A stretch of DNA of 64,000 nt, taken from positions 58,314 to 122,313 of the IMG/VR virus record IMGVR_UViG_3300035126_000842, one strand, 5' to 3'. Shown piece after piece: positions 1 to 64,000 of the stretch (within the stretch, counting starts at the first letter, position 1; each line of letters opens with the position of its first letter). Source of the DNA: a virus. Made by a program: the position numbers and the translations under genes. The notes beneath the pieces were generated by a model. That model was not told the DNA's origin and searched no databases. It saw only the letters and a list, made by a program, of their open reading frames with translations.

Positions 1-3000
1 AGCAAATTAACAATATTATCGACACTAGATAATTTGTTTCTATTATTGAACAGAACCATGTTTAATGCATTTAATCCATCAATAATTGTAGAATCTTTTA
101 ACATATCTTTTATTAAAGTATCAGGATATTCAATACTACTGTTTAGGATACCTAATAATTTCAGATAGTTAACTATTTTATATATGTTGTCTTGGTATGT
201 AAATACAACCGTGCTTTTATACTGTGAAGATGTAGGGTCGTACAGCTTTTTATTTTCAGGGTGCGCAAAAAACTTTGCAGCATTAAACTTTAATTCAGAA
301 CCTACTTGTTCTAAACCGTATCTATTTTGTTCTTCCACAGATAGTTTTGAAACAAAGTCTGTGTATTCTATTTCTCTCTTATTCCAAAAACTAATAAACT
401 CTGTATTGCCTATATATGATTCTAAAATATATTGTTTCTTTTTAGAGTCATACGATACATTTGCTATAATAGGAAGTACTTTTTCTCTAGATAAACTTTT
501 TAATAATGAGTTAAATGTAAAGAAGTGTTCTTTTACGTGCTCATAAAATGCAGGGTATGCTTTGGCTTTTTCTTCTATAACATTCTCTGCATTTTGTATA
601 TTTAGCTGTTGCCATTTTTCTAGAGTGTTACCTCCTATTATTCCATATACACTTGCATAAAATAACTTATCTGTTATTGAACTACCATTTTGCGCATAAG
701 CTTTAATAATTTCAGGTATGCTTAAAGGATCTAATCTACCAACTAATCCTGGTGTAGATATTAACTTAGTAATTGCAATGTTTGCATTATCTAAGGTTAA
801 AGGTAAACCCGCAGAATCTCTTTCTACATAATGAGAACCTAATACAATATCACCGTTTCCTGCAACACTATATTTGTTTTTAGAAAACAACTCGTAAAAT
901 TCTCCTTTAGTAAGAATAGATTCAGCACCGGAAAGCATATTTACTTTATAGAAAAGGTCTCCTACTTTTTTAATACCTTCTGTTAGCGCATCGTTTATAT
1001 ACAAAGTATTATCCTTCAGCACTTTTATCTTAGGCATTTTTGTAAACATGAACTTTAAGTAAGGGGAAAAGTCATTATGTACCGAAGTGCTATTGTTACC
1101 TTTATCAGAATACTGACCATCATCTTTAGAAAGAAAATCTTCATCTTCATCTTGATAGATTTCATTGATGAATTCGTTCTCTTCTATATAATACTTAATA
1201 ATACCTTGGTTTTCTGTTCTGCTTTTTAATTTTGTTACATCACCTAAATTTTGCAGAGCAATTCCAAAAAGCTTTACTGTTGACTCATATGATTTTTTTA
1301 AGTCTTCGTTAGTAGTTTGCTCTACTAAGGATTTAAAAAGATTATATCTACTTTGCAGTCCTCGTGATATAAGCTGATAAACTGATTCTATGTTATCTAC
1401 TTTAAATAGAAGTCTAACACTACCTAATATTTTATCTTGAGCACCTGCTTGCATTAGCATTGGTGTTATACCGGCACTAAATATAATAGAGTCAATAGTC
1501 TTTTGTAGTAAAAGCGTTTCTTCACTAGTAAACTTATATCTAGTTTTTTTATCACCAACACCTACTATTGTTTTTTGCAAGATATTAGTTGAACCTTGAT
1601 TGATATCATATCTGTAGGCTTCAAGTTTTTTAATATCTCCTGTGTATAAAGTATTAAAAATTTCTCGTATAGCAGGGTTATCAAAGGCATTTATATTATT
1701 ATCTAAAGCAGTAGTTTTACTAAATAGAGAATCAAGAAGTTTTTTGATTGCTTTAAAAATTGCTTTTATTGCTTTAGTAACTACAGAGTTACTTTCATCT
1801 ATTGCAAATAATCTATACTGATCTGCTAAAAATTCCATTGCTTCCTCATAGGTATCTATTTCAGAAGCGGGTTTTGTTATTTGTTTATTCTTATAGTAGT
1901 ATGTAACTCTACCTTTTATCTTTTTTACTTCTTCAAAAAGCTGTTGCTTTTGTTCTGGAGTAAACCACATTTCAGTAAACTCATGCCATGCTTCATGATA
2001 TAAGTCAGTATATTGTGATCCATTATATAGTGTAACACCTGCTTTACTCCAAGTAGCAAAAGCTCCTGAATTTACTATATCAAAAAGTTTTTGCAATGGT
2101 ACATTTTTGGTTACAGGATTACTGTTAAACCATTCTAATGCTTTTTGATTAAGCTTATCTGTAGATAAGTTTGCAATGTTTTTAGACATCCATAGTACAT
2201 CTCCTAAATCTTCTTCTGCTACAAATTCATCTTTTTGAGTACTAAATGGTTCAGTAAAATTTATTGCTAGTATAGGATTCAATATAGGCAATGTATCACT
2301 ACCTTCTGATACAGTAACCGGTAGTTTATAATATTGTGCTATGTAGTCTGCACTATTTATTTTTGTTAATGTAAGAATTTTATTATCACCATCTTGAACT
2401 ATTGATGGAATTTCAATTTCTTGTTCATTAGGATTAAGCAAATAATTTTGCTCTAGACTTTGCCGTAAAGCTTGCTTAAAACCTTCTTTGTTATTAAGTT
2501 TTCTGTATTCTGTATAAGTCCTATCTGTTGGATTATAAATCTGTACATACCAATTTGACTCATAAGACTTTAGATTATGTTTTGCTGATGCAGTTTTAAA
2601 GGTTATTTCTTTAAAATAAAAAGATTCAAATATTCTTTGTTTTTCTTCGGTGGTTAATGGTACCCCTTGATATAGTATTTCATCATTACTCATTAACTCT
2701 ACTAATGCATCTACAATAGGAAGTAAACGCTCGTTTTTCCTTTCTGTAGGAGACCCTAGTTTATTATTACCTAAGAAAATTGTAATGTCAAATTTATCAT
2801 TTATGACCAAGCGAGCATTCTGTTTTACTCCAGAAACTTTAGCTGGGTTATAACTAACTGATGTTATACCACTTAAAAGCTCTCTCAAATCATTTGTAAT
2901 ATAGGTATCTCCTTTTTCTTCTAACTGGGATAGTTTAGAGATGTATCTTAAATAACCTATTCTACTATTTATATCATCTATTTTTATTAAGTTACTTTCA

Positions 3001-4088
3001 GGATTTACTAAAATTTTGTCTTTAATAAAACGAGCAATATTTCTTGTAGTAGAAAGCAGATTATTTACATAGTCCTTTTTTTCGTTTTCTATTATTTCTA
3101 TACTATTTTCTAACTCAATTATTCTATCAGCATTTCTTTCTGTTTCAAGATTTTCCTTGAGTGTATTTAAAGTATTGACTTTATACTTATTAGGATTTAA
3201 AACCATTCCTCTTTTTAAGAGTAAGTCTAATAGTACACTGTCTGTACTACCGTCCATATATTTATCTATGTTGTTTATTACTTCGTCTGGAATACGAGAG
3301 TAAGAAGCTATATAATAGCTACCACTAGAATCAATAACTCCATCATCATTAATAAACACAGGTTCCCCTTTAGCATCTGTTATAAGAAAGATATATTTGT
3401 TTCCTTTAGGATTACCATAAATTTTAGAAGAATCTACATCTTTTATATTATAAAGCCTGATGTAAAGGTTATTTAAAACAGGATCTTTATCTGAAATAGT
3501 TTTGAGAGTATTACTTAAAAAGTAATCAATAAACTTTCTAAAAGCTTTTACACCGTTGCTTTGAATTACATTTTTTGATAAATCGCTGTTGTCATAAAAC
3601 TCAGAATCAGTTGGTTGAAATAACAAAGCAATGTTCATTGTATTAATTTCAAACAAAGATTCTTCGTAATCTCTATCATCAACAGTAGTAATACTTATTG
3701 GAGTTATAACAGGATCTACAGTAGGTTTAAGATTAAGATACTCAAGTACTTTGCCCTTAGAAGAATCAGTTGCTATATTCCAAGGTATATTTCCAAGCTG
3801 TTCAACAATATACTCTGGAAAATACTTTGCATTTTTTTTATTTCTTGCTGTATTAACTAAAGCTACGGCACCTACTAAAGTAGCAAGTAAAGCTTTTTCA
3901 TACTTTTGAGACGGTTCATCTACTATATCCGTAACTTGTTTATAGTAATCTTGAATAAAACTTTTAAGGTTTAACTCTTGATTTGGCTCTAAACTATCAA
4001 AAGCTTTTTTATAAGATAAGACGAAATGATTTTCAAAATTCTCTAAATCTTCCGTTGTAATGTTGCAAGAAGTAGCTGATATATTCAT
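1..4088 (-). CDS. Giant virion protein with zincin-like motif, 5' part only
   Basis: An open frame runs from an ATG at 4088 to the left edge, giving at least 1362 residues with no stop, so the C-terminus lies outside the window. Around residue 695 it carries HEAWHEF, an exact HExxH zinc-peptidase signature. About 50 residues later comes YEEAMEFLADQY, whose Glu could be the third zinc ligand. The rest is Lys/Glu/Asn-rich and helical-looking, with no other motif I recognise. Giant proteins of crAss-like phages are known to include zincin-like domains and the virion RNA polymerase. The polymerase DxDxD-type motif is not in the visible part, so a polymerase role is inference. It lies 20 nt downstream of the 2601-aa gene in the same transcription direction. 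A virion cargo protein injected with the DNA is the best guess. Confidence 0.8.
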   Translation of the reverse strand, partial: MNISATSCNITTEDLENFENHFVLSYKKAFDSLEPNQELNLKSFIQDYYKQVTDIVDEPSQKYEKALLATLVGAVALVNTARNKKNAKYFPEYIVEQLGNIPWNIATDSSKGKVLEYLNLKPTVDPVITPISITTVDDRDYEESLFEINTMNIALLFQPTDSEFYDNSDLSKNVIQSNGVKAFRKFIDYFLSNTLKTISDKDPVLNNLYIRLYNIKDVDSSKIYGNPKGNKYIFLITDAKGEPVFINDDGVIDSSGSYYIASYSRIPDEVINNIDKYMDGSTDSVLLDLLLKRGMVLNPNKYKVNTLNTLKENLETERNADRIIELENSIEIIENEKKDYVNNLLSTTRNIARFIKDKILVNPESNLIKIDDINSRIGYLRYISKLSQLEEKGDTYITNDLRELLSGITSVSYNPAKVSGVKQNARLVINDKFDITIFLGNNKLGSPTERKNERLLPIVDALVELMSNDEILYQGVPLTTEEKQRIFESFYFKEITFKTASAKHNLKSYESNWYVQIYNPTDRTYTEYRKLNNKEGFKQALRQSLEQNYLLNPNEQEIEIPSIVQDGDNKILTLTKINSADYIAQYYKLPVTVSEGSDTLPILNPILAINFTEPFSTQKDEFVAEEDLGDVLWMSKNIANLSTDKLNQKALEWFNSNPVTKNVPLQKLFDIVNSGAFATWSKAGVTLYNGSQYTDLYHEAWHEFTEMWFTPEQKQQLFEEVKKIKGRVTYYYKNKQITKPASEIDTYEEAMEFLADQYRLFAIDESNSVVTKAIKAIFKAIKKLLDSLFSKTTALDNNINAFDNPAIREIFNTLYTGDIKKLEAYRYDINQGSTNILQKTIVGVGDKKTRYKFTSEETLLLQKTIDSIIFSAGITPMLMQAGAQDKILGSVRLLFKVDNIESVYQLISRGLQSRYNLFKSLVEQTTNEDLKKSYESTVKLFGIALQNLGDVTKLKSRTENQGIIKYYIEENEFINEIYQDEDEDFLSKDDGQYSDKGNNSTSVHNDFSPYLKFMFTKMPKIKVLKDNTLYINDALTEGIKKVGDLFYKVNMLSGAESILTKGEFYELFSKNKYSVAGNGDIVLGSHYVERDSAGLPLTLDNANIAITKLISTPGLVGRLDPLSIPEIIKAYAQNGSSITDKLFYASVYGIIGGNTLEKWQQLNIQNAENVIEEKAKAYPAFYEHVKEHFFTFNSLLKSLSREKVLPIIANVSYDSKKKQYILESYIGNTEFISFWNKREIEYTDFVSKLSVEEQNRYGLEQVGSELKFNAAKFFAHPENKKLYDPTSSQYKSTVVFTYQDNIYKIVNYLKLLGILNSSIEYPDTLIKDMLKDSTIIDGLNALNMVLFNNRNKLSSVDNIVNL

Positions 4089-4108
4089 ATTGTAAATATA
4101 GTAAAATT

Positions 4109-7100
4109 TTAAGATTTAGGGTTATTAGGAGTACATGGTTTGTTAAATATAGCCTTAGCATCAACTTCAGGTAAGTTGTCCATATCTTTACCAGACCCAG
4201 ACGGTGTATCAATTTTTTCTCCTTCACCTGCAGATTCTTGTTTAAATGATAAGATCTTATTTTTGTTCTTAGAAACAGAATCTACAAAACTAGATATTGA
4301 TTGTGATTTAAGCTGAGGCTCTGCACCTATTGCAGAAAATACAAAGTAATTTAAATTATCACCAACAATTTTTTCAAGTACAATAAAGTTTGTTAAAGGA
4401 TTATTTAAATCAGTAATCGATACTGTTCCTAAACTAACATTAGCTAAGGTATTTATTACTTTTCGCAGAAACTGATTTTTATCCGAAACAGTAGTCCTTT
4501 CAGAATTGTAAAAACTTTCAAAGTAATTAAAAAGCTCGGTTGCTTTTGTATCAAGGTTATCTCTTAAGCTACTAAATTCTGAATAAAAAGGAGATTCTTT
4601 AGTTAATATTTTACTGAAAAGCTCAATGATTTCGTTTGAATTTAAACTACTAACATTAACACCACTTAATTCAGTTATAAGATTGGTTAGCAAAGATTCA
4701 TCAAAAATAATTCTATTAAAGAGATTCATTTTTAATCTGTAAAAAGCAGCTTCTGCTTCTACTACATCAGCACCTTTAAGTAAAACATCGCTAAAAGTTT
4801 GTCCTTCAGTTAATACTATGACTTTTTTATCAAATTCATTTTCAGCTGCTATATACTTAGCAACATCAGTCTCACCTGTTAAAATTCTATTACGTAATAT
4901 ATCACTACGTTGTTCACTTAAAACTGCAATATCAGCGTCTTTAATAAATCTTTTACTGCCTGTTACGTAAATTTTATTTGTATTTTTTTCATTTTTTCCT
5001 TGATTTATTTGATTTAAAACAGGATTGTACACTAAACTATCTAGATTTTCATAACCTACTTTTTTATTAAAAGCATTGATTATAGCAAATATATTTTCAT
5101 TTGTAAACTCCAAATCACCCGCAAAATTTTTTGTTTTATTTATTTCAGCAAGTCTGTTTAGCAATAAATCATCTACATCTATAAGAGTGTATTTTCTTTC
5201 ACTTTCAGGACGACTATTGTATTCTTGTACTAACCGTGTTTTTCCTATACCAGGAGTACCGTATATAAGTTTACCTACAAAAAACTCAAGGAAATCTTCT
5301 GTGGGTTTTATTATATTGTCTAATAAGTTTTTGTTTTTATCAAAAACAGATTTACTTATACCAAACCTAGCAACAAACATTTCTTTTTGCTCAGGAGATG
5401 TTGCTGTTTTGTATAAAGAAACCGCCTGTCTATTATCTTCATTAAGAAGTGTATTGTACCAATACTCAAATAAACCTGGGTTTGCATTAAAGAAATTATT
5501 AGAAAGCGTTGTTATCTCAGAAGGTTTACTTACAGAACCTTTTGTGTTGTTAAATACAAATACAGGAATTCCATTCACAGAAGTTACTGTTACAGAACCA
5601 ACCTGTTTATTGTCTTTGTATATAGGATAAGTAGTATCAAGTTTTATAGATGACACATTTCCTATACTAGACGTATTAGTTTGTGTAGCAGTTTCTGTAG
5701 CAACTGGTTCTTTTAAAGCAGCTAATTGTTTATAAGCATCACTATCTTTTCTACCAACTTTTTCAAGAGCTTGCATAGCTTGCTCTTTAGTCATTTCTCC
5801 TTTATTAACAGCATCTACATATTTTGCATCAGATATAGCGTTGATTCTATCGATATTTATTGGTAATTCTTTTTCAAGCTTATCAAGACTTTTTTGTCTA
5901 TCATCAATATTAAATTGATAAGTGCCATCTAAAGCTTCAAGTCCATTAGGATTATCTATTAATTTTTGTTTAAACGTTTCAATTCCTTTTAAATTAGTTC
6001 GTTTAGAAACATCATACTGTCTTTGATTTTCTTTTAACTCTTCCTGTCTTGTTTTTTCTATATCATCTATCTTAGCATCTACATTTGTCCCCGTAGGAGT
6101 TTCTTTTAAAGCAGCTAGTTCTCTTTCTAATTTAGCAATAGTTTCTTTTTGATCTTTTACAATTCTTTCTTGAGCATCTTTATTTGGATAATTTGGAGAT
6201 TCATATATTTGTAAACTTTGTTTAGCTTGATCTAACTTATACTCTAAATTTTCTTTTTTGTATAAGTCAAGGTAATTTTTAATATCACCTTCCATAAATT
6301 TATCCTGCTGATCAAGTCCCTTTACTTTATCTGCTGCTTCTAGTAAATCTATAAGTTCTTTTGGAGCATATTTTTCAACAACTTCTTTTCTCTTTTCAGG
6401 ACTTAATACAAGAGCATTTCCTGTTTTTGGATCAGATGCTTGAAACTCTCCATTAGATTGTTTTGGAAAAATAGACCACTGTCCTTTTTCAAAAAAAGCT
6501 AGAATATCAAAATTATCGCCTTTTAAAATTACTCTAAAATAAGCAGCTCCTTGAGCAGGCTCAAATAATCCTTTTACATTTTGTAATCCAAATTTTTTTC
6601 TTTTAGCTTCTATATCAGAAACAGGAGCTGGTTTTTCTTTCTTAGGTTTAGCAGTCCGTTTTTGAGTTTCCTCTTTTTCTTTTTTAGCATCTTCTAATCT
6701 AGCTTCTGTTTTTTGAGCACTAGGTTTAGCAGTTGGGGTAGGTGCTTTTTTAGTTTCTGGTGCGCGTTGTTCTCTTGTAGGTTTACTAGGTGCAGCTTTC
6801 TCTAACTTAATTTTATATAAATCAGGATATAATACTGCAAGTAAATTGTTAAGGTACCGTATTTGGTTGTTGTATTTTTGAACAACATTATACAAGTCAT
6901 CAAGACGTTCTTTTTCTTTTTGTTTAGCTCCTTCTACAATTTCTATAGAATCTAGATTATTTTCTATAGCTTTTTCAAGTTCGTCAGCTTGTTTCCTTAA
7001 TTTGTCGTATTCTGTTGTAGCAGAAGAATCCTCCGCATCGATTAACTTTCTTAGTTCTTCAGTGTTTAACCGTTTGAAGTTAGTATTCTTTTTAAATATT

Positions 7101-10100
7101 TCTAAGTCGTTAATAGCTTTAGTTGTAATTCTAACATACTCTTTAAGATAGAATACTGATTGTTTTATTGCTTTAACTAAACTAGCTATTATTTTTTCTA
7201 GAACTGATTTCTTTTTGTTAATAGTTTCTATTTTTTCTTCTATCTCTTCAAAGCTCAAAGTTTCAAAGTTTTTGTTAGCTATCATATTTCTATAATAGTT
7301 AATTTGATCAGATAGATCTTTATCTATTTTTTTAAGTTGTTCTAAGTCTTCTTTAAGATATTTAATCCTATTAGCTATATCGTTAAACAACTGCTTTTCA
7401 GTTCTAAACTGTTTTTTATATTCTTCTATACTTAAAGTTATGTTTTGTCCTCTCTTTGACTTTCTAGCAGAATTTGATGATATTGCCTCTTCAAGAGTTT
7501 TAATAGTATTAAGTATTTTTTTAACTTCTTCAAAACCTAATTCAGAAGTTTCATCTAAAAGCTCATTTAAATATTCTAGTGTGTTTTCAACATTTGTAAT
7601 ACTTTGTTCACCTCTTTCTTTTCTTTTTTCAAGAATGCCTATTGTATTATTAATAAGTTCTATTCTTTCTTCTAAAGAAAGAAGGGATGCATCAACAGGT
7701 TTTTTAACTTCTTCTTCAGAAACTTCTTCTTTTTTCTTTTCTTCTTCTGCTAAACCTTCTTCTGATTTTATTTCTTCTTCTGCTTTGGGTATAGGGGGTT
7801 GTTTTCTACCTACTTTAAGAGCTAATCGTTTTGTACCACTGCTTGAGTCTACAGAAGCTTCTATCTTAGTATAAGCTTTAGTTTTATTACTATCCTGTAT
7901 AGTTAAAGGTAATATAAACAAACCTGTTACTTTTATACCGGTTCTTTGTTCTAATAAATCAGCATAACTGTTCAACTGATTTTCGTCAGAATCTCTGTAG
8001 AAGAAAATGCTTTTTACATCAAAGTAAGGTTTTATTCCGTTTTCTTCTATACTTAAAAAGTTAGTTATTATTTCTCCTACTTCAGGATCATCACGCAAAT
8101 TTTTATCTTTGGAAACTATTTTGTTTTGGTTTTCTATTATTTTTTCTTTTACTAAATCGTATTTATCACCAGCTATTTTTTTAAGAGCTGCTTCCATAGC
8201 ATACGCTTTTCTTCTATCAGAACTAGAAGTTTTAAGATCTATTAGTAAAGCTTCACCTTTATCATTTATTGCAAGAATATCTGGAGTTCCTGCTACAAAT
8301 TGTCCGTCTATCTTTCCCCACAGCGTAGGTATATCAGCTCTAAGAGTATAACCTTGTGCTTCAATATTAGATATGAAATTTTCTAGAACAGATCTGAGAG
8401 TATCTAAATTAGCATCAGTGAATTCAAAAGCTTCAGGATTTTCTTTTTGTAATTGACTATACGCTTCTTTAAACTTTTCTTTACTTATAGTTTTATCACC
8501 GATAAGAGTTCTTAATAAACCATCTATTATGTTACCTCGGTGACTAAACTTTTCAGTTGCAAATTCTTTAGTTCTATATAAACTAGTTACACGTATCCAC
8601 TCTAAAGTACCGTCTATAGGATTACCCTCTTCATCAACTTGTACATAATATGACCTTTTAGTATCAGGGTCTTTTACTATTTTAAACTTAGCATTATTTA
8701 ATAACTCCAATGCTTCTTCTATTTCTTCTTTTGTAGTAGGAGTAGATGCTGCATTTTCTATGTTTTGAGCTAGCTTATCAAATTTATCTATTGCGCTAAC
8801 AAAAGAAAATCTTAGCGGACTATTAAAAATAGATTTAGCAAGTGCCTCTACAGCTTCATCAGATAATCCAGAATTTGATTTACGTATCTTATCTTTGATT
8901 CGCTCAAAATCTTTTTTATCCTTACTTAATTGTTCTGCAGCTTTCTTTTTCTTTTCTTTAAGCTTTTCGGTTTCTTTATCTACTTTAGATAAAGCTACCT
9001 TTTTATCATAAAAAGCATTAAGCAGTTCATCATATTCGTCAGATAAACGATCTACAGGAATAACAGAATCTGTTACGTCTGCACTAGGTTTTATAAAATC
9101 AACACTACCATCTTCATATTCATTTATAAATACACCATACGTGCTGAACATAAAATTGTAAAGAGCATTGTGCTCTAACAAACTAACCCCTCTGTTAACC
9201 ATATTAGCAACAAAGCTAGCATCGTTTAATATTTTCTCTAGATAATCAGTAGTATCATTTACTGTTGTAGCAAAACCTTGAGGATCTTGTAAAACTGAAA
9301 TTATACTAGTAAGTAATTCGTTTTCAGATTCTAAGGAAATATAATCTAAAATGTAATTAAGAGATTCGTTTATATTTTCAGTTTTGACTACAGAACTTTT
9401 TCTTTCAGGATTTTTATTTAGTAGATCTATGTAAAGTTTATAGTCATTAAGTAAATTCTGTCTTTCTTCATCCGTAAATTCAGTATTAGATTTAATTTTA
9501 GTTCTAAACGAATCAAACTTTTTAGCTAACTCTTGTAAAGCTGCTATCTTTTGTTTAAGATAATTTTCTTTTACTTTAGCCTTTTCTCTATCTTCAGGTG
9601 TAGTGGTAGGAGAACTTTGTGTAGATTTAGCTAGTTCAATTTCTTGTATAAGCTGATCTATTTTGTATCCATTTAATCTAAAAGAATCTACTAATACTAA
9701 AACATCATCAGAATCTATTTCTCCAAATTCAGGGAGCATAGTCATCATAGATTCTAACATTTTGCTTTTTCTAGCTGTACCATCCATTATAGTATCTTCA
9801 GCCATTATAAGCATTTTTCTTACTGTTTCAATCGCATTCTTTTTTGCCAGTAGTTTTGCATACATGGGGTCTTTTTTATCAACCCCTTTTAAACTTACAG
9901 GATTAACAAAATTATATTTATCATGTAGTTTTTTAATAGACTCTGCTCCAGAAATAGCTTTTGCAATATCAGATCTTAGTTGTGGAACTTCAGTAATGTC
10001 TTTACCAAAAGCTTCAGCTAATGATTTATCATCTAATTCAAGTTGACTTCTATAATCATCAACAAGATTATTATAGAATCCTCCTTTAATAGCATTAGAA

Positions 10101-11914
10101 ACATGTTCAAATATAGATAATCTTTGCGCGTCTTTTGATAATTTAACATTACCTGTTTGACTAGCAGCATTCATTGTTTTGTTAGCAGCACTTTGTTGAG
10201 CAGCATTTACAGCATTAGGATTAAGTATGTCTGCATAACCTCTACCTAAATCTAAAAAGTTTTTATCAAGAAAATTAGCAGATTCTTCAAATCCTAATTT
10301 TAGTTTTTCTTTTTCCTCTTGATATGCTTTAAATTTTTCAGGATCGTAAATTCTTTGACCTGCTGTTAATCCTAAGTTTGCTAGCTTACCCATTCCCCCC
10401 ATTAAACCGCCCGTTAAGAAACCACTAAAGAAAGTTTCTAAACCTTGTGCTGTAAATTGTTCTCCTAACCCTAGTGCGACAGATTCTTTAAGCAGCATGT
10501 GCTGGTCTATCATAGGATTTTCAAATAGCTTGGTGTAATAATTTATAACACCGGCACTGGTAGCTTCCTGTAAATTTTCTTGAATTGCTTCTGCAAAGTT
10601 GTACCTGGTATAATTAAGAAATGATTTTCCTATTTCAGTAGGTCTAAGACCTGCTGATACTTTTTGCAAAGGAGTACTAAGATATTTATAACCTTGTCCT
10701 TTTATTTTAGAAATACTACCAAACTGATTAACTTCATCTAATGCACTTAATAAACCTGTACCTTTAGGTAATTGTTTTATGATATTATCTAATCCTACTT
10801 TATTAGAAAAGAAAATAAGAGGTAGATTTATCATCGTAGTAGCAAAAGCTGCATTTTCAGCAGCTGCTCTAATACCTGCAATTTTTTCTTCTGTAGGGTA
10901 TTGTCCTGTAGCATCATACTCTTTTCTTATTCCGTCTTCAACCATTTGATTGATAACAAGACCTCCTTCCATTTGAGCTTCATTAAGAACTCTAGCAGCT
11001 GCTCTTACATCCGCGTAAAAAGCACCAAAAGAAGTAGCTGTTTTACCAAGAGCATTTAATCCTTTAAAAGTTTCAGGATAATTTTTTAGTAAAGTTGCAG
11101 TATTTGAAAGAGGGTTAAAAAAATTAGCTACCGGACCATCTAAAGCTTTACCTATTTTACTAAAATCATATATGCTTTTAACTTCATCAGCATTTCTTGC
11201 TAATTTAAAAATAGTCTCGTTTGCATTAAATACTTTGTTTATATTTCTAACAAACTTACCAACATTAAGAGCTGTACCTGTAGCTAATAAACCAGCGCCA
11301 GGAGCAAGACCTATTCCTGAACTACTTAATAATCCAGCAGTTGCTGCAATAACAGCTTCTTCTATAATAGCACTACCTGCAATACCAAGAGTAATACCTG
11401 TATTAAGTAAAAAGTTATTAGTAAATGCACCAAACCCACCACTAGTGTCATATCCTAATTTCATCATTCTGGATATAGAACCAGCTGATTCTTCGTCATA
11501 GTTTAAAGGATCAAATAAATCTAAAGTAGAAATGAAAGGTTTATTAGAAGCAAACGATTCCATTGCTATATGACCCATTGCTTTAGCAGATCTCCCTAAA
11601 TTTGACATCCAAGAACTATTCTCATTATATAGTCTATCGTTATCTCTCCAAGGTGAATAACCTAATCTGCTAAAATTAGGGTGCATATAGTACCTTTCAA
11701 ATGTAAGATTCATTTGAGAATCACCATATACTGAAGGAACACCTCCTGATGTAGAAACCAAAGACGGTGTAGTCTTAATGTTTTCTTTTAACATCTGAGC
11801 TGCAACATCTCCATTAAAAGTAGTATTCTGTGGAGCGCCCGTTACATTACCAAATTGATAAGCGCTATATATAGCAGAATCTATATCTTTTTGTAAATCG
11901 CTAAAATTATCCAT
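4109..11914 (-). CDS. 2601-aa giant protein with PD-(D/E)XK nuclease and P-loop motifs
   Basis: The N-terminal region has a long small/hydrophobic Ala-Gly stretch near residues 165-220 that could associate with membrane. Around residues 1200-1235 the pattern GTPDIL followed by LLIDLKTS matches the core of a PD-(D/E)XK nuclease. Residues about 1300-2100 are extremely Lys/Glu/Gln-rich and probably coiled coil. At about 2215-2250 a Walker A (YGTPGIGKT) is followed by a Walker B-like LIDVDDLLL, suggesting a C-terminal P-loop NTPase. The start codon overlaps the stop of the upstream 961-aa gene (TAATG), implying translational coupling. Very long multidomain proteins at this place are typical of crAss-like phages, where several are packaged in the virion. 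Nuclease plus ATPase on one injected chain suggests handling of host or phage DNA early in infection, but that role is inferred. Confidence 0.88.
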   Translation of the reverse strand: MDNFSDLQKDIDSAIYSAYQFGNVTGAPQNTTFNGDVAAQMLKENIKTTPSLVSTSGGVPSVYGDSQMNLTFERYYMHPNFSRLGYSPWRDNDRLYNENSSWMSNLGRSAKAMGHIAMESFASNKPFISTLDLFDPLNYDEESAGSISRMMKLGYDTSGGFGAFTNNFLLNTGITLGIAGSAIIEEAVIAATAGLLSSSGIGLAPGAGLLATGTALNVGKFVRNINKVFNANETIFKLARNADEVKSIYDFSKIGKALDGPVANFFNPLSNTATLLKNYPETFKGLNALGKTATSFGAFYADVRAAARVLNEAQMEGGLVINQMVEDGIRKEYDATGQYPTEEKIAGIRAAAENAAFATTMINLPLIFFSNKVGLDNIIKQLPKGTGLLSALDEVNQFGSISKIKGQGYKYLSTPLQKVSAGLRPTEIGKSFLNYTRYNFAEAIQENLQEATSAGVINYYTKLFENPMIDQHMLLKESVALGLGEQFTAQGLETFFSGFLTGGLMGGMGKLANLGLTAGQRIYDPEKFKAYQEEKEKLKLGFEESANFLDKNFLDLGRGYADILNPNAVNAAQQSAANKTMNAASQTGNVKLSKDAQRLSIFEHVSNAIKGGFYNNLVDDYRSQLELDDKSLAEAFGKDITEVPQLRSDIAKAISGAESIKKLHDKYNFVNPVSLKGVDKKDPMYAKLLAKKNAIETVRKMLIMAEDTIMDGTARKSKMLESMMTMLPEFGEIDSDDVLVLVDSFRLNGYKIDQLIQEIELAKSTQSSPTTTPEDREKAKVKENYLKQKIAALQELAKKFDSFRTKIKSNTEFTDEERQNLLNDYKLYIDLLNKNPERKSSVVKTENINESLNYILDYISLESENELLTSIISVLQDPQGFATTVNDTTDYLEKILNDASFVANMVNRGVSLLEHNALYNFMFSTYGVFINEYEDGSVDFIKPSADVTDSVIPVDRLSDEYDELLNAFYDKKVALSKVDKETEKLKEKKKKAAEQLSKDKKDFERIKDKIRKSNSGLSDEAVEALAKSIFNSPLRFSFVSAIDKFDKLAQNIENAASTPTTKEEIEEALELLNNAKFKIVKDPDTKRSYYVQVDEEGNPIDGTLEWIRVTSLYRTKEFATEKFSHRGNIIDGLLRTLIGDKTISKEKFKEAYSQLQKENPEAFEFTDANLDTLRSVLENFISNIEAQGYTLRADIPTLWGKIDGQFVAGTPDILAINDKGEALLIDLKTSSSDRRKAYAMEAALKKIAGDKYDLVKEKIIENQNKIVSKDKNLRDDPEVGEIITNFLSIEENGIKPYFDVKSIFFYRDSDENQLNSYADLLEQRTGIKVTGLFILPLTIQDSNKTKAYTKIEASVDSSSGTKRLALKVGRKQPPIPKAEEEIKSEEGLAEEEKKKEEVSEEEVKKPVDASLLSLEERIELINNTIGILEKRKERGEQSITNVENTLEYLNELLDETSELGFEEVKKILNTIKTLEEAISSNSARKSKRGQNITLSIEEYKKQFRTEKQLFNDIANRIKYLKEDLEQLKKIDKDLSDQINYYRNMIANKNFETLSFEEIEEKIETINKKKSVLEKIIASLVKAIKQSVFYLKEYVRITTKAINDLEIFKKNTNFKRLNTEELRKLIDAEDSSATTEYDKLRKQADELEKAIENNLDSIEIVEGAKQKEKERLDDLYNVVQKYNNQIRYLNNLLAVLYPDLYKIKLEKAAPSKPTREQRAPETKKAPTPTAKPSAQKTEARLEDAKKEKEETQKRTAKPKKEKPAPVSDIEAKRKKFGLQNVKGLFEPAQGAAYFRVILKGDNFDILAFFEKGQWSIFPKQSNGEFQASDPKTGNALVLSPEKRKEVVEKYAPKELIDLLEAADKVKGLDQQDKFMEGDIKNYLDLYKKENLEYKLDQAKQSLQIYESPNYPNKDAQERIVKDQKETIAKLERELAALKETPTGTNVDAKIDDIEKTRQEELKENQRQYDVSKRTNLKGIETFKQKLIDNPNGLEALDGTYQFNIDDRQKSLDKLEKELPINIDRINAISDAKYVDAVNKGEMTKEQAMQALEKVGRKDSDAYKQLAALKEPVATETATQTNTSSIGNVSSIKLDTTYPIYKDNKQVGSVTVTSVNGIPVFVFNNTKGSVSKPSEITTLSNNFFNANPGLFEYWYNTLLNEDNRQAVSLYKTATSPEQKEMFVARFGISKSVFDKNKNLLDNIIKPTEDFLEFFVGKLIYGTPGIGKTRLVQEYNSRPESERKYTLIDVDDLLLNRLAEINKTKNFAGDLEFTNENIFAIINAFNKKVGYENLDSLVYNPVLNQINQGKNEKNTNKIYVTGSKRFIKDADIAVLSEQRSDILRNRILTGETDVAKYIAAENEFDKKVIVLTEGQTFSDVLLKGADVVEAEAAFYRLKMNLFNRIIFDESLLTNLITELSGVNVSSLNSNEIIELFSKILTKESPFYSEFSSLRDNLDTKATELFNYFESFYNSERTTVSDKNQFLRKVINTLANVSLGTVSITDLNNPLTNFIVLEKIVGDNLNYFVFSAIGAEPQLKSQSISSFVDSVSKNKNKILSFKQESAGEGEKIDTPSGSGKDMDNLPEVDAKAIFNKPCTPNNPKS

Positions 11915-14799
11915 TATTTAATTCTTAGTAAATTATACAATTCTGTTTTTGAAACAAAGTCTGTTTGTAAATTTTGATTCTCGTTTGCTACTTTATTATT
12001 TTTAGTAGCTATTCCTGTAGAAATACTTTTAACACCCTGTAATATATATTCTTCAGGATCACTACTTCCTATTGGTATGTAACTGTTACCTTTAAAAACT
12101 CCATTAAAGTTTAGATAACTATAGATCTGACCATCTTCTGCTCTAAAAAGATTTAATTCATAGCTATCTCCCGAAATAGGATCTTCAACAGTTTGAGTTA
12201 TTTTTCCCCCTCCTTTGAGTACAGTATTTGCTGCATTAAAATTAGAAGTAGCATTTACAAAACTACTCCTATCTGAATTTTTATCTACTTCTACAATAAT
12301 TTGAGAAACTTCTTTTACGTTTTTACCTGTCGTTTTTGCTATTGCTTCTGCTGTAGTAGGAGCAATATTTATTTTATAAAGTACTTTAGAATCATCATAT
12401 TCTTTTTTGTATGTAAGATTTTCGCTTCTTTCAATACTATTGATTTGCAGTACATTACTTTTTTGAGGATTTGAAAAACCTGCTTTTAATTGAGCTATAA
12501 CATCGGCACCAACTTCAAGTTCTTCATATTTATTTCCATCGGGATAATAAAACTTTATTTTACTTCCGGGTTCATTAGTAGCTACATTATATAAACTTTC
12601 GAGCATAGAAAGAGTAGTTTTTTTCTCAGGTGTCGTATCCGTACTACTAACTGTTGTAGGAATACCTATAGCAGGGTAAGATATTACAGGATTGCCTAAT
12701 TGATCTAATTTCAAATCAGCACCTATTATTTTAGGTTTAGTCGTTGAAGAATTATATGCTTTTGATTTAGCTCTAGTTAAAATATCTTGTAGTTCTAATA
12801 AAGTACCTAACTTTTTATTGAACATTTTTGTAGAACTAATTTTTTCAAAAAGAGGTGTTAATACTAAACCTAACGGATTTGTCATTTCTGCACTACTAGA
12901 AGTAGAGGGTGTTTCTTTTATTATTAACTCCTTTAAAGCATCTTCATTAATACCTTTGCTTCCGTCTTCTGATGAAAATAATTTTTTTATTTCTGCTTGA
13001 CTAAAGATATTACTGGACGCTATAGTTTGCATTAATTCAGTAAATTCTGGATTCGTCATCAATCTTGCATAAACTAAAATTCTATTATTATTAAAAGCAC
13101 TTATTGCTTCTTTAGAAGCAGTTTCATTTAAATCTATTGAAGTTTTTAATGCTGTTAATTGTCCTTGAATATTAGGAACTGTTGTAGAAGCTGTTTTAGC
13201 CATAGCATCACTTACACTTCTGTACAACATAGTTAATGTAGAAACTTTACCTTTAGGTCCATCTTGCAATGTTTTAGGATCTAAATTTTGTAACTCTTCC
13301 ATGTTATATACAGCACCATCTTGTTTTTTAAACAACTTAGCCCTATCTGCAGGACTTAAATTTTGATATAGTGTTATAAGATATTCTTTTTGTCCTTTTT
13401 GAGCTTGAGTAGCATAAGCGAGCGCTTGATCTCTATTATGTTTTTCTATTTCATCTATAGGTCTTGTAGCACTTTCACCTTGATTCATAAGTTGTACTCC
13501 TCCTTCAGGAGTAACACCAGGTATATTTGCAGCATTTTCAAGGTTAAATTTAAACTGCTCTTTAGCCATATCCATGCGAGCTCTAAGTATGATATTATCT
13601 TTATCATTTTGATCTCTCATTTTTTCTATAGCAACATCATAATTAAACTTTTGCTCATTTACTGCAAAAGGGTTAGCGTCTATATCAACTTCTTTTTTAA
13701 GTGCACTATAAGATTTAGCAAAAGACCTTATTTGATTGCTTAATAAAAGTGAAGATACTTGGTTATCAATTTGAGCAGCGTTTGCATTTTCTTTAAATGA
13801 TTCAAATTCTTGTTGTCTTTCTAAAATACTTTCTTTATTAGATTCAAGCATTTCAATTATTTGACTAAATTGTTCAATTCGTTGCATTGTTCTACTGCCT
13901 TTTGGTACTTTACCACCAGACGCATCAACAAGTTGTTTAGCTTGAAACTGTATTTTTTCTATAGAAGTATTAATGTTTTTTAAATCTTCAGCGGTTGATT
14001 TATCTATACTTGTTAAAATTTCTTCATTATATTTTATATCAGCTTCTGCTCTAGGTAGTCCTGAACTTCTTATAAATCTTTCTCTTTGAACAGAAGCTTT
14101 ATTTCTCATGTACTCTTGCACTTGAGGATCTGAAGCAATAGCATTATGTAAAATACTATTAAGATGTGCTTGTACTTCATCTCCCATTTTAGTTTTTACA
14201 ATCCATTGTCCTTGAACTTCAGTAACTTTAGCACTAGGTTCTATTTCTTTTATAAGATCAGTAAGTCTTTTAGGTATTTTAGGATCATATACGTATCTTA
14301 TAGGATTAGCTTTAAGCGCTTCTTCAGGAGTCATGTTCTTAAAATTTTCTAACCAATAATTTATAGCTTCTTCACTCTCTGGGTTGTAACCATCATTACA
14401 TTTTTTAGGATCAGCACACTCTCTTGCGTCATATCCTTTTTGTAATTCTGCAGCTGCAATTTTAGTTGCAGCTACATCTTTTAAAAAAAGTTGGTTATTA
14501 ATAAGCGGGTCAAATATTCTTTCTGCTACTGAAACATTTTGAGGTTTGCTAAGATCTACAGTAGAAATCTGCTTTATTGCTTTATCAGCAGCTTTCATAA
14601 AAGCTTTTCTAGTTTCTTTAGTATCATCTCTAGAAAGCTTTGCGTTTAATAAACTATCTTGTATGCTTTTTATTTTAGCATAATTAGCATCGTACTGTGA
14701 TTGTTTAATTTTAAGAGTCTGTTGAATTAACCCTAAATCTGGTATATCGTTCTGAAACTGAGGTATATAATCAGTTACGCCAGGAATAAAAGTAGCCAT
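11914..14799 (-). CDS. 961-aa conserved crAss-like internal virion (cargo) protein candidate
   Basis: A hydrophilic 961-residue protein starting MATFIPGVTDYIPQFQND. It is rich in Gln, Asn, Lys and Glu, with long predicted helices over residues 250-420 and no enzyme motif I can name. A small cysteine pair sits in ARECADPKKCND near residue 125. It lies between a gene family with virion-like signatures and the 2601-aa gene, whose ATG overlaps its stop by one base. Genes at this position in crAss-like phages encode proteins packaged in the capsid, so I call it a cargo candidate from context. A perfect RNA hairpin (with one G-U pair) ends at the base before the ATG and may limit translation initiation. 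Confidence 0.85.
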   Translation of the reverse strand: MATFIPGVTDYIPQFQNDIPDLGLIQQTLKIKQSQYDANYAKIKSIQDSLLNAKLSRDDTKETRKAFMKAADKAIKQISTVDLSKPQNVSVAERIFDPLINNQLFLKDVAATKIAAAELQKGYDARECADPKKCNDGYNPESEEAINYWLENFKNMTPEEALKANPIRYVYDPKIPKRLTDLIKEIEPSAKVTEVQGQWIVKTKMGDEVQAHLNSILHNAIASDPQVQEYMRNKASVQRERFIRSSGLPRAEADIKYNEEILTSIDKSTAEDLKNINTSIEKIQFQAKQLVDASGGKVPKGSRTMQRIEQFSQIIEMLESNKESILERQQEFESFKENANAAQIDNQVSSLLLSNQIRSFAKSYSALKKEVDIDANPFAVNEQKFNYDVAIEKMRDQNDKDNIILRARMDMAKEQFKFNLENAANIPGVTPEGGVQLMNQGESATRPIDEIEKHNRDQALAYATQAQKGQKEYLITLYQNLSPADRAKLFKKQDGAVYNMEELQNLDPKTLQDGPKGKVSTLTMLYRSVSDAMAKTASTTVPNIQGQLTALKTSIDLNETASKEAISAFNNNRILVYARLMTNPEFTELMQTIASSNIFSQAEIKKLFSSEDGSKGINEDALKELIIKETPSTSSSAEMTNPLGLVLTPLFEKISSTKMFNKKLGTLLELQDILTRAKSKAYNSSTTKPKIIGADLKLDQLGNPVISYPAIGIPTTVSSTDTTPEKKTTLSMLESLYNVATNEPGSKIKFYYPDGNKYEELEVGADVIAQLKAGFSNPQKSNVLQINSIERSENLTYKKEYDDSKVLYKINIAPTTAEAIAKTTGKNVKEVSQIIVEVDKNSDRSSFVNATSNFNAANTVLKGGGKITQTVEDPISGDSYELNLFRAEDGQIYSYLNFNGVFKGNSYIPIGSSDPEEYILQGVKSISTGIATKNNKVANENQNLQTDFVSKTELYNLLRIK

Positions 14800-14824
14800 A
14801 TTAGTATGAATATTTCACACTAAT
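14800..14824 (-). promoter_or_regulatory. RNA hairpin abutting the start codon of the 961-aa gene
   Basis: On the minus strand a 10-bp stem (14815-14824 with 14800-14809) with a 5-nt loop ends directly before the ATG at 14799-14797. One pair is G-U in the minus-strand RNA and would be an A-C mismatch in the plus-strand transcript, which fits selection at the minus-strand RNA level. It would occupy the whole ribosome-binding zone. A translational brake or an RNA processing site are both possible; neither can be decided from sequence. Confidence 0.5.
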
Positions 14825-14869
14825 ATAGCTATTTTAACATTACAAGTTTAATAAATTTTTAAAATTTAT

Positions 14870-17260
14870 CTATTGTCTACTACCAGGTAAACCTGCTTGT
14901 TGTCTCCAACCAGCACCTCCTCGTCTAGGTACATAACCAAGTTGATTACGACTTGCTATACGTGATTCAATATCACGTATGCTTAATTCTTTTTCATACC
15001 TCTCTAATTCATCAGGACTCATGTTTGCAGTGTTTTTTCTTGTAAAACCTGTTTCTGTTGAAGCTTCTTCATTACCAGGTTGTCCTGTAAACCGAATATT
15101 ATTTGCTCTAGTACTAAACATAAAACTTGGATCTTGAGCGTTTAACAAGTTTACATTACCCTGATTAGTATAAGCTTGAGAAAGTTTATTAGTAAATACA
15201 TTTCTCTTTTGAGCTCTAGTATTAGCTTTTTGTTGTAGGTAAGTAGCTAAATCTACATCATATTGTCTATCAGCCATTTGACGCATTCTGTCATAGTTAC
15301 CTAACATTTGAGCATTAAACCCTTGTGTTTGATTTAAAGTACCTATGTTTCTTTGATTAACACCACTTATTATATTAGCGGTATCACCTGCTGCTAAACC
15401 TTGCATGTAAGATGCTGCAGATGAAGGGTTTCTACCAAATGCTTTTATAGCGTCTGTAGCTCTAGCAGCACCTTCTTGTCTATTAGCAATAGCGCGAGTA
15501 GGGTCTTCTAATACAGGATTAATAGTTCTAGGACCAGCAACTCTTTGATATGTAGGACCTACATCTGTATTATCAAATAAAGAAAAGGCAGAACCATATA
15601 AGTCTACCACATCTGATTTAAAGAAAGGTTGACTAGGATATTGAGAGTAATCGTAGGTTTGCTTTTCTTGCTCTTTTCCAGCAACTGTCGTTGGTACATA
15701 CTCACCTTTAGCATCACCACCACCTTCTCCTCCTGGAAATACTCTTTCTTTTTGTATATTTACACAATTCCCATTTATTTCCATGTGACCTGGAGGACAA
15801 TTAGAAGAAGCAGGAGTTGCATTTGGTGTAGGAGTAGATTGAGGGGCAGGTTGTGCTGTTTTAAGAACTTCTGTTTTTCTTATAGTAGGCATTTTACCGT
15901 ATTTATGTAAATCTTTAGCTGCGGCTTCCATTGCTACTGGATCATTTGCAATACCTGCTTCTTTAGCTAATCTATGAAAAGTACTAAATTTTCCTTGATT
16001 TTGTAGAATATCAGCTGGTGTAAAATTAGTTTTTTGGTCAGTAGGTACTTTATAACCAGGAGTATCTTTGTATGCATAATTAGAATCTTCAGCATAGGGA
16101 TTATAACCTTCTGAAAATTTATCTACAGGTCTTGCATCTACAGGTGGTTTAAAAGGTTTTCCTACTTGAGCTTTATGTAAATATCCACCAATTTTCTTTT
16201 TATTTAATGAATCTAAACCTGTTAATTTATTTATAGCATCAAAATAATATTGATTAGTATTTTGATTTGAACCTTGAAAGTTTAATACTGGTTTTTTATC
16301 AGGCATGTTTTGACCTGTATTATAATAAAAAGATTCAGTAAGAGGATTACCTCCTCTATCAATATTTTTCATATATACATATGAGGTATCATTAGGTAAA
16401 CCATTATTATATGTGTTTATAATTCTAGCACCTTGTTCAAAAAAAGCTCCGTCATTGTCTACCGTAGGAAAAGAATTGCGTAGTTCAGTGTTTGACCCGT
16501 GATGTATATAGCTATTATCTGCTATTGGTGATGTATATATAGGTTGTTCAGTACTAGTTTTTTTAGCAGTTTTTATTTGCTTTCCTGTTTGTGCTTTAGA
16601 AAGGTACCCACCATACCTGTACTGTTCTTCATTTATATCATCTTGGTCTGTTGCAAGCTGACTAGTATTTATACCCTTCTTCTCTAAGTAGGGAAAAGCA
16701 AATTTAGGTACATTACCACCCTTTAAATAAACTTCTTGAATAATAGCTAGTTTAGATAGTTTATCACGGTTATTATTAATCATTAATTCTGCTGTCTCTT
16801 TTTCAAGAGTGTCAGTATCCTTATCTAAAAGTTTAGCATTGTAATCGTTTAGCTGGTATCTTTTTGAAAGAGCAGCAGGTGTATAAGAACCTTTAGATTT
16901 ACCAAAGATTTTTAACAAATCTGGATTATTAATTCTCATTTTCTTTGTGTCTGAGAAAATAAAAGACTCAGGTAAATTTAAAGGTACACCCGGACCATCT
17001 GCGTGACGAGGACCTTGTATATTATAGAATTCATCAAGACCGTCTTTTTGGAAATCACCAACTACAGTTTCTCCACCTTCTGCTTCTACATTAGCTTCTT
17101 CTCTAGGTACCGAAGTAAGAGTTTTTCTTACAGGAGAAGAAGTCTTATCTGATAGCAAACTAGCAGTATAACCATTTTTATTTTTGGTACTCCACCCTTC
17201 TGATATGGGTCTACCATAACCAGCTTCAGGAAGTTTAGTAATTTTTACACGTCTCATCAT
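14870..17260 (-). CDS. 796-aa conserved crAss-like virion-associated protein with GGYL-KAQ linkers
   Basis: The N-terminal region (residues 50-115) contains EAEGGETVVGDFQKDG, then GPRHADGPGVPLNLPES and FIFSDTKKM, a recognisable conserved block of crAss-like and related Bacteroidota phage structural proteins. Two copies of a short linker follow: YGGYLSKAQTGK near residue 218 and IGGYLHKAQVGK near 358. The middle is Pro/Thr/Gln-rich with a CPPGHMEINGNC segment. The C-terminal 200 residues are Gln/Asn/Arg-rich helices ending RRGGAGWRQQAGLPGSRQ. The GG linkers also occur in the upstream 914- and 1897-aa proteins. An internal or cargo virion role is inferred from position and shared linkers; the exact function is unknown. 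Confidence 0.85.
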   Translation of the reverse strand: MMRRVKITKLPEAGYGRPISEGWSTKNKNGYTASLLSDKTSSPVRKTLTSVPREEANVEAEGGETVVGDFQKDGLDEFYNIQGPRHADGPGVPLNLPESFIFSDTKKMRINNPDLLKIFGKSKGSYTPAALSKRYQLNDYNAKLLDKDTDTLEKETAELMINNNRDKLSKLAIIQEVYLKGGNVPKFAFPYLEKKGINTSQLATDQDDINEEQYRYGGYLSKAQTGKQIKTAKKTSTEQPIYTSPIADNSYIHHGSNTELRNSFPTVDNDGAFFEQGARIINTYNNGLPNDTSYVYMKNIDRGGNPLTESFYYNTGQNMPDKKPVLNFQGSNQNTNQYYFDAINKLTGLDSLNKKKIGGYLHKAQVGKPFKPPVDARPVDKFSEGYNPYAEDSNYAYKDTPGYKVPTDQKTNFTPADILQNQGKFSTFHRLAKEAGIANDPVAMEAAAKDLHKYGKMPTIRKTEVLKTAQPAPQSTPTPNATPASSNCPPGHMEINGNCVNIQKERVFPGGEGGGDAKGEYVPTTVAGKEQEKQTYDYSQYPSQPFFKSDVVDLYGSAFSLFDNTDVGPTYQRVAGPRTINPVLEDPTRAIANRQEGAARATDAIKAFGRNPSSAASYMQGLAAGDTANIISGVNQRNIGTLNQTQGFNAQMLGNYDRMRQMADRQYDVDLATYLQQKANTRAQKRNVFTNKLSQAYTNQGNVNLLNAQDPSFMFSTRANNIRFTGQPGNEEASTETGFTRKNTANMSPDELERYEKELSIRDIESRIASRNQLGYVPRRGGAGWRQQAGLPGSRQ

Positions 17261-17277
17261 AATCTAAAAATACAAAA

Positions 17278-20022
17278 TTAATCTATAAACTCCAATTCTC
17301 CACCTGCTGCTAAAAACTCATAAATTTCATCGTCGGTCATATCTACCTCACCACCAAACTGCATACTCCCTGTTCCTACTGAAAACTTATCAAAGTAACC
17401 TAAACGATTCGGTTGTAAGAATCCTTGATTAGTAGTCCAATCTCCTCTGCTCATACTTTGACCAGGTTCTTTATAGTTTCTTTGAAACTGACTGTAGTCT
17501 GGAGTTTTTTCTAATAAGTTATTAAGAGCTTTAGTACCTAATAATATGTTATCAGCATTAGCTCCTTTCCACATTCTGCTAGCAAAAGCTCCTGCTTTTT
17601 GACCAAAAGAAGGTTTATCTGCAGCACCAGAATCTAATTTAATACCTTGCTTGCTTTGAGCAGAAGAACTTCCACTACCATCACCTCCTCCGTACATACT
17701 ACCGTCACCTTGTGGTGCTGCGTAAGATTGATTATCTAACCAATTTCTATATTGACCACTAAAAGCAGTAGATTCTAAAGGTTTATTTATACCAAATATA
17801 TCTTCATCTAACTGAGAATTAGCTGTCGCATACATACCTGAACCTATATTAGTTCTTGGTGCTTTACGACCATAAGTAATCATGTCTGATTCAACAGGAT
17901 TGTTAGGATCAAAAGGGTCTGCAAATTGTGCTTTAGGAAGGTAACCTCCATATTTCTTTTTGGTTGATTTACTATTTTTCATTTGATAAGCTTTTAATGC
18001 TTTTTGAGTTTCAGCTCCTAATACTCTATCAAAACTACCGTCTTCTTTAATTGAATTAGGTAATTTATAACCTATTTTAGATAAAGCATTTTGTAATGCA
18101 AATACAATTTTTTCAGAAGCTTCTGTTCCAATTAAATCAGGTGAAGATATTATACCTATTAGATTGTTAGCTTGATTTAAAACTTGCTCTGGTTTATTGA
18201 AAGAAATAGGTCTTAACCTAACACCTAAATCGTAATAGTCGTCATAAGTTCTACCTGTTACATCTATTGTTGGGTATTTTTCTTTTATTTTAAAAACAGC
18301 TCCTACAGGTGTTTGTATTCCTTTACTTCTAGGTATTCCAAAAGCATCACACACATTATCCGCACAATTATTTGTAAATAAATTCCAATCAGAAGGTTTA
18401 AATTCAGTTTCACCAGCAAGCCACCCAAATTCTCCCATAGGTAATGACATGGCTTTATTGTAAATCTTATTCTGGTCTGCTCCATAAACATAATATGAAC
18501 GCTCTCCTTCTCTTTTTGCTCTCCCTATACCAAATGGGTAATTACCAGCTTTACTATAATCTATAGATGCCGATTCAGGATCGTTTGTAACAGAAACAGA
18601 AACATGACCAGGTATATATTTACCAAACATAGGATATAAATTAACCTGTGACGGATGATTCTGCTCAATAGAATGTACAGGTTTTCCTTTTACACCATAT
18701 GCACCAACTTCTTGTCTTGGAGTTCCTGCATATTTAGTATTATATCTTTTACCTTTATACATAAATTCTTGTTCTCCTGCTTTTTTCGCAGCAGAATAAG
18801 CTGTATTAAAATCACCTTTATCAGAATAATCTGCTACATCCCAATTATAAGGATTTGCCCATGAGGGTATAAAGTTTCCTATAGATTGAGCTTTAGGTAA
18901 ATAACCTCCGTATTTTTTTTTATTTTTCTTTTGCCAATTTTCAAATGCAATTTTAGTATCTGTTCCCCAAATTCCATCATATGTTCCATCTTTTTTAAGA
19001 GAAGAGGACATATCATAACCTTGTTCACTTAAAGCTTTTTGTAAAATTCTTATATTATGTTGATTTTCATACGGACTAAAAGCTTTATTTTTGTATTTTT
19101 CTAAAACTTGTTGTCTTGCATATGCAAAATCTGCAGAATTTTCAAAATCATAATCTCTAAATAAAATTCTTTGTTTTAAAGGAAATCCTTGTGATTCATG
19201 TACATATTCAATGCTTTTAGGATCCTTGTACATTTTCTCATCATATCCAACCCAGTCATTTAATGTTTTATCATAAAAAACATTATTTCTTTTAAGATCC
19301 TCGTTTAGTTTATTTAGAAACCCTTCTGACCCCCAATCTTTTGACTGTCTAGAATGTAATAATTCTTCTATATAATCATCTATAAGATTTGCAGTATCTA
19401 TTTTTGTTACGTTAGGATCTTGATTAAGACCAAAAATATACATTTTATTATCTTCATTAGAATAATTAGCTCTTCCATAATCTCCACTTCCATGATTTTG
19501 CGATTCAGAAGATTCTATTGAAACAAGTGGATTACCATATCTATAATGTAAATTTAAAACATCTTTATATCTTGTTTCAGGATCACCGTATGTTTTTCTA
19601 TGCCCTTTTATATTACCAGGAGTTATATTTTTTTCTTGATTTATAAAATAATTTTTTAAATAGTTTTTGAAAAAATCAGGTGATTTTTGTTCAGCAATTT
19701 CCCAAGGTTCTAGTTTTTTACCACTATCTTTTACAGCAAAACGTTTACCGTTCCACATAAACTCATTTGCTCCTTCTTTTTTTGCACCAGCATATGCTTT
19801 ATTAAAATCTTTCTCATGACTATAATCAGATACTCCCCAGTTTAATGGGTTAGTCATCATTGCGCGACGATTCTGTATTTGTTTATATTTAGCATCGTCT
19901 ATTCCATAAAAAGCTCTACCTGCAGCTACTAATGCATTATTAAATTGTTGCAATAAAGAAACATCCTCTTCTTTTTTAGATCCTGCTATTTGATACTTAC
20001 GCAAATAACCTTTTCTTTTCAT
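17278..20022 (-). CDS. 914-aa modular protein: two peptidoglycan-binding repeats and an LRAT/NlpC-like cysteine peptidase
   Basis: The protein is built from an internal duplication. NPLNWGVSDYS (about residue 58) and NPYNWDVADYS (about 389) open two modules, each followed by a DFN-AY--AKK segment. Each module ends in a peptidoglycan-binding-1-like domain (about 322-370 and 643-688; pattern LQ-AL---GY-----DG-----GT-T-A-----Q) and then KKYGGYLPKAQ. In module 2, GHVSVSV (about 473) and NLFTNNCADNVCDAFG (about 551) resemble the His and Cys motifs of LRAT/NlpC-P60-like circularly permuted papain-fold hydrolases. The C-terminus ends with QFGGEVDMTDDEIYEFL. I infer a virion-carried cell-wall-degrading protein used during DNA entry. 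The module 1 catalytic region (EELLHSRQS) is not assignable. It starts 1 nt after the HNH gene stop. Confidence 0.85.
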   Translation of the reverse strand: MKRKGYLRKYQIAGSKKEEDVSLLQQFNNALVAAGRAFYGIDDAKYKQIQNRRAMMTNPLNWGVSDYSHEKDFNKAYAGAKKEGANEFMWNGKRFAVKDSGKKLEPWEIAEQKSPDFFKNYLKNYFINQEKNITPGNIKGHRKTYGDPETRYKDVLNLHYRYGNPLVSIESSESQNHGSGDYGRANYSNEDNKMYIFGLNQDPNVTKIDTANLIDDYIEELLHSRQSKDWGSEGFLNKLNEDLKRNNVFYDKTLNDWVGYDEKMYKDPKSIEYVHESQGFPLKQRILFRDYDFENSADFAYARQQVLEKYKNKAFSPYENQHNIRILQKALSEQGYDMSSSLKKDGTYDGIWGTDTKIAFENWQKKNKKKYGGYLPKAQSIGNFIPSWANPYNWDVADYSDKGDFNTAYSAAKKAGEQEFMYKGKRYNTKYAGTPRQEVGAYGVKGKPVHSIEQNHPSQVNLYPMFGKYIPGHVSVSVTNDPESASIDYSKAGNYPFGIGRAKREGERSYYVYGADQNKIYNKAMSLPMGEFGWLAGETEFKPSDWNLFTNNCADNVCDAFGIPRSKGIQTPVGAVFKIKEKYPTIDVTGRTYDDYYDLGVRLRPISFNKPEQVLNQANNLIGIISSPDLIGTEASEKIVFALQNALSKIGYKLPNSIKEDGSFDRVLGAETQKALKAYQMKNSKSTKKKYGGYLPKAQFADPFDPNNPVESDMITYGRKAPRTNIGSGMYATANSQLDEDIFGINKPLESTAFSGQYRNWLDNQSYAAPQGDGSMYGGGDGSGSSSAQSKQGIKLDSGAADKPSFGQKAGAFASRMWKGANADNILLGTKALNNLLEKTPDYSQFQRNYKEPGQSMSRGDWTTNQGFLQPNRLGYFDKFSVGTGSMQFGGEVDMTDDEIYEFLAAGGELEFID

Positions 20023-20023
20023 A

Positions 20024-20752
20024 TTAGTACAATTCCATTAAGTCTTGTTCATCTAACTGACCACCAAACTCTTTAGCAAAGTTTTCTTCGCTTTTATTTT
20101 TTTCCTCATATGTGAGAACAAAATTTTTACAAAATTTATATATCTCATCATTCGTAAAATCGCTTTTCATTTGGTTTATAGCCATACATACTAATTGTGT
20201 ATTATTTTCTGTATATCCTTCGTTTGGATTTATTCTATCCACACTTAAATTAGTTGGAGTTCTTCCTGCATTTAATTCAAAAGTCATATCTAAATTTGAT
20301 AAGGCACATTTTCCTTTTTGTTTTATATATAAATCATGAAGAAATGCTTTACTTATAGAAAATTCTATATTAGATTTCAAAGATCTATCTACAGCACCTC
20401 TGTATCTACTAGTTAAAATTTTATCTAATTTTTTATCTTCAGAAAAAGAAGCATTTAATTTATGTTGTCGTATTTTATTACAATTATTGCATATATACCT
20501 TCTATAATTTCTTGTAGCATTTAAAGTGTTATTTGGTGTAAAAACAACTTCATCTTTGTAGTCAGCACATTTATGACACAATAACTTGCCTTCAAACCAC
20601 TCAGGTTTTAATTTAATAGAATCTTCGCATGTTCTACAAACCATGTGAAAAACCTCTTTGCTATGTATTCTAGAAGAACGATAGTTTTTTCTGTTTTCTG
20701 GCAAATTGACAGAACACTGATGACATATTTTATATGTAGTTGTTCCTTTCAT
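20024..20752 (-). CDS. HNH endonuclease with twin zinc ribbons and a virion-type FGG tail
   Basis: Four CxxC pairs (C10/C13, C39/C42, C59/C62, C88/C91) form two N-terminal zinc ribbons. An HNH-like core follows near residues 145-200, with SVDRINPNEGYTENNTQLV, the usual phage HNH signature; the first catalytic His is not obvious. The last residues read FAKEFGGQLDEQDLMELY. The FGG-acidic pattern matches the ends of the 914-aa protein (QFGGEVDMTDDEIYEFL) and the 270-aa protein (NEFGGDIYVED), its immediate neighbours. It sits in frame-tight order between them (gaps of 5 and 1 nt). Homing endonucleases normally lack such tails, so this one may be co-packaged with the cargo proteins or may have captured the 3' end of a neighbour. 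Confidence 0.85.
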   Translation of the reverse strand: MKGTTTYKICHQCSVNLPENRKNYRSSRIHSKEVFHMVCRTCEDSIKLKPEWFEGKLLCHKCADYKDEVVFTPNNTLNATRNYRRYICNNCNKIRQHKLNASFSEDKKLDKILTSRYRGAVDRSLKSNIEFSISKAFLHDLYIKQKGKCALSNLDMTFELNAGRTPTNLSVDRINPNEGYTENNTQLVCMAINQMKSDFTNDEIYKFCKNFVLTYEEKNKSEENFAKEFGGQLDEQDLMELY

Positions 20753-20757
20753 AATAC

Positions 20758-21570
20758 TTAATCTTCTACGTATATATCTCCACCAAATTCATTTTTCCAT
20801 TTACTTGCTTGCCTAGCAAAGTTTGCTTTACGAACCATCGCGGTAGAATACTTATCTTTATTTCTAAGAATATGACGCGCTGCTTCTTGAACACTCATAC
20901 CCATTTTAGTAGCTTGAGCTTTGAATGTACCTTTTTTACGAGGGTCAATATGAATACCACCTTGCTTCATTTGATTCATACCACCCATTTCAAATAATGC
21001 TACAGGGTGCTGATAACCATTAGGTTCCATCATAGGGTGATTCATATAACCACCATAGTACCAAGAACCACCTTGCGCCATCATTGCTTGTTGTTCAGGT
21101 GGCATCATCTGCTGTTGCATACCTTGTTGAGGCATACCCTGTTGTTGTTGCATAGCTTCTTGAACAACCTGCGCCATTTGTTGTATAGCTTGTTGCTGTT
21201 GTTCAGGACTTAATTGCTGAAGTCTCTGCATAATTTCTTGGGGATCTACACCTTGTATCTCAGCAAACATTTGAATAATCTGCATTATTTGATCTTGCTC
21301 AGTACTCCCACCTTCTTGATATCTACTACCACCCATTCTCATCTGTTGCCCTTGACCTTGCTGTACTACTTGCATCATCTGCTGAATAGCTTGCTGTTGT
21401 TCTTTTGAAGATAATCCTTGCAGTTGTTGAATTATTTCTTCAGGATCAACACCTTGCATGTCTGCGAACATTTGAATTACTTGCATAATTTGGTCTTGTT
21501 CTGCAGAACCACCTTCTTGCATTTTTACATTACCACCGCACTTATAACAGGGTTTTGACGACTTTTTCAT
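20758..21570 (-). CDS. 270-aa Gln/Met-rich virion-associated protein with a tandem repeat
   Basis: After a CYKCGG knuckle (residues 8-13), two 52-residue copies (about 19-70 and 86-137) share EGGS-EQDQIMQ, QMFA--QGVDP-EI and EQQQAIQQM. A Gln/Met-rich stretch follows, then a conserved C-terminal domain from IHIDPRKKGTFKAQATKMG through VQEAARHIL and MVRKANFARQA, known in crAss-like and other phage structural proteins. The tail is FGGDIYVED. Several GG signatures (QEGGS, RMGGS, AQGGS, QGGIH) punctuate the chain. The DNA repeat spans 21516-21361 and 21315-21160. Function is unknown; the Q-rich helices suggest oligomerisation or packing inside the capsid. Confidence 0.85.
   Translation of the reverse strand: MKKSSKPCYKCGGNVKMQEGGSAEQDQIMQVIQMFADMQGVDPEEIIQQLQGLSSKEQQQAIQQMMQVVQQGQGQQMRMGGSRYQEGGSTEQDQIMQIIQMFAEIQGVDPQEIMQRLQQLSPEQQQQAIQQMAQVVQEAMQQQQGMPQQGMQQQMMPPEQQAMMAQGGSWYYGGYMNHPMMEPNGYQHPVALFEMGGMNQMKQGGIHIDPRKKGTFKAQATKMGMSVQEAARHILRNKDKYSTAMVRKANFARQASKWKNEFGGDIYVED
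21160..21516 (-). repeat. Tandem 156-nt coding repeat within the 270-aa gene
   Basis: The two units (21361-21516 and 21160-21315) encode 52 residues each and are separated by 45 nt encoding a GQGQQMRMGGSRYQ-type spacer. The protein copies are highly similar, with mostly conservative changes (for example VIQMFADMQ against IIQMFAEIQ), so the duplication is old enough to have diverged. Confidence 0.8.
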
Positions 21571-21599
21571 ATAACTATAGTTTATCTAATTTACGAAAT

Positions 21600-24500
21600 T
21601 TATTTAGAAAATGGAACTTCATCTACATAATTTACACCAAGATACAAATATTCTTCACCTGGTAGCATTAAATTTGCTTTTCCATTATCTCCAATTGCTA
21701 AAACAGGATAGTTAATTCCTTCCATTGTAATTCTGTTAGAAGGAATTCTAGTTGTTTTACCAGGAAATTTTCTTTGTCCTTCAGGGTGTTCAATAGGAGT
21801 TTTACCTCCGTCTTGCCAAGTACCAAATCTTTTATGCCAGTACAAAGGACTAAACTGATCTTTAGCTTTAGCAGAATTTTTACCACCCATTCTGTCCCAG
21901 AATCTTTCTCTTCTTTCTTCTGAACCATGCTGGGTGTAATCTTTCATCCCTTTATAACCACCGTGCACTATTTTATATTTGTTGCCTTTTTTAGCAAGTA
22001 CCATCCATTTTTTACCAGGACGATTAGATTTGCGTTTTGCACCCACTTTAGTAAAACCTTGGTTTTTGTATCTATCAGGAATACCACCTTCTCTAAGAAC
22101 TTTAATATCTTCTATTTGATTGATGTCTTCTTCTTCGTAATCACCTAGTTCTGATAATCTATCAATCGCTTCTTCTACTAAAGAATCTACTACCTCTTCT
22201 GAATAACCAGTATCTACTAAAGAACCTGCTAACATATCAGGGTCTTCCCCATCAGCTATCATGGAAGCTATCTGAGCTAATAGATTATCAGTTTCTTTAT
22301 CGTATATATTACCGCCCATTTGTTCTTTAGAAATAGGATTATTTTGAGTATCTCTAGTCGGTTCAAACTCCTCCATTCTATCTCCTTCTACATAAGCTCT
22401 ACCTTTATTATAACCTATTGTGTTTTCAGGGTCGCTATCTAATCTTGTATCACCAGAAGCTATGTATATTTCATTACCTGAAGAGTTAAGTGCTGTATAT
22501 GGTTTACCAGCTAATCTTCTTTTTTCTTGTTTTTTATCCATTCCATAATAAAATTTCTGAGGAGGGTTTCTTGCAGGTTTTTGTATAGGAATATCTAAAG
22601 GTACAAATTCTCTTTCTGGTTTATCATAAGATATTTGAGTTATATTTCTTAATGGCATTTTTTTAAGCTTTGGCATTAATGGTTTTTGAAAAATAGGTTT
22701 ATAATAAGTGGTACTTTCAGTTGTTGTTGGATTTCCTACAGGTTGCCCGTATATTGTACCATATGAATTACTTCCAATTGGTACCATAGTTCTTCCTTGT
22801 TCGATAATTTTTTCTTCCCAAGATGTTGGTTTTATTCCATCTACTGAAAAGTTAGGATCTTTTTTTGTTTTCCAATACTCGTTTAATTTAACATTTGGTC
22901 TAGCATACATGTTATTTAAATAATATTTTCGATTAAGTCTATCCTTATAATCTTTACTTTCCATAATATCCTCTAATACTTTTACTTTTCCTTTATAAAA
23001 CTCTTCAGATAAGCTTTCAGGAACTCTTCCTTTAATTCTTAAAGAGTCTTTAGAAGTTTTTCTTTCTGTTTCTAAACCATACTTTTTAGCAAATTCTTTA
23101 ACAAATAAATCTTCATTATCAAATGCTTGTTGAGTGTATTTCTTAACTGCTTCATCGTGTTGAGTATATTCTTCAAATTCATTAGGGAATGTATTTTTGT
23201 CTATAATTAATTCATATTCTGGTTGTTCTTCATTATTATATTGATTATATAATTTTAGTTTTTTGTGATATTCTACCCAAGGGTCTATCTCTGATGAAGA
23301 CCCACCATCTCGTTTTTTTGCTCTATTTTTGCGTTGTTTTGCTAAAATAGATTCAATACCGTTTGTTACAATTAAAGGCGCTTCATCAGAATATACTTGA
23401 TCTAAATATTCTTCTACTAACTTAGCAAACATTTTGTCATCGAAGTCTTTGTAATCAAAACCAATGTAATTGTCTCCTACGTCATAACCTCTTTCTGTTC
23501 CATACCCTCTGTATTTCTTTCTAAAAAAATTCTTTACTTGTTCAATGTTTTCCTCTGTAAGATATTCTCTGGGTATTTCATCTAAATCTCTAAAGAATAT
23601 ATTTTTTATATGCTCGTTTCTTTTAGTTTCGTCTTTTATTCTATAAGGGTAATTAGAACCTTTGTAATACATGTCTATTAGATTCTCACCACCAGCTTGT
23701 TTTTTAGGTACATACTGTAATCTACCATCTTCTCTTTGTGTAAGTAATAGATCTTTTGTATAGGGACTAAGTTGACTTGCTAGCGCTTCATAAACAACAG
23801 AAGGGTGGTTTTTACTCTTTAACACTATACCATCTTTACCTACGCTAAATCCATGATACAAACCATCATCTTGTAACGGAAAAAACTCTGTGTCTTTTAC
23901 TTCTTTAAATGAATTAGGTTTTCCTGCAGCTTCCCACATGCCATACAAATCATAGTATGAGTAGTCTCCATATTTAAAGTTATCATCTCTTAAATTATTA
24001 GGAAGCGTTTTATTAAAAGCTGTAAACTTAGTCCAGTCTTCAGGATTCTCTCCTCCTTCTCGATATTTAGGTCCTTTCTCGTTTTTAAAATGAGTTTCGT
24101 AAGACCTATCTATACCGACAGGGTTTTTCTTACCCATATAAGATACTCCTTCTTGTAGTGCGTTTATAGCTAAGTCACCCCAAAAAGGTGCTGGTGATTT
24201 TAATCCTTCTAAAGCAATGTTAACTGTTCTTGCATAATCGCTAGGATTATTTTCTAGTATTTGAGTTGTTGCATTATAAGCGGGACCTACTACATTAACT
24301 TGGTCAGCTAAAGTTTGTTTAAGTATATTTCCGGCAGGTGTATTAAGAAGTTTAGTTAACCAGTTTTCAGTTTCTCCTCCTCCTTGATACATATACTCTT
24401 TATCTTGATATGGTACTCCTGTTGTTGAAGTAGGAAAAAAACCACCCATTTCTTTCTTCTCATTTCTAATCTTTCTTTCCTGTTTTAACATTTCAGCGGT

Positions 24501-27293
24501 AGGTTTTTTACCAGAACCTGCATTATCACGAATGTTGTCCCAAAGTCCTCTACGAGAATAACTACCATCTTTTCTTCTTATCATACCACCATTTTTTTGT
24601 TTTTGCTTAACAGCAGAGTTTACATTATGGCGAAGATAATCACCCATAGGGTAACTCTGTTTAGTATAGTTACTAGGATTAAGTATATTTAGTTTAACAG
24701 CATTATTTGAATGATTGAAATACTGTACAGAATTGTTACGTAAAATGTTATTTTCTCTTTGAGCAATTAAATTAGTAACTAATTCAGAAAACTCTTTAGG
24801 ACTATATTCTAGTACACCATGTGACATAAAAGGCTTACCAAAAAATTTTTCTAGTTTTACGTTACCTGGAACCAAATCCCATATATCATTATATTCCATT
24901 ACATTGTTGTAAAATCGCTGATTGTAACCACCCATTATATTAGTAGTGGTAAAATCACTTTCTTTAGTTTGAAGACTGTTATCTAAAGCATCTATTTTTT
25001 TCTTTTCTTCTTTCAATAATTTTAAATCTTGCACTGATGCATATTTAGGATTATAATAAAACCAAGGAGCTAAATCAGCAATGTTAGGTAAGTCATTTAA
25101 CAATCTATTTTCATTATTAATCGAAAATATTTCAAGATTTTTTAATTGTTCGGGAGTATAAGCAGGATGATTAATAGGAGCAGTTTCAGCAATTCTAAAC
25201 GTATTATATTTTTGAGGAAGTCCACTATACAATCGCCATGCATCATATCTATTAGTTGATACCAATGGATTTTTAGTATCTATTGACATTATAACTTTGC
25301 TTATGTCATCTGTTAAAATTTTTGAATTTGTTTTACCTAAAATTATTTTTTGGGGTATTTGAAGAATTCTTTTTGTAGCATTATCATAACTATAAGGTAC
25401 AACATACTCAGTCAATAATTCGGATACTATAGGCAAATAACCTTTTCTTTGTTTACTTGTTATGCCTAATTTTTCCATTTGTTCTTTTGCAATTTCAAAC
25501 TGAGTTAATCCTTTTTGCAAACCCTCTTTTTCTATTTGTAATAATGCGTTATCTATTTTATTAAAATAGGATGACGCTTGTTTTGCACCTTTAAAACCTG
25601 CACCTAAAAAAGGTACTGCTTCAAGAGCATTCATTCCAGCACTTAAATAATTACCTTCTGAAATATCACTAGGTATGTTAGCTAATCCTTCTATAGTAAG
25701 AAGAGGATTAACCGCGTCACCAATAGGGTCTATAGATATTAAACCCCCACCTTGAGGTTCTCTCCAACCTTGATTTTGAGATTGCTCATACTGTTGTTGA
25801 ACTATACGTTGTCGTTCTTTTTCTGTTTGATATGTATTATCAAAATCTTCTTCTATCTCTACTTTAACGGGTAGTGATTTTTGAGTAGTAACACCAGCAG
25901 CAGTTGCGGTAGATTTTGCTACACTTCTATTAGAACCTGCATAACCAGCAGGTCCTTTCCAGGAACCTTTATCTTGATATTTTGGTAATGAGCCACCATT
26001 TTTGTATTTACCTCTCCAACCTATTTTGTAATCTTGTAATAAATCATCTATATATTTTTTAAACTCCAAATTTTGTTCGGGAGTTAAATTTTTATAATCC
26101 ATAAAAGGAAAGCTTTCGTCTACATCAAACATTTTAGAACCTCTTTTACCCATAACGTTTGTACTTCCTTTATACATAGCCATAGGTCTTTCGTAAGAAA
26201 GAACAGGATTAAAATCAAAACGTCGAAATCCTTTAGATAAATCATCAAAATTATTTTCTGGATGAAAATATTTATTAAACCAATTTTGATAATTACCTGT
26301 AGAATAATCTCTAGGTGATGTCATTCTTATTTGGTAGTTTCCATAATAATTAGGAGTAGAAGATAAATATAAACCTCCTAAATATCTATTGTCTGGTAAT
26401 CCTGATGTATAACCATATTGTTCCATAGGAACATGAGAAGCTTGATATTTTGCAATGGATAGAGGATCGTTAAAATCAACTCCTGCATTTTTCATGTTTT
26501 CAAATTCAGAAATTTCATTATAATAATGAGGTCTAGACATATCAAACGAAATCCCTGTATTGTCTTGAATACCTTTACCATCTTTAGGTACACTTCCTTT
26601 AACACCTCTAAATCTAGTTGCTTCTCTGTTCAAAGCAAACTGTGTTAGCTTATTTGTTTTGTCTGTACTTCTAGCAGCATAATTAACATCACCTAAATTA
26701 AAATCTTTTCCTATTAAGCCTTCTTTTTGTAAACCTTTAATAAATTGTCTTCTTTTTAAAAATCCTTTAGCATCTTCTAATTTTGTAGGATCTATTTTTA
26801 TAGAATTAGAAGTAGTACTGCTAAAATCAAATAGTTCTTTAGCATCAACATTACTATTAGTTATGTGTGGGAATCTAGTTCTTTTTAATCCTCTAAATGC
26901 TGAACCTGCAAAAGGAAGTGCTTCTAATGCATTCATTCCTGCTCCAAAATAATCACCTTCTAAAATCTGACCTGGTATAGAAGCAATAGATTCAGCAACT
27001 AATAAAGGATTTACAGCATCTCCTATAGGATCTATAGATATCATAGCTCCTGAAGCAGAAGGATCAGTCCAAGGATTCATTCTTCTTTGCAAGTATGCTA
27101 TTTCATCAGCTTTTTTTTGCTCAGGAGTTCTACTATCAATATATTGCATTCCTTCTGTTTGAGGTACAGTGTTTACATAAACACCTGCAGCTTCTACCTT
27201 TGTTACGGCAGGTTTATTTACATTGGACTTACCAACATAACCACTAGGACCTATCCATTGCGTACCTTTTTGAGCTTTAAGTAATTTTTTCAT
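21600..27293 (-). CDS. 1897-aa mosaic virion protein with duplicated N-terminal module and many GG junctions
   Basis: Two homologous modules begin at residue 1 (LLKAQKGTQWIGPSGYVGKS) and near residue 436 (LPKYQDKGSWKGPAGYAGSN). Both then contain ISIDPIGDAVNPLL (about 88 and 524) and an AGMNALEA-PF-G-F-G helix. The rest is a chain of unrelated-looking segments separated by GG junctions: EMGGFFP, YQGGGE, YREGGE, KQAGGE, KRDGGS, EQMGGN, LREGGI and WQDGGK. Known phage blocks include RKDGSYSRRGLWDNIR (about residue 905). A C-terminal segment has KKWMVLAKKGNKYKIVH and DYTQHGSEERRERF, similar to DUF5754-type sequences. The ATG overlaps the upstream muzzle gene stop (ATGA). A cargo or internal virion role is inferred; a naturally processed polyprotein is possible. 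Confidence 0.85.
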   Translation of the reverse strand: MKKLLKAQKGTQWIGPSGYVGKSNVNKPAVTKVEAAGVYVNTVPQTEGMQYIDSRTPEQKKADEIAYLQRRMNPWTDPSASGAMISIDPIGDAVNPLLVAESIASIPGQILEGDYFGAGMNALEALPFAGSAFRGLKRTRFPHITNSNVDAKELFDFSSTTSNSIKIDPTKLEDAKGFLKRRQFIKGLQKEGLIGKDFNLGDVNYAARSTDKTNKLTQFALNREATRFRGVKGSVPKDGKGIQDNTGISFDMSRPHYYNEISEFENMKNAGVDFNDPLSIAKYQASHVPMEQYGYTSGLPDNRYLGGLYLSSTPNYYGNYQIRMTSPRDYSTGNYQNWFNKYFHPENNFDDLSKGFRRFDFNPVLSYERPMAMYKGSTNVMGKRGSKMFDVDESFPFMDYKNLTPEQNLEFKKYIDDLLQDYKIGWRGKYKNGGSLPKYQDKGSWKGPAGYAGSNRSVAKSTATAAGVTTQKSLPVKVEIEEDFDNTYQTEKERQRIVQQQYEQSQNQGWREPQGGGLISIDPIGDAVNPLLTIEGLANIPSDISEGNYLSAGMNALEAVPFLGAGFKGAKQASSYFNKIDNALLQIEKEGLQKGLTQFEIAKEQMEKLGITSKQRKGYLPIVSELLTEYVVPYSYDNATKRILQIPQKIILGKTNSKILTDDISKVIMSIDTKNPLVSTNRYDAWRLYSGLPQKYNTFRIAETAPINHPAYTPEQLKNLEIFSINNENRLLNDLPNIADLAPWFYYNPKYASVQDLKLLKEEKKKIDALDNSLQTKESDFTTTNIMGGYNQRFYNNVMEYNDIWDLVPGNVKLEKFFGKPFMSHGVLEYSPKEFSELVTNLIAQRENNILRNNSVQYFNHSNNAVKLNILNPSNYTKQSYPMGDYLRHNVNSAVKQKQKNGGMIRRKDGSYSRRGLWDNIRDNAGSGKKPTAEMLKQERKIRNEKKEMGGFFPTSTTGVPYQDKEYMYQGGGETENWLTKLLNTPAGNILKQTLADQVNVVGPAYNATTQILENNPSDYARTVNIALEGLKSPAPFWGDLAINALQEGVSYMGKKNPVGIDRSYETHFKNEKGPKYREGGENPEDWTKFTAFNKTLPNNLRDDNFKYGDYSYYDLYGMWEAAGKPNSFKEVKDTEFFPLQDDGLYHGFSVGKDGIVLKSKNHPSVVYEALASQLSPYTKDLLLTQREDGRLQYVPKKQAGGENLIDMYYKGSNYPYRIKDETKRNEHIKNIFFRDLDEIPREYLTEENIEQVKNFFRKKYRGYGTERGYDVGDNYIGFDYKDFDDKMFAKLVEEYLDQVYSDEAPLIVTNGIESILAKQRKNRAKKRDGGSSSEIDPWVEYHKKLKLYNQYNNEEQPEYELIIDKNTFPNEFEEYTQHDEAVKKYTQQAFDNEDLFVKEFAKKYGLETERKTSKDSLRIKGRVPESLSEEFYKGKVKVLEDIMESKDYKDRLNRKYYLNNMYARPNVKLNEYWKTKKDPNFSVDGIKPTSWEEKIIEQGRTMVPIGSNSYGTIYGQPVGNPTTTESTTYYKPIFQKPLMPKLKKMPLRNITQISYDKPEREFVPLDIPIQKPARNPPQKFYYGMDKKQEKRRLAGKPYTALNSSGNEIYIASGDTRLDSDPENTIGYNKGRAYVEGDRMEEFEPTRDTQNNPISKEQMGGNIYDKETDNLLAQIASMIADGEDPDMLAGSLVDTGYSEEVVDSLVEEAIDRLSELGDYEEEDINQIEDIKVLREGGIPDRYKNQGFTKVGAKRKSNRPGKKWMVLAKKGNKYKIVHGGYKGMKDYTQHGSEERRERFWDRMGGKNSAKAKDQFSPLYWHKRFGTWQDGGKTPIEHPEGQRKFPGKTTRIPSNRITMEGINYPVLAIGDNGKANLMLPGEEYLYLGVNYVDEVPFSK

Positions 27294-30200
27294 CGCGGTG
27301 AAATAGTAGATTTGGTATTGAATATCTTAAATACAAAGTTAACAGCTCCTGAGATAGTTTTACGTAAAAATACTTTCTGAAAGTAATTTCTTAATCTTTT
27401 TTGCTGAAACTCTGGTTTATTGTAATTTATTGCTGCAGGGTTTAGTTGTTTTTTATAACCGTCTTTTCCTACTAACCATATAGGAGAAGTAATACCTGTA
27501 TTCTCTCCTCTATTGTTTATTATGTCGTAGAATTGATTAAACCTGTATTTGTTTTCTTCTTTAGATACTAAGATGTTTATAGAGCTACCTGCTGTAGTAG
27601 GATAAGACGCTGCTAAATAAGGATTTTGTCTAGGGTAAGGTACTAGATTTAATAAACCCGAACATTGCTCTTTATTGGATACAACCGCTTGATCAAAATT
27701 TCCATCTAGTTGAGTGTAACTAACATCTGGTGAATCCGTATAGACAACCGCGTCTAAGTAATATTCAAAAGAATCTATAATAGAAACTTGTTTAGTATTT
27801 ATAGGTACTTCTACTTCAAAAGGATAATCAGTACCATAGAAGTTACAGAAACTATCAAATCTTACATTATGCTTCCAGAAGTCTTTACCATTGATAGCAG
27901 TAAATTTAGTGCGGGAAGATAAAGTGTAATTAGGATGCCAGTCGTGGAAAGAAACCCAGAAATTCTGTTTAGGGTCATAACTAACAGTCCATGATACATC
28001 TATAAAGTAAGGAGAATTTAAAGAAATGTTTCTTAATTTTCTACCAGGTAATTGCTTGCTTACTAATGTAAACTTACCTCTACCTGTATAGAAATAATCC
28101 CATAGAGTCTTGTATTGAGGATTAATTACATAATCACGTTTTGTAAAATACAGAATAGAAGATTCGTGGTCATAACTAATAAAAGATCCTATTCCTACTG
28201 CAAGATTATTAGTATCAGGAAAGTTAGGAAAATCTTCTAGTATTTTATAACCCATGTAGTTATTAAACCACCACTTTAATCCTTTTGCTGTTATATCTTC
28301 TAAAGCACCCTGTCCTGCTACTCTATATATTTTTTTCAGAGAATTAGACATTAAGAATACTCCAGCAGGACAGTTTATAACACCAAAAGTATCTATACAA
28401 GCACCTTCCATAAAAGAACGATCGCTAGATGATATATTTTGTAGAGCTTGTTCAAACAAACCACCATCTCCTAAAGTAACTTTAGTACCAAGATCTGTTT
28501 GTAAAGAATCAGAACCTTGAATCATTACAGGTGATCTATCATTAAAAACAATCATAGAACCGTTTTTGTTAATGTTTTTAATATTAACAATACCACCTGA
28601 AAGTATTTTAAAGTTATCAGGAAGATAAACTCTCCAAGGATCTGATACAGAACCGTTGTCAGGAAGTGAATACACTACCATACTAGGATCGTATGTAAAA
28701 CAATCTAGGTATGTAATAGGATCATATGTTCTAGGTTGAATATTACCCCAAGAAATTTTATCAAAAAATATTTTACTATGACTTAGTGAGAAATCATATC
28801 TGTATTGTTCTCTTTCAGTTATTACATCAGGGTTAAATAATTTATCAAGGTCTGTGTAATTGTATGGGTGATAGTGTCTATATCTATCTTCATCTAACCA
28901 ATCGCGTAAGTCAACGTTTATTTCACTTTCTACAAAAAAATCACGAACACCAGAGTAGAAGAGATACATAAAAGCATTCTTTACTCCTAATCGTAATTTT
29001 CTAAAATTAAGAGGGTTAAATGTACAGTTTTGACCATCTTGATCTAGGTTACTAAAATCAGAAGGTACTACACCCTCTTGATCTGGTTGTATTGGTATTG
29101 TAGGTCCTGCTGGATTAGAAGTAAATACAGATGAAGCCAAGCCTCCTAAACTACTCATTAAACCTTTAAAAAAATCGTTTAAATCGTAACTTTCAGTATT
29201 CATCCAGAATCTAGGTCTAAAAACAGTAGCGTTATATTTTCTATAATCTATTTCATACCCGTCAGGTCTATTCTGTAACCAATTTCTAAAAAAGAAGAAA
29301 GGATTTTTTTCTGTGTGTCTTCCTATATAAATATCACCACCAAATAACGGACCTGTACTAGAAACCCAAGTATTGTTTGTGTTGGGAGAATCAATATAAT
29401 GTGAACTAATAGGTATTTGATTTATAGTATCTAACTGACCATATTGGTTTACTATTCTGTTCACTAAAGCTCCGTAAATAGTAGCAGAGTTTTTTCCAGT
29501 AACAGGCAATCCGTTAATATGATCTTTTCCGTAAGGTGTATTTGCATCACCTAACGTAAATCTGCTAGTATCATCAGAAGGTGAAAGTAATCCTGTATGA
29601 TCAAACGATAACGATTGCGTTTCTACAAATACAAATTTGTTTCTTAAAGTATTATCTATTCTAAGATTACCAGCATTAAATACACCAGAACCTATATAAC
29701 CACTATTAAATACCTTTCTTCTGCTTATAAAAAGATTATCATAATCTTTATATAAACAATGAGACCTTTGTTGATATGCAAATTGTCTATATGGTACCAG
29801 TTTAAGTAATAGTTCTAAGAATTCATCAGTAGCTTCAGACCATGAGTTTAATAGTATTGGCAATTGATAAAAAGCTTTAAGTGGAAAAGGCATTCCTTCA
29901 TAACGACTGTCATTAAATGTTACAGTAGTTGTAGGTAGTTCAAAAGCATTAGTTGTAGTAGCTAGCCCTAATGTTCTATTTATAAAATTTCTTAAAGTAC
30001 CGCTTGATGTAAGTGCTACAGGAGGCGGAACTATAGTAGGTTGTACATATGTAGCAGAAGAAGTATTAATACTAGCTGTAAAATTAGCTAATATTCTAAA
30101 TATTTCAGGAGCAATTGTATTTTGGATATCATTGTTTAATATATCAGTGAAATATGTAGTCAACTGTGTTGCTTGAGCAGCTGTTAAAGGTCCTGTAGGA

Positions 30201-32317
30201 AAAGTAGTACCACCATTTAATAATTCAGGACCTTTAGTTTTAGGTAAAGTCATAGTAGATATAGTAGGTTCACTAGATGCTTTTTTGACACCTAAAACTA
30301 AACCTGCTATCATAGATAAAAAGAAACTTAAATCTGATGGTAGTTTATGTCTGGGATGATTTTCAACAGGACTAAATATAGCTCTATCTAATTCACCTCT
30401 TACAATACCATATTTTTTTGCTTCATATGGAGCTAGATACGGTTCTTTAAATTGTGTATCAGGAGAGTGGAAACTATAATGTTCTGTTCTAGTAAATGTA
30501 GCACGATCTGTTTTCCCTTCTGCATCACAGTTGCCTTTTTTATAAGCTGGATTAGGAGGTTGATTAGCAGGTTGTAATAATTTTTCTGTAGGACCTACTT
30601 GATTATAAGGAAAGTTCTGTATAGCATCGTTACCTTGAACCAAAAGATTATTAAATATACCTTTTGCTACAATAGTTTTATTTCCTTCACGCGATCCTCT
30701 TAATATTTCATAACCTACAATACCTGGTACATCTATTAGAACAGAAGGATTAGTAGGGTTGGGCATTTGAGGTTTTGCAATATTATAAAACCTAACACCC
30801 ATTATTCTAATTTGTCTTCCGTCATTACTATGATGCCACGAGTTTCCAGTTCGTCTAGATGGAAATTTATGATGTCTGATATAATCATTACATAAACTAC
30901 CGTATCTGACAGAGTCGTTTGGATATCGTTCAGAAGATTGCCAATACGACATTTCACCTTCTTCAATTATTTGACCTTCATATTTAGAAGCGGTATCTAT
31001 ATGTTGATAAGAAGTGTTAGTAGTAACAATAGATGTATCTTCACCTTGCCAATTAAAAGCAAAATCAAAGTTATTACCTGTACCTGGAGGAATAATACCT
31101 AAATCTGTTTGAACAGGAGCTCTACCTGGAATATGATATGACTCACTTCTTTCTCCTGTATCATATAAAAATCTAATAAAAAATGGATAGACTTCATCTG
31201 ACATGTAACCAGTTACAGCTCCCCCGTTTTTGTAAAAATTAGATTCTACTTCCCATATTACATATTTAGATCTAATATTATTAGCTGTAGGTTGATAGTT
31301 AAAACTATATCTAGTTCTAGGACCTACTCTAAGCATATAATCACCTACCGTATAAGTAGCATCTGATTTTTCATAAACAGGTCTGCGAACAGGAAGATTA
31401 GAAAGTGGTACCGTAAGCAAAGAATCAGGTATAATACTTATTCCTATTGTAGCTTCTTGACTAGGAGCAGCACCGTTGCTAGTAGCATAAAAACCAAAAC
31501 TTTTAGCTATTGTATTTCCTGCAATAGTGTAAACAATGACTAATTCAAACTCACTGAAGTACTCAGTATCAAGATTAGTTACACTTACTTCTATAGCACC
31601 ACCTATTCCTACATGATTAAATATAGGTTGAGGATTAGTAATAGCATAATAATCACCAAATCTTTGTTGATTAATAGTGTATGCTACGCATGCTTGATAA
31701 GAACCGTTTATTAACTCACCTCCATATGTAGCTTTTCTAATATCTACTTTAGGTATTTTGATTTTTGGGGTAAGTCTTATTTGATCACAATCTAATTGTA
31801 AGGGTAGAATGTTAGTGCATATACTACAACCTGTAGGACTAGGAGTACATATTTGTTTGTATGGAATACTAGTAGGAGATAGATATCTAGTAGGATTTCT
31901 ACCATCGTCCCAATAAAAAAATCTATGACAATCAAATGAATCTTTAACACCACCTGACCTAATAGGATTAGAAGAAGAAAAATTTAAACAAGGATCGTTT
32001 ACTATTTTAGTATAAGTGCAAGTAGATTCCGTATATAGTCCTATTTCATGGTTATTAGAATCATCAGTAGAAAAGATAATCCACTCGTCGTCATTAAAAA
32101 ATAAATAACCTATTACAGGAAAAGGAGCACTTGTACAAAATAAAGTAGAAGATTCATTAGATATAGTAGCCATATCACCCTGTAATGTATTTACAGCAGC
32201 ATTTCTAGCATGTGACCAAGCACCTTCTGGTAAGAAAGAATCATTAAGGTCTTTCATCATACCTTTTACAAAAGTATTGCTCTCACCTTGTTTTAAATTT
32301 TGAAAGTTCTCTGCCAT
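27290..32317 (-). CDS. Tail muzzle / stabilisation protein (crAss-like, P22 gp10-like)
   Basis: A 1675-residue beta-rich protein. Its N-terminus (TFVKGMMKDLNDSFLPEGAW, then GDMATISNESS) is the hallmark of phage tail stabilisation proteins. In crAss-like phages this family forms the muzzle closing the distal tail. The chain is rich in Asn, Thr, Tyr and Pro with few Lys-rich helices, unlike the cargo genes downstream, and no catalytic motif is evident. Hydrophobic/Gly-rich stretches near residues 690-710 and 1090-1120 could be flexible or membrane-interacting loops. It follows the ring-like 408-aa gene with a TAATG overlap and precedes the 1897-aa gene with an ATGA overlap, so neck, tail and cargo genes are translated in series. 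Confidence 0.85.
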   Translation of the reverse strand: MAENFQNLKQGESNTFVKGMMKDLNDSFLPEGAWSHARNAAVNTLQGDMATISNESSTLFCTSAPFPVIGYLFFNDDEWIIFSTDDSNNHEIGLYTESTCTYTKIVNDPCLNFSSSNPIRSGGVKDSFDCHRFFYWDDGRNPTRYLSPTSIPYKQICTPSPTGCSICTNILPLQLDCDQIRLTPKIKIPKVDIRKATYGGELINGSYQACVAYTINQQRFGDYYAITNPQPIFNHVGIGGAIEVSVTNLDTEYFSEFELVIVYTIAGNTIAKSFGFYATSNGAAPSQEATIGISIIPDSLLTVPLSNLPVRRPVYEKSDATYTVGDYMLRVGPRTRYSFNYQPTANNIRSKYVIWEVESNFYKNGGAVTGYMSDEVYPFFIRFLYDTGERSESYHIPGRAPVQTDLGIIPPGTGNNFDFAFNWQGEDTSIVTTNTSYQHIDTASKYEGQIIEEGEMSYWQSSERYPNDSVRYGSLCNDYIRHHKFPSRRTGNSWHHSNDGRQIRIMGVRFYNIAKPQMPNPTNPSVLIDVPGIVGYEILRGSREGNKTIVAKGIFNNLLVQGNDAIQNFPYNQVGPTEKLLQPANQPPNPAYKKGNCDAEGKTDRATFTRTEHYSFHSPDTQFKEPYLAPYEAKKYGIVRGELDRAIFSPVENHPRHKLPSDLSFFLSMIAGLVLGVKKASSEPTISTMTLPKTKGPELLNGGTTFPTGPLTAAQATQLTTYFTDILNNDIQNTIAPEIFRILANFTASINTSSATYVQPTIVPPPVALTSSGTLRNFINRTLGLATTTNAFELPTTTVTFNDSRYEGMPFPLKAFYQLPILLNSWSEATDEFLELLLKLVPYRQFAYQQRSHCLYKDYDNLFISRRKVFNSGYIGSGVFNAGNLRIDNTLRNKFVFVETQSLSFDHTGLLSPSDDTSRFTLGDANTPYGKDHINGLPVTGKNSATIYGALVNRIVNQYGQLDTINQIPISSHYIDSPNTNNTWVSSTGPLFGGDIYIGRHTEKNPFFFFRNWLQNRPDGYEIDYRKYNATVFRPRFWMNTESYDLNDFFKGLMSSLGGLASSVFTSNPAGPTIPIQPDQEGVVPSDFSNLDQDGQNCTFNPLNFRKLRLGVKNAFMYLFYSGVRDFFVESEINVDLRDWLDEDRYRHYHPYNYTDLDKLFNPDVITEREQYRYDFSLSHSKIFFDKISWGNIQPRTYDPITYLDCFTYDPSMVVYSLPDNGSVSDPWRVYLPDNFKILSGGIVNIKNINKNGSMIVFNDRSPVMIQGSDSLQTDLGTKVTLGDGGLFEQALQNISSSDRSFMEGACIDTFGVINCPAGVFLMSNSLKKIYRVAGQGALEDITAKGLKWWFNNYMGYKILEDFPNFPDTNNLAVGIGSFISYDHESSILYFTKRDYVINPQYKTLWDYFYTGRGKFTLVSKQLPGRKLRNISLNSPYFIDVSWTVSYDPKQNFWVSFHDWHPNYTLSSRTKFTAINGKDFWKHNVRFDSFCNFYGTDYPFEVEVPINTKQVSIIDSFEYYLDAVVYTDSPDVSYTQLDGNFDQAVVSNKEQCSGLLNLVPYPRQNPYLAASYPTTAGSSINILVSKEENKYRFNQFYDIINNRGENTGITSPIWLVGKDGYKKQLNPAAINYNKPEFQQKRLRNYFQKVFLRKTISGAVNFVFKIFNTKSTISPR

Positions 32318-33543
32318 TAGTTAATTATATCGTAAAATCTTCTATACATAATATCACGCGCTTGTTTCCAAACTCTTTTCATTTCAGAGAAATTAGGAGT
32401 CCTTACAATACTTAACGCATTAATTCTTGATATTCTAAGTTTTGCTACAATAAGTTGAATCTTTCCTTCTAATCCTGTTTCACCATTCATTAAAAGGTTC
32501 TCAAGAATTCTTTCTTTAAGAGCATATTCGTAGTATTCTGTAATCATAGGATGGTCTAAAACTAGTAAGTTACCATTATCATCTTGCATAAGCGCTTGAT
32601 AGTTAATGTAAATAGTACCGTTTTCAAAACCAGCGTTTATAAAACCATCTTTAATTTCAGCATGAGCTCCTGACCTAATTCTAGTATTAGGACAATCGCA
32701 ATCTATTTGTCTACCCGGTTTAAGATATATAGGCATAAACTCGGTGTAAGTTCTAGTAGTGTATTTTACCTTTTGAATTAACTGATAATAATCACCACAT
32801 TTATTCATACACGCATCTTGTGGCATACAAAAAGGAGAATCATTAGGTTCTTTTTCTACAGGAGTTACATTTTGTATAGGGTCTCCACAATTAGGTGCTG
32901 TATTATTGTATTGATTATGTCTTTGTTTACATGCAGCACAATCCGAATGTTTTTGTAAAACTGGATAAGTGTGCCAATTTCCTGAAAAAAATTGAGGTGG
33001 TGCAGCACTAGGAATTGATTGAAAACCACAACATCCTAATTCTATACACATACCTCTATTAGTGTCATATTGAATATAAACAGTATCATTTGGAGTTAAT
33101 GGCACATAACTAATTAAACCAAATCCATAATCTCTTCCTAGACTTGTACCAAAACAATCTGTAGCACATAAAGAAGCTGAATCAGGACCATAGTCTATAT
33201 AATAATAATAAATTTTAGGTTGTTTACATTCAGGCGGAGTAAGAACAACATCTTCAATATGAGTACCAGAAGGTACCATTTCTTCTACAGTATATTTACC
33301 ACATAAGTATGCGTAGTTTAATATTTGAAAATCAGAAGGTAATCTACCCTTGTAATTACAAATATCAATAACTGCTTCTTTTTCTCTTGTTATTTGAATT
33401 CCTAAATCATAATTAACCCTACCTGCAACTCTAATAAGTTGTTGAGGGTCAATCATATTTTCAAGGTTGTATTGTTGAAAATCAACATTTACATCCGCCA
33501 TTAACTCATCAAAAGTTTTATACTGTAGTTCTACTGTTTTCAT
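32317..33543 (-). CDS. Conserved crAss-like tail/ring protein, Cys-rich
   Basis: 408 residues. The N-terminal segment MKTVELQYKTFDELMADV and the block KEAVIDICNYKGRLPSDF are typical of a conserved crAss-like tail gene just upstream of the muzzle. The middle is unusually rich in cysteine (CATDCFG, ELGCCGF, DCAACKQ, CMPQDACMNKCGD), suggesting metal-binding or disulfide-linked loops. The C-terminus contains MTEYYEYALKERILENLL-like helices followed by a tail ending RRFYDIIN. Ring or tail-hub component is inferred from gene order; I cannot assign the exact ring. Confidence 0.75.
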   Translation of the reverse strand: MKTVELQYKTFDELMADVNVDFQQYNLENMIDPQQLIRVAGRVNYDLGIQITREKEAVIDICNYKGRLPSDFQILNYAYLCGKYTVEEMVPSGTHIEDVVLTPPECKQPKIYYYYIDYGPDSASLCATDCFGTSLGRDYGFGLISYVPLTPNDTVYIQYDTNRGMCIELGCCGFQSIPSAAPPQFFSGNWHTYPVLQKHSDCAACKQRHNQYNNTAPNCGDPIQNVTPVEKEPNDSPFCMPQDACMNKCGDYYQLIQKVKYTTRTYTEFMPIYLKPGRQIDCDCPNTRIRSGAHAEIKDGFINAGFENGTIYINYQALMQDDNGNLLVLDHPMITEYYEYALKERILENLLMNGETGLEGKIQLIVAKLRISRINALSIVRTPNFSEMKRVWKQARDIMYRRFYDIIN

Positions 33544-34199
33544 TGTCTTGTATTATCTTGTTTATCAATCATAGGATCTGCAGGTAACTGTTCCATAACA
33601 GCAAGATCTTGCTTAAATCCGTTTTCAATTTCTGAATACAAATAGGGTGGTACACGGGAAATAGTTTGTTGCATATTTCTACAACCATCTTGGACACCTA
33701 AATCTATTTCAAACAAAGCTTCAATAAGTATTGCATCCCAATCGATATTAGGAAAATAAAGATACCCATCTATATACCAAGCATATTTGTTTGTATTAAA
33801 CTTAAAGCTTTTGCTTTTAGTCATTTCTACATAAATAGAAGGTGCTGTAAAAGTAAAAGAAGTACCTCTATCTATTGATGTAACATTTCTAAACAAAGGA
33901 CCGTATGCACCATCTATTACTTTTGGTAGTTTATCTTTAGTTCTTCTTATTGTACAACCAGATTGTATTCCAACACAACATGCTTCTACTTTATCAACTT
34001 CTATAAGTTCTACACAAGGAAGTACCTGAAACACCGTTTGGTATTTCATAATACGGTTTAGATTATCCTGTCTTCTTATATACAGATATGCGTATTTTAG
34101 AAAAATAGAATACAAATCTCTGTCAGTTAAAAAACTATCAGGACTTATTGCTTTTGCTATTTTTCTAAGACGTGCTACTATTACTCCAATTGTATCCAT
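33540..34199 (-). CDS. Conserved crAss-like tail/neck structural protein
   Basis: 219 residues starting MDTIGVIVARLRKIAKAIS, with SFLTDRDLYSIFLKYAYLYIRRQDNL, then a beta-rich core and a C-terminal Pro/Gln/Asp-rich tail. The helical N-terminus followed by beta strands fits small neck or ring proteins. It overlaps the 408-aa gene (ATGA) and is itself overlapped by the 189-aa gene stop (TAATG). The crAss-like family is recognisable by position and length; the precise role is not visible. Confidence 0.7.
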   Translation of the reverse strand: MDTIGVIVARLRKIAKAISPDSFLTDRDLYSIFLKYAYLYIRRQDNLNRIMKYQTVFQVLPCVELIEVDKVEACCVGIQSGCTIRRTKDKLPKVIDGAYGPLFRNVTSIDRGTSFTFTAPSIYVEMTKSKSFKFNTNKYAWYIDGYLYFPNIDWDAILIEALFEIDLGVQDGCRNMQQTISRVPPYLYSEIENGFKQDLAVMEQLPADPMIDKQDNTRQ

Positions 34200-34768
34200 T
34201 ACATTTCAAATTCGTTGTAATTTTTAAGAGGATCTTCTACATTCTCTATAATAGAAATATACGGTTTTTTACTGTCAATATCAAAGATTTTATCATTCAT
34301 TTTATTTCTTTTAAAAAAATTCATATAAAACATAAAATCTTCTTTATACTTTTCTTTTATTATATTCATTTTAGGTCTGATAAAAGAAAACTGCCAGATA
34401 GAAGAATCAATAATACCGGCTTTGTCTAAGTTATGATCAAACGCAATTACTCCTATTTTTTCACCAATACTAAGTATATAATTTAGATACTTAAATCCTT
34501 CTTTGGGTTGGTCTTTAGTTATTATGTATAGCTTACCTATGTTTTTAGGTAAATAGACACCGTTTCTATTATTTAGAAGTTCGTTAAAAATTTCATCGTG
34601 AAAGGTGTCAATAATAATACCTACATCTCTTTTTCGAAATGTAGGTATTTGTTTTTTATAGTGCAACCAGAGTTTAGTTGTACTAAACTGTTTACCTCTA
34701 GGGTAATAATAATTGGGATTGTATCTAGGGGCTGTTAATAGCGCAGTGACAATTTTTGTTTTTTTCAT
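34199..34768 (-). CDS. Conserved crAss-like protein of unknown function, weak HU-like pattern
   Basis: 189 basic residues. The stretch VGIIIDTFHDEIFNELL followed by NGVYLPKNIGKLYI loosely recalls the HU/IHF layout (helix, then a V-LP-G beta arm), but the match is weak and a DNA-binding role is only a suggestion. The C-terminal half is Lys/Asn/Phe-rich (MFYMNFFKRNKMN). It lies between the FN3 protein and the neck protein in the late operon. Homologues at this position are standard in crAss-like genomes, without known function. Confidence 0.7.
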   Translation of the reverse strand: MKKTKIVTALLTAPRYNPNYYYPRGKQFSTTKLWLHYKKQIPTFRKRDVGIIIDTFHDEIFNELLNNRNGVYLPKNIGKLYIITKDQPKEGFKYLNYILSIGEKIGVIAFDHNLDKAGIIDSSIWQFSFIRPKMNIIKEKYKEDFMFYMNFFKRNKMNDKIFDIDSKKPYISIIENVEDPLKNYNEFEM

Positions 34769-34788
34769 AGCTCAAAAGAGCTACTAAT

Positions 34789-35340
34789 TTACAAAAGTCC
34801 TGGGGTAGTAACAAGAATAGTAACAGAATCACAAGTAGTTACAGGTGAAGAATCACATATTGATCCTACTGAAACTTCATAATCTGTAGAAGGAGCTAGT
34901 CCTGTTATCATAGCTGCTGTAGTAGAAGAAGAATAATCTTGTTGAAATACAGGTGCTCCCCCAGTAGTAGCTTTAACACGGTAACCTGTTGCTGTTGGAT
35001 TATCAACCCAAACTACAGTCAAACTAGTTTGTGTAGCATCAGATACTACAACTCCCAAAGGACTTTGACAATTAGGAGCATTCTGTACACAAGTAGGATT
35101 TGTTTGTAATAATACAAGCGCTTGATACGCTTCTACAGCACTAGACCCTGTGTTTATAGGTGTTTCTAATAAACTTTGGTAAGGAACAACAGTAGTTGTA
35201 GGATAGACAACACCGTTAGCAGGATAGTATTGAGAAGGTGCTATACCTCCGTTTGCTGCAGATAATTCATGATAACCCTCAGGAGTTACTCCAGGTACAT
35301 CATTACAATTACAGGGTTTATTATTACACTTACAAGCCAT
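34789..35340 (-). CDS. Tail appendage protein with Cys-rich head and C-terminal FN3 domain
   Basis: 183 residues. It opens with a tight CxC cluster (MACKCNNKPCNCND). After a Pro/Thr/Val-rich connector, residues about 90-183 form a fibronectin type III-like domain: LTVVWVDNPTATGYRVK, then a GLAPSTDYEVSVGSIC hallmark and terminal strand VTILVTTPG. The preceding 476-aa protein ends with a related domain. FN3-like domains are common on phage surface and tail proteins and probably bind host glycans. Position among tail genes supports an external fibre or collar appendage. Confidence 0.75.
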   Translation of the reverse strand: MACKCNNKPCNCNDVPGVTPEGYHELSAANGGIAPSQYYPANGVVYPTTTVVPYQSLLETPINTGSSAVEAYQALVLLQTNPTCVQNAPNCQSPLGVVVSDATQTSLTVVWVDNPTATGYRVKATTGGAPVFQQDYSSSTTAAMITGLAPSTDYEVSVGSICDSSPVTTCDSVTILVTTPGLL

Positions 35341-35341
35341 A

Positions 35342-36772
35342 TCAAGTTCCGGGTAATGTTTCTACTACTACAGTAGGACAATTTGTATTAATTCCTGCTG
35401 ATACATTTACAATATTCATTATCAGGTCGTAAGATACTTCAGAAGATAATCCTGTAATACTACCTGTAATAGTTCCTCCTGCTACATTAGAATGTGTTAC
35501 TGAAGTAACTAGTACAGAAGGACTGCCTGTAATATATACAGAAATTACATAAGTCATTCCTGCAGAACCAGTAAATGAATATCCTATATTATCAACTCCT
35601 GCTGTGTAAACTACTTCAGGACAAACTGCAGGATTTTGAATGCCTAAACAAAGTGATTTTTCACAAGTAATTCCTTTAGCAGCATTTACAAAACAAGAAT
35701 TGACGCTAACATTATAATTAGAAGCAGGTGCTAAAGGTGTACTGCCAATAAGAATAACATAAGGAGTTAAAGTACCTGCGTAAGATTGAATAGGTATTTT
35801 TACATTCATACTATTACCTAAACTATCGGAAATAGTAAAGGTTGCACCCAATGGATCACATGCTGTAAATCCTGATGGTATTACTACAGAATCAAAATAA
35901 AACTCAATTTGCGTACCTGAAGCATCAACTGTAGAACTAATAGCCCAAACAAAATCAGAACATTCTGTGTTGCAACAATTAAGTTTAATGTCTTTAATAG
36001 CAGCTCTCATATCACAAAGAGTCAACCATAAATTATTAATTGATTCAGATAAGTTATTAGGACTTGTTTCCCATCCTGGAATAGCACTCATAGTACCATT
36101 TGTGGAAAGAGATGTATCAGTATTTAGATTTAAACACTGTCGTGAAATAGCAGTAACAATTTCGTTATTAGAACCCAATAACTGCTGCATACTACAAAAA
36201 TCTTCTTCTAATGCAGATAATACTTCACTAATAGGTGTAGCAACTGCAGGAAGTACGCATACAGGAATTATTTCAGGTTCAACAAAAATAGGTGCTGGAG
36301 CATCTTCTAGTTCTGTAATTCTGTCTTCGTGATTTGCTAAAGTAGGATTAATCTCATCTTCTATTACAGTTGCAGAACCAGCACTATTATTAGCAATAGC
36401 AGCGATAACATCTTCTAAACTTTCTCCTTCTTCTGTAATGACTGTAGCATCCCAAGCACAAGTTTTAACATCAGTACAAGTAAAAGTAGGAGTTGGTTCA
36501 GGAGGAGTTGCATTTTGCAATTCGCAAACAGCTTCTGCTATTAATTCTAAAGCATCCTCTAAATTTACAGTATGTGCTGGATTAAGACATAAAGTATATT
36601 CTTTTTGAGTAAACTCACAGAGAATTGTACCTAAACCAAATATAACATCACCTACACTATCACCTACACAAATTTCAAAACAATCTAAGTTCTGATTATT
36701 GTAGATAACACACTCCGAAGAAACGGGATTGCAACTTAAACTTTTATTAGAGGAGTTAGTAGGTCTTGCCAT
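35342..36772 (-). CDS. Fibre-like structural protein with C-terminal Ig/FN3-like domains
   Basis: 476 acidic residues. The N-terminal 110 residues are Cys-rich (SLSCNPVSSECVIYNNQ, DCFEICVGD, ELQNATPPEP). A helical segment with NHEDRITELEDAPAP follows, like a short trimeric stalk. Residues about 270-476 contain two Ig/FN3-like repeats; the last (TGSITGLSSEVSYDLIM ... VVVETLPG) parallels the end of the 183-aa neighbour. Its stop lies one base before that neighbour's ATG. I infer a tail or collar fibre involved in host contact. No depolymerase motif is visible. Confidence 0.7.
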   Translation of the reverse strand: MARPTNSSNKSLSCNPVSSECVIYNNQNLDCFEICVGDSVGDVIFGLGTILCEFTQKEYTLCLNPAHTVNLEDALELIAEAVCELQNATPPEPTPTFTCTDVKTCAWDATVITEEGESLEDVIAAIANNSAGSATVIEDEINPTLANHEDRITELEDAPAPIFVEPEIIPVCVLPAVATPISEVLSALEEDFCSMQQLLGSNNEIVTAISRQCLNLNTDTSLSTNGTMSAIPGWETSPNNLSESINNLWLTLCDMRAAIKDIKLNCCNTECSDFVWAISSTVDASGTQIEFYFDSVVIPSGFTACDPLGATFTISDSLGNSMNVKIPIQSYAGTLTPYVILIGSTPLAPASNYNVSVNSCFVNAAKGITCEKSLCLGIQNPAVCPEVVYTAGVDNIGYSFTGSAGMTYVISVYITGSPSVLVTSVTHSNVAGGTITGSITGLSSEVSYDLIMNIVNVSAGINTNCPTVVVETLPGT

Positions 36773-36787
36773 ATACTTAATATAATA

Positions 36788-37027
36788 TTATTTACAACAT
36801 TCTCCAAATGAAACTGGAAATATAGTAACAGTATCGTTAGTTAAAATCAATTCGGTATCAACATCTTGAATAAGACTAAACTCTGCAAGCTTATGTCTTA
36901 CATCAAGTTTGTTAAAGTTTTCTTTACAGCAAGTCTCTATACCAAATTTCATTTCTTTAAATTTGTTATACATGTAATCTGCAAAGTCACATTTTATTTC
37001 TTCTATTTCACATAAAGTACAACTCAT
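36788..37027 (-). CDS. Small Cys-containing conserved tail-region protein
   Basis: About 79 residues from MSCTLCEIEEIKCDFADYMY. I choose the ATG at 37027 because it overlaps the stop of the 39-aa zinc-ribbon gene (ATGA) and follows AAGGAAA; a longer frame starts at 37066 inside that gene. Cysteines at CTLC, KC, CC and a terminal ECCK suggest metal binding. A helix with KFKEMKFGIETCCKENFNKL occupies the middle. Function unknown; the tight spacing puts it in the tail operon. Confidence 0.65.
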   Translation of the reverse strand: MSCTLCEIEEIKCDFADYMYNKFKEMKFGIETCCKENFNKLDVRHKLAEFSLIQDVDTELILTNDTVTIFPVSFGECCK

Positions 37028-37143
37028 TTTCCTTGGGATATAGCTAATGAAAGACAATTTGTGCAAACTTGGGTTCCTTTAGGAGTCTTTCTAAGTTTAC
37101 AACTACAACCTAAAGATGCTTTACAATTAGGACACATACTCAT
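37024..37143 (-). CDS. 39-aa zinc-ribbon miniprotein
   Basis: A very short gene reading MSMCPNCKASLGCSCKLRK to the ending QVCTNCLSLAISQGK. The CPNC, CSC and CTNC clusters form a compact zinc ribbon. It begins one base after the stop of the 180-aa gene and its TGA overlaps the ATG of the next gene (ATGA), so spacing and overlap strongly support it as a real translated gene. Similar mini zinc ribbons occur in crAss-like phages. DNA, RNA or structural binding cannot be told apart here. Confidence 0.75.
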   Translation of the reverse strand: MSMCPNCKASLGCSCKLRKTPKGTQVCTNCLSLAISQGK

Positions 37144-37144
37144 A

Positions 37145-37687
37145 TTATTTACAAGATTTACAAGTAAAACGATCTAATAATTTATTTGCATACTGAAACA
37201 TCATACTTCCAGCTTCGCGTTTATGACAAATTTCAACTTTTGCTACAGCAGCTTTCATCATATTTTCAATAAGTCTCAATTTTGCTAAATCTTCTTCTAA
37301 TTCTGCAGATGGCATACAACCTACATTATCAATCTTACAATATGCTTTTTGTAAGTTATTAAGAAACTTAGTTATTCTAAGATGATTGTATTCTACAAAC
37401 ACTTGAGTATTAGGATTTATACTATACTTAACAACATATACACCATCTGGAAATTCAGGGTAATCTGTAATAGGGGTAGGTGCAGGTAATAAACCTGCAT
37501 CGTAAGCAGAAAGATTTTCTATAAAAGGAAATGTAGTAGGAACAATAACACCTGGTGTAGTGTATCCTGGACCCAACACAGTTAAAATAGGATTGGTTAC
37601 AGGAGTAACTGTGTAATTACTAGCATCTGCAATTCTCATTACAGAAGGGTTCATTGTTTGAATAAAATCTAAAGCTAACTGTGACAT
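37145..37687 (-). CDS. Conserved crAss-like structural protein (180 aa)
   Basis: Residues 1-75 are Pro/Thr/Val-rich and extended. A beta segment FPDGVYVVKYSINPNTQVFV follows, then helices ending CHKREAGSMMFQYANKLL and a CKSCK tail. Beta plus helix with a terminal Cys pair resembles small neck or collar proteins in this region, and the FPDGVY block recurs in crAss-like homologues. It starts just downstream of the terminator that follows the 419-aa gene, so it may head a separately regulated tail sub-operon, though no promoter is clear. Confidence 0.7.
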   Translation of the reverse strand: MSQLALDFIQTMNPSVMRIADASNYTVTPVTNPILTVLGPGYTTPGVIVPTTFPFIENLSAYDAGLLPAPTPITDYPEFPDGVYVVKYSINPNTQVFVEYNHLRITKFLNNLQKAYCKIDNVGCMPSAELEEDLAKLRLIENMMKAAVAKVEICHKREAGSMMFQYANKLLDRFTCKSCK

Positions 37688-37729
37688 ACTTACAATTTAC
37701 AAATTTATTACATTTTGTCAAATATTAAT

Positions 37730-37759
37730 AAAAAAATAGGGAGATTTCTCTCCCTATTT
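37730..37759 (-). terminator. Intrinsic terminator after the 419-aa structural gene
   Basis: Read on the minus strand: AATAGGGAG, a short AGAAAT loop, CTCCCTATT, then seven T. This is a strong 9-bp GC-containing stem with a U-tract, 25 nt after the stop of the 419-aa gene. It would limit that gene's transcript from reading into the tail genes. Confidence 0.9.
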
Positions 37760-37783
37760 CAACAAATCAAAACAACCAAACAA

Positions 37784-39043
37784 TTATGGACAAGCAGCGG
37801 AGCAAGTAGCGCTGAAGTCAATATCAGCAGAACAAACACCACAACCACCTAACCAAGATTGAATAAATGCTTCAAATAAAGCATCTTTTGCAGGAACTAC
37901 AATTTCAATCAAATATTGATCATTGTCAAAAGTACTAGTAGGATTATTTCTACGAGGTACATTATGAGCAATAAAGTAACGATGGTAAGAAGAATTACGG
38001 TCAATTACATTTGTAAAATCATAACCTTGAGTTACTTCGCGCAGACGAAGATCTGTATGGAAAAAGTTCTGACGATAAGATTCAAACAAAATCAAATCAC
38101 GAACTACTTGCTCACCAAAACCTTCAGCCTGAGTAGCTTCACATTCTTTAATTACACAAAGACCTTCAAATGCACAAACATCACCGGTTTCATCAACCAT
38201 AGAAGCATATACACGAACTGGTTCTTTTTCAAAGAAATCAGAAATTTGGAAAGTACAATCACCAAATTTAGTATCAACATAAGCACCTGTAATGATCATA
38301 CCTGCCATTTGACCTACAGTATGTCCAGGAGAAACATAAGCGTCCCATGCAGCAGGAGTAGTACCAATAGAAGCACCCGCTTCATCAAAAATTTCAATCT
38401 GAATGAAAGGTTGAGTTAAGGGGAAATTCAAAAGGTCTTTTGCCCACTGAATAAATACTAATGTAGAATCTACAGGAGCAACTGGTTGACCTGCAGGGCA
38501 ACAACCTGTCCAACGACTTACATTACGGTACATATTACGGTTTAACAAACGCAATACAGGAGAACCTTTAAGGTCAATACGCAAATTGTAAACTTCATTA
38601 CACAAAAACTCGCGAGCAGGACATGCTGGAGATAAAGTAGTAGTGTAAGGAGTGTGTCCAATATGAACTACATCAGCTTTTGCAGGACATGCGGGAGTGT
38701 ACCATACTTTACTAACATGCTTAGGGTTAATCAGTTTAGACTTTACTGATTCCAAATACCCACCATGAAACTGACCAATTTTGTCTTTTTGGAAGATAGA
38801 AGCACTTGCTAAGTACAACGGGCAACAATTTGTAAAGTTGTTGGTATCAATACCATTAAAACTTTCATCAAAAAACCCAAAAGTACCTGGACCAAGACCA
38901 ATTGTACTATCTTTTAAATCGGAAGATTTAATTGTGGAAGCATCTTCAATAAAACCTGATACTGAAGAAATTCCAGAAAACACAGGTGAACCACCAACTT
39001 TGGTTCCAATGTGTGTTTGTCGAAACGCGTGATTAAAATACAT
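37784..39043 (-). CDS. Conserved crAss-like major virion protein (419 aa)
   Basis: Begins MYFNHAFRQTHIGTKVGGSP and ends GVCSADIDFSATCSAACP. Beta-rich with repeated Cys-Pro-Ala motifs (YTPACPAKAD, LSPACPAREF, TGCCPAGQP). Base and codon use is visibly less AT-biased than in neighbours and resembles the capsid gene, and it has its own terminator, as the capsid gene does. Both suggest very high expression. I infer an abundant structural component (tail or auxiliary head protein) conserved in crAss-like phages; the exact location is unknown. Confidence 0.8.
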   Translation of the reverse strand: MYFNHAFRQTHIGTKVGGSPVFSGISSVSGFIEDASTIKSSDLKDSTIGLGPGTFGFFDESFNGIDTNNFTNCCPLYLASASIFQKDKIGQFHGGYLESVKSKLINPKHVSKVWYTPACPAKADVVHIGHTPYTTTLSPACPAREFLCNEVYNLRIDLKGSPVLRLLNRNMYRNVSRWTGCCPAGQPVAPVDSTLVFIQWAKDLLNFPLTQPFIQIEIFDEAGASIGTTPAAWDAYVSPGHTVGQMAGMIITGAYVDTKFGDCTFQISDFFEKEPVRVYASMVDETGDVCAFEGLCVIKECEATQAEGFGEQVVRDLILFESYRQNFFHTDLRLREVTQGYDFTNVIDRNSSYHRYFIAHNVPRRNNPTSTFDNDQYLIEIVVPAKDALFEAFIQSWLGGCGVCSADIDFSATCSAACP

Positions 39044-39080
39044 AATTATATAGATAAAATGTTTAAATCAATATAATAAA

Positions 39081-39488
39081 TTACTGTAGAAAAAGCAATT
39101 TATATTTTAAAGAATTAATTTCTGACTTAATATTGTCTAAATCATTTACTATTTCAGAAGCGTCTGATGGAAGTCCTGATTGTATTTCAGTAATCTTAGA
39201 ATGCATTTTTCTAAGAACTGCTAGCATATCTTTAGTTGTTTTTAATACAGGTACTTTAGGATCTACCGTGTCTAATAGTTTTTCATTGTACCCTTGCCAT
39301 CCTTCTGCTACTGTATCAACAAGACCTGGTAAAGCATCATAAAATTCATTAAGTGCTTTATGTGCTGCAAAAGAACCTTCTCCCGTAACAGATAAATGCA
39401 AGGAGTGAGCTCTAGGTGCTAAAGATAATAATTCAACAACCAATTCTGATATCTGAATATGTCCTAAATTAGAAGGTCTTTTTAACAT
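39081..39488 (-). CDS. Conserved small helical structural protein
   Basis: 135 residues, mainly helical: ISELVVELLSLAPRAHSLHL near the N-terminus, then KALNEFYDALPGLVDTVAEGW and two long C-terminal helices. The ALNEFYDALPGLVDTVAEGW layout resembles Dps/ferritin-like or DUF-type four-helix proteins seen in phages. No metal site is evident. It lies between the ring-like 233-aa gene and the 419-aa gene. Function unresolved. Confidence 0.65.
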   Translation of the reverse strand: MLKRPSNLGHIQISELVVELLSLAPRAHSLHLSVTGEGSFAAHKALNEFYDALPGLVDTVAEGWQGYNEKLLDTVDPKVPVLKTTKDMLAVLRKMHSKITEIQSGLPSDASEIVNDLDNIKSEINSLKYKLLFLQ

Positions 39489-39493
39489 ATGTA

Positions 39494-40195
39494 CTAGTTA
39501 TTTCTTTCTGAGTTTTGTGTTTCTCTTTGATATTGATTAAATGACTCAATATCAGCAGCTAATATAGCTGCAGCATCGTCTACTATAAGTTCTAGTAAAT
39601 CATCTTTAAGTTCTGATTCAACGTCGACCAGCGATACTTGTCCGTTTTCAGGGTTTTCTACACCTGCGATTTCAATCTTTCTAGGAAATCTATAATAGAC
39701 TAAGTTGACTTTATTGACATCAAAGTCTTTGTTATGATAGATATGTAAGTTATTACCTATCATTGTAAAAAAGGTTTCACCCCACTCAAAACTAGGTTTT
39801 GAGTTTTCGTTATTAAGATATTGATTAACCATTGCTTCTTCTATTAAATTAGAACGCATGTTTCTAACATCTTTACAACAATCTTTTTTAGCTTCTACAT
39901 CTAAACGCTTAAATGCCAAATAGTTACTTGGCATTGGTGCAATAACATAAAAGTTATTATCTGTAGTAGGAATAAAAGCAGAGGTTAGTAGAATTTGAAG
40001 ATCATCAATTCTTCTAACACTCTGCTCGTCTCCTTCTTTAAATAAATTGTTACCATGTAAATTTCTTCTAATCCATTCTATTTGAGCTTTGTTAAAAGCT
40101 TCAATAACCATCCAGGGTTTTATATTACTATAATCCTGACTAGATATTTTGTTTAATCTTTGCTCAATTTTAAGTTTTAGAAGAGTATTATTCAT
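39494..40195 (-). CDS. Head-tail connector / ring protein (P22 gp4-like)
   Basis: 233 residues. A helical N-terminus (LLKLKIEQRLNKIS, then MVIEAFNKAQIEWIRRNL) precedes a beta core (FYVIAPMPSNYLAFKRLDVE, YYRFPRKIEIAGVE) and a C-terminal helix (ELIVDDAAAILAADIESFNQ). This helix-beta-helix order and size fit portal-adjacent ring proteins, and position in the crAss-like order supports it. The ring identity is inferred. Confidence 0.7.
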   Translation of the reverse strand: MNNTLLKLKIEQRLNKISSQDYSNIKPWMVIEAFNKAQIEWIRRNLHGNNLFKEGDEQSVRRIDDLQILLTSAFIPTTDNNFYVIAPMPSNYLAFKRLDVEAKKDCCKDVRNMRSNLIEEAMVNQYLNNENSKPSFEWGETFFTMIGNNLHIYHNKDFDVNKVNLVYYRFPRKIEIAGVENPENGQVSLVDVESELKDDLLELIVDDAAAILAADIESFNQYQRETQNSERNN

Positions 40196-40197
40196 GA

Positions 40198-41208
40198 TTA
40201 TTTAGACCAGTTAGATTCAACTTCTTTTTGTAAATCAACAAGAATGTCCTGATGAAGAGGATTTTTAAGGAAAACAAAAACATCTTGTGGTGTTCTACCT
40301 ACAGGAGTTTGAGTTTTTTCATAATAAATCATACCATCGCTTTTAGATCTCAAAATGTTAAGACCGGCTGCGTCTTTGATAATAGCTCTTACTTTCAGTT
40401 CTTCTACAGGAGTTTCAATAAGTTTCAAGAATTTTTGAGGTGCTTTTAACTTATCTTTATCTATTCCTACTCCTTGAATGTATCTATCAAGTTGCTGATA
40501 CAATACATCAGGAGGAGTGTTACTTCTGTAGGATAAAGAATTAGGGTCCAAAATCTTAGTAATAAGTAACATCTTATCTGTATTTTTTTCATAGAGTTTA
40601 TGTAATTCACCTAACGCTTTGTTACGGAATTTACTTACTTCTACTTTAACAGACAGAGTATCCTCAAAACGATCTAAAAAGAAACGTTTACGGACACCAC
40701 GCATATTACTATCTTTTGCAGCATTGTAATCTGGAGCAATTGAAGAAAATCCTCCTGCTTTAATAGCATAGAATTTAATCAAATCGTAAGGATCTTTTTG
40801 ATCTAAAAAGACAGGGTCATTACCACAACGAATACTAACCTTACTCCAAAACTCATCATTATCAGGTTTTAGAATCTTTACTTTGCCCCAAAAATCAGGA
40901 TCGTTTTCATCAATTACATTAGTAATTAACGCTTTTTCAAGATAAGCGACTGTCTTACGAATATCTTTAATAGCCGCTTCTTTCATTTCACCTTCTAATC
41001 GTTGTACTTCAGGTGCAAATTCATTAAGTCCTGTTACATATCTACGAACACCGTTTTGTTCTAAACATGCAATCCATTCTTCATGAACTACTCCATCAAA
41101 CACAACAAGTTCGTATTTGTGAAGACCCATTTCATCTTCAATACCTGTGAACGGACGGATACTTATATCCGACCTTTTGTTCGGTGTAGCTACTTCTACT
41201 TTAATCAT
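40198..41208 (-). CDS. Conserved crAss-like capsid-associated protein (336 aa)
   Basis: Begins MIKVEVATPNKRSDISIRPF. Charged throughout, with DPDFWGKVKILKPDNDEFWS and an RGVRKRFFLDRFEDTLSVKV block near the centre; the C-terminus is FLKNPLHQDILVDLQKEVES. It follows the head-fibre gene and precedes the ring-like gene, where conserved crAss-like genomes carry a virion protein. No enzyme motif. Auxiliary capsid or completion role is inference. Confidence 0.7.
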   Translation of the reverse strand: MIKVEVATPNKRSDISIRPFTGIEDEMGLHKYELVVFDGVVHEEWIACLEQNGVRRYVTGLNEFAPEVQRLEGEMKEAAIKDIRKTVAYLEKALITNVIDENDPDFWGKVKILKPDNDEFWSKVSIRCGNDPVFLDQKDPYDLIKFYAIKAGGFSSIAPDYNAAKDSNMRGVRKRFFLDRFEDTLSVKVEVSKFRNKALGELHKLYEKNTDKMLLITKILDPNSLSYRSNTPPDVLYQQLDRYIQGVGIDKDKLKAPQKFLKLIETPVEELKVRAIIKDAAGLNILRSKSDGMIYYEKTQTPVGRTPQDVFVFLKNPLHQDILVDLQKEVESNWSK

Positions 41209-41238
41209 AATATATTGGTTGTTTTATTTTATTTTCGT

Positions 41239-41481
41239 TTAAACTACAATATGAATTACTCCGCCTGAAGTTCTATAAAAATCTCCTGCAGTTAATCCTC
41301 CTGCTAGCGCTTGACTATTATTAGAATAAACATTAGTAGTAATTTGATTTACAAAACTATTAAAACTAGTAGGAGCATTTAATGCATCAACAATAGCGTT
41401 AATGTGACCAAACTTTGCAAGACTCATGTCTTCATCTTTATTCAAAAAGGGATCGGGTGATTGTGGTACAAATTTTTCCAT
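41239..41481 (-). CDS. Small head-fibre protein
   Basis: 80 residues. The C-terminal part, QALAGGLTAGDFYRTSGGVIHIVV, matches the common phage fibre end pattern A-GL--GD-YRT--G---IV seen in phage head fibres. The N-terminal half (FVPQSPDPFLNKDEDM, then FGHINAIVDALN) probably anchors it to the capsid. Position after capsid genes agrees with head fibres in crAss-like phages. Confidence 0.75.
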   Translation of the reverse strand: MEKFVPQSPDPFLNKDEDMSLAKFGHINAIVDALNAPTSFNSFVNQITTNVYSNNSQALAGGLTAGDFYRTSGGVIHIVV

Positions 41482-41522
41482 GATTTCAAAATTTTATATA
41501 CAAATATAATAAATAAATATTA

Positions 41523-41840
41523 CTAGAGCAAATTATTGTTATTCTGGTCATCATACATTGCTCTAATAATAAGCAAGTAATTTACAATGTCAATAATTTT
41601 TTCATCTACCTGGTCCATATCAGGAAGTTTATTATCTGCAATAGTATCTTTTAACCACTGCAAATGTTTGGTCATATATTCCCACGCAATACCCTGTGGT
41701 GTTTTTTGCATAGAAATACCAGTACGAAAATTCCGAAATACATCAGAATTGTGGGCGTACTCTTGATTTTTAACTACGAGTCTACTCCTGACTATCTCTA
41801 GAGCTGTCTCTACACTTTTGGAAAATTCTTGATTGTTCAT
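41523..41840 (-). CDS. Nmad1/DUF1599-like small protein
   Basis: 105 residues with the layout of nucleotide modification-associated domain 1 (DUF1599): NQEYAHNSDVFRNFRTG, then WEYMTKHLQWLKDTI and an acidic helix MDQVDEKIIDIVNYLLI. The acidic helix recalls all-alpha NTP pyrophosphatases (MazG-like), with E and D residues able to hold metal. A role with modified or damaged nucleotides is suggested by the family name; no substrate can be read here. It sits between head fibre and zincin genes, an unusual place for a nucleotide enzyme. Confidence 0.65.
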   Translation of the reverse strand: MNNQEFSKSVETALEIVRSRLVVKNQEYAHNSDVFRNFRTGISMQKTPQGIAWEYMTKHLQWLKDTIADNKLPDMDQVDEKIIDIVNYLLIIRAMYDDQNNNNLL

Positions 41841-41849
41841 GTCACAAAT

Positions 41850-42287
41850 TTAATCAATAATTGAGACACGCATATTCAATAACTCAAGTTTGTGACAATC
41901 TTTTACGTGTTTAATATAAAGATTCCAAGATTTAGCCCATTCTTTAATATAGAAATTATTATAATGTTCTAAATTTAATTTTTGTAAAAGATAGTACCCG
42001 TGCTCCCAAGCTTTGTATTCACCTTCTACTATGATAACACGATTGTGGTTTTCAGTTTTAGAAAGACCTCCAAAAATACTATCGCGGTGAATAACATGTC
42101 CTATTTCATGTAACAGACCTACAATAAGGCTAGCTTTACTTTTTACACACTTTGGTAAAGCAATAACTTTACTATCAGGATAATAAAAGTACGATTTACC
42201 TTCTCTCTTTAACTCAACAGAAAGTTCTTTACAAACAGCTTCTAAAATTTTGTAATCTTTTGTAAACTGCTTATCTGTTACTTTCAT
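41850..42287 (-). CDS. Zincin-like metallopeptidase, small
   Basis: 145 residues. HEIGHVIH at about residues 59-66 is an HExxHxxx zinc site; EGEYKAWEHG about 25 residues later offers a third Glu ligand. The layout resembles ImmA/IrrE-like or M-type minigluzincins found in phages. Its ATG overlaps the phosphoesterase stop (ATGA). Roles could include capsid-protein maturation or cleavage of a host regulator; the placement just after the capsid and phosphoesterase genes leans to the first, without proof. Confidence 0.75.
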   Translation of the reverse strand: MKVTDKQFTKDYKILEAVCKELSVELKREGKSYFYYPDSKVIALPKCVKSKASLIVGLLHEIGHVIHRDSIFGGLSKTENHNRVIIVEGEYKAWEHGYYLLQKLNLEHYNNFYIKEWAKSWNLYIKHVKDCHKLELLNMRVSIID

Positions 42288-43291
42288 TTTTTGACTTTCT
42301 TGTTTATTATTCTAAGATTTTCTATTTCATATTCACCGGTAACTAAATCGCATTCTCCGTACGCAAAACCATTATTCCACTGGTTTATTCTAGCGTAGTA
42401 TGGATTCAGAGTAGAAAGACAACCTGTAGTGTAAATATTTCGGTTGTGTCGTGTAATGCTATCTGTGTCAATTCTATGACTAGTTTTATGAAAATGACCC
42501 GTAAGCATATCTCCATTAAACTTATTACCTAAACTATTAGCAGGGTTTTTACCTCCTCCTCCACCTCCAATAAATTCATGACCATGTGCAATAAACAAAT
42601 TACCAAACTTCATAAGTTGTCTATCTGCTACATACTGTATATTTAGTTCTCCTAATCTTAACCTGGCATCTAACTTAAATTCAGGATCTTTAAATATTTC
42701 AGGAGCTTTATTGTATAACCATTTTTCCCATCGTTCATCATGATTACCTTCTTTAAATATTATTGTAGTAGAAGGAAAAGATTTACGCAGATTTTCCAAG
42801 AAACTTCTTACTTGTTCAAATTCAGTATAAACATCACGACTTCTCCAGTCTTGATCGTGTCTACTAATCATTGTAAAATCTAACAAATCTCCGTTTATTA
42901 CAATAGCTTCTGCTCCTTTATTAGCAGCATAGTCTAATGCTAATTCAATACTTTCTACACTATGAAAAGGAAAATGTAAATCTGAAATAATAAGTGCTTT
43001 CTTTCTCTGTATTATAAAATGAGAAATAGTGTCTGCCATACTATTAGGAATTCCATATTTATTTACATCATGTACATAAGATTCGTTAGGAACGTAGTAT
43101 TCTCTTCTTTTATTCTGATGATGCTGATTCCTTTTGTAGCGTACAAAACTTCTAGCATTCTCATAATTTGTAAAACTTTCAGGAAATGCTGCAATTAATT
43201 CAGAGGCAAGTTTTCGCGTAAGTATTTTATCATTTGTCTCCTCTATTCGTTTATGAAAAAACTCTAAAACAAATTCAGGTCTTTTAGCCAT
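42284..43291 (-). CDS. Calcineurin-like metallophosphoesterase
   Basis: 335 residues from MAKRPEFVLEFFHKR. All five metal motifs are present: SDLHFP (about 102), GDLLD (about 125), GNHDE (about 183), AHGHE (about 236) and GHFHK (about 265). An N-terminal helical segment of about 95 residues precedes the catalytic domain. I chose the ATG at 43291: a longer frame begins at 43408 but would run through the capsid-gene terminator and into the capsid gene. Substrate is unknown; phage relatives act on nucleic acids or nucleotides. It belongs to a three-gene enzyme group (with zincin and Nmad1-like) inside the structural block. Confidence 0.85.
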   Translation of the reverse strand: MAKRPEFVLEFFHKRIEETNDKILTRKLASELIAAFPESFTNYENARSFVRYKRNQHHQNKRREYYVPNESYVHDVNKYGIPNSMADTISHFIIQRKKALIISDLHFPFHSVESIELALDYAANKGAEAIVINGDLLDFTMISRHDQDWRSRDVYTEFEQVRSFLENLRKSFPSTTIIFKEGNHDERWEKWLYNKAPEIFKDPEFKLDARLRLGELNIQYVADRQLMKFGNLFIAHGHEFIGGGGGGKNPANSLGNKFNGDMLTGHFHKTSHRIDTDSITRHNRNIYTTGCLSTLNPYYARINQWNNGFAYGECDLVTGEYEIENLRIINKKVKK

Positions 43292-43313
43292 AGTCTTTTT
43301 CTTATAATATACA

Positions 43314-43352
43314 CAAAAAAAATAACCCCAGATAATTCCGGGGTTATTTTTC
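43314..43352 (-). terminator. Intrinsic terminator after the major capsid gene
   Basis: On the minus strand AAATAACCCC and GGGGTTATTT pair around a 10-nt loop and are followed by T residues, 19 nt after the capsid stop codon. Strong GC core and U-tract. The phosphoesterase gene starts about 20 nt further on. Confidence 0.92.
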
Positions 43353-43370
43353 CTTGTCGGGTAAGTATTG

Positions 43371-44978
43371 TTAGAAACTTCCGCCTGTAATAGGGTTCCG
43401 CATAACAATCTTCAACACTCTGGTTGGGTCTTTTACCCAAATTGCGGGGTAGGTTTGTGTCATATAAACACGGAAACCGTTGAAATTACCGCTAGATTGG
43501 AAACCTTGAGTACGACCCAAGTAATCCATAGTACCGTTTTGATACCACCAACGTAATTCAGAATCCCATTTTTTCTTCAACAAGAAGATGTTGTCATTAG
43601 TATTATCAGTGATATCAAAGATAATAAATGAGTAAGAAGAAAGAGGATAACCGTCGATAATTGGGTTCTCGATATCGTTGGTATTGTAATTATCAAATGC
43701 AGGGTTGATAACAAACTTAACATTTGCCAAGAATGGAATTACATAACTAGTGTATGCATATCCAAAGTGAAGATCCATACCTTTGTTAGTAATAGCTCCT
43801 ACTTCAGAAGCGTTGATAATCAAACCAGACTGAACAGCTTCACGCTTAATAGCCTCGTTAACCAAACGCATACCTGCAAGACCTGTTTGTACAACAATCT
43901 CACGCTTAGGATCTGGACCTTTAAACTCAACTTTACCTGCGAAGTAATTGTAAAGTTCAGATTTAAACAGATCAAGATTAAAGTTTACTTTGTTGTAAAC
44001 ACGCTTGTAAGAGTTATCTAATTGTTTCCAAAGACCTACAGACAAACGAATATCATCAGGACCGTCTTGCTTCAAACGACCGCCTTTACCCCACATCAGG
44101 TAAGATTCAATATCTTGACCGATTTTAGCAAGGTGAGCAGCTTCTGTTTTAGTAACGAAGGAACGAGTGATAGCACCAGATTTCATAGCACCTTTAATTC
44201 CATCTTTACCCATTTTATTAAGCATGTTGGGTACAGAAAGATCAAGACTAGGGTCGAAAGATCTCCAAAGTTCTTGAACTGGAATAGAACCGTCTGCCAT
44301 CATAGCACCTTTCTGCATCATCGCAGCGCGAGAAGAGAAAGAATAATGAGTATGAGCTTCAGCACCTCCTACGAAGTTATAGAACTCACGATACCCATTA
44401 CTAACTTCCATGTCTGAAAAACGCTCACCGTATTCACCACGAGCAGAACCAATACGGAAGAATTTAGTACCTGGAGCAAGATATTTAGGATCTAAACTCT
44501 GGTTAGAGTTATTATTTACCAACTGTACAGTGTAAATAAAACTATCACCCTGAGGAAGAACATCGTGTTCAGGAGAAACATAAAGTTCCAAACCATTCAT
44601 TTTGTCATAAGTGATAATATCACCGTGACCAAAAGAACGCTTGTTTAACTTAATTTTGAAGTAAGTACCATCAATACCAAGATCAGGTGCTGTTTCGATA
44701 TTCTCTACAATGTAAGGAAGATCTTCTACAATAGGAATTTGGAATTTGTACTCACCACGAGCATTGTCTACTTCAATGGTATTCTTACCACCAAAATTAG
44801 ACATCATGTAGAGTGGCATTTCAACCTTCTGCGCCATTGCCCAGAGATCGATAGGACCCATATTCATCGGCTCCTGGTCTTTCATCTGTTGGAGCAAATG
44901 GTACGAGTCGATGTGGCTAGATACTTTGTAAGCAGTGTCCCTTACAAAAATACCATTGTTTAAAACTGGAGTCGACAT
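43371..44978 (-). CDS. Major capsid protein (HK97-fold, crAss-like)
   Basis: 535 residues beginning MSTPVLNNGIFVRDTAYKVS and ending MRNPITGGSF. Size and place (portal, scaffold-like, this gene) match the crAss-like major capsid. The sequence has the mixed alpha/beta content of HK97-fold capsids, with TKTEAAHLAKIGQDIESYLM probably in the spine-helix region. Codon use is clearly richer in GC-ending codons than surrounding genes, in line with very high expression, and it carries its own terminator. No N-terminal delta domain for prohead-protease cleavage is obvious. Confidence 0.88.
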   Translation of the reverse strand: MSTPVLNNGIFVRDTAYKVSSHIDSYHLLQQMKDQEPMNMGPIDLWAMAQKVEMPLYMMSNFGGKNTIEVDNARGEYKFQIPIVEDLPYIVENIETAPDLGIDGTYFKIKLNKRSFGHGDIITYDKMNGLELYVSPEHDVLPQGDSFIYTVQLVNNNSNQSLDPKYLAPGTKFFRIGSARGEYGERFSDMEVSNGYREFYNFVGGAEAHTHYSFSSRAAMMQKGAMMADGSIPVQELWRSFDPSLDLSVPNMLNKMGKDGIKGAMKSGAITRSFVTKTEAAHLAKIGQDIESYLMWGKGGRLKQDGPDDIRLSVGLWKQLDNSYKRVYNKVNFNLDLFKSELYNYFAGKVEFKGPDPKREIVVQTGLAGMRLVNEAIKREAVQSGLIINASEVGAITNKGMDLHFGYAYTSYVIPFLANVKFVINPAFDNYNTNDIENPIIDGYPLSSYSFIIFDITDNTNDNIFLLKKKWDSELRWWYQNGTMDYLGRTQGFQSSGNFNGFRVYMTQTYPAIWVKDPTRVLKIVMRNPITGGSF

Positions 44979-45022
44979 AATACTTATAATTAATAATGTG
45001 TTCTATATAATATAATAAGTTT

Positions 45023-46234
45023 TTAACCAAAAATACTACGAGGCTTAAAATTTTTTTTCGGTTTCCTCGATTTATCTTCGGATTCATCATCTATAATAGC
45101 AGTAGGAATCTTTTCTTTTTCTGCAATTTTGAGTTTCCTAACTGTCTCAGTTACAGCTTCTTTACCACCAATATTTTTGATTTTTTCTTTGTAACCACTA
45201 GGGTCTTGAAGCAACCATAATGCTTCTGAAATTAAATCTAATCTAGGCTCAACAAACTGATATTTTTCTAACAAATGACCTAGCAAATTAACTTTTCTAC
45301 CGGTCAAAGAGTCATAATCTAAGTTTACCAAACCAGAATAAAGATTGCTTTGAGTCTTTCTATCAATCTTAATTCCATTCAATTCACCTGCTTTTAAAGC
45401 GCCTACTACATCGTTTTGGAATTTATTTACAGCTTGAATTCTTTTTTGACGCTGTGATTCTTGTTCTGCAAGTTTTCTAGTAATCTCTTTTTGTTTTACT
45501 TCTTGCAACTTAGGTTTAAAATTATCAGCTTTCTTACTAAGAGTATTAAGATCTTTCCATTCTTGAATTTGTTCTTCAATTTCTTCTTCACTACCAAACC
45601 TAGTAAGATGTAAATAATTTCTAGCAATAGATTCTGCGTCATTTTCATCTTCTACATTCGATTCAAACATTTCTGCATTTTCAGCAAACATTCTAAACAA
45701 ACCTTTCAAATCAGTACCACCTTTTTGAAAATAACTATATGCGATAGCAAATTCTTCAGGCATTTCCTCAAAGAAATTTTGTTGAAGTTCTGCTCTAACA
45801 TTATCTTCTACTTGTTCAATATTAGCTTTGATTAGTTCTTCAATATCTTTATCAGAATAATCATCTATTTTTTCTTCAGTACCATCATCTTTAACAAAAG
45901 GTTTAATAACACCTTTTTTAATTAATGATGCTACAGCTTTTCCTGTATAAGGGTTTTTTGATTTACCAGCATCTTTGTTAAACGCATTACCTTTATCCTC
46001 ATCTTCATCATCATCATCGTCATCATCAGCATCGTCTTCTTCTTCTAATTCTGTAGGATCAGGAATATTATCCTCTACTTTTTCAAAAACAGATGATTTT
46101 TTAACATCATCTGGTTTATCTGTTTTTTCTTGAGACAAATCTGAAGGTGTATTATCATCTGTCTCCATACTTGCGGAACCTGCACCAAAATCATCCAGGT
46201 TGTCCAATTCAAACTCATCTACGTTAGTCTGCAT
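45023..46234 (-). CDS. Scaffold-like acidic protein
   Basis: 403 residues between portal and capsid genes, the usual scaffold position. Residues 1-90 are extremely acidic, including a DDADDDDDDDEDEDKG run, followed by NPYTGKAVASLIKKG. The rest is Lys/Glu/Gln-rich helix with a basic C-terminal KSRKPKKNFKPRS, a typical capsid-binding scaffold ending. No enzyme motif. Assembly scaffold is inferred from position and composition. Confidence 0.75.
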   Translation of the reverse strand: MQTNVDEFELDNLDDFGAGSASMETDDNTPSDLSQEKTDKPDDVKKSSVFEKVEDNIPDPTELEEEDDADDDDDDDEDEDKGNAFNKDAGKSKNPYTGKAVASLIKKGVIKPFVKDDGTEEKIDDYSDKDIEELIKANIEQVEDNVRAELQQNFFEEMPEEFAIAYSYFQKGGTDLKGLFRMFAENAEMFESNVEDENDAESIARNYLHLTRFGSEEEIEEQIQEWKDLNTLSKKADNFKPKLQEVKQKEITRKLAEQESQRQKRIQAVNKFQNDVVGALKAGELNGIKIDRKTQSNLYSGLVNLDYDSLTGRKVNLLGHLLEKYQFVEPRLDLISEALWLLQDPSGYKEKIKNIGGKEAVTETVRKLKIAEKEKIPTAIIDDESEDKSRKPKKNFKPRSIFG

Positions 46235-46283
46235 AAAATATAATTTTCAATAAAGTTACTAAGTTTATTTTATCAAATCCAAA

Positions 46284-49055
46284 TTATTTAGATTTATTCT
46301 CTTTTTCTTTATTTTTTCTGTTTGCTTCAAGCTCACTTTTAGTTTTATTTTCTCTTGCTATTTCAAGTGCAACTCTAGCTTTCTCTCTTTCAACATTTAA
46401 TTTTTCTCGCGACAGATTTAATTTTTCTCGTTCAGTTAAAGATCTGTTATTTTCTTTTTCCCTATTAAAATTCATCTGATCTTGATATTGTTGAGTAGAA
46501 GTAAGACGATCCATATAATCTTGATAATCGCTCATTTTATTTTCATTGATATCTTGCATAGAACCATACCCGGCTGCTCTAATTTGAGCAACCATGATAT
46601 TGTTTTCATTATCCATCTGAGCCATTTCAAGCTTAAATTGTCTTTCTTTTTCAGCTTCTGCTTCTTGTGCTTGTAACAACTGTTGTTGTTTTTGCATTTC
46701 AGCTTCTTGTGCAGCTTGAGCATTTTGTTGAGCTTGTTTCTCAATCTTAGCAAGAATATTATCTGTTTCTGCTATACTGGTAGATTTAATAATATTAGCA
46801 AGGTCATATATACTAGCGTTTGCTGTATTATTACTCATTGCTAAACTCTTAAGTTGTTCTAATAAAGCACGGTGATTTGCTTTAGTAGTGACAAAAACAT
46901 TAAGATCGCGCAGCAATAAATCAGTACCATTTATTTCAAAGTTTACTTTTTCATCTAAACTTGTAACATACGTTAATCTAGTAGAAGGATTAGTAGAATG
47001 ATAAAACTGTGCAAGGTCTGTTCTCATCTGATGGACACGTGGCATTAAGTAATCACTATGTTCTACAAACATCATTTCGGTTTGAGCATAAGAACCAGTA
47101 ACCGCTTGTTCTACTTCTGTAGCAGACTGTGTTTGTCCTATCTGCTGTCCCATTCTTTGCGGATTAACTCCTATGACATCAAACGCTTGGGTTTTAAAAT
47201 ACTGAGCTAATTGAATACGAGACATTAAACGCTGAGTTTGTTCTAGGTTAAGAACTTGATAATGATTAAATCCAACATTATTTTCTGTATTCATCAATGT
47301 AGTATCTAAAGGTAAAATACTAAAATCACGCATTGCGACATACGCTTTAGCATAGTTACCTTTACCCCAGTCTTCACCCAAACTATGTTGAGGTAAAGCA
47401 TTTTGGTCTAAAAGAACTACAGTACCTAATTCATCAATAAGAATATCTTGAATCTGATTATTGACAATATTATAACCTACTTGAAAAGGTTTCATAATAT
47501 CAACCATAGAAACAGATCTAGTATTTCTATCATTAAACACAGATCCTTCTACAGGAAGTTTACACCCATACAAGTTGTTATTACCTTTAAACTGGAATTT
47601 TAATCTACCCGGTTTATCTTTTCCTACTCCTAAATAAATAGGATTAAAACCACCTGGGTTATTCATACCCCATAATGAAGGTCTATTAGGTCCTATTTTA
47701 ACAGCTCCATAAACTTCATTAATCCATAACCATTCTATGTGTTCACCAAAAATTAAAGTCTCAGAAGTTTTTTCTTTTTTTAAGGTAGCGTCATAAAGAG
47801 GTTTATCTGTTACTTTATACGATTCCGTTACAACTTTTTCTATTACTTCACCTTCTTCTGTAATCTTAGTAAGATGACCAACTTTTCTTTGAGTCTTCCA
47901 GTAAACTGTAGTAACCCTTACAAAATAAGCATTGCCTGTATTAATAAGATCTTCAGATTCAGCATATACTGCCCATATTGGGTCACCACCATAAATAAAA
48001 TCATCGTGCACCGACAAGAACTGACGGTACCCTAAAGATGGCATTGAGGTATTCCATTCGTGTGTTCTGGTAGGGTCGTAAAAAGAACCATCGTTTTGAA
48101 CACCCTGCATAGCATAAGTAGCTCCTTTTACAGGATAATTAAGTTCTATACTTCTTAATTCTTCTTCAGTCATTAAATAACCATATTTATCAATAACATC
48201 GGAAGCAGTCATCACATCAATCTTTCCTACATAATTACCTTCAGACGTATATCTAACAGAAGGTGACTTATGGTAAAAAGTAGTAATAGGATTCCATATA
48301 TCTATTTTATAATCGTTCTCTTGCATTTCAAAATGCCAGAATTCACGATCTGTAACGAGTTTGTCTCTAAAAGCTCTCTCTTCTAACTCGTCCATTTTAA
48401 ATCGTTCAACATCTACATTATGCTGATGTTGTGCCCATAATTCACACATAGAGCGATAACTTTTAGTCATCGCACTTTCTATTTCAGGCATTGATTGAAT
48501 TTTTTCTGGACTAAGAGCTTCTTGAACTTCAGGGTCATTAGGATCTACCCCCTGTTCTACCATAGCAGCAGCTATTTTTTGTTGAGCTTTAACAAAAAGA
48601 GCTTCCTCTACCATTTCTTTTTTAACTTCTAACTGCTCGTTGTAGGAAGTATCATCTACTGCTCTATATGAAACTGTATTGTTTCTTTTGGCAAATTCAG
48701 CACATAATACATTAACTACATTAGGAATAATAGGATAGAATTTTAATTCATTAGCACCGTCGTATTGAAAGTTTAGGGTATCTACCAATTCTGCAGTATC
48801 CGATGTTTCATCTACGATATAGTCGTTTCTATCAATAATACCTCTAGCTAACTTATAGTTTTTGAGTAATCTTTTAGCATTTCTAGATATTTGTTTAATA
48901 CCCTGCCATTCAAAATAATCTACACAAGATGCTAACCAAACATCATCTTTCTCCTTCTCTGGAAGAAATTGTAAAGGTTGTACTATAAGACCAAGTCTGT
49001 TATTTCTTTCAACTTTGGCTCCCTGTTTTATTTGCAGTGCGTTAACTACTCTCAT
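46284..49055 (-). CDS. Portal protein
   Basis: 923 residues directly downstream of TerL, overlapping it by 4 nt. The crAss-like portal is long; the N-terminal two thirds (for example RRLLKN-like basic helix near 45, then QHQHNVDVERFKMDELE) form the portal core. From about residue 760 the chain becomes a long Gln/Glu/Lys coiled coil (QKQQQLLQAQEAEAEKERQF) ending NRKNKEKENKSK. That coiled barrel would point into the capsid. Function: dodecameric DNA channel, nucleation of assembly and packaging-motor docking. Confidence 0.85.
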   Translation of the reverse strand: MRVVNALQIKQGAKVERNNRLGLIVQPLQFLPEKEKDDVWLASCVDYFEWQGIKQISRNAKRLLKNYKLARGIIDRNDYIVDETSDTAELVDTLNFQYDGANELKFYPIIPNVVNVLCAEFAKRNNTVSYRAVDDTSYNEQLEVKKEMVEEALFVKAQQKIAAAMVEQGVDPNDPEVQEALSPEKIQSMPEIESAMTKSYRSMCELWAQHQHNVDVERFKMDELEERAFRDKLVTDREFWHFEMQENDYKIDIWNPITTFYHKSPSVRYTSEGNYVGKIDVMTASDVIDKYGYLMTEEELRSIELNYPVKGATYAMQGVQNDGSFYDPTRTHEWNTSMPSLGYRQFLSVHDDFIYGGDPIWAVYAESEDLINTGNAYFVRVTTVYWKTQRKVGHLTKITEEGEVIEKVVTESYKVTDKPLYDATLKKEKTSETLIFGEHIEWLWINEVYGAVKIGPNRPSLWGMNNPGGFNPIYLGVGKDKPGRLKFQFKGNNNLYGCKLPVEGSVFNDRNTRSVSMVDIMKPFQVGYNIVNNQIQDILIDELGTVVLLDQNALPQHSLGEDWGKGNYAKAYVAMRDFSILPLDTTLMNTENNVGFNHYQVLNLEQTQRLMSRIQLAQYFKTQAFDVIGVNPQRMGQQIGQTQSATEVEQAVTGSYAQTEMMFVEHSDYLMPRVHQMRTDLAQFYHSTNPSTRLTYVTSLDEKVNFEINGTDLLLRDLNVFVTTKANHRALLEQLKSLAMSNNTANASIYDLANIIKSTSIAETDNILAKIEKQAQQNAQAAQEAEMQKQQQLLQAQEAEAEKERQFKLEMAQMDNENNIMVAQIRAAGYGSMQDINENKMSDYQDYMDRLTSTQQYQDQMNFNREKENNRSLTEREKLNLSREKLNVEREKARVALEIARENKTKSELEANRKNKEKENKSK

Positions 49056-51241
49056 CTTATATTTTTAAAAGGAGATTTCCTAATAGATTGTTTCATCCCT
49101 CCAAAATGCTTAAAAGGACTCTTTTTCAATTTATACAAATCTTTATTCTTATCCAAATCTTTATTAATAACTCTTTTAGCAAAACCCTTATTTGCAGTCT
49201 GAACTTTTATAAAAGCTACAAGAGCGCAAAAACTTACAAGTCTATCCACGTTTAAACCATCCACATACGCTTTCATTTCCTTAATAAGCATAGGGTCAGG
49301 TATTCTTTCTACTCCGTAAACACGTTTTACTACTTTACCTGTAGTAGCATGCTCTTCGTTTATGACTTCTTTTACATATTCAATAGCGTGACTTAAAAGG
49401 TGAGTTTTAAAAATAACACCTACGTTTTTCCATCCATATTCAGATCTTACTGTAGAATTAGCGGTTAACTCTTTCAAAAACAGCATCTTATCTTTAGGTA
49501 CCAAAAAGTGCTGTTTCTTTTTAAGAATCATGTATGTAATAAAAATAGGTACGTTGTTTTCTATAATAGTCCACGCATTGTACCAGGTAATAATATTTAA
49601 CAACTGCTGATGTGTCTCGTTAATATCATCGTATCGACCGCACCAAGTAGCAACAATTTTATCACCTTCTATTTCAGTTCTAGATGTACCATCTTCCTCA
49701 TACACAGTAACTTCTGTGGGTGCTTTGTAGACTATAATAGAACAAAGAGAATCTGAGGTAGTAGTAGCACCTTCAGAAACAGGGTCAATAGAAGCGTAAT
49801 ACTGACCAAAGGAAGGATCTTTACAAGGTCTTTCCCATACAGAAATGCAAGCTCGTTTATCTTTTTGTTCTTTCTTTACAGGAAAGTCCATAATAGGATA
49901 ACGCATACTTCTTTTAGCTTCAAGCTCACCTTTTTCGTTATGATCAAGATCTAAATATTCTACACTATACTCTTTGTTAGCAATACGCATTTCCTGCGCT
50001 TGCAATATATGTAAAGGAAATTTAGATTCTTTTCTACTAGCTAGCGCTTCTTCTATGTTTCTAGGACGCTGAGAAATTTCAAGTTGATATTCTGCAGGGT
50101 CTAGATTTTCTTTAAGTTTTTCGTAATCTTTATCTAAAGCTTCTAATGCTTCTTGTACTAATGAATTACCATAAGCATCTATAAAAGGAGGCATAGACCA
50201 TTGCTCAGGAATAAACAAACCTGTAACAGCAACTGTACCTTTTGAGTCCATCAACTTATGCTCTACACCCAAAAACTTATTTTCAATAGGACGTAGTAAA
50301 TATTTTTTCAGAGGTTCACATTTGTCAAGTTCCCCTACAGAACCTCCTAGATAAAAAATACCGGTTTTAATTTGTCCTTGTCTTTGAGCAGGTTCTAAGT
50401 ACTTGAAGGTTTTATCTGCAGTAGGAGCAATACCACCCTCTTCATACCAGAATTTACGACATCTGCCACCCACACCTTTTGTTGGAGATTTTTCAAAACT
50501 TCGTCCCAGAATCATAGACTTGTTACCAAAGGTTTGTTTTTTACCTCCTATAGTTTCTTCTTCTTTTTGTTCCCAGTGCAAAACTCCACCTGGATTAGTA
50601 GGACGATACCAAGCAGTATGTTGATTTAAGAAATCTCTATACTCGTTTAAGTATTTCCAAGTACCCTCGTCACTAATGTAACCTTTATCAGAAGCACCTA
50701 TTTTAAGAATAGAACCTTCTTCAAACCAAAACTCAGTAATCATCTCCGCACACATTTGGTAGGAGTAAGCAATCTGACGCTTCTTCATACAGACTGAATT
50801 TAGACCTTTTAATTCAGCTCTAAAATCATAAAGTCTCATATGGTACTGAGTATCCCAAATTTTAGGGAAAGCGTACTTATTATCTATTTTATCAAAGATT
50901 GGTAAAAAATTAAGCCACATGTAGTAGGCTCTTGTTAAATACCAAGTATCTTTTCCCAGTTTAATAATAAGACCCTTTCTGCATTTAGCTTTTTCAAAGT
51001 CCCAGTATTTAATATAATCAGCACTCTTGTAAGGAGCATCTGTGTAAAATTGATTCTTTTCAAAGAAAGAACCTTGTTCATTAAAAAGACGAGCAGTAGT
51101 TTCATTAAAATTATATTCACCAGGTTGCTTAAACAAGGAATCGCAAAATTCTATAAAATCTACTTTGTTTTCAAAAGTAGTTTTTGTCCAAGTACCATTG
51201 TCCCAAGTAGGAATATCTGTAAAATAAAAGTTTTGTATCAT
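49052..51241 (-). CDS. terL: Large terminase subunit TerL
   Basis: 729 residues. The ATPase part has the crAss-like P-loop variant CMKKRQIAYSYQM (about 150-162), lacking the classical GKT, and Walker B with catalytic Glu at FWYEEGG (about 265). The nuclease part begins with YASIDPVSEG (about 484), with Asp in an RNase H-fold metal site, followed by the SLCSIIVY strand. It cuts and translocates DNA into the prohead through the portal encoded next. The ATG overlaps the stop of the 170-aa gene (ATGA). Confidence 0.88.
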   Translation of the reverse strand: MIQNFYFTDIPTWDNGTWTKTTFENKVDFIEFCDSLFKQPGEYNFNETTARLFNEQGSFFEKNQFYTDAPYKSADYIKYWDFEKAKCRKGLIIKLGKDTWYLTRAYYMWLNFLPIFDKIDNKYAFPKIWDTQYHMRLYDFRAELKGLNSVCMKKRQIAYSYQMCAEMITEFWFEEGSILKIGASDKGYISDEGTWKYLNEYRDFLNQHTAWYRPTNPGGVLHWEQKEEETIGGKKQTFGNKSMILGRSFEKSPTKGVGGRCRKFWYEEGGIAPTADKTFKYLEPAQRQGQIKTGIFYLGGSVGELDKCEPLKKYLLRPIENKFLGVEHKLMDSKGTVAVTGLFIPEQWSMPPFIDAYGNSLVQEALEALDKDYEKLKENLDPAEYQLEISQRPRNIEEALASRKESKFPLHILQAQEMRIANKEYSVEYLDLDHNEKGELEAKRSMRYPIMDFPVKKEQKDKRACISVWERPCKDPSFGQYYASIDPVSEGATTTSDSLCSIIVYKAPTEVTVYEEDGTSRTEIEGDKIVATWCGRYDDINETHQQLLNIITWYNAWTIIENNVPIFITYMILKKKQHFLVPKDKMLFLKELTANSTVRSEYGWKNVGVIFKTHLLSHAIEYVKEVINEEHATTGKVVKRVYGVERIPDPMLIKEMKAYVDGLNVDRLVSFCALVAFIKVQTANKGFAKRVINKDLDKNKDLYKLKKSPFKHFGGMKQSIRKSPFKNIR

Positions 51242-51750
51242 TGATCGTAACCTCTTGCTCTATCACCTCGTACACGAGATTTTTGTTCATCCATAAGATC
51301 TCTATAAACTCCTTTATATGACTCTCTTATTTTATGAAATTTTTCAGCTGCAGAAAGCAATGCTGTAATATTACCATCTCTTCCGTGAGAAATTGCTGTA
51401 TTAGACATATAATCAGATAGTCTATCTAACATAGATTTAATACCTATGTACGCGCGTAGAGTAGGAGTTTGTTCTAGCTGTCTGTATTTTTCTAGAGCAT
51501 TTTGTATAGTTAACTCCTCTGTAGAAAAACAAGAACTATCTATTTCCGATAAAATTATTTCTTCTTTGTCATCTTCAGGCACATTAAAAAAAGGATTTTC
51601 GTCAGCACTTATAGAACCCATATAAAAGATATACTTATATACTTCTATATAACAATCAGGGTATTCTTCCATTATTTCTTTAAGAAAATCTAAAGCATAA
51701 CAATGCTCTGTAGGAATAAGTACTTTATTTTTTACGTCAAATAGTTTCAT
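51238..51750 (-). CDS. Conserved crAss-like protein upstream of TerL; small-terminase candidate
   Basis: 170 residues. Acidic in the middle (PEDDKEEIILSEIDSS), then helices with TPTLRAYIGIKSMLDRLSDY and a basic terminal DEQKSRVRGDRARGYDQ. Immediately upstream of and overlapping terL, the classic place of TerS. A DNA-binding HTH is not obvious, so TerS is a guess from location only; a terminase-associated factor is equally possible. Confidence 0.65.
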   Translation of the reverse strand: MKLFDVKNKVLIPTEHCYALDFLKEIMEEYPDCYIEVYKYIFYMGSISADENPFFNVPEDDKEEIILSEIDSSCFSTEELTIQNALEKYRQLEQTPTLRAYIGIKSMLDRLSDYMSNTAISHGRDGNITALLSAAEKFHKIRESYKGVYRDLMDEQKSRVRGDRARGYDQ

Positions 51751-52550
51751 CCGCGATGTTTTATTATTGAAATAACTTCACTCTTAAGATAAGGTAATTT
51801 TATCTTTTCTACTCCTTTTACTATAAAACTACCATCTTTATCTCTTTTATAAATAGGATAACCGTTAGCGTCAGTAGATTCTAACTCAAACTTTATATGA
51901 TGAATAGTTAAGTTTCCTGCTTTTAACTTAGGATTGTGTTTAAGAATCATATACATATAGAAACTTAACTGCAATGCATAATGATAAAAATTACAATCTT
52001 GTAAATTATCTACAGGAGGTAACATCATCTTGTGTTTACCCTCCCAATTTTTAAATGATTCTCTTTCAATTTCTTTGTTGCTTTTGTAATCCTCTATGTC
52101 TACCACACCTTTATTAGAAACAATAACCTTATCAGATTGACCGCAAATTTTTGCTGACTTAAGATATACAATTAATTCAGGGTAACAACCTGGTTGCAAC
52201 TTAAGGTTTTCTGCTACTCTAGAACCTTCTATTTCTAATGCTTTGTGCACAGGAAGTGTAGAATCTTCGTGCTTTATACTACCTGCAGACCATAGTTCTT
52301 TTTCTTGTTTTTTATGGTACCAATCACCACACTCAACAGAACGTTGTGTTTCTGCTTCCCATATTGCTTTTACTTCTAAAGGATCTTTACCATACCACTT
52401 ACTCTTAGGATTCTTTACAGATTTAAAGTGTTGATTGGGGTCAAACTTATTCTTGTAAGAAGACACTATTCGCGTAACACTTTCCCATTCAATGTTATCG
52501 CCATCTATAGAAGTGTATTTATGATCTTTTTCGTCAAACTTAAGAACCAT
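51747..52550 (-). CDS. PD-(D/E)XK exonuclease
   Basis: 267 residues. GQSDKVIV (about 137-144) supplies the Asp, and VVDIEDYKSNKE (about 147-158) the (D/E)xK core as EDYK. QLSFYMYM (about 189-196) matches the QxxxY motif of RecB/Cas4-like nucleases. The N-terminal EWESVTRIVSSYKNKF is a typical opening of phage nucleases of this group. It overlaps both neighbours. A role in phage recombination, DNA end processing or packaging-end trimming is inferred; the family is a known crAss-like conserved gene. Confidence 0.85.
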   Translation of the reverse strand: MVLKFDEKDHKYTSIDGDNIEWESVTRIVSSYKNKFDPNQHFKSVKNPKSKWYGKDPLEVKAIWEAETQRSVECGDWYHKKQEKELWSAGSIKHEDSTLPVHKALEIEGSRVAENLKLQPGCYPELIVYLKSAKICGQSDKVIVSNKGVVDIEDYKSNKEIERESFKNWEGKHKMMLPPVDNLQDCNFYHYALQLSFYMYMILKHNPKLKAGNLTIHHIKFELESTDANGYPIYKRDKDGSFIVKGVEKIKLPYLKSEVISIIKHRG

Positions 52551-52893
52551 ATCCTGAATTTTTACGTAAATCTAAATTAATAATTGACTCTGGTGAAGAT
52601 GCTATCAAATAGCTATCATTAGTTATAGAATCAGTAATGTAACATCTTACCGGTGAAATCTCATTCCTACTATTTATATAAGACTGAACACAATTTATAT
52701 TAGCTCTTGGAATCCAAAACTGTACAATTTTTTCTTTGGTTTTTTTAACCGTTTGAGTTTGACCTATAAGATTATTATTTTCATCATACACATTAGTATT
52801 CTTAATATGTTTTAAGGTCAATATCAAAGGTAAACAAACTCTATTACCTACTATTGTAAAGTATTTACTCCGCTTTGTAGTTGATTTTTTCAT
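52540..52893 (-). CDS. Conserved protein of unknown function (117 aa)
   Basis: Basic N-terminus (MKKSTTKRSKYFTIVGNRV), then beta-rich sequence with TQTVKKTKEKIVQFWIPRAN and YINSRNEISPVRCYITDS. Overlaps the Cys-rich gene upstream by 29 nt and the nuclease downstream by 11 nt, so it is translationally linked. I do not recognise a domain. Confidence 0.6.
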   Translation of the reverse strand: MKKSTTKRSKYFTIVGNRVCLPLILTLKHIKNTNVYDENNNLIGQTQTVKKTKEKIVQFWIPRANINCVQSYINSRNEISPVRCYITDSITNDSYLIASSPESIINLDLRKNSGYGS

Positions 52894-53227
52894 ATAGTTT
52901 ATCTTCTTGTTCTTGGGTTATAACAGCATGCCATAGTTTATTATCATCATTAGAACACTCTGTAGAAAGAGATCTTGTAAGTAAACTTAAACAACACCCG
53001 CAAATACTACAACAAGGTTGCGTTCCTGGTACAGCACAATCAGAACCTTTGCGATCCATAAATACACAGGTTTCGCACTTGCTCATTCTATAAGCCGCAA
53101 TAGCTTCAATCTCCTGTTTCCTGAGTAATAAATTTATGAGCCCCTGCTGTATTTTTTTGCGATTCTTCAAGATTTCTAAAAATACTGACGCGAACTTTCC
53201 TAATTTTTCTTTTAATAAAGTTTTCAT
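52865..53227 (-). CDS. Cys-rich zinc-binding conserved crAss-like protein
   Basis: 120 residues. Residues 40-92 carry EAIAAYRMSKCETC, then DCAVPGTQPCCSICGCCLSL and TRSLSTEC. This Cys pattern with VPGTQPCC is a recognisable crAss-like family and must bind zinc. The N-terminus is a basic helix. If the ATG at 53227 is used, the gene overlaps the IHF-like gene by 122 nt; the next ATG (53086) would remove the overlap but cut into the AAYRM block that is usually conserved, so I keep the longer form. Confidence 0.75.
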   Translation of the reverse strand: MKTLLKEKLGKFASVFLEILKNRKKIQQGLINLLLRKQEIEAIAAYRMSKCETCVFMDRKGSDCAVPGTQPCCSICGCCLSLLTRSLSTECSNDDNKLWHAVITQEQEDKLYEKINYKAE

Positions 53228-53540
53228 ATAAATAAATAAACTGTAGTTTTCTTAAAATAGATATTCTCCAACTAGCATAGCGTATCATAAACACAGGTTT
53301 TTTTGAGTTATCTATGTTATGTAATACTTTGTCGTAGTGTTCAATTTTTCTATCAATAACTTTAGTAGATGCTTTTAACAAACCAAAGTTCCTAATTTTA
53401 ACATAAGGTGCATTACCTTTTACCATACCTTGACGTACACGATTCCAGTAAAGATGTATTATTTCACTACATACTTTCTCAGGAAATCCTGTTTTGATAG
53501 CTACGTTTTTGATTAATGTATTAGGATCTGTTGGTACCAT
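53106..53540 (-). CDS. IHF/HU-like DNA-binding protein
   Basis: 144 residues. The first 75 match the HU/IHF pattern: TLIKNVAIKTGFPEKVCSEI helix pair, then YVKIRNFGLLKASTKVIDRK (the FG turn and arm). The C-terminal 55 residues are a basic extension (YENFIKRKIRKVRVSIF) longer than in cellular HU. crAss-like phages conserve an IHF-like gene near TerL, consistent with this. It probably bends phage DNA in packaging or transcription. The last 122 nt overlap the Cys-rich gene in another frame. Confidence 0.75.
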   Translation of the reverse strand: MVPTDPNTLIKNVAIKTGFPEKVCSEIIHLYWNRVRQGMVKGNAPYVKIRNFGLLKASTKVIDRKIEHYDKVLHNIDNSKKPVFMIRYASWRISILRKLQFIYLYENFIKRKIRKVRVSIFRNLEESQKNTAGAHKFITQETGD

Positions 53541-53889
53541 GAGCTAAAAATTCAAACTGCAATAAAACAGCAGGTTTGTTTATTATTTCGCAATCAGGGT
53601 GTATCACAATCTCTTTTCTACTCTTGCCGGTCTTATATATAAAACCCATTTTTTCAAGTTTAGATAAAGCATTTCTAGTAGATTGAGATGACTTAAATAT
53701 TGAAATATTTGTGACATGAGTACAAAAATCCTTTAATGGAGTAGGACCATATATAATCAACTCTACTAAAGCTTTTCTGTCTGCAAGACTTATATTCAAA
53801 TCTTTTATAAAACAATAAGTGAGGAGTTGGAACTCCAACCCCTCTCTTAAAGTCAGCCTTGTTTTTTTATGTACGCGCGTTACTATCAT
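53521..53889 (-). CDS. Winged-helix-like protein
   Basis: 122 residues. STRNALSKLEKMGFIYKTGK followed by KEIVIHPDCEI has the recognition-helix and wing layout of a winged HTH, after an N-terminal helical part ADRKALVELIIYGPTPLKDF. It overlaps the amidase and IHF-like genes. Probable DNA-binding regulator or packaging factor; the family is conserved in crAss-like genomes but the target is unknown. Confidence 0.65.
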   Translation of the reverse strand: MIVTRVHKKTRLTLREGLEFQLLTYCFIKDLNISLADRKALVELIIYGPTPLKDFCTHVTNISIFKSSQSTRNALSKLEKMGFIYKTGKSRKEIVIHPDCEIINKPAVLLQFEFLAHGTNRS

Positions 53890-54572
53890 AAATTAGTTGT
53901 TTCCCATTCATACATAGAATCTACCATAGCTTTAGCTAGCTTTAGTCTAAACTCTTCTGTCTGAATGTATTGAGCTTCCTTAAAATTAGTGTGAAATCCT
54001 AACTCTAATAAAACTGCAGGCATTATTGTTTTTTGTAATACAAAGAAGTTTTCTTCTTTATCAGGGTCTTTGTCAGTCATATCCTGACGCATGTTTATTT
54101 CGGGGAACTGAGACCTAAGATTTTTAAAAACAATATCCGCAAATTTATCAGAAAGAGTTTGCCCTTTAGACGTAAATACTGTAATACCAGAAGCAGGGTG
54201 CCAGTTAATACCATCTCCTGCAGCGTCACTATGAAAAGAAATATAAACAGATTTTTTACCATATTTATTAGCTAATGTTACACGTTTAAGCAAACTTACA
54301 TCTTCATTAGTAGGAACAAGATTCGCTACCTTAAAACCTAAGTTATTAGCTAGTCTAAATACAGCATTTACATTTAAACGGTTATTTACACCTTCAAATA
54401 ATACCTCTCCGTTTGGAAAAGCAGGAGATCTTTTTCCTGGTGTAACATACTGACCATTTGCCATACCTCCATGTCCTGGATCTAAGAGAAAAGTCCACTT
54501 AGGATTTTTAACCTTAATCTCAATCTTGTCACCAGAAGAAGGAGTAAAGAAATTTATAATGTTTTTTAACAT
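53886..54572 (-). CDS. N-acetylmuramoyl-L-alanine amidase (Amidase_3)
   Basis: 228 residues. Zinc ligands and catalytic Glu are visible: LLDPGHGG (His at about 33), the VLFEG segment with Glu, SFHSDA (His at about 113), and VLLELGFHTN with catalytic Glu (about 191). It cleaves the amide bond between MurNAc and the stem peptide. A 20-residue N-terminal lead (INFFTPSSGDKIE) has no clear signal peptide, so it needs a holin, or acts from the virion. It is the lysis candidate of this window; no holin is evident beside it. Confidence 0.9.
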   Translation of the reverse strand: MLKNIINFFTPSSGDKIEIKVKNPKWTFLLDPGHGGMANGQYVTPGKRSPAFPNGEVLFEGVNNRLNVNAVFRLANNLGFKVANLVPTNEDVSLLKRVTLANKYGKKSVYISFHSDAAGDGINWHPASGITVFTSKGQTLSDKFADIVFKNLRSQFPEINMRQDMTDKDPDKEENFFVLQKTIMPAVLLELGFHTNFKEAQYIQTEEFRLKLAKAMVDSMYEWETTNL

Positions 54573-54594
54573 GGTATAAATTTTAAAAGTTAAC

Positions 54595-54888
54595 TTAATT
54601 AGTTTCGTTAGCTTCTTTTGATTCTTCTTCTACTTTAGCTTCTTCAAAACCTTTTTCTAATTGAACGCTAAGTTGAATAAACTCCATACGATTTTTTAAC
54701 TCCTCTAAACGAGCTTTCCAAATCATAGCAAGTTCTTCATAATAAATACGTTGCGCTTTTAAATTAGGAGTTTTGCTCTTGTAGTACTGAGCCATTGCAC
54801 GTTCTTGAGCTTCTTGTATTTTAGCTGATACATTGTTTTCTGTGCTAGAACCTTGTTCCGCAGCAGAGGTTGCATTTTGATTTTCCAT
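54595..54888 (-). CDS. Small coiled-coil protein of unknown function
   Basis: 97 residues starting MENQNATSAAEQGSSTENNV, then one long helix (AQERAMAQYYKSKTPNLKAQ onward) and an acidic end. The ATG at 54888 is preferred over the one at 54903 because the longer start (MYICC) has no supporting context. Directly upstream of the amidase, so a lysis-associated role (spanin or holin-like) was considered, but it has no membrane segment. Confidence 0.6.
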   Translation of the reverse strand: MENQNATSAAEQGSSTENNVSAKIQEAQERAMAQYYKSKTPNLKAQRIYYEELAMIWKARLEELKNRMEFIQLSVQLEKGFEEAKVEEESKEANETN

Positions 54889-54915
54889 GCAACAAATATA
54901 CATTAAAAGTTTAAA

Positions 54916-55695
54916 CTATGCAAGTTTCCTATATCTTTTTTCAATACTGTGGTATTGATAAAAGTTTTCTAGGTTTCCTCTAAAAATAGCAGACCAAAGT
55001 CCTATGTTACCAGTATTAGTAATTATAGCAGAAGATGTTGTAGATAATGCATGCAGTGTTGCTAAAAACTCCTGAGCAAAGAAAGTTAGGTTTTCTGATA
55101 TAACATAAGAGTCATAGTTTGTTTTTATTCTAGGTATGTTTTCATTTGATAATGTATCAGGAAATATTTGTATAAAATATTCATAAAACTCAACCTCGTC
55201 CGTCTGCAAAAAAAACTTATTGTAACCTGATTGAAAAGCAATATCTATAATAGCATCGTAAGGAGTTCTTTCTATTTCTTTTACTTTATCATTACCTCTA
55301 TAAATAACAGAGCACCGATCTTTAAGATCATAAAAAGAAGATATTTCTTCAGAACGATTATAAATATTAGAATTTAATTTACATACTTCATTTGCTAAAA
55401 GATGAATGTTTTTTAAATCTATTTCATCATACCAGGCAAATTGTAATCCATGATCATAATTAGGTAAAACCAAATCTTGAACTTTTGTGGAATCAAAAGG
55501 AGCATAAACATTATCACAAAATGGTTTATCAAATGCTACTCCTTTTGTGTGTAGTAACCAATCTGTGTAGAAAGAAAACTGCTTGGTTGAATCTATGTCT
55601 GTAATTTCTTTCCAGTTTTTTTGCTGGCAGAAATCATGTAATCTTACTGATAAACAAGATGTTAAACCACCACCTGTAGTAACTTTAAGTATCAT
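54916..55695 (-). CDS. Glycosyltransferase, fucosyltransferase-like (GT-B)
   Basis: 259 residues. GGGLTS at 8-13 corresponds to the nucleotide-sugar loop, and SVIYRGNDKVKEIERTPYDA (129-148) with FLQTDEVEFY resembles the donor-binding motif of alpha-1,2/1,6-fucosyltransferases. The match is by pattern and the substrate is a guess. First of a glycan island with GT2, two FkbM-type methyltransferases and a further GT. Could modify virion surface, a host capsule or a receptor. Confidence 0.6.
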   Translation of the reverse strand: MILKVTTGGGLTSCLSVRLHDFCQQKNWKEITDIDSTKQFSFYTDWLLHTKGVAFDKPFCDNVYAPFDSTKVQDLVLPNYDHGLQFAWYDEIDLKNIHLLANEVCKLNSNIYNRSEEISSFYDLKDRCSVIYRGNDKVKEIERTPYDAIIDIAFQSGYNKFFLQTDEVEFYEYFIQIFPDTLSNENIPRIKTNYDSYVISENLTFFAQEFLATLHALSTTSSAIITNTGNIGLWSAIFRGNLENFYQYHSIEKRYRKLA

Positions 55696-56258
55696 ATCCC
55701 GTATTTTTTATTAAAATCTTCTTTAACATACATATAGTAATACAAAACTTTGTTAATATAAACTTCTGTTTTTATAAAACCTGCTTCTTTAAGCCTTTTA
55801 GAATAATCATAGTCTTCACCATATCGCATATCTCTATATCCTATTATAACAGCAATGTTTCTTTTTATAGGGGTTTTATGGTAAGGAGTTCTAACATAAT
55901 CAAAACCTCCGTGATTATCTTTCCATGTACTCCATTTATTACTAGCAGATGCTGTTTTTCCTGTGGTACCATGACATTCTATTTCAAAACCTACAGAATC
56001 AGGATTCGATTCAAGAGCTTTTAGTATAGACTCTACATAATCCTCAGAAATCATGTCATCATCATCTATAAATACAACATATTCTCCTGCTGCTTTTTCT
56101 AAAAGAGTCTGTCTTTTTCTACCAATAGAAATTTCTTTATTATCTTTTTGCTCTATAACCTCAACGTCTTCTGTTAATTGAGGGTTTAAAACAGAACGTA
56201 GTCTTTCTAAAAGATGTTCTCTTCCTACTACAGTAGGGATAAGAATTGATAGTTTCAT
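55692..56258 (-). CDS. GT2 family glycosyltransferase
   Basis: 188 residues. LSILIPTV opening and FIDDDDMISEDY (DxD-type metal/UDP-sugar site at residues 65-68) are classic GT-A, GT2. GYRDMRYGEDYDYSKRLKEAG provides the catalytic (G/E)ED-like base. Length is short for GT2 and there is no membrane segment. Overlaps both neighbours by 4 nt. Confidence 0.85.
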   Translation of the reverse strand: MKLSILIPTVVGREHLLERLRSVLNPQLTEDVEVIEQKDNKEISIGRKRQTLLEKAAGEYVVFIDDDDMISEDYVESILKALESNPDSVGFEIECHGTTGKTASASNKWSTWKDNHGGFDYVRTPYHKTPIKRNIAVIIGYRDMRYGEDYDYSKRLKEAGFIKTEVYINKVLYYYMYVKEDFNKKYGI

Positions 56259-56866
56259 TTTGCTAAGATTAAATTTTCGTAGTTCTGATGAATTAACTTA
56301 AATCCAGGTAATAATGATAATATCTCATTCTTTACAGAGGGTTTATTGTTAAACTCAATGCATATTAACTTTGTATCCTGAATATACGGTAATAATTCTT
56401 TAAGAATAACAAGATCTAATCCTTCACAATCGATAGAAATAAAATCAAAGGTTTTTATTGAAGACCTTTCTACAATTTTATTTATAGTAGAAGCTTTAAC
56501 TGTAATAGGAGTAAAAGTTTGTGTTTTACCCCATCTTTCAATTTCGCTAGGTACTACAGTAGATAAAAGAGAAGTATCTCCCCTACCTAAATGCTCATTG
56601 CTATCAAGCAATTCTATTTCTTCAATATCTAAATCAACTACGGCTACATTAAATAATTCATTTAATGTGCCTTTATATAGTTTTTCTAATTTAGGAAAAG
56701 CTGTAGGACTAGGTTCAACTAAAACACCAGACCAGCCTTTTTCAAAAAGAGCCCTTGTATTAGATAACGTAATCCCATCATTAGCACCTATATCTAAAAA
56801 AGTACCTTGAGGTTGCTTTTTAAAGTAATCTAAAATTACTTGTTCTTCATTGTTTTGACTATACAT
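56255..56866 (-). CDS. FkbM-family methyltransferase
   Basis: 203 residues. TFLDIGANDG (22-31) is the SAM-binding motif I. VLVEPSPTAFPKLEKL and FDFISIDCEGLDLVILKEL are FkbM hallmarks (acidic loop and IDxEG motif). FkbM enzymes O-methylate sugars and polyketides, so with the adjacent glycosyltransferases this probably caps a glycan. No obvious defects. Confidence 0.85.
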   Translation of the reverse strand: MYSQNNEEQVILDYFKKQPQGTFLDIGANDGITLSNTRALFEKGWSGVLVEPSPTAFPKLEKLYKGTLNELFNVAVVDLDIEEIELLDSNEHLGRGDTSLLSTVVPSEIERWGKTQTFTPITVKASTINKIVERSSIKTFDFISIDCEGLDLVILKELLPYIQDTKLICIEFNNKPSVKNEILSLLPGFKLIHQNYENLILAK

Positions 56867-56870
56867 ACCT

Positions 56871-57443
56871 TTATTTTTTTATGTAATATAAATATTCAAT
56901 CGTTTCGTCTACTAAAGTGTGTTCTTCTAAAATATTACCTATTTCCTTAAGACTATAAAAATCATCTGGTTTTTTAAGGCACACAAATTTAGCTTTATTT
57001 ACCATACTTATTAATCCCTTAAGTATAAACCCCGGATTTTTGATGTTTATTACAATCAAATCAAAGGTATGAATAACACTTATACGACTTAATAAAGTAG
57101 GTGTATTATAATAAAGAAAAAGAGGAATAAATTCTTCCTTAGCTTTTTTTAACTCAAACAATTCTAGCACTTTATCAGGTAATCCTTCATTACTAGTGTC
57201 CCTAAAGTATGATTCTGAAGTAGGAGATAATGCAAAATTAAACACCTGGTGCTTTTCATTACCGTAAATCTCCTGTAATTTCTCTACCTTATAACAAGAT
57301 GGCTCTACTAGTGTAGCATACCAACCTTTCGCTGCAAGATCCCCGGTTAGTGAATTTGTTTTACCATCCCCCGCCCCTATTTCTAGGAAAAATCCAACAG
57401 TATTACCTAATATTGAGTTAAGAATTTCTTTTTCCTCAAGCAT
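56871..57443 (-). CDS. FkbM-like methyltransferase, divergent paralogue
   Basis: 190 residues with FLEIGAGDGKTNSLTGDLA (19-37), WYATLVEPSCYKVEKLQEIY and FDLIVINIKNPGFILKGL in the same order as its neighbour, which suggests ancient duplication. The usual IDxEG is altered to INIKNP, so the catalytic acid may be lost. It may be a partner subunit or an inactive homologue. Confidence 0.65.
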   Translation of the reverse strand: MLEEKEILNSILGNTVGFFLEIGAGDGKTNSLTGDLAAKGWYATLVEPSCYKVEKLQEIYGNEKHQVFNFALSPTSESYFRDTSNEGLPDKVLELFELKKAKEEFIPLFLYYNTPTLLSRISVIHTFDLIVINIKNPGFILKGLISMVNKAKFVCLKKPDDFYSLKEIGNILEEHTLVDETIEYLYYIKK

Positions 57444-58089
57444 TTAATCCAAAATTCTCTGCTTCTCTTCGCTTAAACACCTGTCTATCAGCTTCAAAAA
57501 AGCTTTCTGTCTTATGATATTGAGCATCCCACGCTGCTTTTTTATAAACAGGATGATAATGATCAAATATTTTATTGCTAAAATAAAAATATCTATTTCT
57601 TTTTTTAGCTACTTCCATTGCTTCATTATCAGCCCATAGAGAAGTATAATCCGGGTGATATATATAACCATCCCTATCATAATACTTCCTATCCATTATA
57701 CTCATAGTAGCAAGATGATGTTTAGCATTCTCATCAGGGTAATGTAAAAAACAATCACCTCCTACTGCAGCAACATGATCCTTTATAATCTTATCAAATC
57801 CTTTGATCAAAAATACCTGATCATCAGATACATTAACAAGAATATCCCACGCGGGTGCTAGATTCATATCCCTATTAACAGCATCTATTTTTGTTCTAGA
57901 CAAACCGTAGTAACAAACTACCTTATCATACGAACTTAGTTTTTCCTTAATAGAAATAAGAGATTCATCATCCTCATCGAGGGTGCATAGTATAACATAA
58001 TCATCCGATTCTACCATACTCTTAATGTTCTCAATCGTCCGTATCAATTTCTCAGGACGAGATCTGCTAGTTAACTTAAATAATATCAT
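57436..58089 (-). CDS. GT-A glycosyltransferase-like protein
   Basis: 217 residues beginning ILFKLTSRSRPEKLIRTIEN, the usual GT-A start. VNVSDDQVFLIKGFD (residues 86-100) contains a DDQ site in the DxD position. The C-terminal part has FLHYPDENAKHHLATMSIMD and YYFSNKIFDHYHPVYKKAAW, typical of acceptor-recognising loops. It overlaps the FkbM-like gene by 8 nt. Substrate is not visible. Confidence 0.65.
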   Translation of the reverse strand: MILFKLTSRSRPEKLIRTIENIKSMVESDDYVILCTLDEDDESLISIKEKLSSYDKVVCYYGLSRTKIDAVNRDMNLAPAWDILVNVSDDQVFLIKGFDKIIKDHVAAVGGDCFLHYPDENAKHHLATMSIMDRKYYDRDGYIYHPDYTSLWADNEAMEVAKKRNRYFYFSNKIFDHYHPVYKKAAWDAQYHKTESFFEADRQVFKRREAENFGLNA

Positions 58090-58316
58090 TTTTCTTTAGA
58101 TAAAATAATAGAAGCTGTATCGTTTTCCGAAACTACAATCATCCTATAAGTAGAACCGCTATCTAAGGGAACTATAATTTCAGCAGGAACTTTAGCTTGT
58201 AAAACCCCGGAGACAAATTTACTAATAACATACCTATAGTCAAACTCATTGTCTACTATAGCAATCTTAGCAGTAAGTACCCCCTCAATAAACTCTACTT
58301 CTTCAAACAATAACAT
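58086..58316 (-). CDS. Small conserved protein, first gene of the late-strand block
   Basis: 76 residues, beta-rich (EVEFIEGVLTAKIAIVDNEF, then VSGVLQAKVPAEIIVPLDSG). Immunoglobulin-like or small adhesion domain is conceivable but not recognised. It is the most upstream minus-strand gene here, and its ATG at 58316 faces the divergent intergenic region. Confidence 0.6.
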   Translation of the reverse strand: MLLFEEVEFIEGVLTAKIAIVDNEFDYRYVISKFVSGVLQAKVPAEIIVPLDSGSTYRMIVVSENDTASIILSKEK

Positions 58317-58629
58317 ATTACAAATCTATGAAATTAATTTAACAACCCAATACGGCTATAAGTTTTGGTATAAGACTTGTGTTTGATGGGGTGTATATGA
58401 AACGCTCCCCCTGTCAAATCTATCTTTCGGGTACCCCCCGTCATTCTGTGGAGTAAAAAGTATTTCTAGAATTGTTTCTTAAATTTATTTTCTGTGGGAA
58501 GAACAAAGAAGATGGGTGGTGTGTGGTGTGTGGTGTCTATGTGTTGTATCTATTGTTCTATTGTTGTTGGAGTAGGAAGAGAACACACGCAACACAACAA
58601 CCAATGTCTATCAATATCATTTGAACACT
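58317..58629. promoter_or_regulatory. Divergent intergenic region, structured and G/T-rich
   Basis: About 310 nt with no convincing gene separate the minus-strand block from the plus-strand block. It holds a GC-rich patch around 58397-58444 (runs of C, and a perfect GGGTACCC palindrome), a GT-repeat stretch 58513-58536, and a hairpin 58540-58596 whose stems are TGTGTTG/CAACACA and TGTTCT/AGAACA. It ends in the first AATATCATTTGAA element. It is the natural place for divergent promoters and possibly an origin; neither is demonstrated. Confidence 0.55.
58613..58625 (+). promoter_or_regulatory. AATATCATTTGAA promoter-like element 1
   Basis: Exact consensus, four nt before the ATG of the 60-aa gene. 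First of ten occurrences upstream of plus-strand units. Confidence 0.75.
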
Positions 58630-58812
58630 ATGGAAAATATAGAAAAAAAACCTATTCGCATTGACCTGGAATTGGTTGATGCGACACCCGACGGTCTGCG
58701 GGTAATACAGACCAAACTTAACCAGTGGTTAACAGCAGGAACGCTGGTTAAGTTCGAGTCCCAACCAATGGGAACTCAAATCCTCTTCACAATTGCGAGG
58801 AGGAAAGAATAA
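58630..58812 (+). CDS. Small early protein of unknown function (60 aa)
   Basis: Starts MENIEKKPIRIDLELVDA at the ATG 4 nt after the promoter-like element; a TTG nine nt upstream lies inside the element and is not used. Predicted beta/alpha fold with TPDGLRVIQTKLNQWL helix. Its stop codon is inside the following terminator stem, showing a compact monocistronic unit. Probably an early host-interaction protein. Confidence 0.7.
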   Translation: MENIEKKPIRIDLELVDATPDGLRVIQTKLNQWLTAGTLVKFESQPMGTQILFTIARRKE

Positions 58813-58834
58813 CCTTCGGGTTATTCTTTTTTTT
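58807..58834 (+). terminator. Terminator with TTCG loop after the 60-aa gene
   Basis: GAATAACC-TTCG-GGTTATTC followed by eight T. The stem includes the stop codon of the gene. Confidence 0.95.
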
Positions 58835-58848
58835 CCATTTAGTTTATC

Positions 58849-58861
58849 AATATCATTTGAA
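58849..58861 (+). promoter_or_regulatory. AATATCATTTGAA element 2
   Basis: Exact consensus, preceded by TTTATC, 4 nt before the ATG. It lies 14 nt after the upstream terminator's T tract. Confidence 0.8.
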
Positions 58862-58865
58862 TACT

Positions 58866-59087
58866 ATGGCTACTTATATAAAAGTAGACTACCGATGGGT
58901 CGGTAGTATGTCCTTTAATTGGGCATCTTTAGATACGAATGTATCTGAAATTCAGGCTGAATCAATGCCTGAAGCAGAGTACTACGAATCTAACGACCCT
59001 TGGAACAGTCAAGGTACTGAGTATTTCAGTACTCTTGACGAAGCAAACGCTTGGATTGAATCCGAGCGCTCCAATGAGGTAGTCTAA
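58866..59087 (+). CDS. Small early protein of unknown function (73 aa)
   Basis: Starts MATYIKVDYRWVGSMSFNWA. Acidic and aromatic, with a C-terminal helix ATLDEANAWIESE-like (FSTLDEANAWIESERSN). The ATG again lies 4 nt after the element, and the TTG of the element is not the start. Not recognised. Confidence 0.7.
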   Translation: MATYIKVDYRWVGSMSFNWASLDTNVSEIQAESMPEAEYYESNDPWNSQGTEYFSTLDEANAWIESERSNEVV

Positions 59088-59166
59088 TTGAGTTAAATTC
59101 TATACAAGGTATAGAAGAAAGACTCAGGGTTCGCAATATAACCTGGTAACAGAAAATTGCAAATTG
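59088..59166 (+). other. Structured leader/trailer with 8-bp hairpin
   Basis: Between the 73-aa gene and its terminator lies a perfect TTCTATAC-AAG-GTATAGAA hairpin (59098-59116), then a second CAGG...CCTG fold (59125-59145). This unusually long 3' UTR could be a small RNA or an RNA-stability element. Confidence 0.4.
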
Positions 59167-59193
59167 AAAGAGGAATAATTTCCTCTTTTTTTT
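59167..59193 (+). terminator. Terminator before the OB-fold gene
   Basis: AAAGAGGAA and TTCCTCTTT pair around a short loop and continue into a T-run, about 80 nt after the 73-aa stop. Confidence 0.9.
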
Positions 59194-59196
59194 ATC

Positions 59197-59206
59197 AATA
59201 TCATTT
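59197..59206 (+). promoter_or_regulatory. Element 3, truncated (AATATCATTT)
   Basis: Lacks the terminal GAA; ACT-ATG follows directly. Preceded by TTTATC as in element 2. The shortening keeps the ACTATG start context. Confidence 0.7.
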
Positions 59207-59209
59207 ACT

Positions 59210-59605
59210 ATGGTTTATAAATATCATACGAACTCTATGGAATTAACGAATATTATTCTAAAATGGGTGAGTCCTATCACCAAGGTTTCCGACAGACTCG
59301 AAAAACGCGAGATTGTCGTCGAGACATTAGGACAGTATCCTCAACTTTTAAAGTTTGAGGTTCATAACGGAAGGTGTGCTGATTACGATAGCATTCCACT
59401 TGAATCTATGATTTCTATTAGATTTGAGTTGTGTGGTCGTAAATGGAAGAACCGCGATGGTAAAGAAGTTCTCATTGAGAGCAAAGTTGCCTACTCGGTC
59501 CACACAAATGTAAAGTCTACTTACACCCACTCCGTACCTGCGCAAACCTCTGCGCCTGCACCTGCACCTGCAAAAGTCACTGACTCTGACGACTTGCCGT
59601 TCTAG
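59210..59605 (+). CDS. DUF3127-like OB-fold protein with SSB-type C-terminal tip
   Basis: 131 residues. MELTNIILKWVSPITKVSDR, then REIVVETLGQYPQLLKFEVH and a MISIRFELCGRKWKNRDGKE strand, match DUF3127, a Bacteroidota OB-fold family. A flexible Thr/Pro/Ala linker ends in TDSDDLPF, like the acidic-Pro-Phe tip of bacterial SSB that docks repair and replication enzymes. Probable ssDNA-binding protein made early. The ATG at 59210 keeps the element-ATG spacing, but an internal Met 9 residues later (59237) begins the usual DUF3127 start. Confidence 0.8.
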   Translation: MVYKYHTNSMELTNIILKWVSPITKVSDRLEKREIVVETLGQYPQLLKFEVHNGRCADYDSIPLESMISIRFELCGRKWKNRDGKEVLIESKVAYSVHTNVKSTYTHSVPAQTSAPAPAPAKVTDSDDLPF

Positions 59606-59609
59606 TGCA

Positions 59610-59645
59610 AACAACACTCCCTCAACAGGGGGTGTTGTTTTTTTT
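59610..59645 (+). terminator. Terminator after the DUF3127-like gene
   Basis: AACAACACTCCC pairs with GGGGGTGTTGTT (one G-U), six-nt loop, then T-rich tail. Confidence 0.95.
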
Positions 59646-59658
59646 AAATGCTTTTATT

Positions 59659-59671
59659 GATATCATTTGAA
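59659..59671 (+). promoter_or_regulatory. Element 4 (GATATCATTTGAA)
   Basis: One base off consensus (G for the first A). The ATG of the membrane gene is 24 nt downstream, so leader length varies among units. Confidence 0.75.
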
Positions 59672-59695
59672 GACTGCAACATAAACTTTGTACAT

Positions 59696-59890
59696 ATGAA
59701 AGAGAAAATGCTTCGTATCCTACTAATAATACTATTAGTAGTAGGGGTCTTCACAACAGGGACCTTATTAAACCTGTTGTTTTCTACACTGTTTGCAGGG
59801 GAGTTTATTGCTCTGCAAACTAGCCCTATTTGGGTTGTGTATTGTGTTCTAGGTTTTCTAGCAATACTATACATAATGCTAGAAGAGTAG
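59696..59890 (+). CDS. Small membrane protein (64 aa)
   Basis: Starts MKEKMLRILLIILLVVGVFT; a longer frame begins at 59648 but would include the element itself. Two hydrophobic spans (about residues 5-30 and 43-60) suggest two transmembrane helices with a short outside loop (FAGEFIALQTSPIW). Candidate for membrane-level superinfection exclusion or host membrane modification; holin-like hydropathy is also possible. Confidence 0.7.
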   Translation: MKEKMLRILLIILLVVGVFTTGTLLNLLFSTLFAGEFIALQTSPIWVVYCVLGFLAILYIMLEE

Positions 59891-59895
59891 AAAAG

Positions 59896-59923
59896 AAACA
59901 GGGTGTAAAAACCCTGTTTTTTT
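59896..59923 (+). terminator. Terminator after the small membrane gene
   Basis: AACAGGGT and ACCCTGTT pair around a short A-rich loop and continue into T residues. Confidence 0.9.
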
Positions 59924-59928
59924 ATTTT

Positions 59929-59941
59929 TATATCATTTGAA
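59929..59941 (+). promoter_or_regulatory. Element 5 (TATATCATTTGAA)
   Basis: One base off the core consensus; 21 nt from the lipoprotein ATG. Confidence 0.78.
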
Positions 59942-59962
59942 TATTAGTTAACTAAAATCATT

Positions 59963-60202
59963 ATGAAAAAACTAGTATTATTATTGCTCGCTGTATTGGT
60001 TGTAGGTTGTGGTACTACTACACCAAGATTACATTATCCACAAGAAACTATGTGGAAAATGGCAAGACCATTGTACCAAAACAAGAATCATAGGTATGGT
60101 TTCTTTATATACCCTGATTCTAACTTCGTTACATACGTACCTAGAAAGGGATGTATGATGAACTATGAGTTGTACGACAATGATTATTTGTATATTCCAT
60201 AG
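59963..60202 (+). CDS. Small lipoprotein
   Basis: 79 residues with a signal peptide MKKLVLLLLAVLVVGC: basic start, hydrophobic core and lipobox VVGC with Cys16 as the acylated residue. The mature part (GTTTPRLHYPQETMWKMARP ...) is short, Tyr-rich and unlike enzymes I know. Phage lipoproteins made early commonly block superinfection at the envelope (for example receptor masking); that role is inferred. Confidence 0.8.
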   Translation: MKKLVLLLLAVLVVGCGTTTPRLHYPQETMWKMARPLYQNKNHRYGFFIYPDSNFVTYVPRKGCMMNYELYDNDYLYIP

Positions 60203-60210
60203 TAAAAAGA

Positions 60211-60237
60211 CCTTCGCTTAAACGCGAGGGTTTTTTT
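60211..60237 (+). terminator. Terminator after the lipoprotein gene
   Basis: CCTTCGC and GCGAGGG pair (one G-U) with a 6-nt loop and seven T. Confidence 0.93.
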
Positions 60238-60248
60238 CTTACTTATTA

Positions 60249-60261
60249 TATATCATTTGAA
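60249..60261 (+). promoter_or_regulatory. Element 6 (TATATCATTTGAA)
   Basis: Same variant as element 5, ending 31 nt before the ATG used below; no other ATG is in frame between. Confidence 0.78.
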
Positions 60262-60292
60262 ATCTGATAAATTCACTCTTAAACAAAATGTT

Positions 60293-60607
60293 ATGTTAAG
60301 TTACGAACAGTTAAAGGCAGACCGTAATTATGAAGCTGTATGGGGTTCATTTAAAAGAGAAAATGGCGTCGTTTATGATGTATATGATTATAAACATCAT
60401 GCTACAGAAGATGTAGTTAGTGTGGTAACATTCGAAGTAAACGAAGTAGGAAAAGATGAATTGGATGCACTTTACCGCATTCAACGCATCATTGAGGACA
60501 AGATTTACGAAGCAAGAACTCGTCTTCAAGAAATTAAGGAAGCTAACATTAAGGATGATGAAGAATGCTCAAATGTACCAGCGTACTTCGACGGTCCTTT
60601 CGGGTAA
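60293..60607 (+). CDS. Early protein of unknown function (104 aa)
   Basis: Starts MLSYEQLKADRNYEAVWGSF. Beta strands with NGVVYDVYDYKHHATEDVVS, then a helical, acidic part YRIQRIIEDKIYEARTRLQE. A longer frame begins with TTG inside the element; the first in-frame ATG (60293) is preferred. Not recognised. Confidence 0.7.
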   Translation: MLSYEQLKADRNYEAVWGSFKRENGVVYDVYDYKHHATEDVVSVVTFEVNEVGKDELDALYRIQRIIEDKIYEARTRLQEIKEANIKDDEECSNVPAYFDGPFG

Positions 60608-60612
60608 AAAGT

Positions 60613-60643
60613 AACAGCGGGTGTAATAACTCGCTGTTTTTTT
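60613..60643 (+). terminator. Terminator after the 104-aa gene
   Basis: AACAGCGGGT pairs fully with ACTCGCTGTT (one G-U) around a 6-nt loop, followed by five T. Confidence 0.94.
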
Positions 60644-60669
60644 CCTACTATAGTAACTATATTAATTTA

Positions 60670-60682
60670 AATATCATTTGAA
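60670..60682 (+). promoter_or_regulatory. Element 7 (AATATCATTTGAA)
   Basis: Exact consensus, within the longer block TTAATTTAAATATCATTTG shared with elements 8 and 9 (variant). Confidence 0.8.
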
Positions 60683-60718
60683 ATCTACAATTATGTTTCA
60701 CCCTTAATCACACAAAAA

Positions 60719-61015
60719 ATGTTAAGAACAGTTAATGAAAATGGAGCTACTGTAGCAGAAGCATTCGGCTTCACGCAAAAAGAAGATGTCTCAATCAGAC
60801 TCTGCGTCCTTAGGAATGTTATGAATCCTGAGTACTCAAAGTACACTGATGTAATGAGTACTTCTCTTAATGAGTTAACAAACGAATTACCCCCTTCGTT
60901 TGAACTAATTGCTACCGTGAGTTTTCAAGCAGGTTTATATTACGAAAAAATGCGCTTGAAACAAGTAGAAGAACTCATAATTGAGCGATTCGTACTCGAA
61001 AATTATCAGGGGTGA
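60719..61015 (+). CDS. Early protein of unknown function (98 aa)
   Basis: Starts MLRTVNENGATVAEAFGFTQ. Alpha/beta mixture with SLNELTNELPPSFELIATVS and a C-terminal helix KMRLKQVEELIIERFVLENY. A four-codon reading frame (Met-Phe-His-Pro-stop, 60693-60707) precedes it, a possible leader peptide. Not recognised. Confidence 0.7.
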   Translation: MLRTVNENGATVAEAFGFTQKEDVSIRLCVLRNVMNPEYSKYTDVMSTSLNELTNELPPSFELIATVSFQAGLYYEKMRLKQVEELIIERFVLENYQG

Positions 61016-61022
61016 TAATAGG

Positions 61023-61056
61023 AAGCGCTCTCTCTTCGGAGGGAGTGCTTTTTTTA
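61023..61056 (+). terminator. Terminator with TTCG loop after the 98-aa gene
   Basis: A 12-bp stem (61023-61034 with 61039-61050) capped by TTCG and followed by T residues. Confidence 0.94.
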
Positions 61057-61068
61057 TCTATTAATTTA

Positions 61069-61081
61069 AATATCAATTGAA
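61069..61081 (+). promoter_or_regulatory. Element 8 (AATATCAATTGAA) before a non-coding unit
   Basis: One base off consensus (A for T). It lies two bases before the candidate ncRNA start at 61083, with no gene between it and the poly-T at 61220. Confidence 0.72.
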
Positions 61082-61082
61082 T

Positions 61083-61220
61083 ACTAGATATTGTGGTAAT
61101 TGTTGTGTACATTGCATCCTTTCTAGAGGGTTGCATTGATTAGTCCTACTGTTATAATAAGAACAGCATGAAAACATCGCCAAAGGTGTGGGGCATAACA
61201 GTTACTACAGTATTTTTTTT
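61083..61220 (+). ncRNA. Candidate structured ncRNA with 22-bp closing stem and poly-U end
   Basis: 61086-61107 pairs without interruption with 61194-61215 (22 bp, including several G-U pairs, so RNA-level). Inside are three hairpins: TGCA-CCTTT/GAGGG-TGCA (61112-61136), CTGTT/AACAG (about 61149-61166) and CGCC/GGTG (about 61178-61188), giving a four-way-junction shape. Eight T (61213-61220) follow the closing stem as in a terminator. It has its own promoter-like element, and no credible reading frame is present. Function unknown. Confidence 0.7.
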
Positions 61221-61221
61221 A

Positions 61222-61380
61222 ACTGTATAAGGGAGTATTGTTTTCCTATATATATAGTAAAAAGAGAACAAAGCGGGGGAAATTTTCGCTAGTGTACATA
61301 TGGTGTATATATATCGTATCGTGTGCGTAGCGAAAACTTGCGTATTACTCCTATATATATAGTGTAGTACTATTCGTACT
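61222..61380 (+). other. Second structured non-coding stretch with CCTATATATATAGT direct repeat
   Basis: ACTGTATA (61222-61229) can pair with TATATAGT (61356-61363), GGAGTA (61232-61237) with TACTCC (61346-61351), and TTTTCGCTA (61283-61291) with TAGCGAAAA (61328-61336). CCTATATATATAGT occurs twice (about 61244-61257 and 61350-61363), each self-complementary. AGTAC/GTACT lies at 61366-61380. It may be part of a longer RNA, a leader of the next gene, or a DNA-level site. Confidence 0.45.
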
Positions 61381-61397
61381 TAATATCTAATAATTTA

Positions 61398-61410
61398 AAT
61401 ATCACCCGAA
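61398..61410 (+). promoter_or_regulatory. Element 9, variant (AATATCACCCGAA)
   Basis: Same frame as the family but with CCC in place of TTT. The preceding TAATTTAA block matches elements 7 and 8. It may define a second promoter class. Confidence 0.65.
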
Positions 61411-61439
61411 TCCCGATTATCTTTTCACAATTTAACTAA

Positions 61440-62039
61440 ATGTTTATGGAAATCAAAGTTCAATTCCCAGCGGACTGTTATGTCCAACCACGAGTTGTTC
61501 GCGACGAAGACGGCAACCCTATCGTTAACCCTGAAACAGGCGAGCAGGTTAAAAAGCGCGGTTATTATCGCGGTATCGTCATTGAAGGTAAGGAAGCGTT
61601 TCGCGAACATTATGTTGACCGTAACGGAAATCCTGTTCGTCAACCTAAAGAGAGTAAAGACCTTATCTACTACTCTCTAAACGCACCCGAACTTGTAGGT
61701 CGCGATGCGAGCGGTAAACCTGTCTACGCTATTATGACATTGCAAGCGTGGAGTAATACCGATAATAACGGTGTTACTAAGCGCGGCATCAAAGTGGTAG
61801 ACGGTCGTAACCAAAACGAACTTGACCTCGCAGAACTTAAAAAGGTTCGCGAAATGTTAGGTGACGAGGAAGCGGTAACGGGCGAATACAATCAACGCGT
61901 AGCGCAAGTAGCGAGAAATGCGTTTGACAATGCCTTGCGCAACGTCCGGAATCGCTCTACCGCTACTACGGAAGCGCCTGCGCAAACGCTTGAGAATGAG
62001 CGAGTTATCGAACCGGACCCTAACGAACCCTCCTTCTAA
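61440..62039 (+). CDS. Abundant early protein with SSB-like acidic tail (199 aa)
   Basis: Starts MFMEIKVQFPADCYVQPRVV (Met 3 at 61446 is equally likely). A beta-rich body, with GYYRGIVIEGKEAFREHYVD and DLIYYSLNAPELVGRDASGK, is followed by a helical, Arg-rich segment and an acidic end ERVIEPDPNEPSF, reminiscent of the SSB C-terminal tip. GC content and codon choice are far higher than in neighbouring genes (many C/G-ending codons), suggesting high expression or a different origin. ssDNA-binding replication protein is inferred. Confidence 0.75.
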   Translation: MFMEIKVQFPADCYVQPRVVRDEDGNPIVNPETGEQVKKRGYYRGIVIEGKEAFREHYVDRNGNPVRQPKESKDLIYYSLNAPELVGRDASGKPVYAIMTLQAWSNTDNNGVTKRGIKVVDGRNQNELDLAELKKVREMLGDEEAVTGEYNQRVAQVARNAFDNALRNVRNRSTATTEAPAQTLENERVIEPDPNEPSF

Positions 62040-62067
62040 CACACGACTGTTAGTCGCAATCTGAACT

Positions 62068-62120
62068 TAAGTACTTAATCTTGCGTGGCTTTATGCTGCG
62101 CAAGGTTAGGTGCTTATTTT
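62068..62120 (+). terminator. 22-bp G-U-containing hairpin after the 199-aa gene
   Basis: 62068-62089 pairs with 62095-62116 in all 22 positions (with G-U pairs), with a 5-nt loop, followed by TTTT. A smaller CGACT/AGTCG hairpin (62044-62056) precedes it. The U-tract is short for such a stem, so besides termination it could mark an RNA processing or stability site. Confidence 0.75.
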
Positions 62121-62276
62121 CTGCTGTGCGTGTCGTACATTCTTTTGGGGTTTATTCTATACATGATTCCATACATATCGTGTAGCATAAATAAATTTTG
62201 CAATAACTACCTATATATTATCTATCTTCTATATAATAAAGGTTCCTTATACATATATGTTACTTTTGTAGGGAAA
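62121..62276 (+). other. Non-coding AT-rich stretch before the 152-aa gene
   Basis: Contains tandem TATATA-rich tracts and a TACTTTTGT (62261-62269) fitting the Bacteroidota -7 pattern TAnnTTTG. A weak open frame 62085-62306 is not believed. Otherwise I see nothing. Confidence 0.45.
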
Positions 62277-62288
62277 AATATCACCCGG
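62277..62288 (+). promoter_or_regulatory. Element 10, variant (AATATCACCCGG)
   Basis: Second CCC variant, 14 nt before the ATG of the 152-aa gene. Confidence 0.6.
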
Positions 62289-62302
62289 TTTTATTTTTTA
62301 TT

Positions 62303-62761
62303 ATGAATACCTATTTTGCAATAATTAGAGTACCACATGACTCATCAGCACAAATATATTTCAATGCTGTTGATGATAGAAAAACTATACAAGATACTAT
62401 TGATTGGAATGCTACAATAGCGGAATATCGTACTATATGGGAAGATAATAATCCCGGTATACCGTTTGTAGAACCTGAACAAATAGAATACGACTATCAT
62501 ACATATCGTATAGGTGATTTAGTATATGATACTTTTTGGGACGATGTGAACCGAATATATTATCTTAACACCGAATTAGAACTTGTTAAACTTTGGGTTG
62601 ATATAACAAGTGCATATAGTAAACCCCACCAATGGAGCAGAATAATACAACTTATAGAAAATTATATTATCTCTGAGTATTCTGAATCTCTTAACTTTAC
62701 AGAGGTAACTCCAGAAATTATACAAGTTATTATTACCATATTAGAACAAGTTACACCTTAA
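62303..62761 (+). CDS. Early protein of unknown function (152 aa)
   Basis: Starts MNTYFAIIRVPHDSSAQIYF. Acidic and rich in Tyr/Trp/Ile, with TIAEYRTIWEDNNPGIPFVE, YHTYRIGDLVYDTFWDD and a C-terminal helix. Its AT content is again typical of the phage, unlike the preceding gene. Not recognised; could be a small host-takeover or anti-defence protein by location only. Confidence 0.65.
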   Translation: MNTYFAIIRVPHDSSAQIYFNAVDDRKTIQDTIDWNATIAEYRTIWEDNNPGIPFVEPEQIEYDYHTYRIGDLVYDTFWDDVNRIYYLNTELELVKLWVDITSAYSKPHQWSRIIQLIENYIISEYSESLNFTEVTPEIIQVIITILEQVTP

Positions 62762-62788
62762 ATAACATTAACTACTTAACTTTGTTTT

Positions 62789-63022
62789 ATGAGAATTACT
62801 AAGTCAGATTTACTTTTGTTCTTTTGCAGTATTGTTGTAGCCTTTATGACATATTCTGTCTACAATACAGAAATGGAATACAGAGAACGCAACAAAAAAA
62901 CTTTTTATCATTTTACTATTATAGATTCGTCTATGGTATTATATGATGAAGAGGATAACTACATCGGGTCTACCCAGCTATCAGGTAACATTGATAGTTT
63001 ACTAGTAGATTATTACGAATAG
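62789..63022 (+). CDS. Small single-pass membrane protein (77 aa)
   Basis: Starts MRITKSDLLLFFCSIVVAFM: an N-terminal hydrophobic helix (about 8-25) followed by a charged TEMEYRERNKK and an acidic, Ser/Tyr-rich part (YDEEDNYIGSTQLSG). TAACTTTGT is 3 nt upstream of the ATG. Not recognised; an envelope-located early protein. Confidence 0.65.
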   Translation: MRITKSDLLLFFCSIVVAFMTYSVYNTEMEYRERNKKTFYHFTIIDSSMVLYDEEDNYIGSTQLSGNIDSLLVDYYE

Positions 63023-63036
63023 TAGTTTTTATTACC

Positions 63037-63197
63037 TTTGCACTAATTCACTCTAGGGTGAGCAGTTGTAATATTCATCTCAGCTCCTATAAATAATAAG
63101 TTATTAGAGATGATTACTGTGCACAAGTAGATGACCAAAATCAGTTATTCCTTGAAGAATAACATGAAGGAGTGGCGCTATTACAACTGAGTGCAAA
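63037..63197 (+). ncRNA. Candidate structured RNA upstream of the HNH gene
   Basis: 63037-63044 pairs with 63190-63197 (TTTGCACT/AGTGCAAA), and 63063-63073 with 63179-63189 (11 bp). Inside are hairpins CATCTC/GAGATG (about 63077-63112) and GTTATTC/GAATAAC (63144-63163), then CATGAA and GTGGCGC before the closing strand. Hairpin, then CATGAA, then GTGGnGC also occurs in the 61083-61220 RNA. A promoter box TACCTTTGC (63033-63041) overlaps the outer stem. It might be an intron-like element mobilised by the HNH, but no split gene is visible. Confidence 0.55.
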
Positions 63198-63315
63198 AAA
63201 ATGATGTTCTATTTCTAAAAGGATGTCGCTAATAAAAAACTTAATAACTTCCCAAGTTGTTGAGTTTTACTTCTCAAGATTTGGTTTTCTAATAAATTCT
63301 TAGTATATATGCAGT
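63198..63315 (+). other. Non-coding leader of the HNH gene with two small hairpins
   Basis: AACTT-CCC-AAGTT (63246-63258) and TTGAG/CTCAA (63260-63277) hairpins precede the ATG of the HNH gene. No other signal. Confidence 0.4.
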
Positions 63316-63855
63316 ATGAAAACTGTAATTACAAAGGAAATATTAGAAAACCTACTTGAGCAAGGTTTTAGTAGTAATCAAATTGGTAAACAATTAGGCT
63401 ATAGTGGCGTTGGTATAAGATATTACATGAAAAAATGGTTATTATCGTCTATTCATGCCTCAATACAAGATAAAACTTGTTATATAACTGATACACATAA
63501 ACAATGTCCTAAATGTTCTGAAATTAAAGAACTAAATAATTTTGATAAAAGACCTAATGGTAATGTTCAATCTTATTGTAGAAAATGTTGTAATGATAAT
63601 AGGTATTCTATTATTAAACAGCATAAACTCACAATATTAAATGAATTAGGTAATTGTTGTTCTAATTGTGGATACAATAAAAACACATCAGCATTAGAAT
63701 TTCATCATTTAGAACCTGAACATAAAGACTTTCATTTTGGTAGTACAAAAACTACTAATATTGATAAAATAAGAAAAGAATTGGAGAAATGTATTCTTGT
63801 ATGTGCTAATTGCCACAGAGAAATACACTATCCTCAAAATAATAAAACTATATAA
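63316..63855 (+). CDS. HNH endonuclease with N-terminal HTH-like segment
   Basis: 179 residues. The start VITKEILENLLEQGFSSNQI and KQLGYSGVGIRYYMKKW looks like a helix-turn-helix. CPKCSEIKEL with YCRKCC gives a zinc ribbon. The HNH core uses NCCSNCG, ALEFHHLEPEHKDF and a CANCHREIH ending, so the catalytic His-His and Cys ligands are intact. Probably a homing endonuclease or free-standing phage nuclease. It is on the plus strand and lies directly downstream of a structured RNA. Confidence 0.85.
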   Translation: MKTVITKEILENLLEQGFSSNQIGKQLGYSGVGIRYYMKKWLLSSIHASIQDKTCYITDTHKQCPKCSEIKELNNFDKRPNGNVQSYCRKCCNDNRYSIIKQHKLTILNELGNCCSNCGYNKNTSALEFHHLEPEHKDFHFGSTKTTNIDKIRKELEKCILVCANCHREIHYPQNNKTI

Positions 63856-64000
63856 ATCCTCTATGCTGAGGACACCAGTTTCTTTGATATAAACGGACTA
63901 AACCCAATTATAATTGAAAGAATGTAAGAATAGCTTTCTTACCCTTTATAATATTATCAAAGTTTTAGGTGTAAAACACAATAGAGTAAACTATTCAAAT
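63856..64000 (+). other. Non-coding right edge
   Basis: Contains hairpins CCTC/GAGG (about 63858-63871) and GTAAGAA/TTCTTAC (about 63925-63943). A segment near 63887-63903 (ACGGACTAAACCC) loosely recalls the group I intron R element, without the matching partner in view. No gene seen. Confidence 0.35.

Follow-up and report, generated by a model that had tools for sequence, protein, structure and literature searches.

The RNA locus and its genomic setting

The window, the 64 kb stretch of DNA analysed here, covers the right-hand part of a viral record of 122 kb. The terminase, portal, capsid and nuclease of this phage are related to crAss-like counterparts by PHROG and tblastn matches, and its large terminase is full-length and of the crAss type; the conserved portal, terminase and capsid genes by which a crAss-like origin is recognised are all found. 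The structural genes lie on the minus strand. Beyond a divergent switch, small genes that include one for a single-strand DNA binding protein occupy the plus strand around a candidate noncoding RNA gene (61083-61222, plus strand). The early genes of crAss001 occupy the right genome end, and in phi14:2 the virion RNA polymerase transcribes an early operon of similar organisation (PMC8375218). Because of these parallels and of a promoter element shared with the neighbouring genes, we infer that the region holding the RNA is early.

The gene, with a predicted transcript of about 135-140 nt, is supported by its fold, by 15 other members of the family and by covariation. A reading of the sequence alone had described an uninterrupted 22-bp closing helix with several G-U pairs, three enclosed hairpins, a promoter-like element of its own and a terminal T8, and each of these features was recovered. 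In the closing helix, P1, all 22 positions of 61086-61107/61194-61215 are paired, five of them as G-U, and an extra U-G pair extends it to 23 uninterrupted pairs (5' strand 61086-61108, 3' strand 61193-61215, both plus strand). The assignment of both strands rests on this pair count and on relatives, in which 8 of 8 inner pairs show two-sided change. Among helices of at least 18 pairs enclosing 40-140 nt, P1 is the longest in the 64 kb on either strand; one further such helix, of 19 pairs, occurs in the window (0-2 in shuffled windows), and with the same enclosed length neither strand has a second helix that reaches 20 pairs. The segment 61083-61230 folds at -45.5 kcal/mol (z = -4.43), and 0 of 200 shuffles came as low. 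ARAGORN detected no tRNA or tmRNA.

In the window fold P1 encloses three hairpins, all on the plus strand. P2 (61110-61138; stem 61110-61119/61129-61138) carries the loop palindrome UCUAGA at 61122-61127. P4 (61149-61166; CUGUU-AUAAUAAG-AACAG) is the most conserved part, with four invariant pairs and two-sided change at two, and P5 (61174-61189; ACAUC-GCCAAA-GGUGU) shows two-sided change at four of its five pairs. Hairpins 2 and 3 are joined by a short helix, P3, in which CCU at 61145-61147 pairs with GGG at 61190-61192 (both plus strand) and which was recognised through comparison with relatives. The T8 run itself is read directly from the sequence at 61213-61220 (plus strand); together with P1 it looks like an intrinsic terminator. 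L014, the near relative, has this T run too; record L028 has none after the RNA.

Upstream, the promoter-like element TTAATTTAAATATCAATTGAAT (61061-61082, plus strand) is common to the adjacent early gene cassettes. The copy at 61061, TTAATTTAAATATCANNTGAAT, has no mismatch to the promoter-like pattern, and the motif recurs at 60662 and 61390; shuffled windows gave 2-5 matches at a loose cut-off of four mismatches, with all mismatch classes pooled. In L014 the motif is found at four places with 0-2 mismatches, one of them before that record's copy of the RNA. A promoter and terminator of its own are not universal among members, since some heads (members E, G, H and I) sit within another RNA, described below as a shell, and L028 has no T run. 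Between the RNA and the next gene, the stretch 61230-61400 is AT-rich and holds more inverted repeats (TTTTCGCTA...TAGCGAAAA). Conservation with L014 covers the first part of this stretch (CTGTATAAGGGAGT, TATATATATAGTA).

Relatives, conserved anatomy and covariation

Comparison by blastn with annotated phages gave zero matches, and the neighbouring ORFs used as protein queries found no relatives. L014 is a near relative, whose terminase protein is 100% identical to that of the window phage and whose RNA region has 74% DNA identity, with pairs kept through the changes. A distant relative in a different phage was found with a pattern drawn from the invariant 3' part, and its closing helix is unrelated in sequence yet complementary. 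From these three sequences we built a covariance model, R1, and scanned records fetched through the neighbouring nuclease gene and two further patterns. In total, 15 further distinct members were found in 23 other viral records, giving 16 with the window's own once duplicates had been removed; the 13 members outside the R1 training set match at E values of about 1e-15 to 5e-4. Three kinds of candidate were set aside: two bacterial-genome pattern matches that did not fit the covariance model, a weak match in L058 with only a P2-like hairpin in common, and L050 1291-1374, which has the right place and strand, a similar fold and the palindrome ACCGGU and was not counted at E 0.03-0.18.

Of 20 further RNA-bearing records, several of them short fragments, 14 yielded a portal gene, and wherever found it is crAss-like. 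Where a record holds both, the RNA and the portal are always on opposite strands and separated by 5-12 kb, with one convincing RNA match per record. The RNA-bearing phage group is wide at the sequence level, because the portals range from 61% identity (window against L045) down to barely detectable similarity (profile E 2e-23). No convincing copy, and none at E < 0.1, was found in ten named phage records, mostly gut crAss-like, that had been chosen by capsid or nuclease similarity (among them Carjivirus communis, crAss002, cr106_1, cr116_1, cr110_1, cr8_1, csAssE-Sib and phi17:2). Many environmental crAss-like records, many of those fragments, are also without a copy.

Across members, the sequence of P1 is entirely different between phages while complementarity is retained; conservation is seen in the inner head. 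The stem of the P2 hairpin varies. P3 encloses P4 and P5 and is 100% paired in the 16 members; in L118 its first pair has undergone a two-sided swap from C-G to G-C. The P4 consensus, CUGUY/RACAG, is nearly invariant. The sequence of P5 changes freely, and its GCCAAA loop is conserved in most members of the window's type. Conserved unpaired bases, CUUG or CAUG followed by an A-rich joint, complete the head.

The alignments behind the pair counts were either structure-fitted or hand-made. In the model-based alignment of 16 members, which leans towards the structure, 96.0% of cells are paired and 23 of 32 pairs show two-sided changes; controls in which partners were slid by one to three columns gave 36-48% paired cells and 4-9 pairs with two-sided change. 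The hand alignment, set against a tree-based null, yields 9 significant pairs out of 33 (seven of the eight in P1 and two in P5) and only 2 significant non-pair column combinations. Closing arms cut at a fixed distance from the conserved hairpins, rather than by pairing, bind their cognate partners at -15.6 to -35.6 kcal/mol, and arms of different clades average -9.6. One low between-clade value, -31.2, may come from parS-like arms shared by L112 and L151. On the plus strand many pairs are G-U and few positions show an A-C mismatch, so it is the RNA, not a DNA palindrome, on which selection acts.

Neither the window nor the RNA loci of the relatives gave an Rfam match above the gathering threshold, and permissive settings yielded weak, chance-level matches only, outside the element. 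The sequence-only reading had proposed a previously unrecognised noncoding RNA, with covariation in homologues and an Rfam search as checks. The lack of a known-family match, the distant relatives and the pairing kept through two-sided changes strongly support that proposal, and we regard the window element as belonging to a real, uncatalogued RNA family on comparative grounds.

Known RNA families and possible roles

Of the 15 P2 loops listed, 9 contain a hexamer palindrome; six carry UCUAGA, one carries ACUAGU, and those of the L045/L120 type carry UUGCAA. The loops with none are those of members G, J, K, M, N and O, and the chance of a hexamer palindrome in a shuffled loop is 4-19%. The UCCUUUCUAGAG of the P2 loop presumably resembles the 3' end of Bacteroidota 16S rRNA; this likeness is probably a coincidence, as other members alter these bases and several of them keep a palindrome. 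Palindrome switching has been used as an argument for symmetric kissing loops in OLE and GOLLD (PMC12286853). The loops are suggestive of homodimers formed through P2, with modest support because of the 4-19% chance per loop and the six members without a palindrome.

Several known RNAs share parts of this design. Like 6S RNA, the window RNA has an end-to-end closing helix and falls in a similar length class, but its core is filled by P2, P3, P4 and P5, whereas 6S has a large, open single-stranded central bubble between its closing and terminal stems. A 6S-like role, one of the functions first suggested for the element, finds no support given this branched core and the missing Rfam match. The phi29 pRNA is likewise a phage RNA with a helix junction and possible loop-mediated multimers. 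It belongs to another phage group with another terminase, in contrast to the crAss-type terminase, portal and capsid found here, and its model gives no match. The pRNA multimerises through two different interlocking loops, whereas the loop of the window RNA is self-complementary. Bacterial Y RNA, the partner of Ro (TROVE), shares a long end-pairing stem and a branched head, and the early genes of crAss001 include one for a TROVE-domain protein (PMC8375218). The Y RNA reading prompted by that gene was rejected because a TROVE gene was absent from all 31 records searched, including the window phage and several fragments, and was detected in one control genome; the search covered genes on the phage side. 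GOLLD and ROOL are also phage-encoded structured RNAs of unknown function with possible symmetric loop-loop contacts backed by palindrome switching (PMC12286853). They differ in length (more than 600 nt against about 135 nt), in fold and in setting, as the window RNA lies in the putative early region of a window with no tRNA genes; their Rfam models, too, gave no match.

We consider it somewhat probable that the RNA is a stand-alone, trans-acting early noncoding RNA that serves a group of environmental crAss-like phages as a dimeric protein-binding scaffold or decoy in host takeover. In the window phage, transcription would begin early in infection at an early-gene promoter element belonging to the RNA itself. 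The two ends of the RNA would pair as P1 and so be protected, and P1 with the U-tract would terminate transcription. P1 would merely hold the ends together, leaving its length and sequence free to change, and the conserved inner head would consist of P2 and a three-way unit of P3, P4 and P5 around the near-invariant unpaired bases. Most likely, two molecules would pair by way of their self-complementary P2 loops and the head would be recognised by a protein of the host or the phage, with the RNA acting as a dimeric scaffold or decoy while the host is taken over.

Action in trans, rather than as a leader, is most likely because comparison between clades found no common adjacent downstream gene and because the window unit has its own promoter element and terminator. 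That the element might instead be a cis-acting riboswitch or leader controlling the next gene seems improbable to us. It does lie between genes on the coding strand, and in some relatives an ORF starts 1-50 nt downstream. The genes that follow are unrelated between clades, however, and this absence of a conserved downstream gene counts against a riboswitch or leader class; in the window, moreover, the unit is ended by P1 and T8, and a separate promoter element at 61390 serves the next gene. One special case of the trans-acting scaffold or decoy would be a counter-defence RNA, a possible role also raised by the sequence-only reading, for example one that lures away a defence nuclease or imitates a CRISPR repeat. 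The position amid fast-changing small genes of the early region fits this idea, as does a compact, end-sealed RNA with a highly conserved head; yet neither a defence target nor complementarity to one was found, one head conserved over divergent phages would be unusual for the decoy of a host-specific system, and we hold this specific role to be rather unlikely.

The predicted loop-loop multimer would also suit a packaging RNA working with the terminase in the manner of phi29 pRNA, a function that had been put forward from the sequence alone. This role is unsupported and very doubtful: there is no Rfam match, the phage encodes a full-length crAss-type large terminase and a portal, a copy at E < 0.1 is missing from all ten of the named related phages examined, and the gene is located on the early strand, outside the packaging module. 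Scarcely credible, finally, is a DNA-level inverted repeat, such as a partition or replication site, with no RNA role. In its favour, L112 and L151 have parS-like TGTTTCACGTGGAACA within their outer arms, but such arms were not seen in other members, the inner hairpins covary, and the G-U pairs that are retained break the DNA palindrome.

Shell RNAs and wider meaning

A second RNA family was observed among the relatives, a shell (UAAUGCACCAUAACUCACUUCCCAAGGGUGAGCAGUUGUA...UACAACUGAGUGCAGAGGG) that carries different structured inserts. Its outer stem, UGCAC/GUGCA, is accompanied by an inner stem and a side hairpin, and the stems show paired changes, for example from UGCAC/GUGCA to UGCGU/ACGCA. 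Shell loci, all on the minus strand, lie at L127:485-632, L120:10285-10400, L041:5330-5480, L042:4156-4306, L061:5693-5856 and L014:8275-8420, the last about 3.8 kb downstream of the L014 copy of the window RNA. In several relatives the head of the window RNA family is embedded in the shell, and elsewhere the shell carries unrelated structured inserts. None was seen in the window phage, the record of which ends before the corresponding point. A tentative and less probable extension of these observations is a modular set of early RNAs, in which interchangeable heads, displayed on a shared end-sealing shell or stem, would dimerise and bind host proteins.

Other features were noted in the same records. 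More end-paired structured stretches lie beside the RNA at about 5400-5720 (minus strand) of L045 and at L154:850-1500 (for example TACTAATGTTACA...TGTAACATTAGTA), and L154 has a second CGGTTGCAAACGG hairpin; these stretches are possible arrays of early RNAs. Downstream of the RNA in L028, about 700 bases (6400-7100) hold no ORF of at least 60 aa and give no Rfam match, and are possibly another structured RNA. The same record, a crAss-like phage contig, carries a tmRNA gene with a tag peptide (11737-12161, plus strand). In L101 a pistol ribozyme (5714-5776, plus strand) stands immediately upstream of the RNA, and the parS-like TGTTTCACGTGGAACA arms of L112 and L151 are perhaps a partition site or its mimic.

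No structured noncoding RNA was found reported for crAss-like phages in the literature covered, which took in a minority of subscription papers. Few known viruses are as abundant as crAss-like phages, and a putatively early-region RNA with clear covariation offers a defined molecule whose possible part in host takeover can be probed. If the modular arrangement is true, these early RNAs would constitute a new RNA-based takeover system of crAss-like phages. The window RNA family is also a small, tractable addition to the few phage RNAs that may form multimers.
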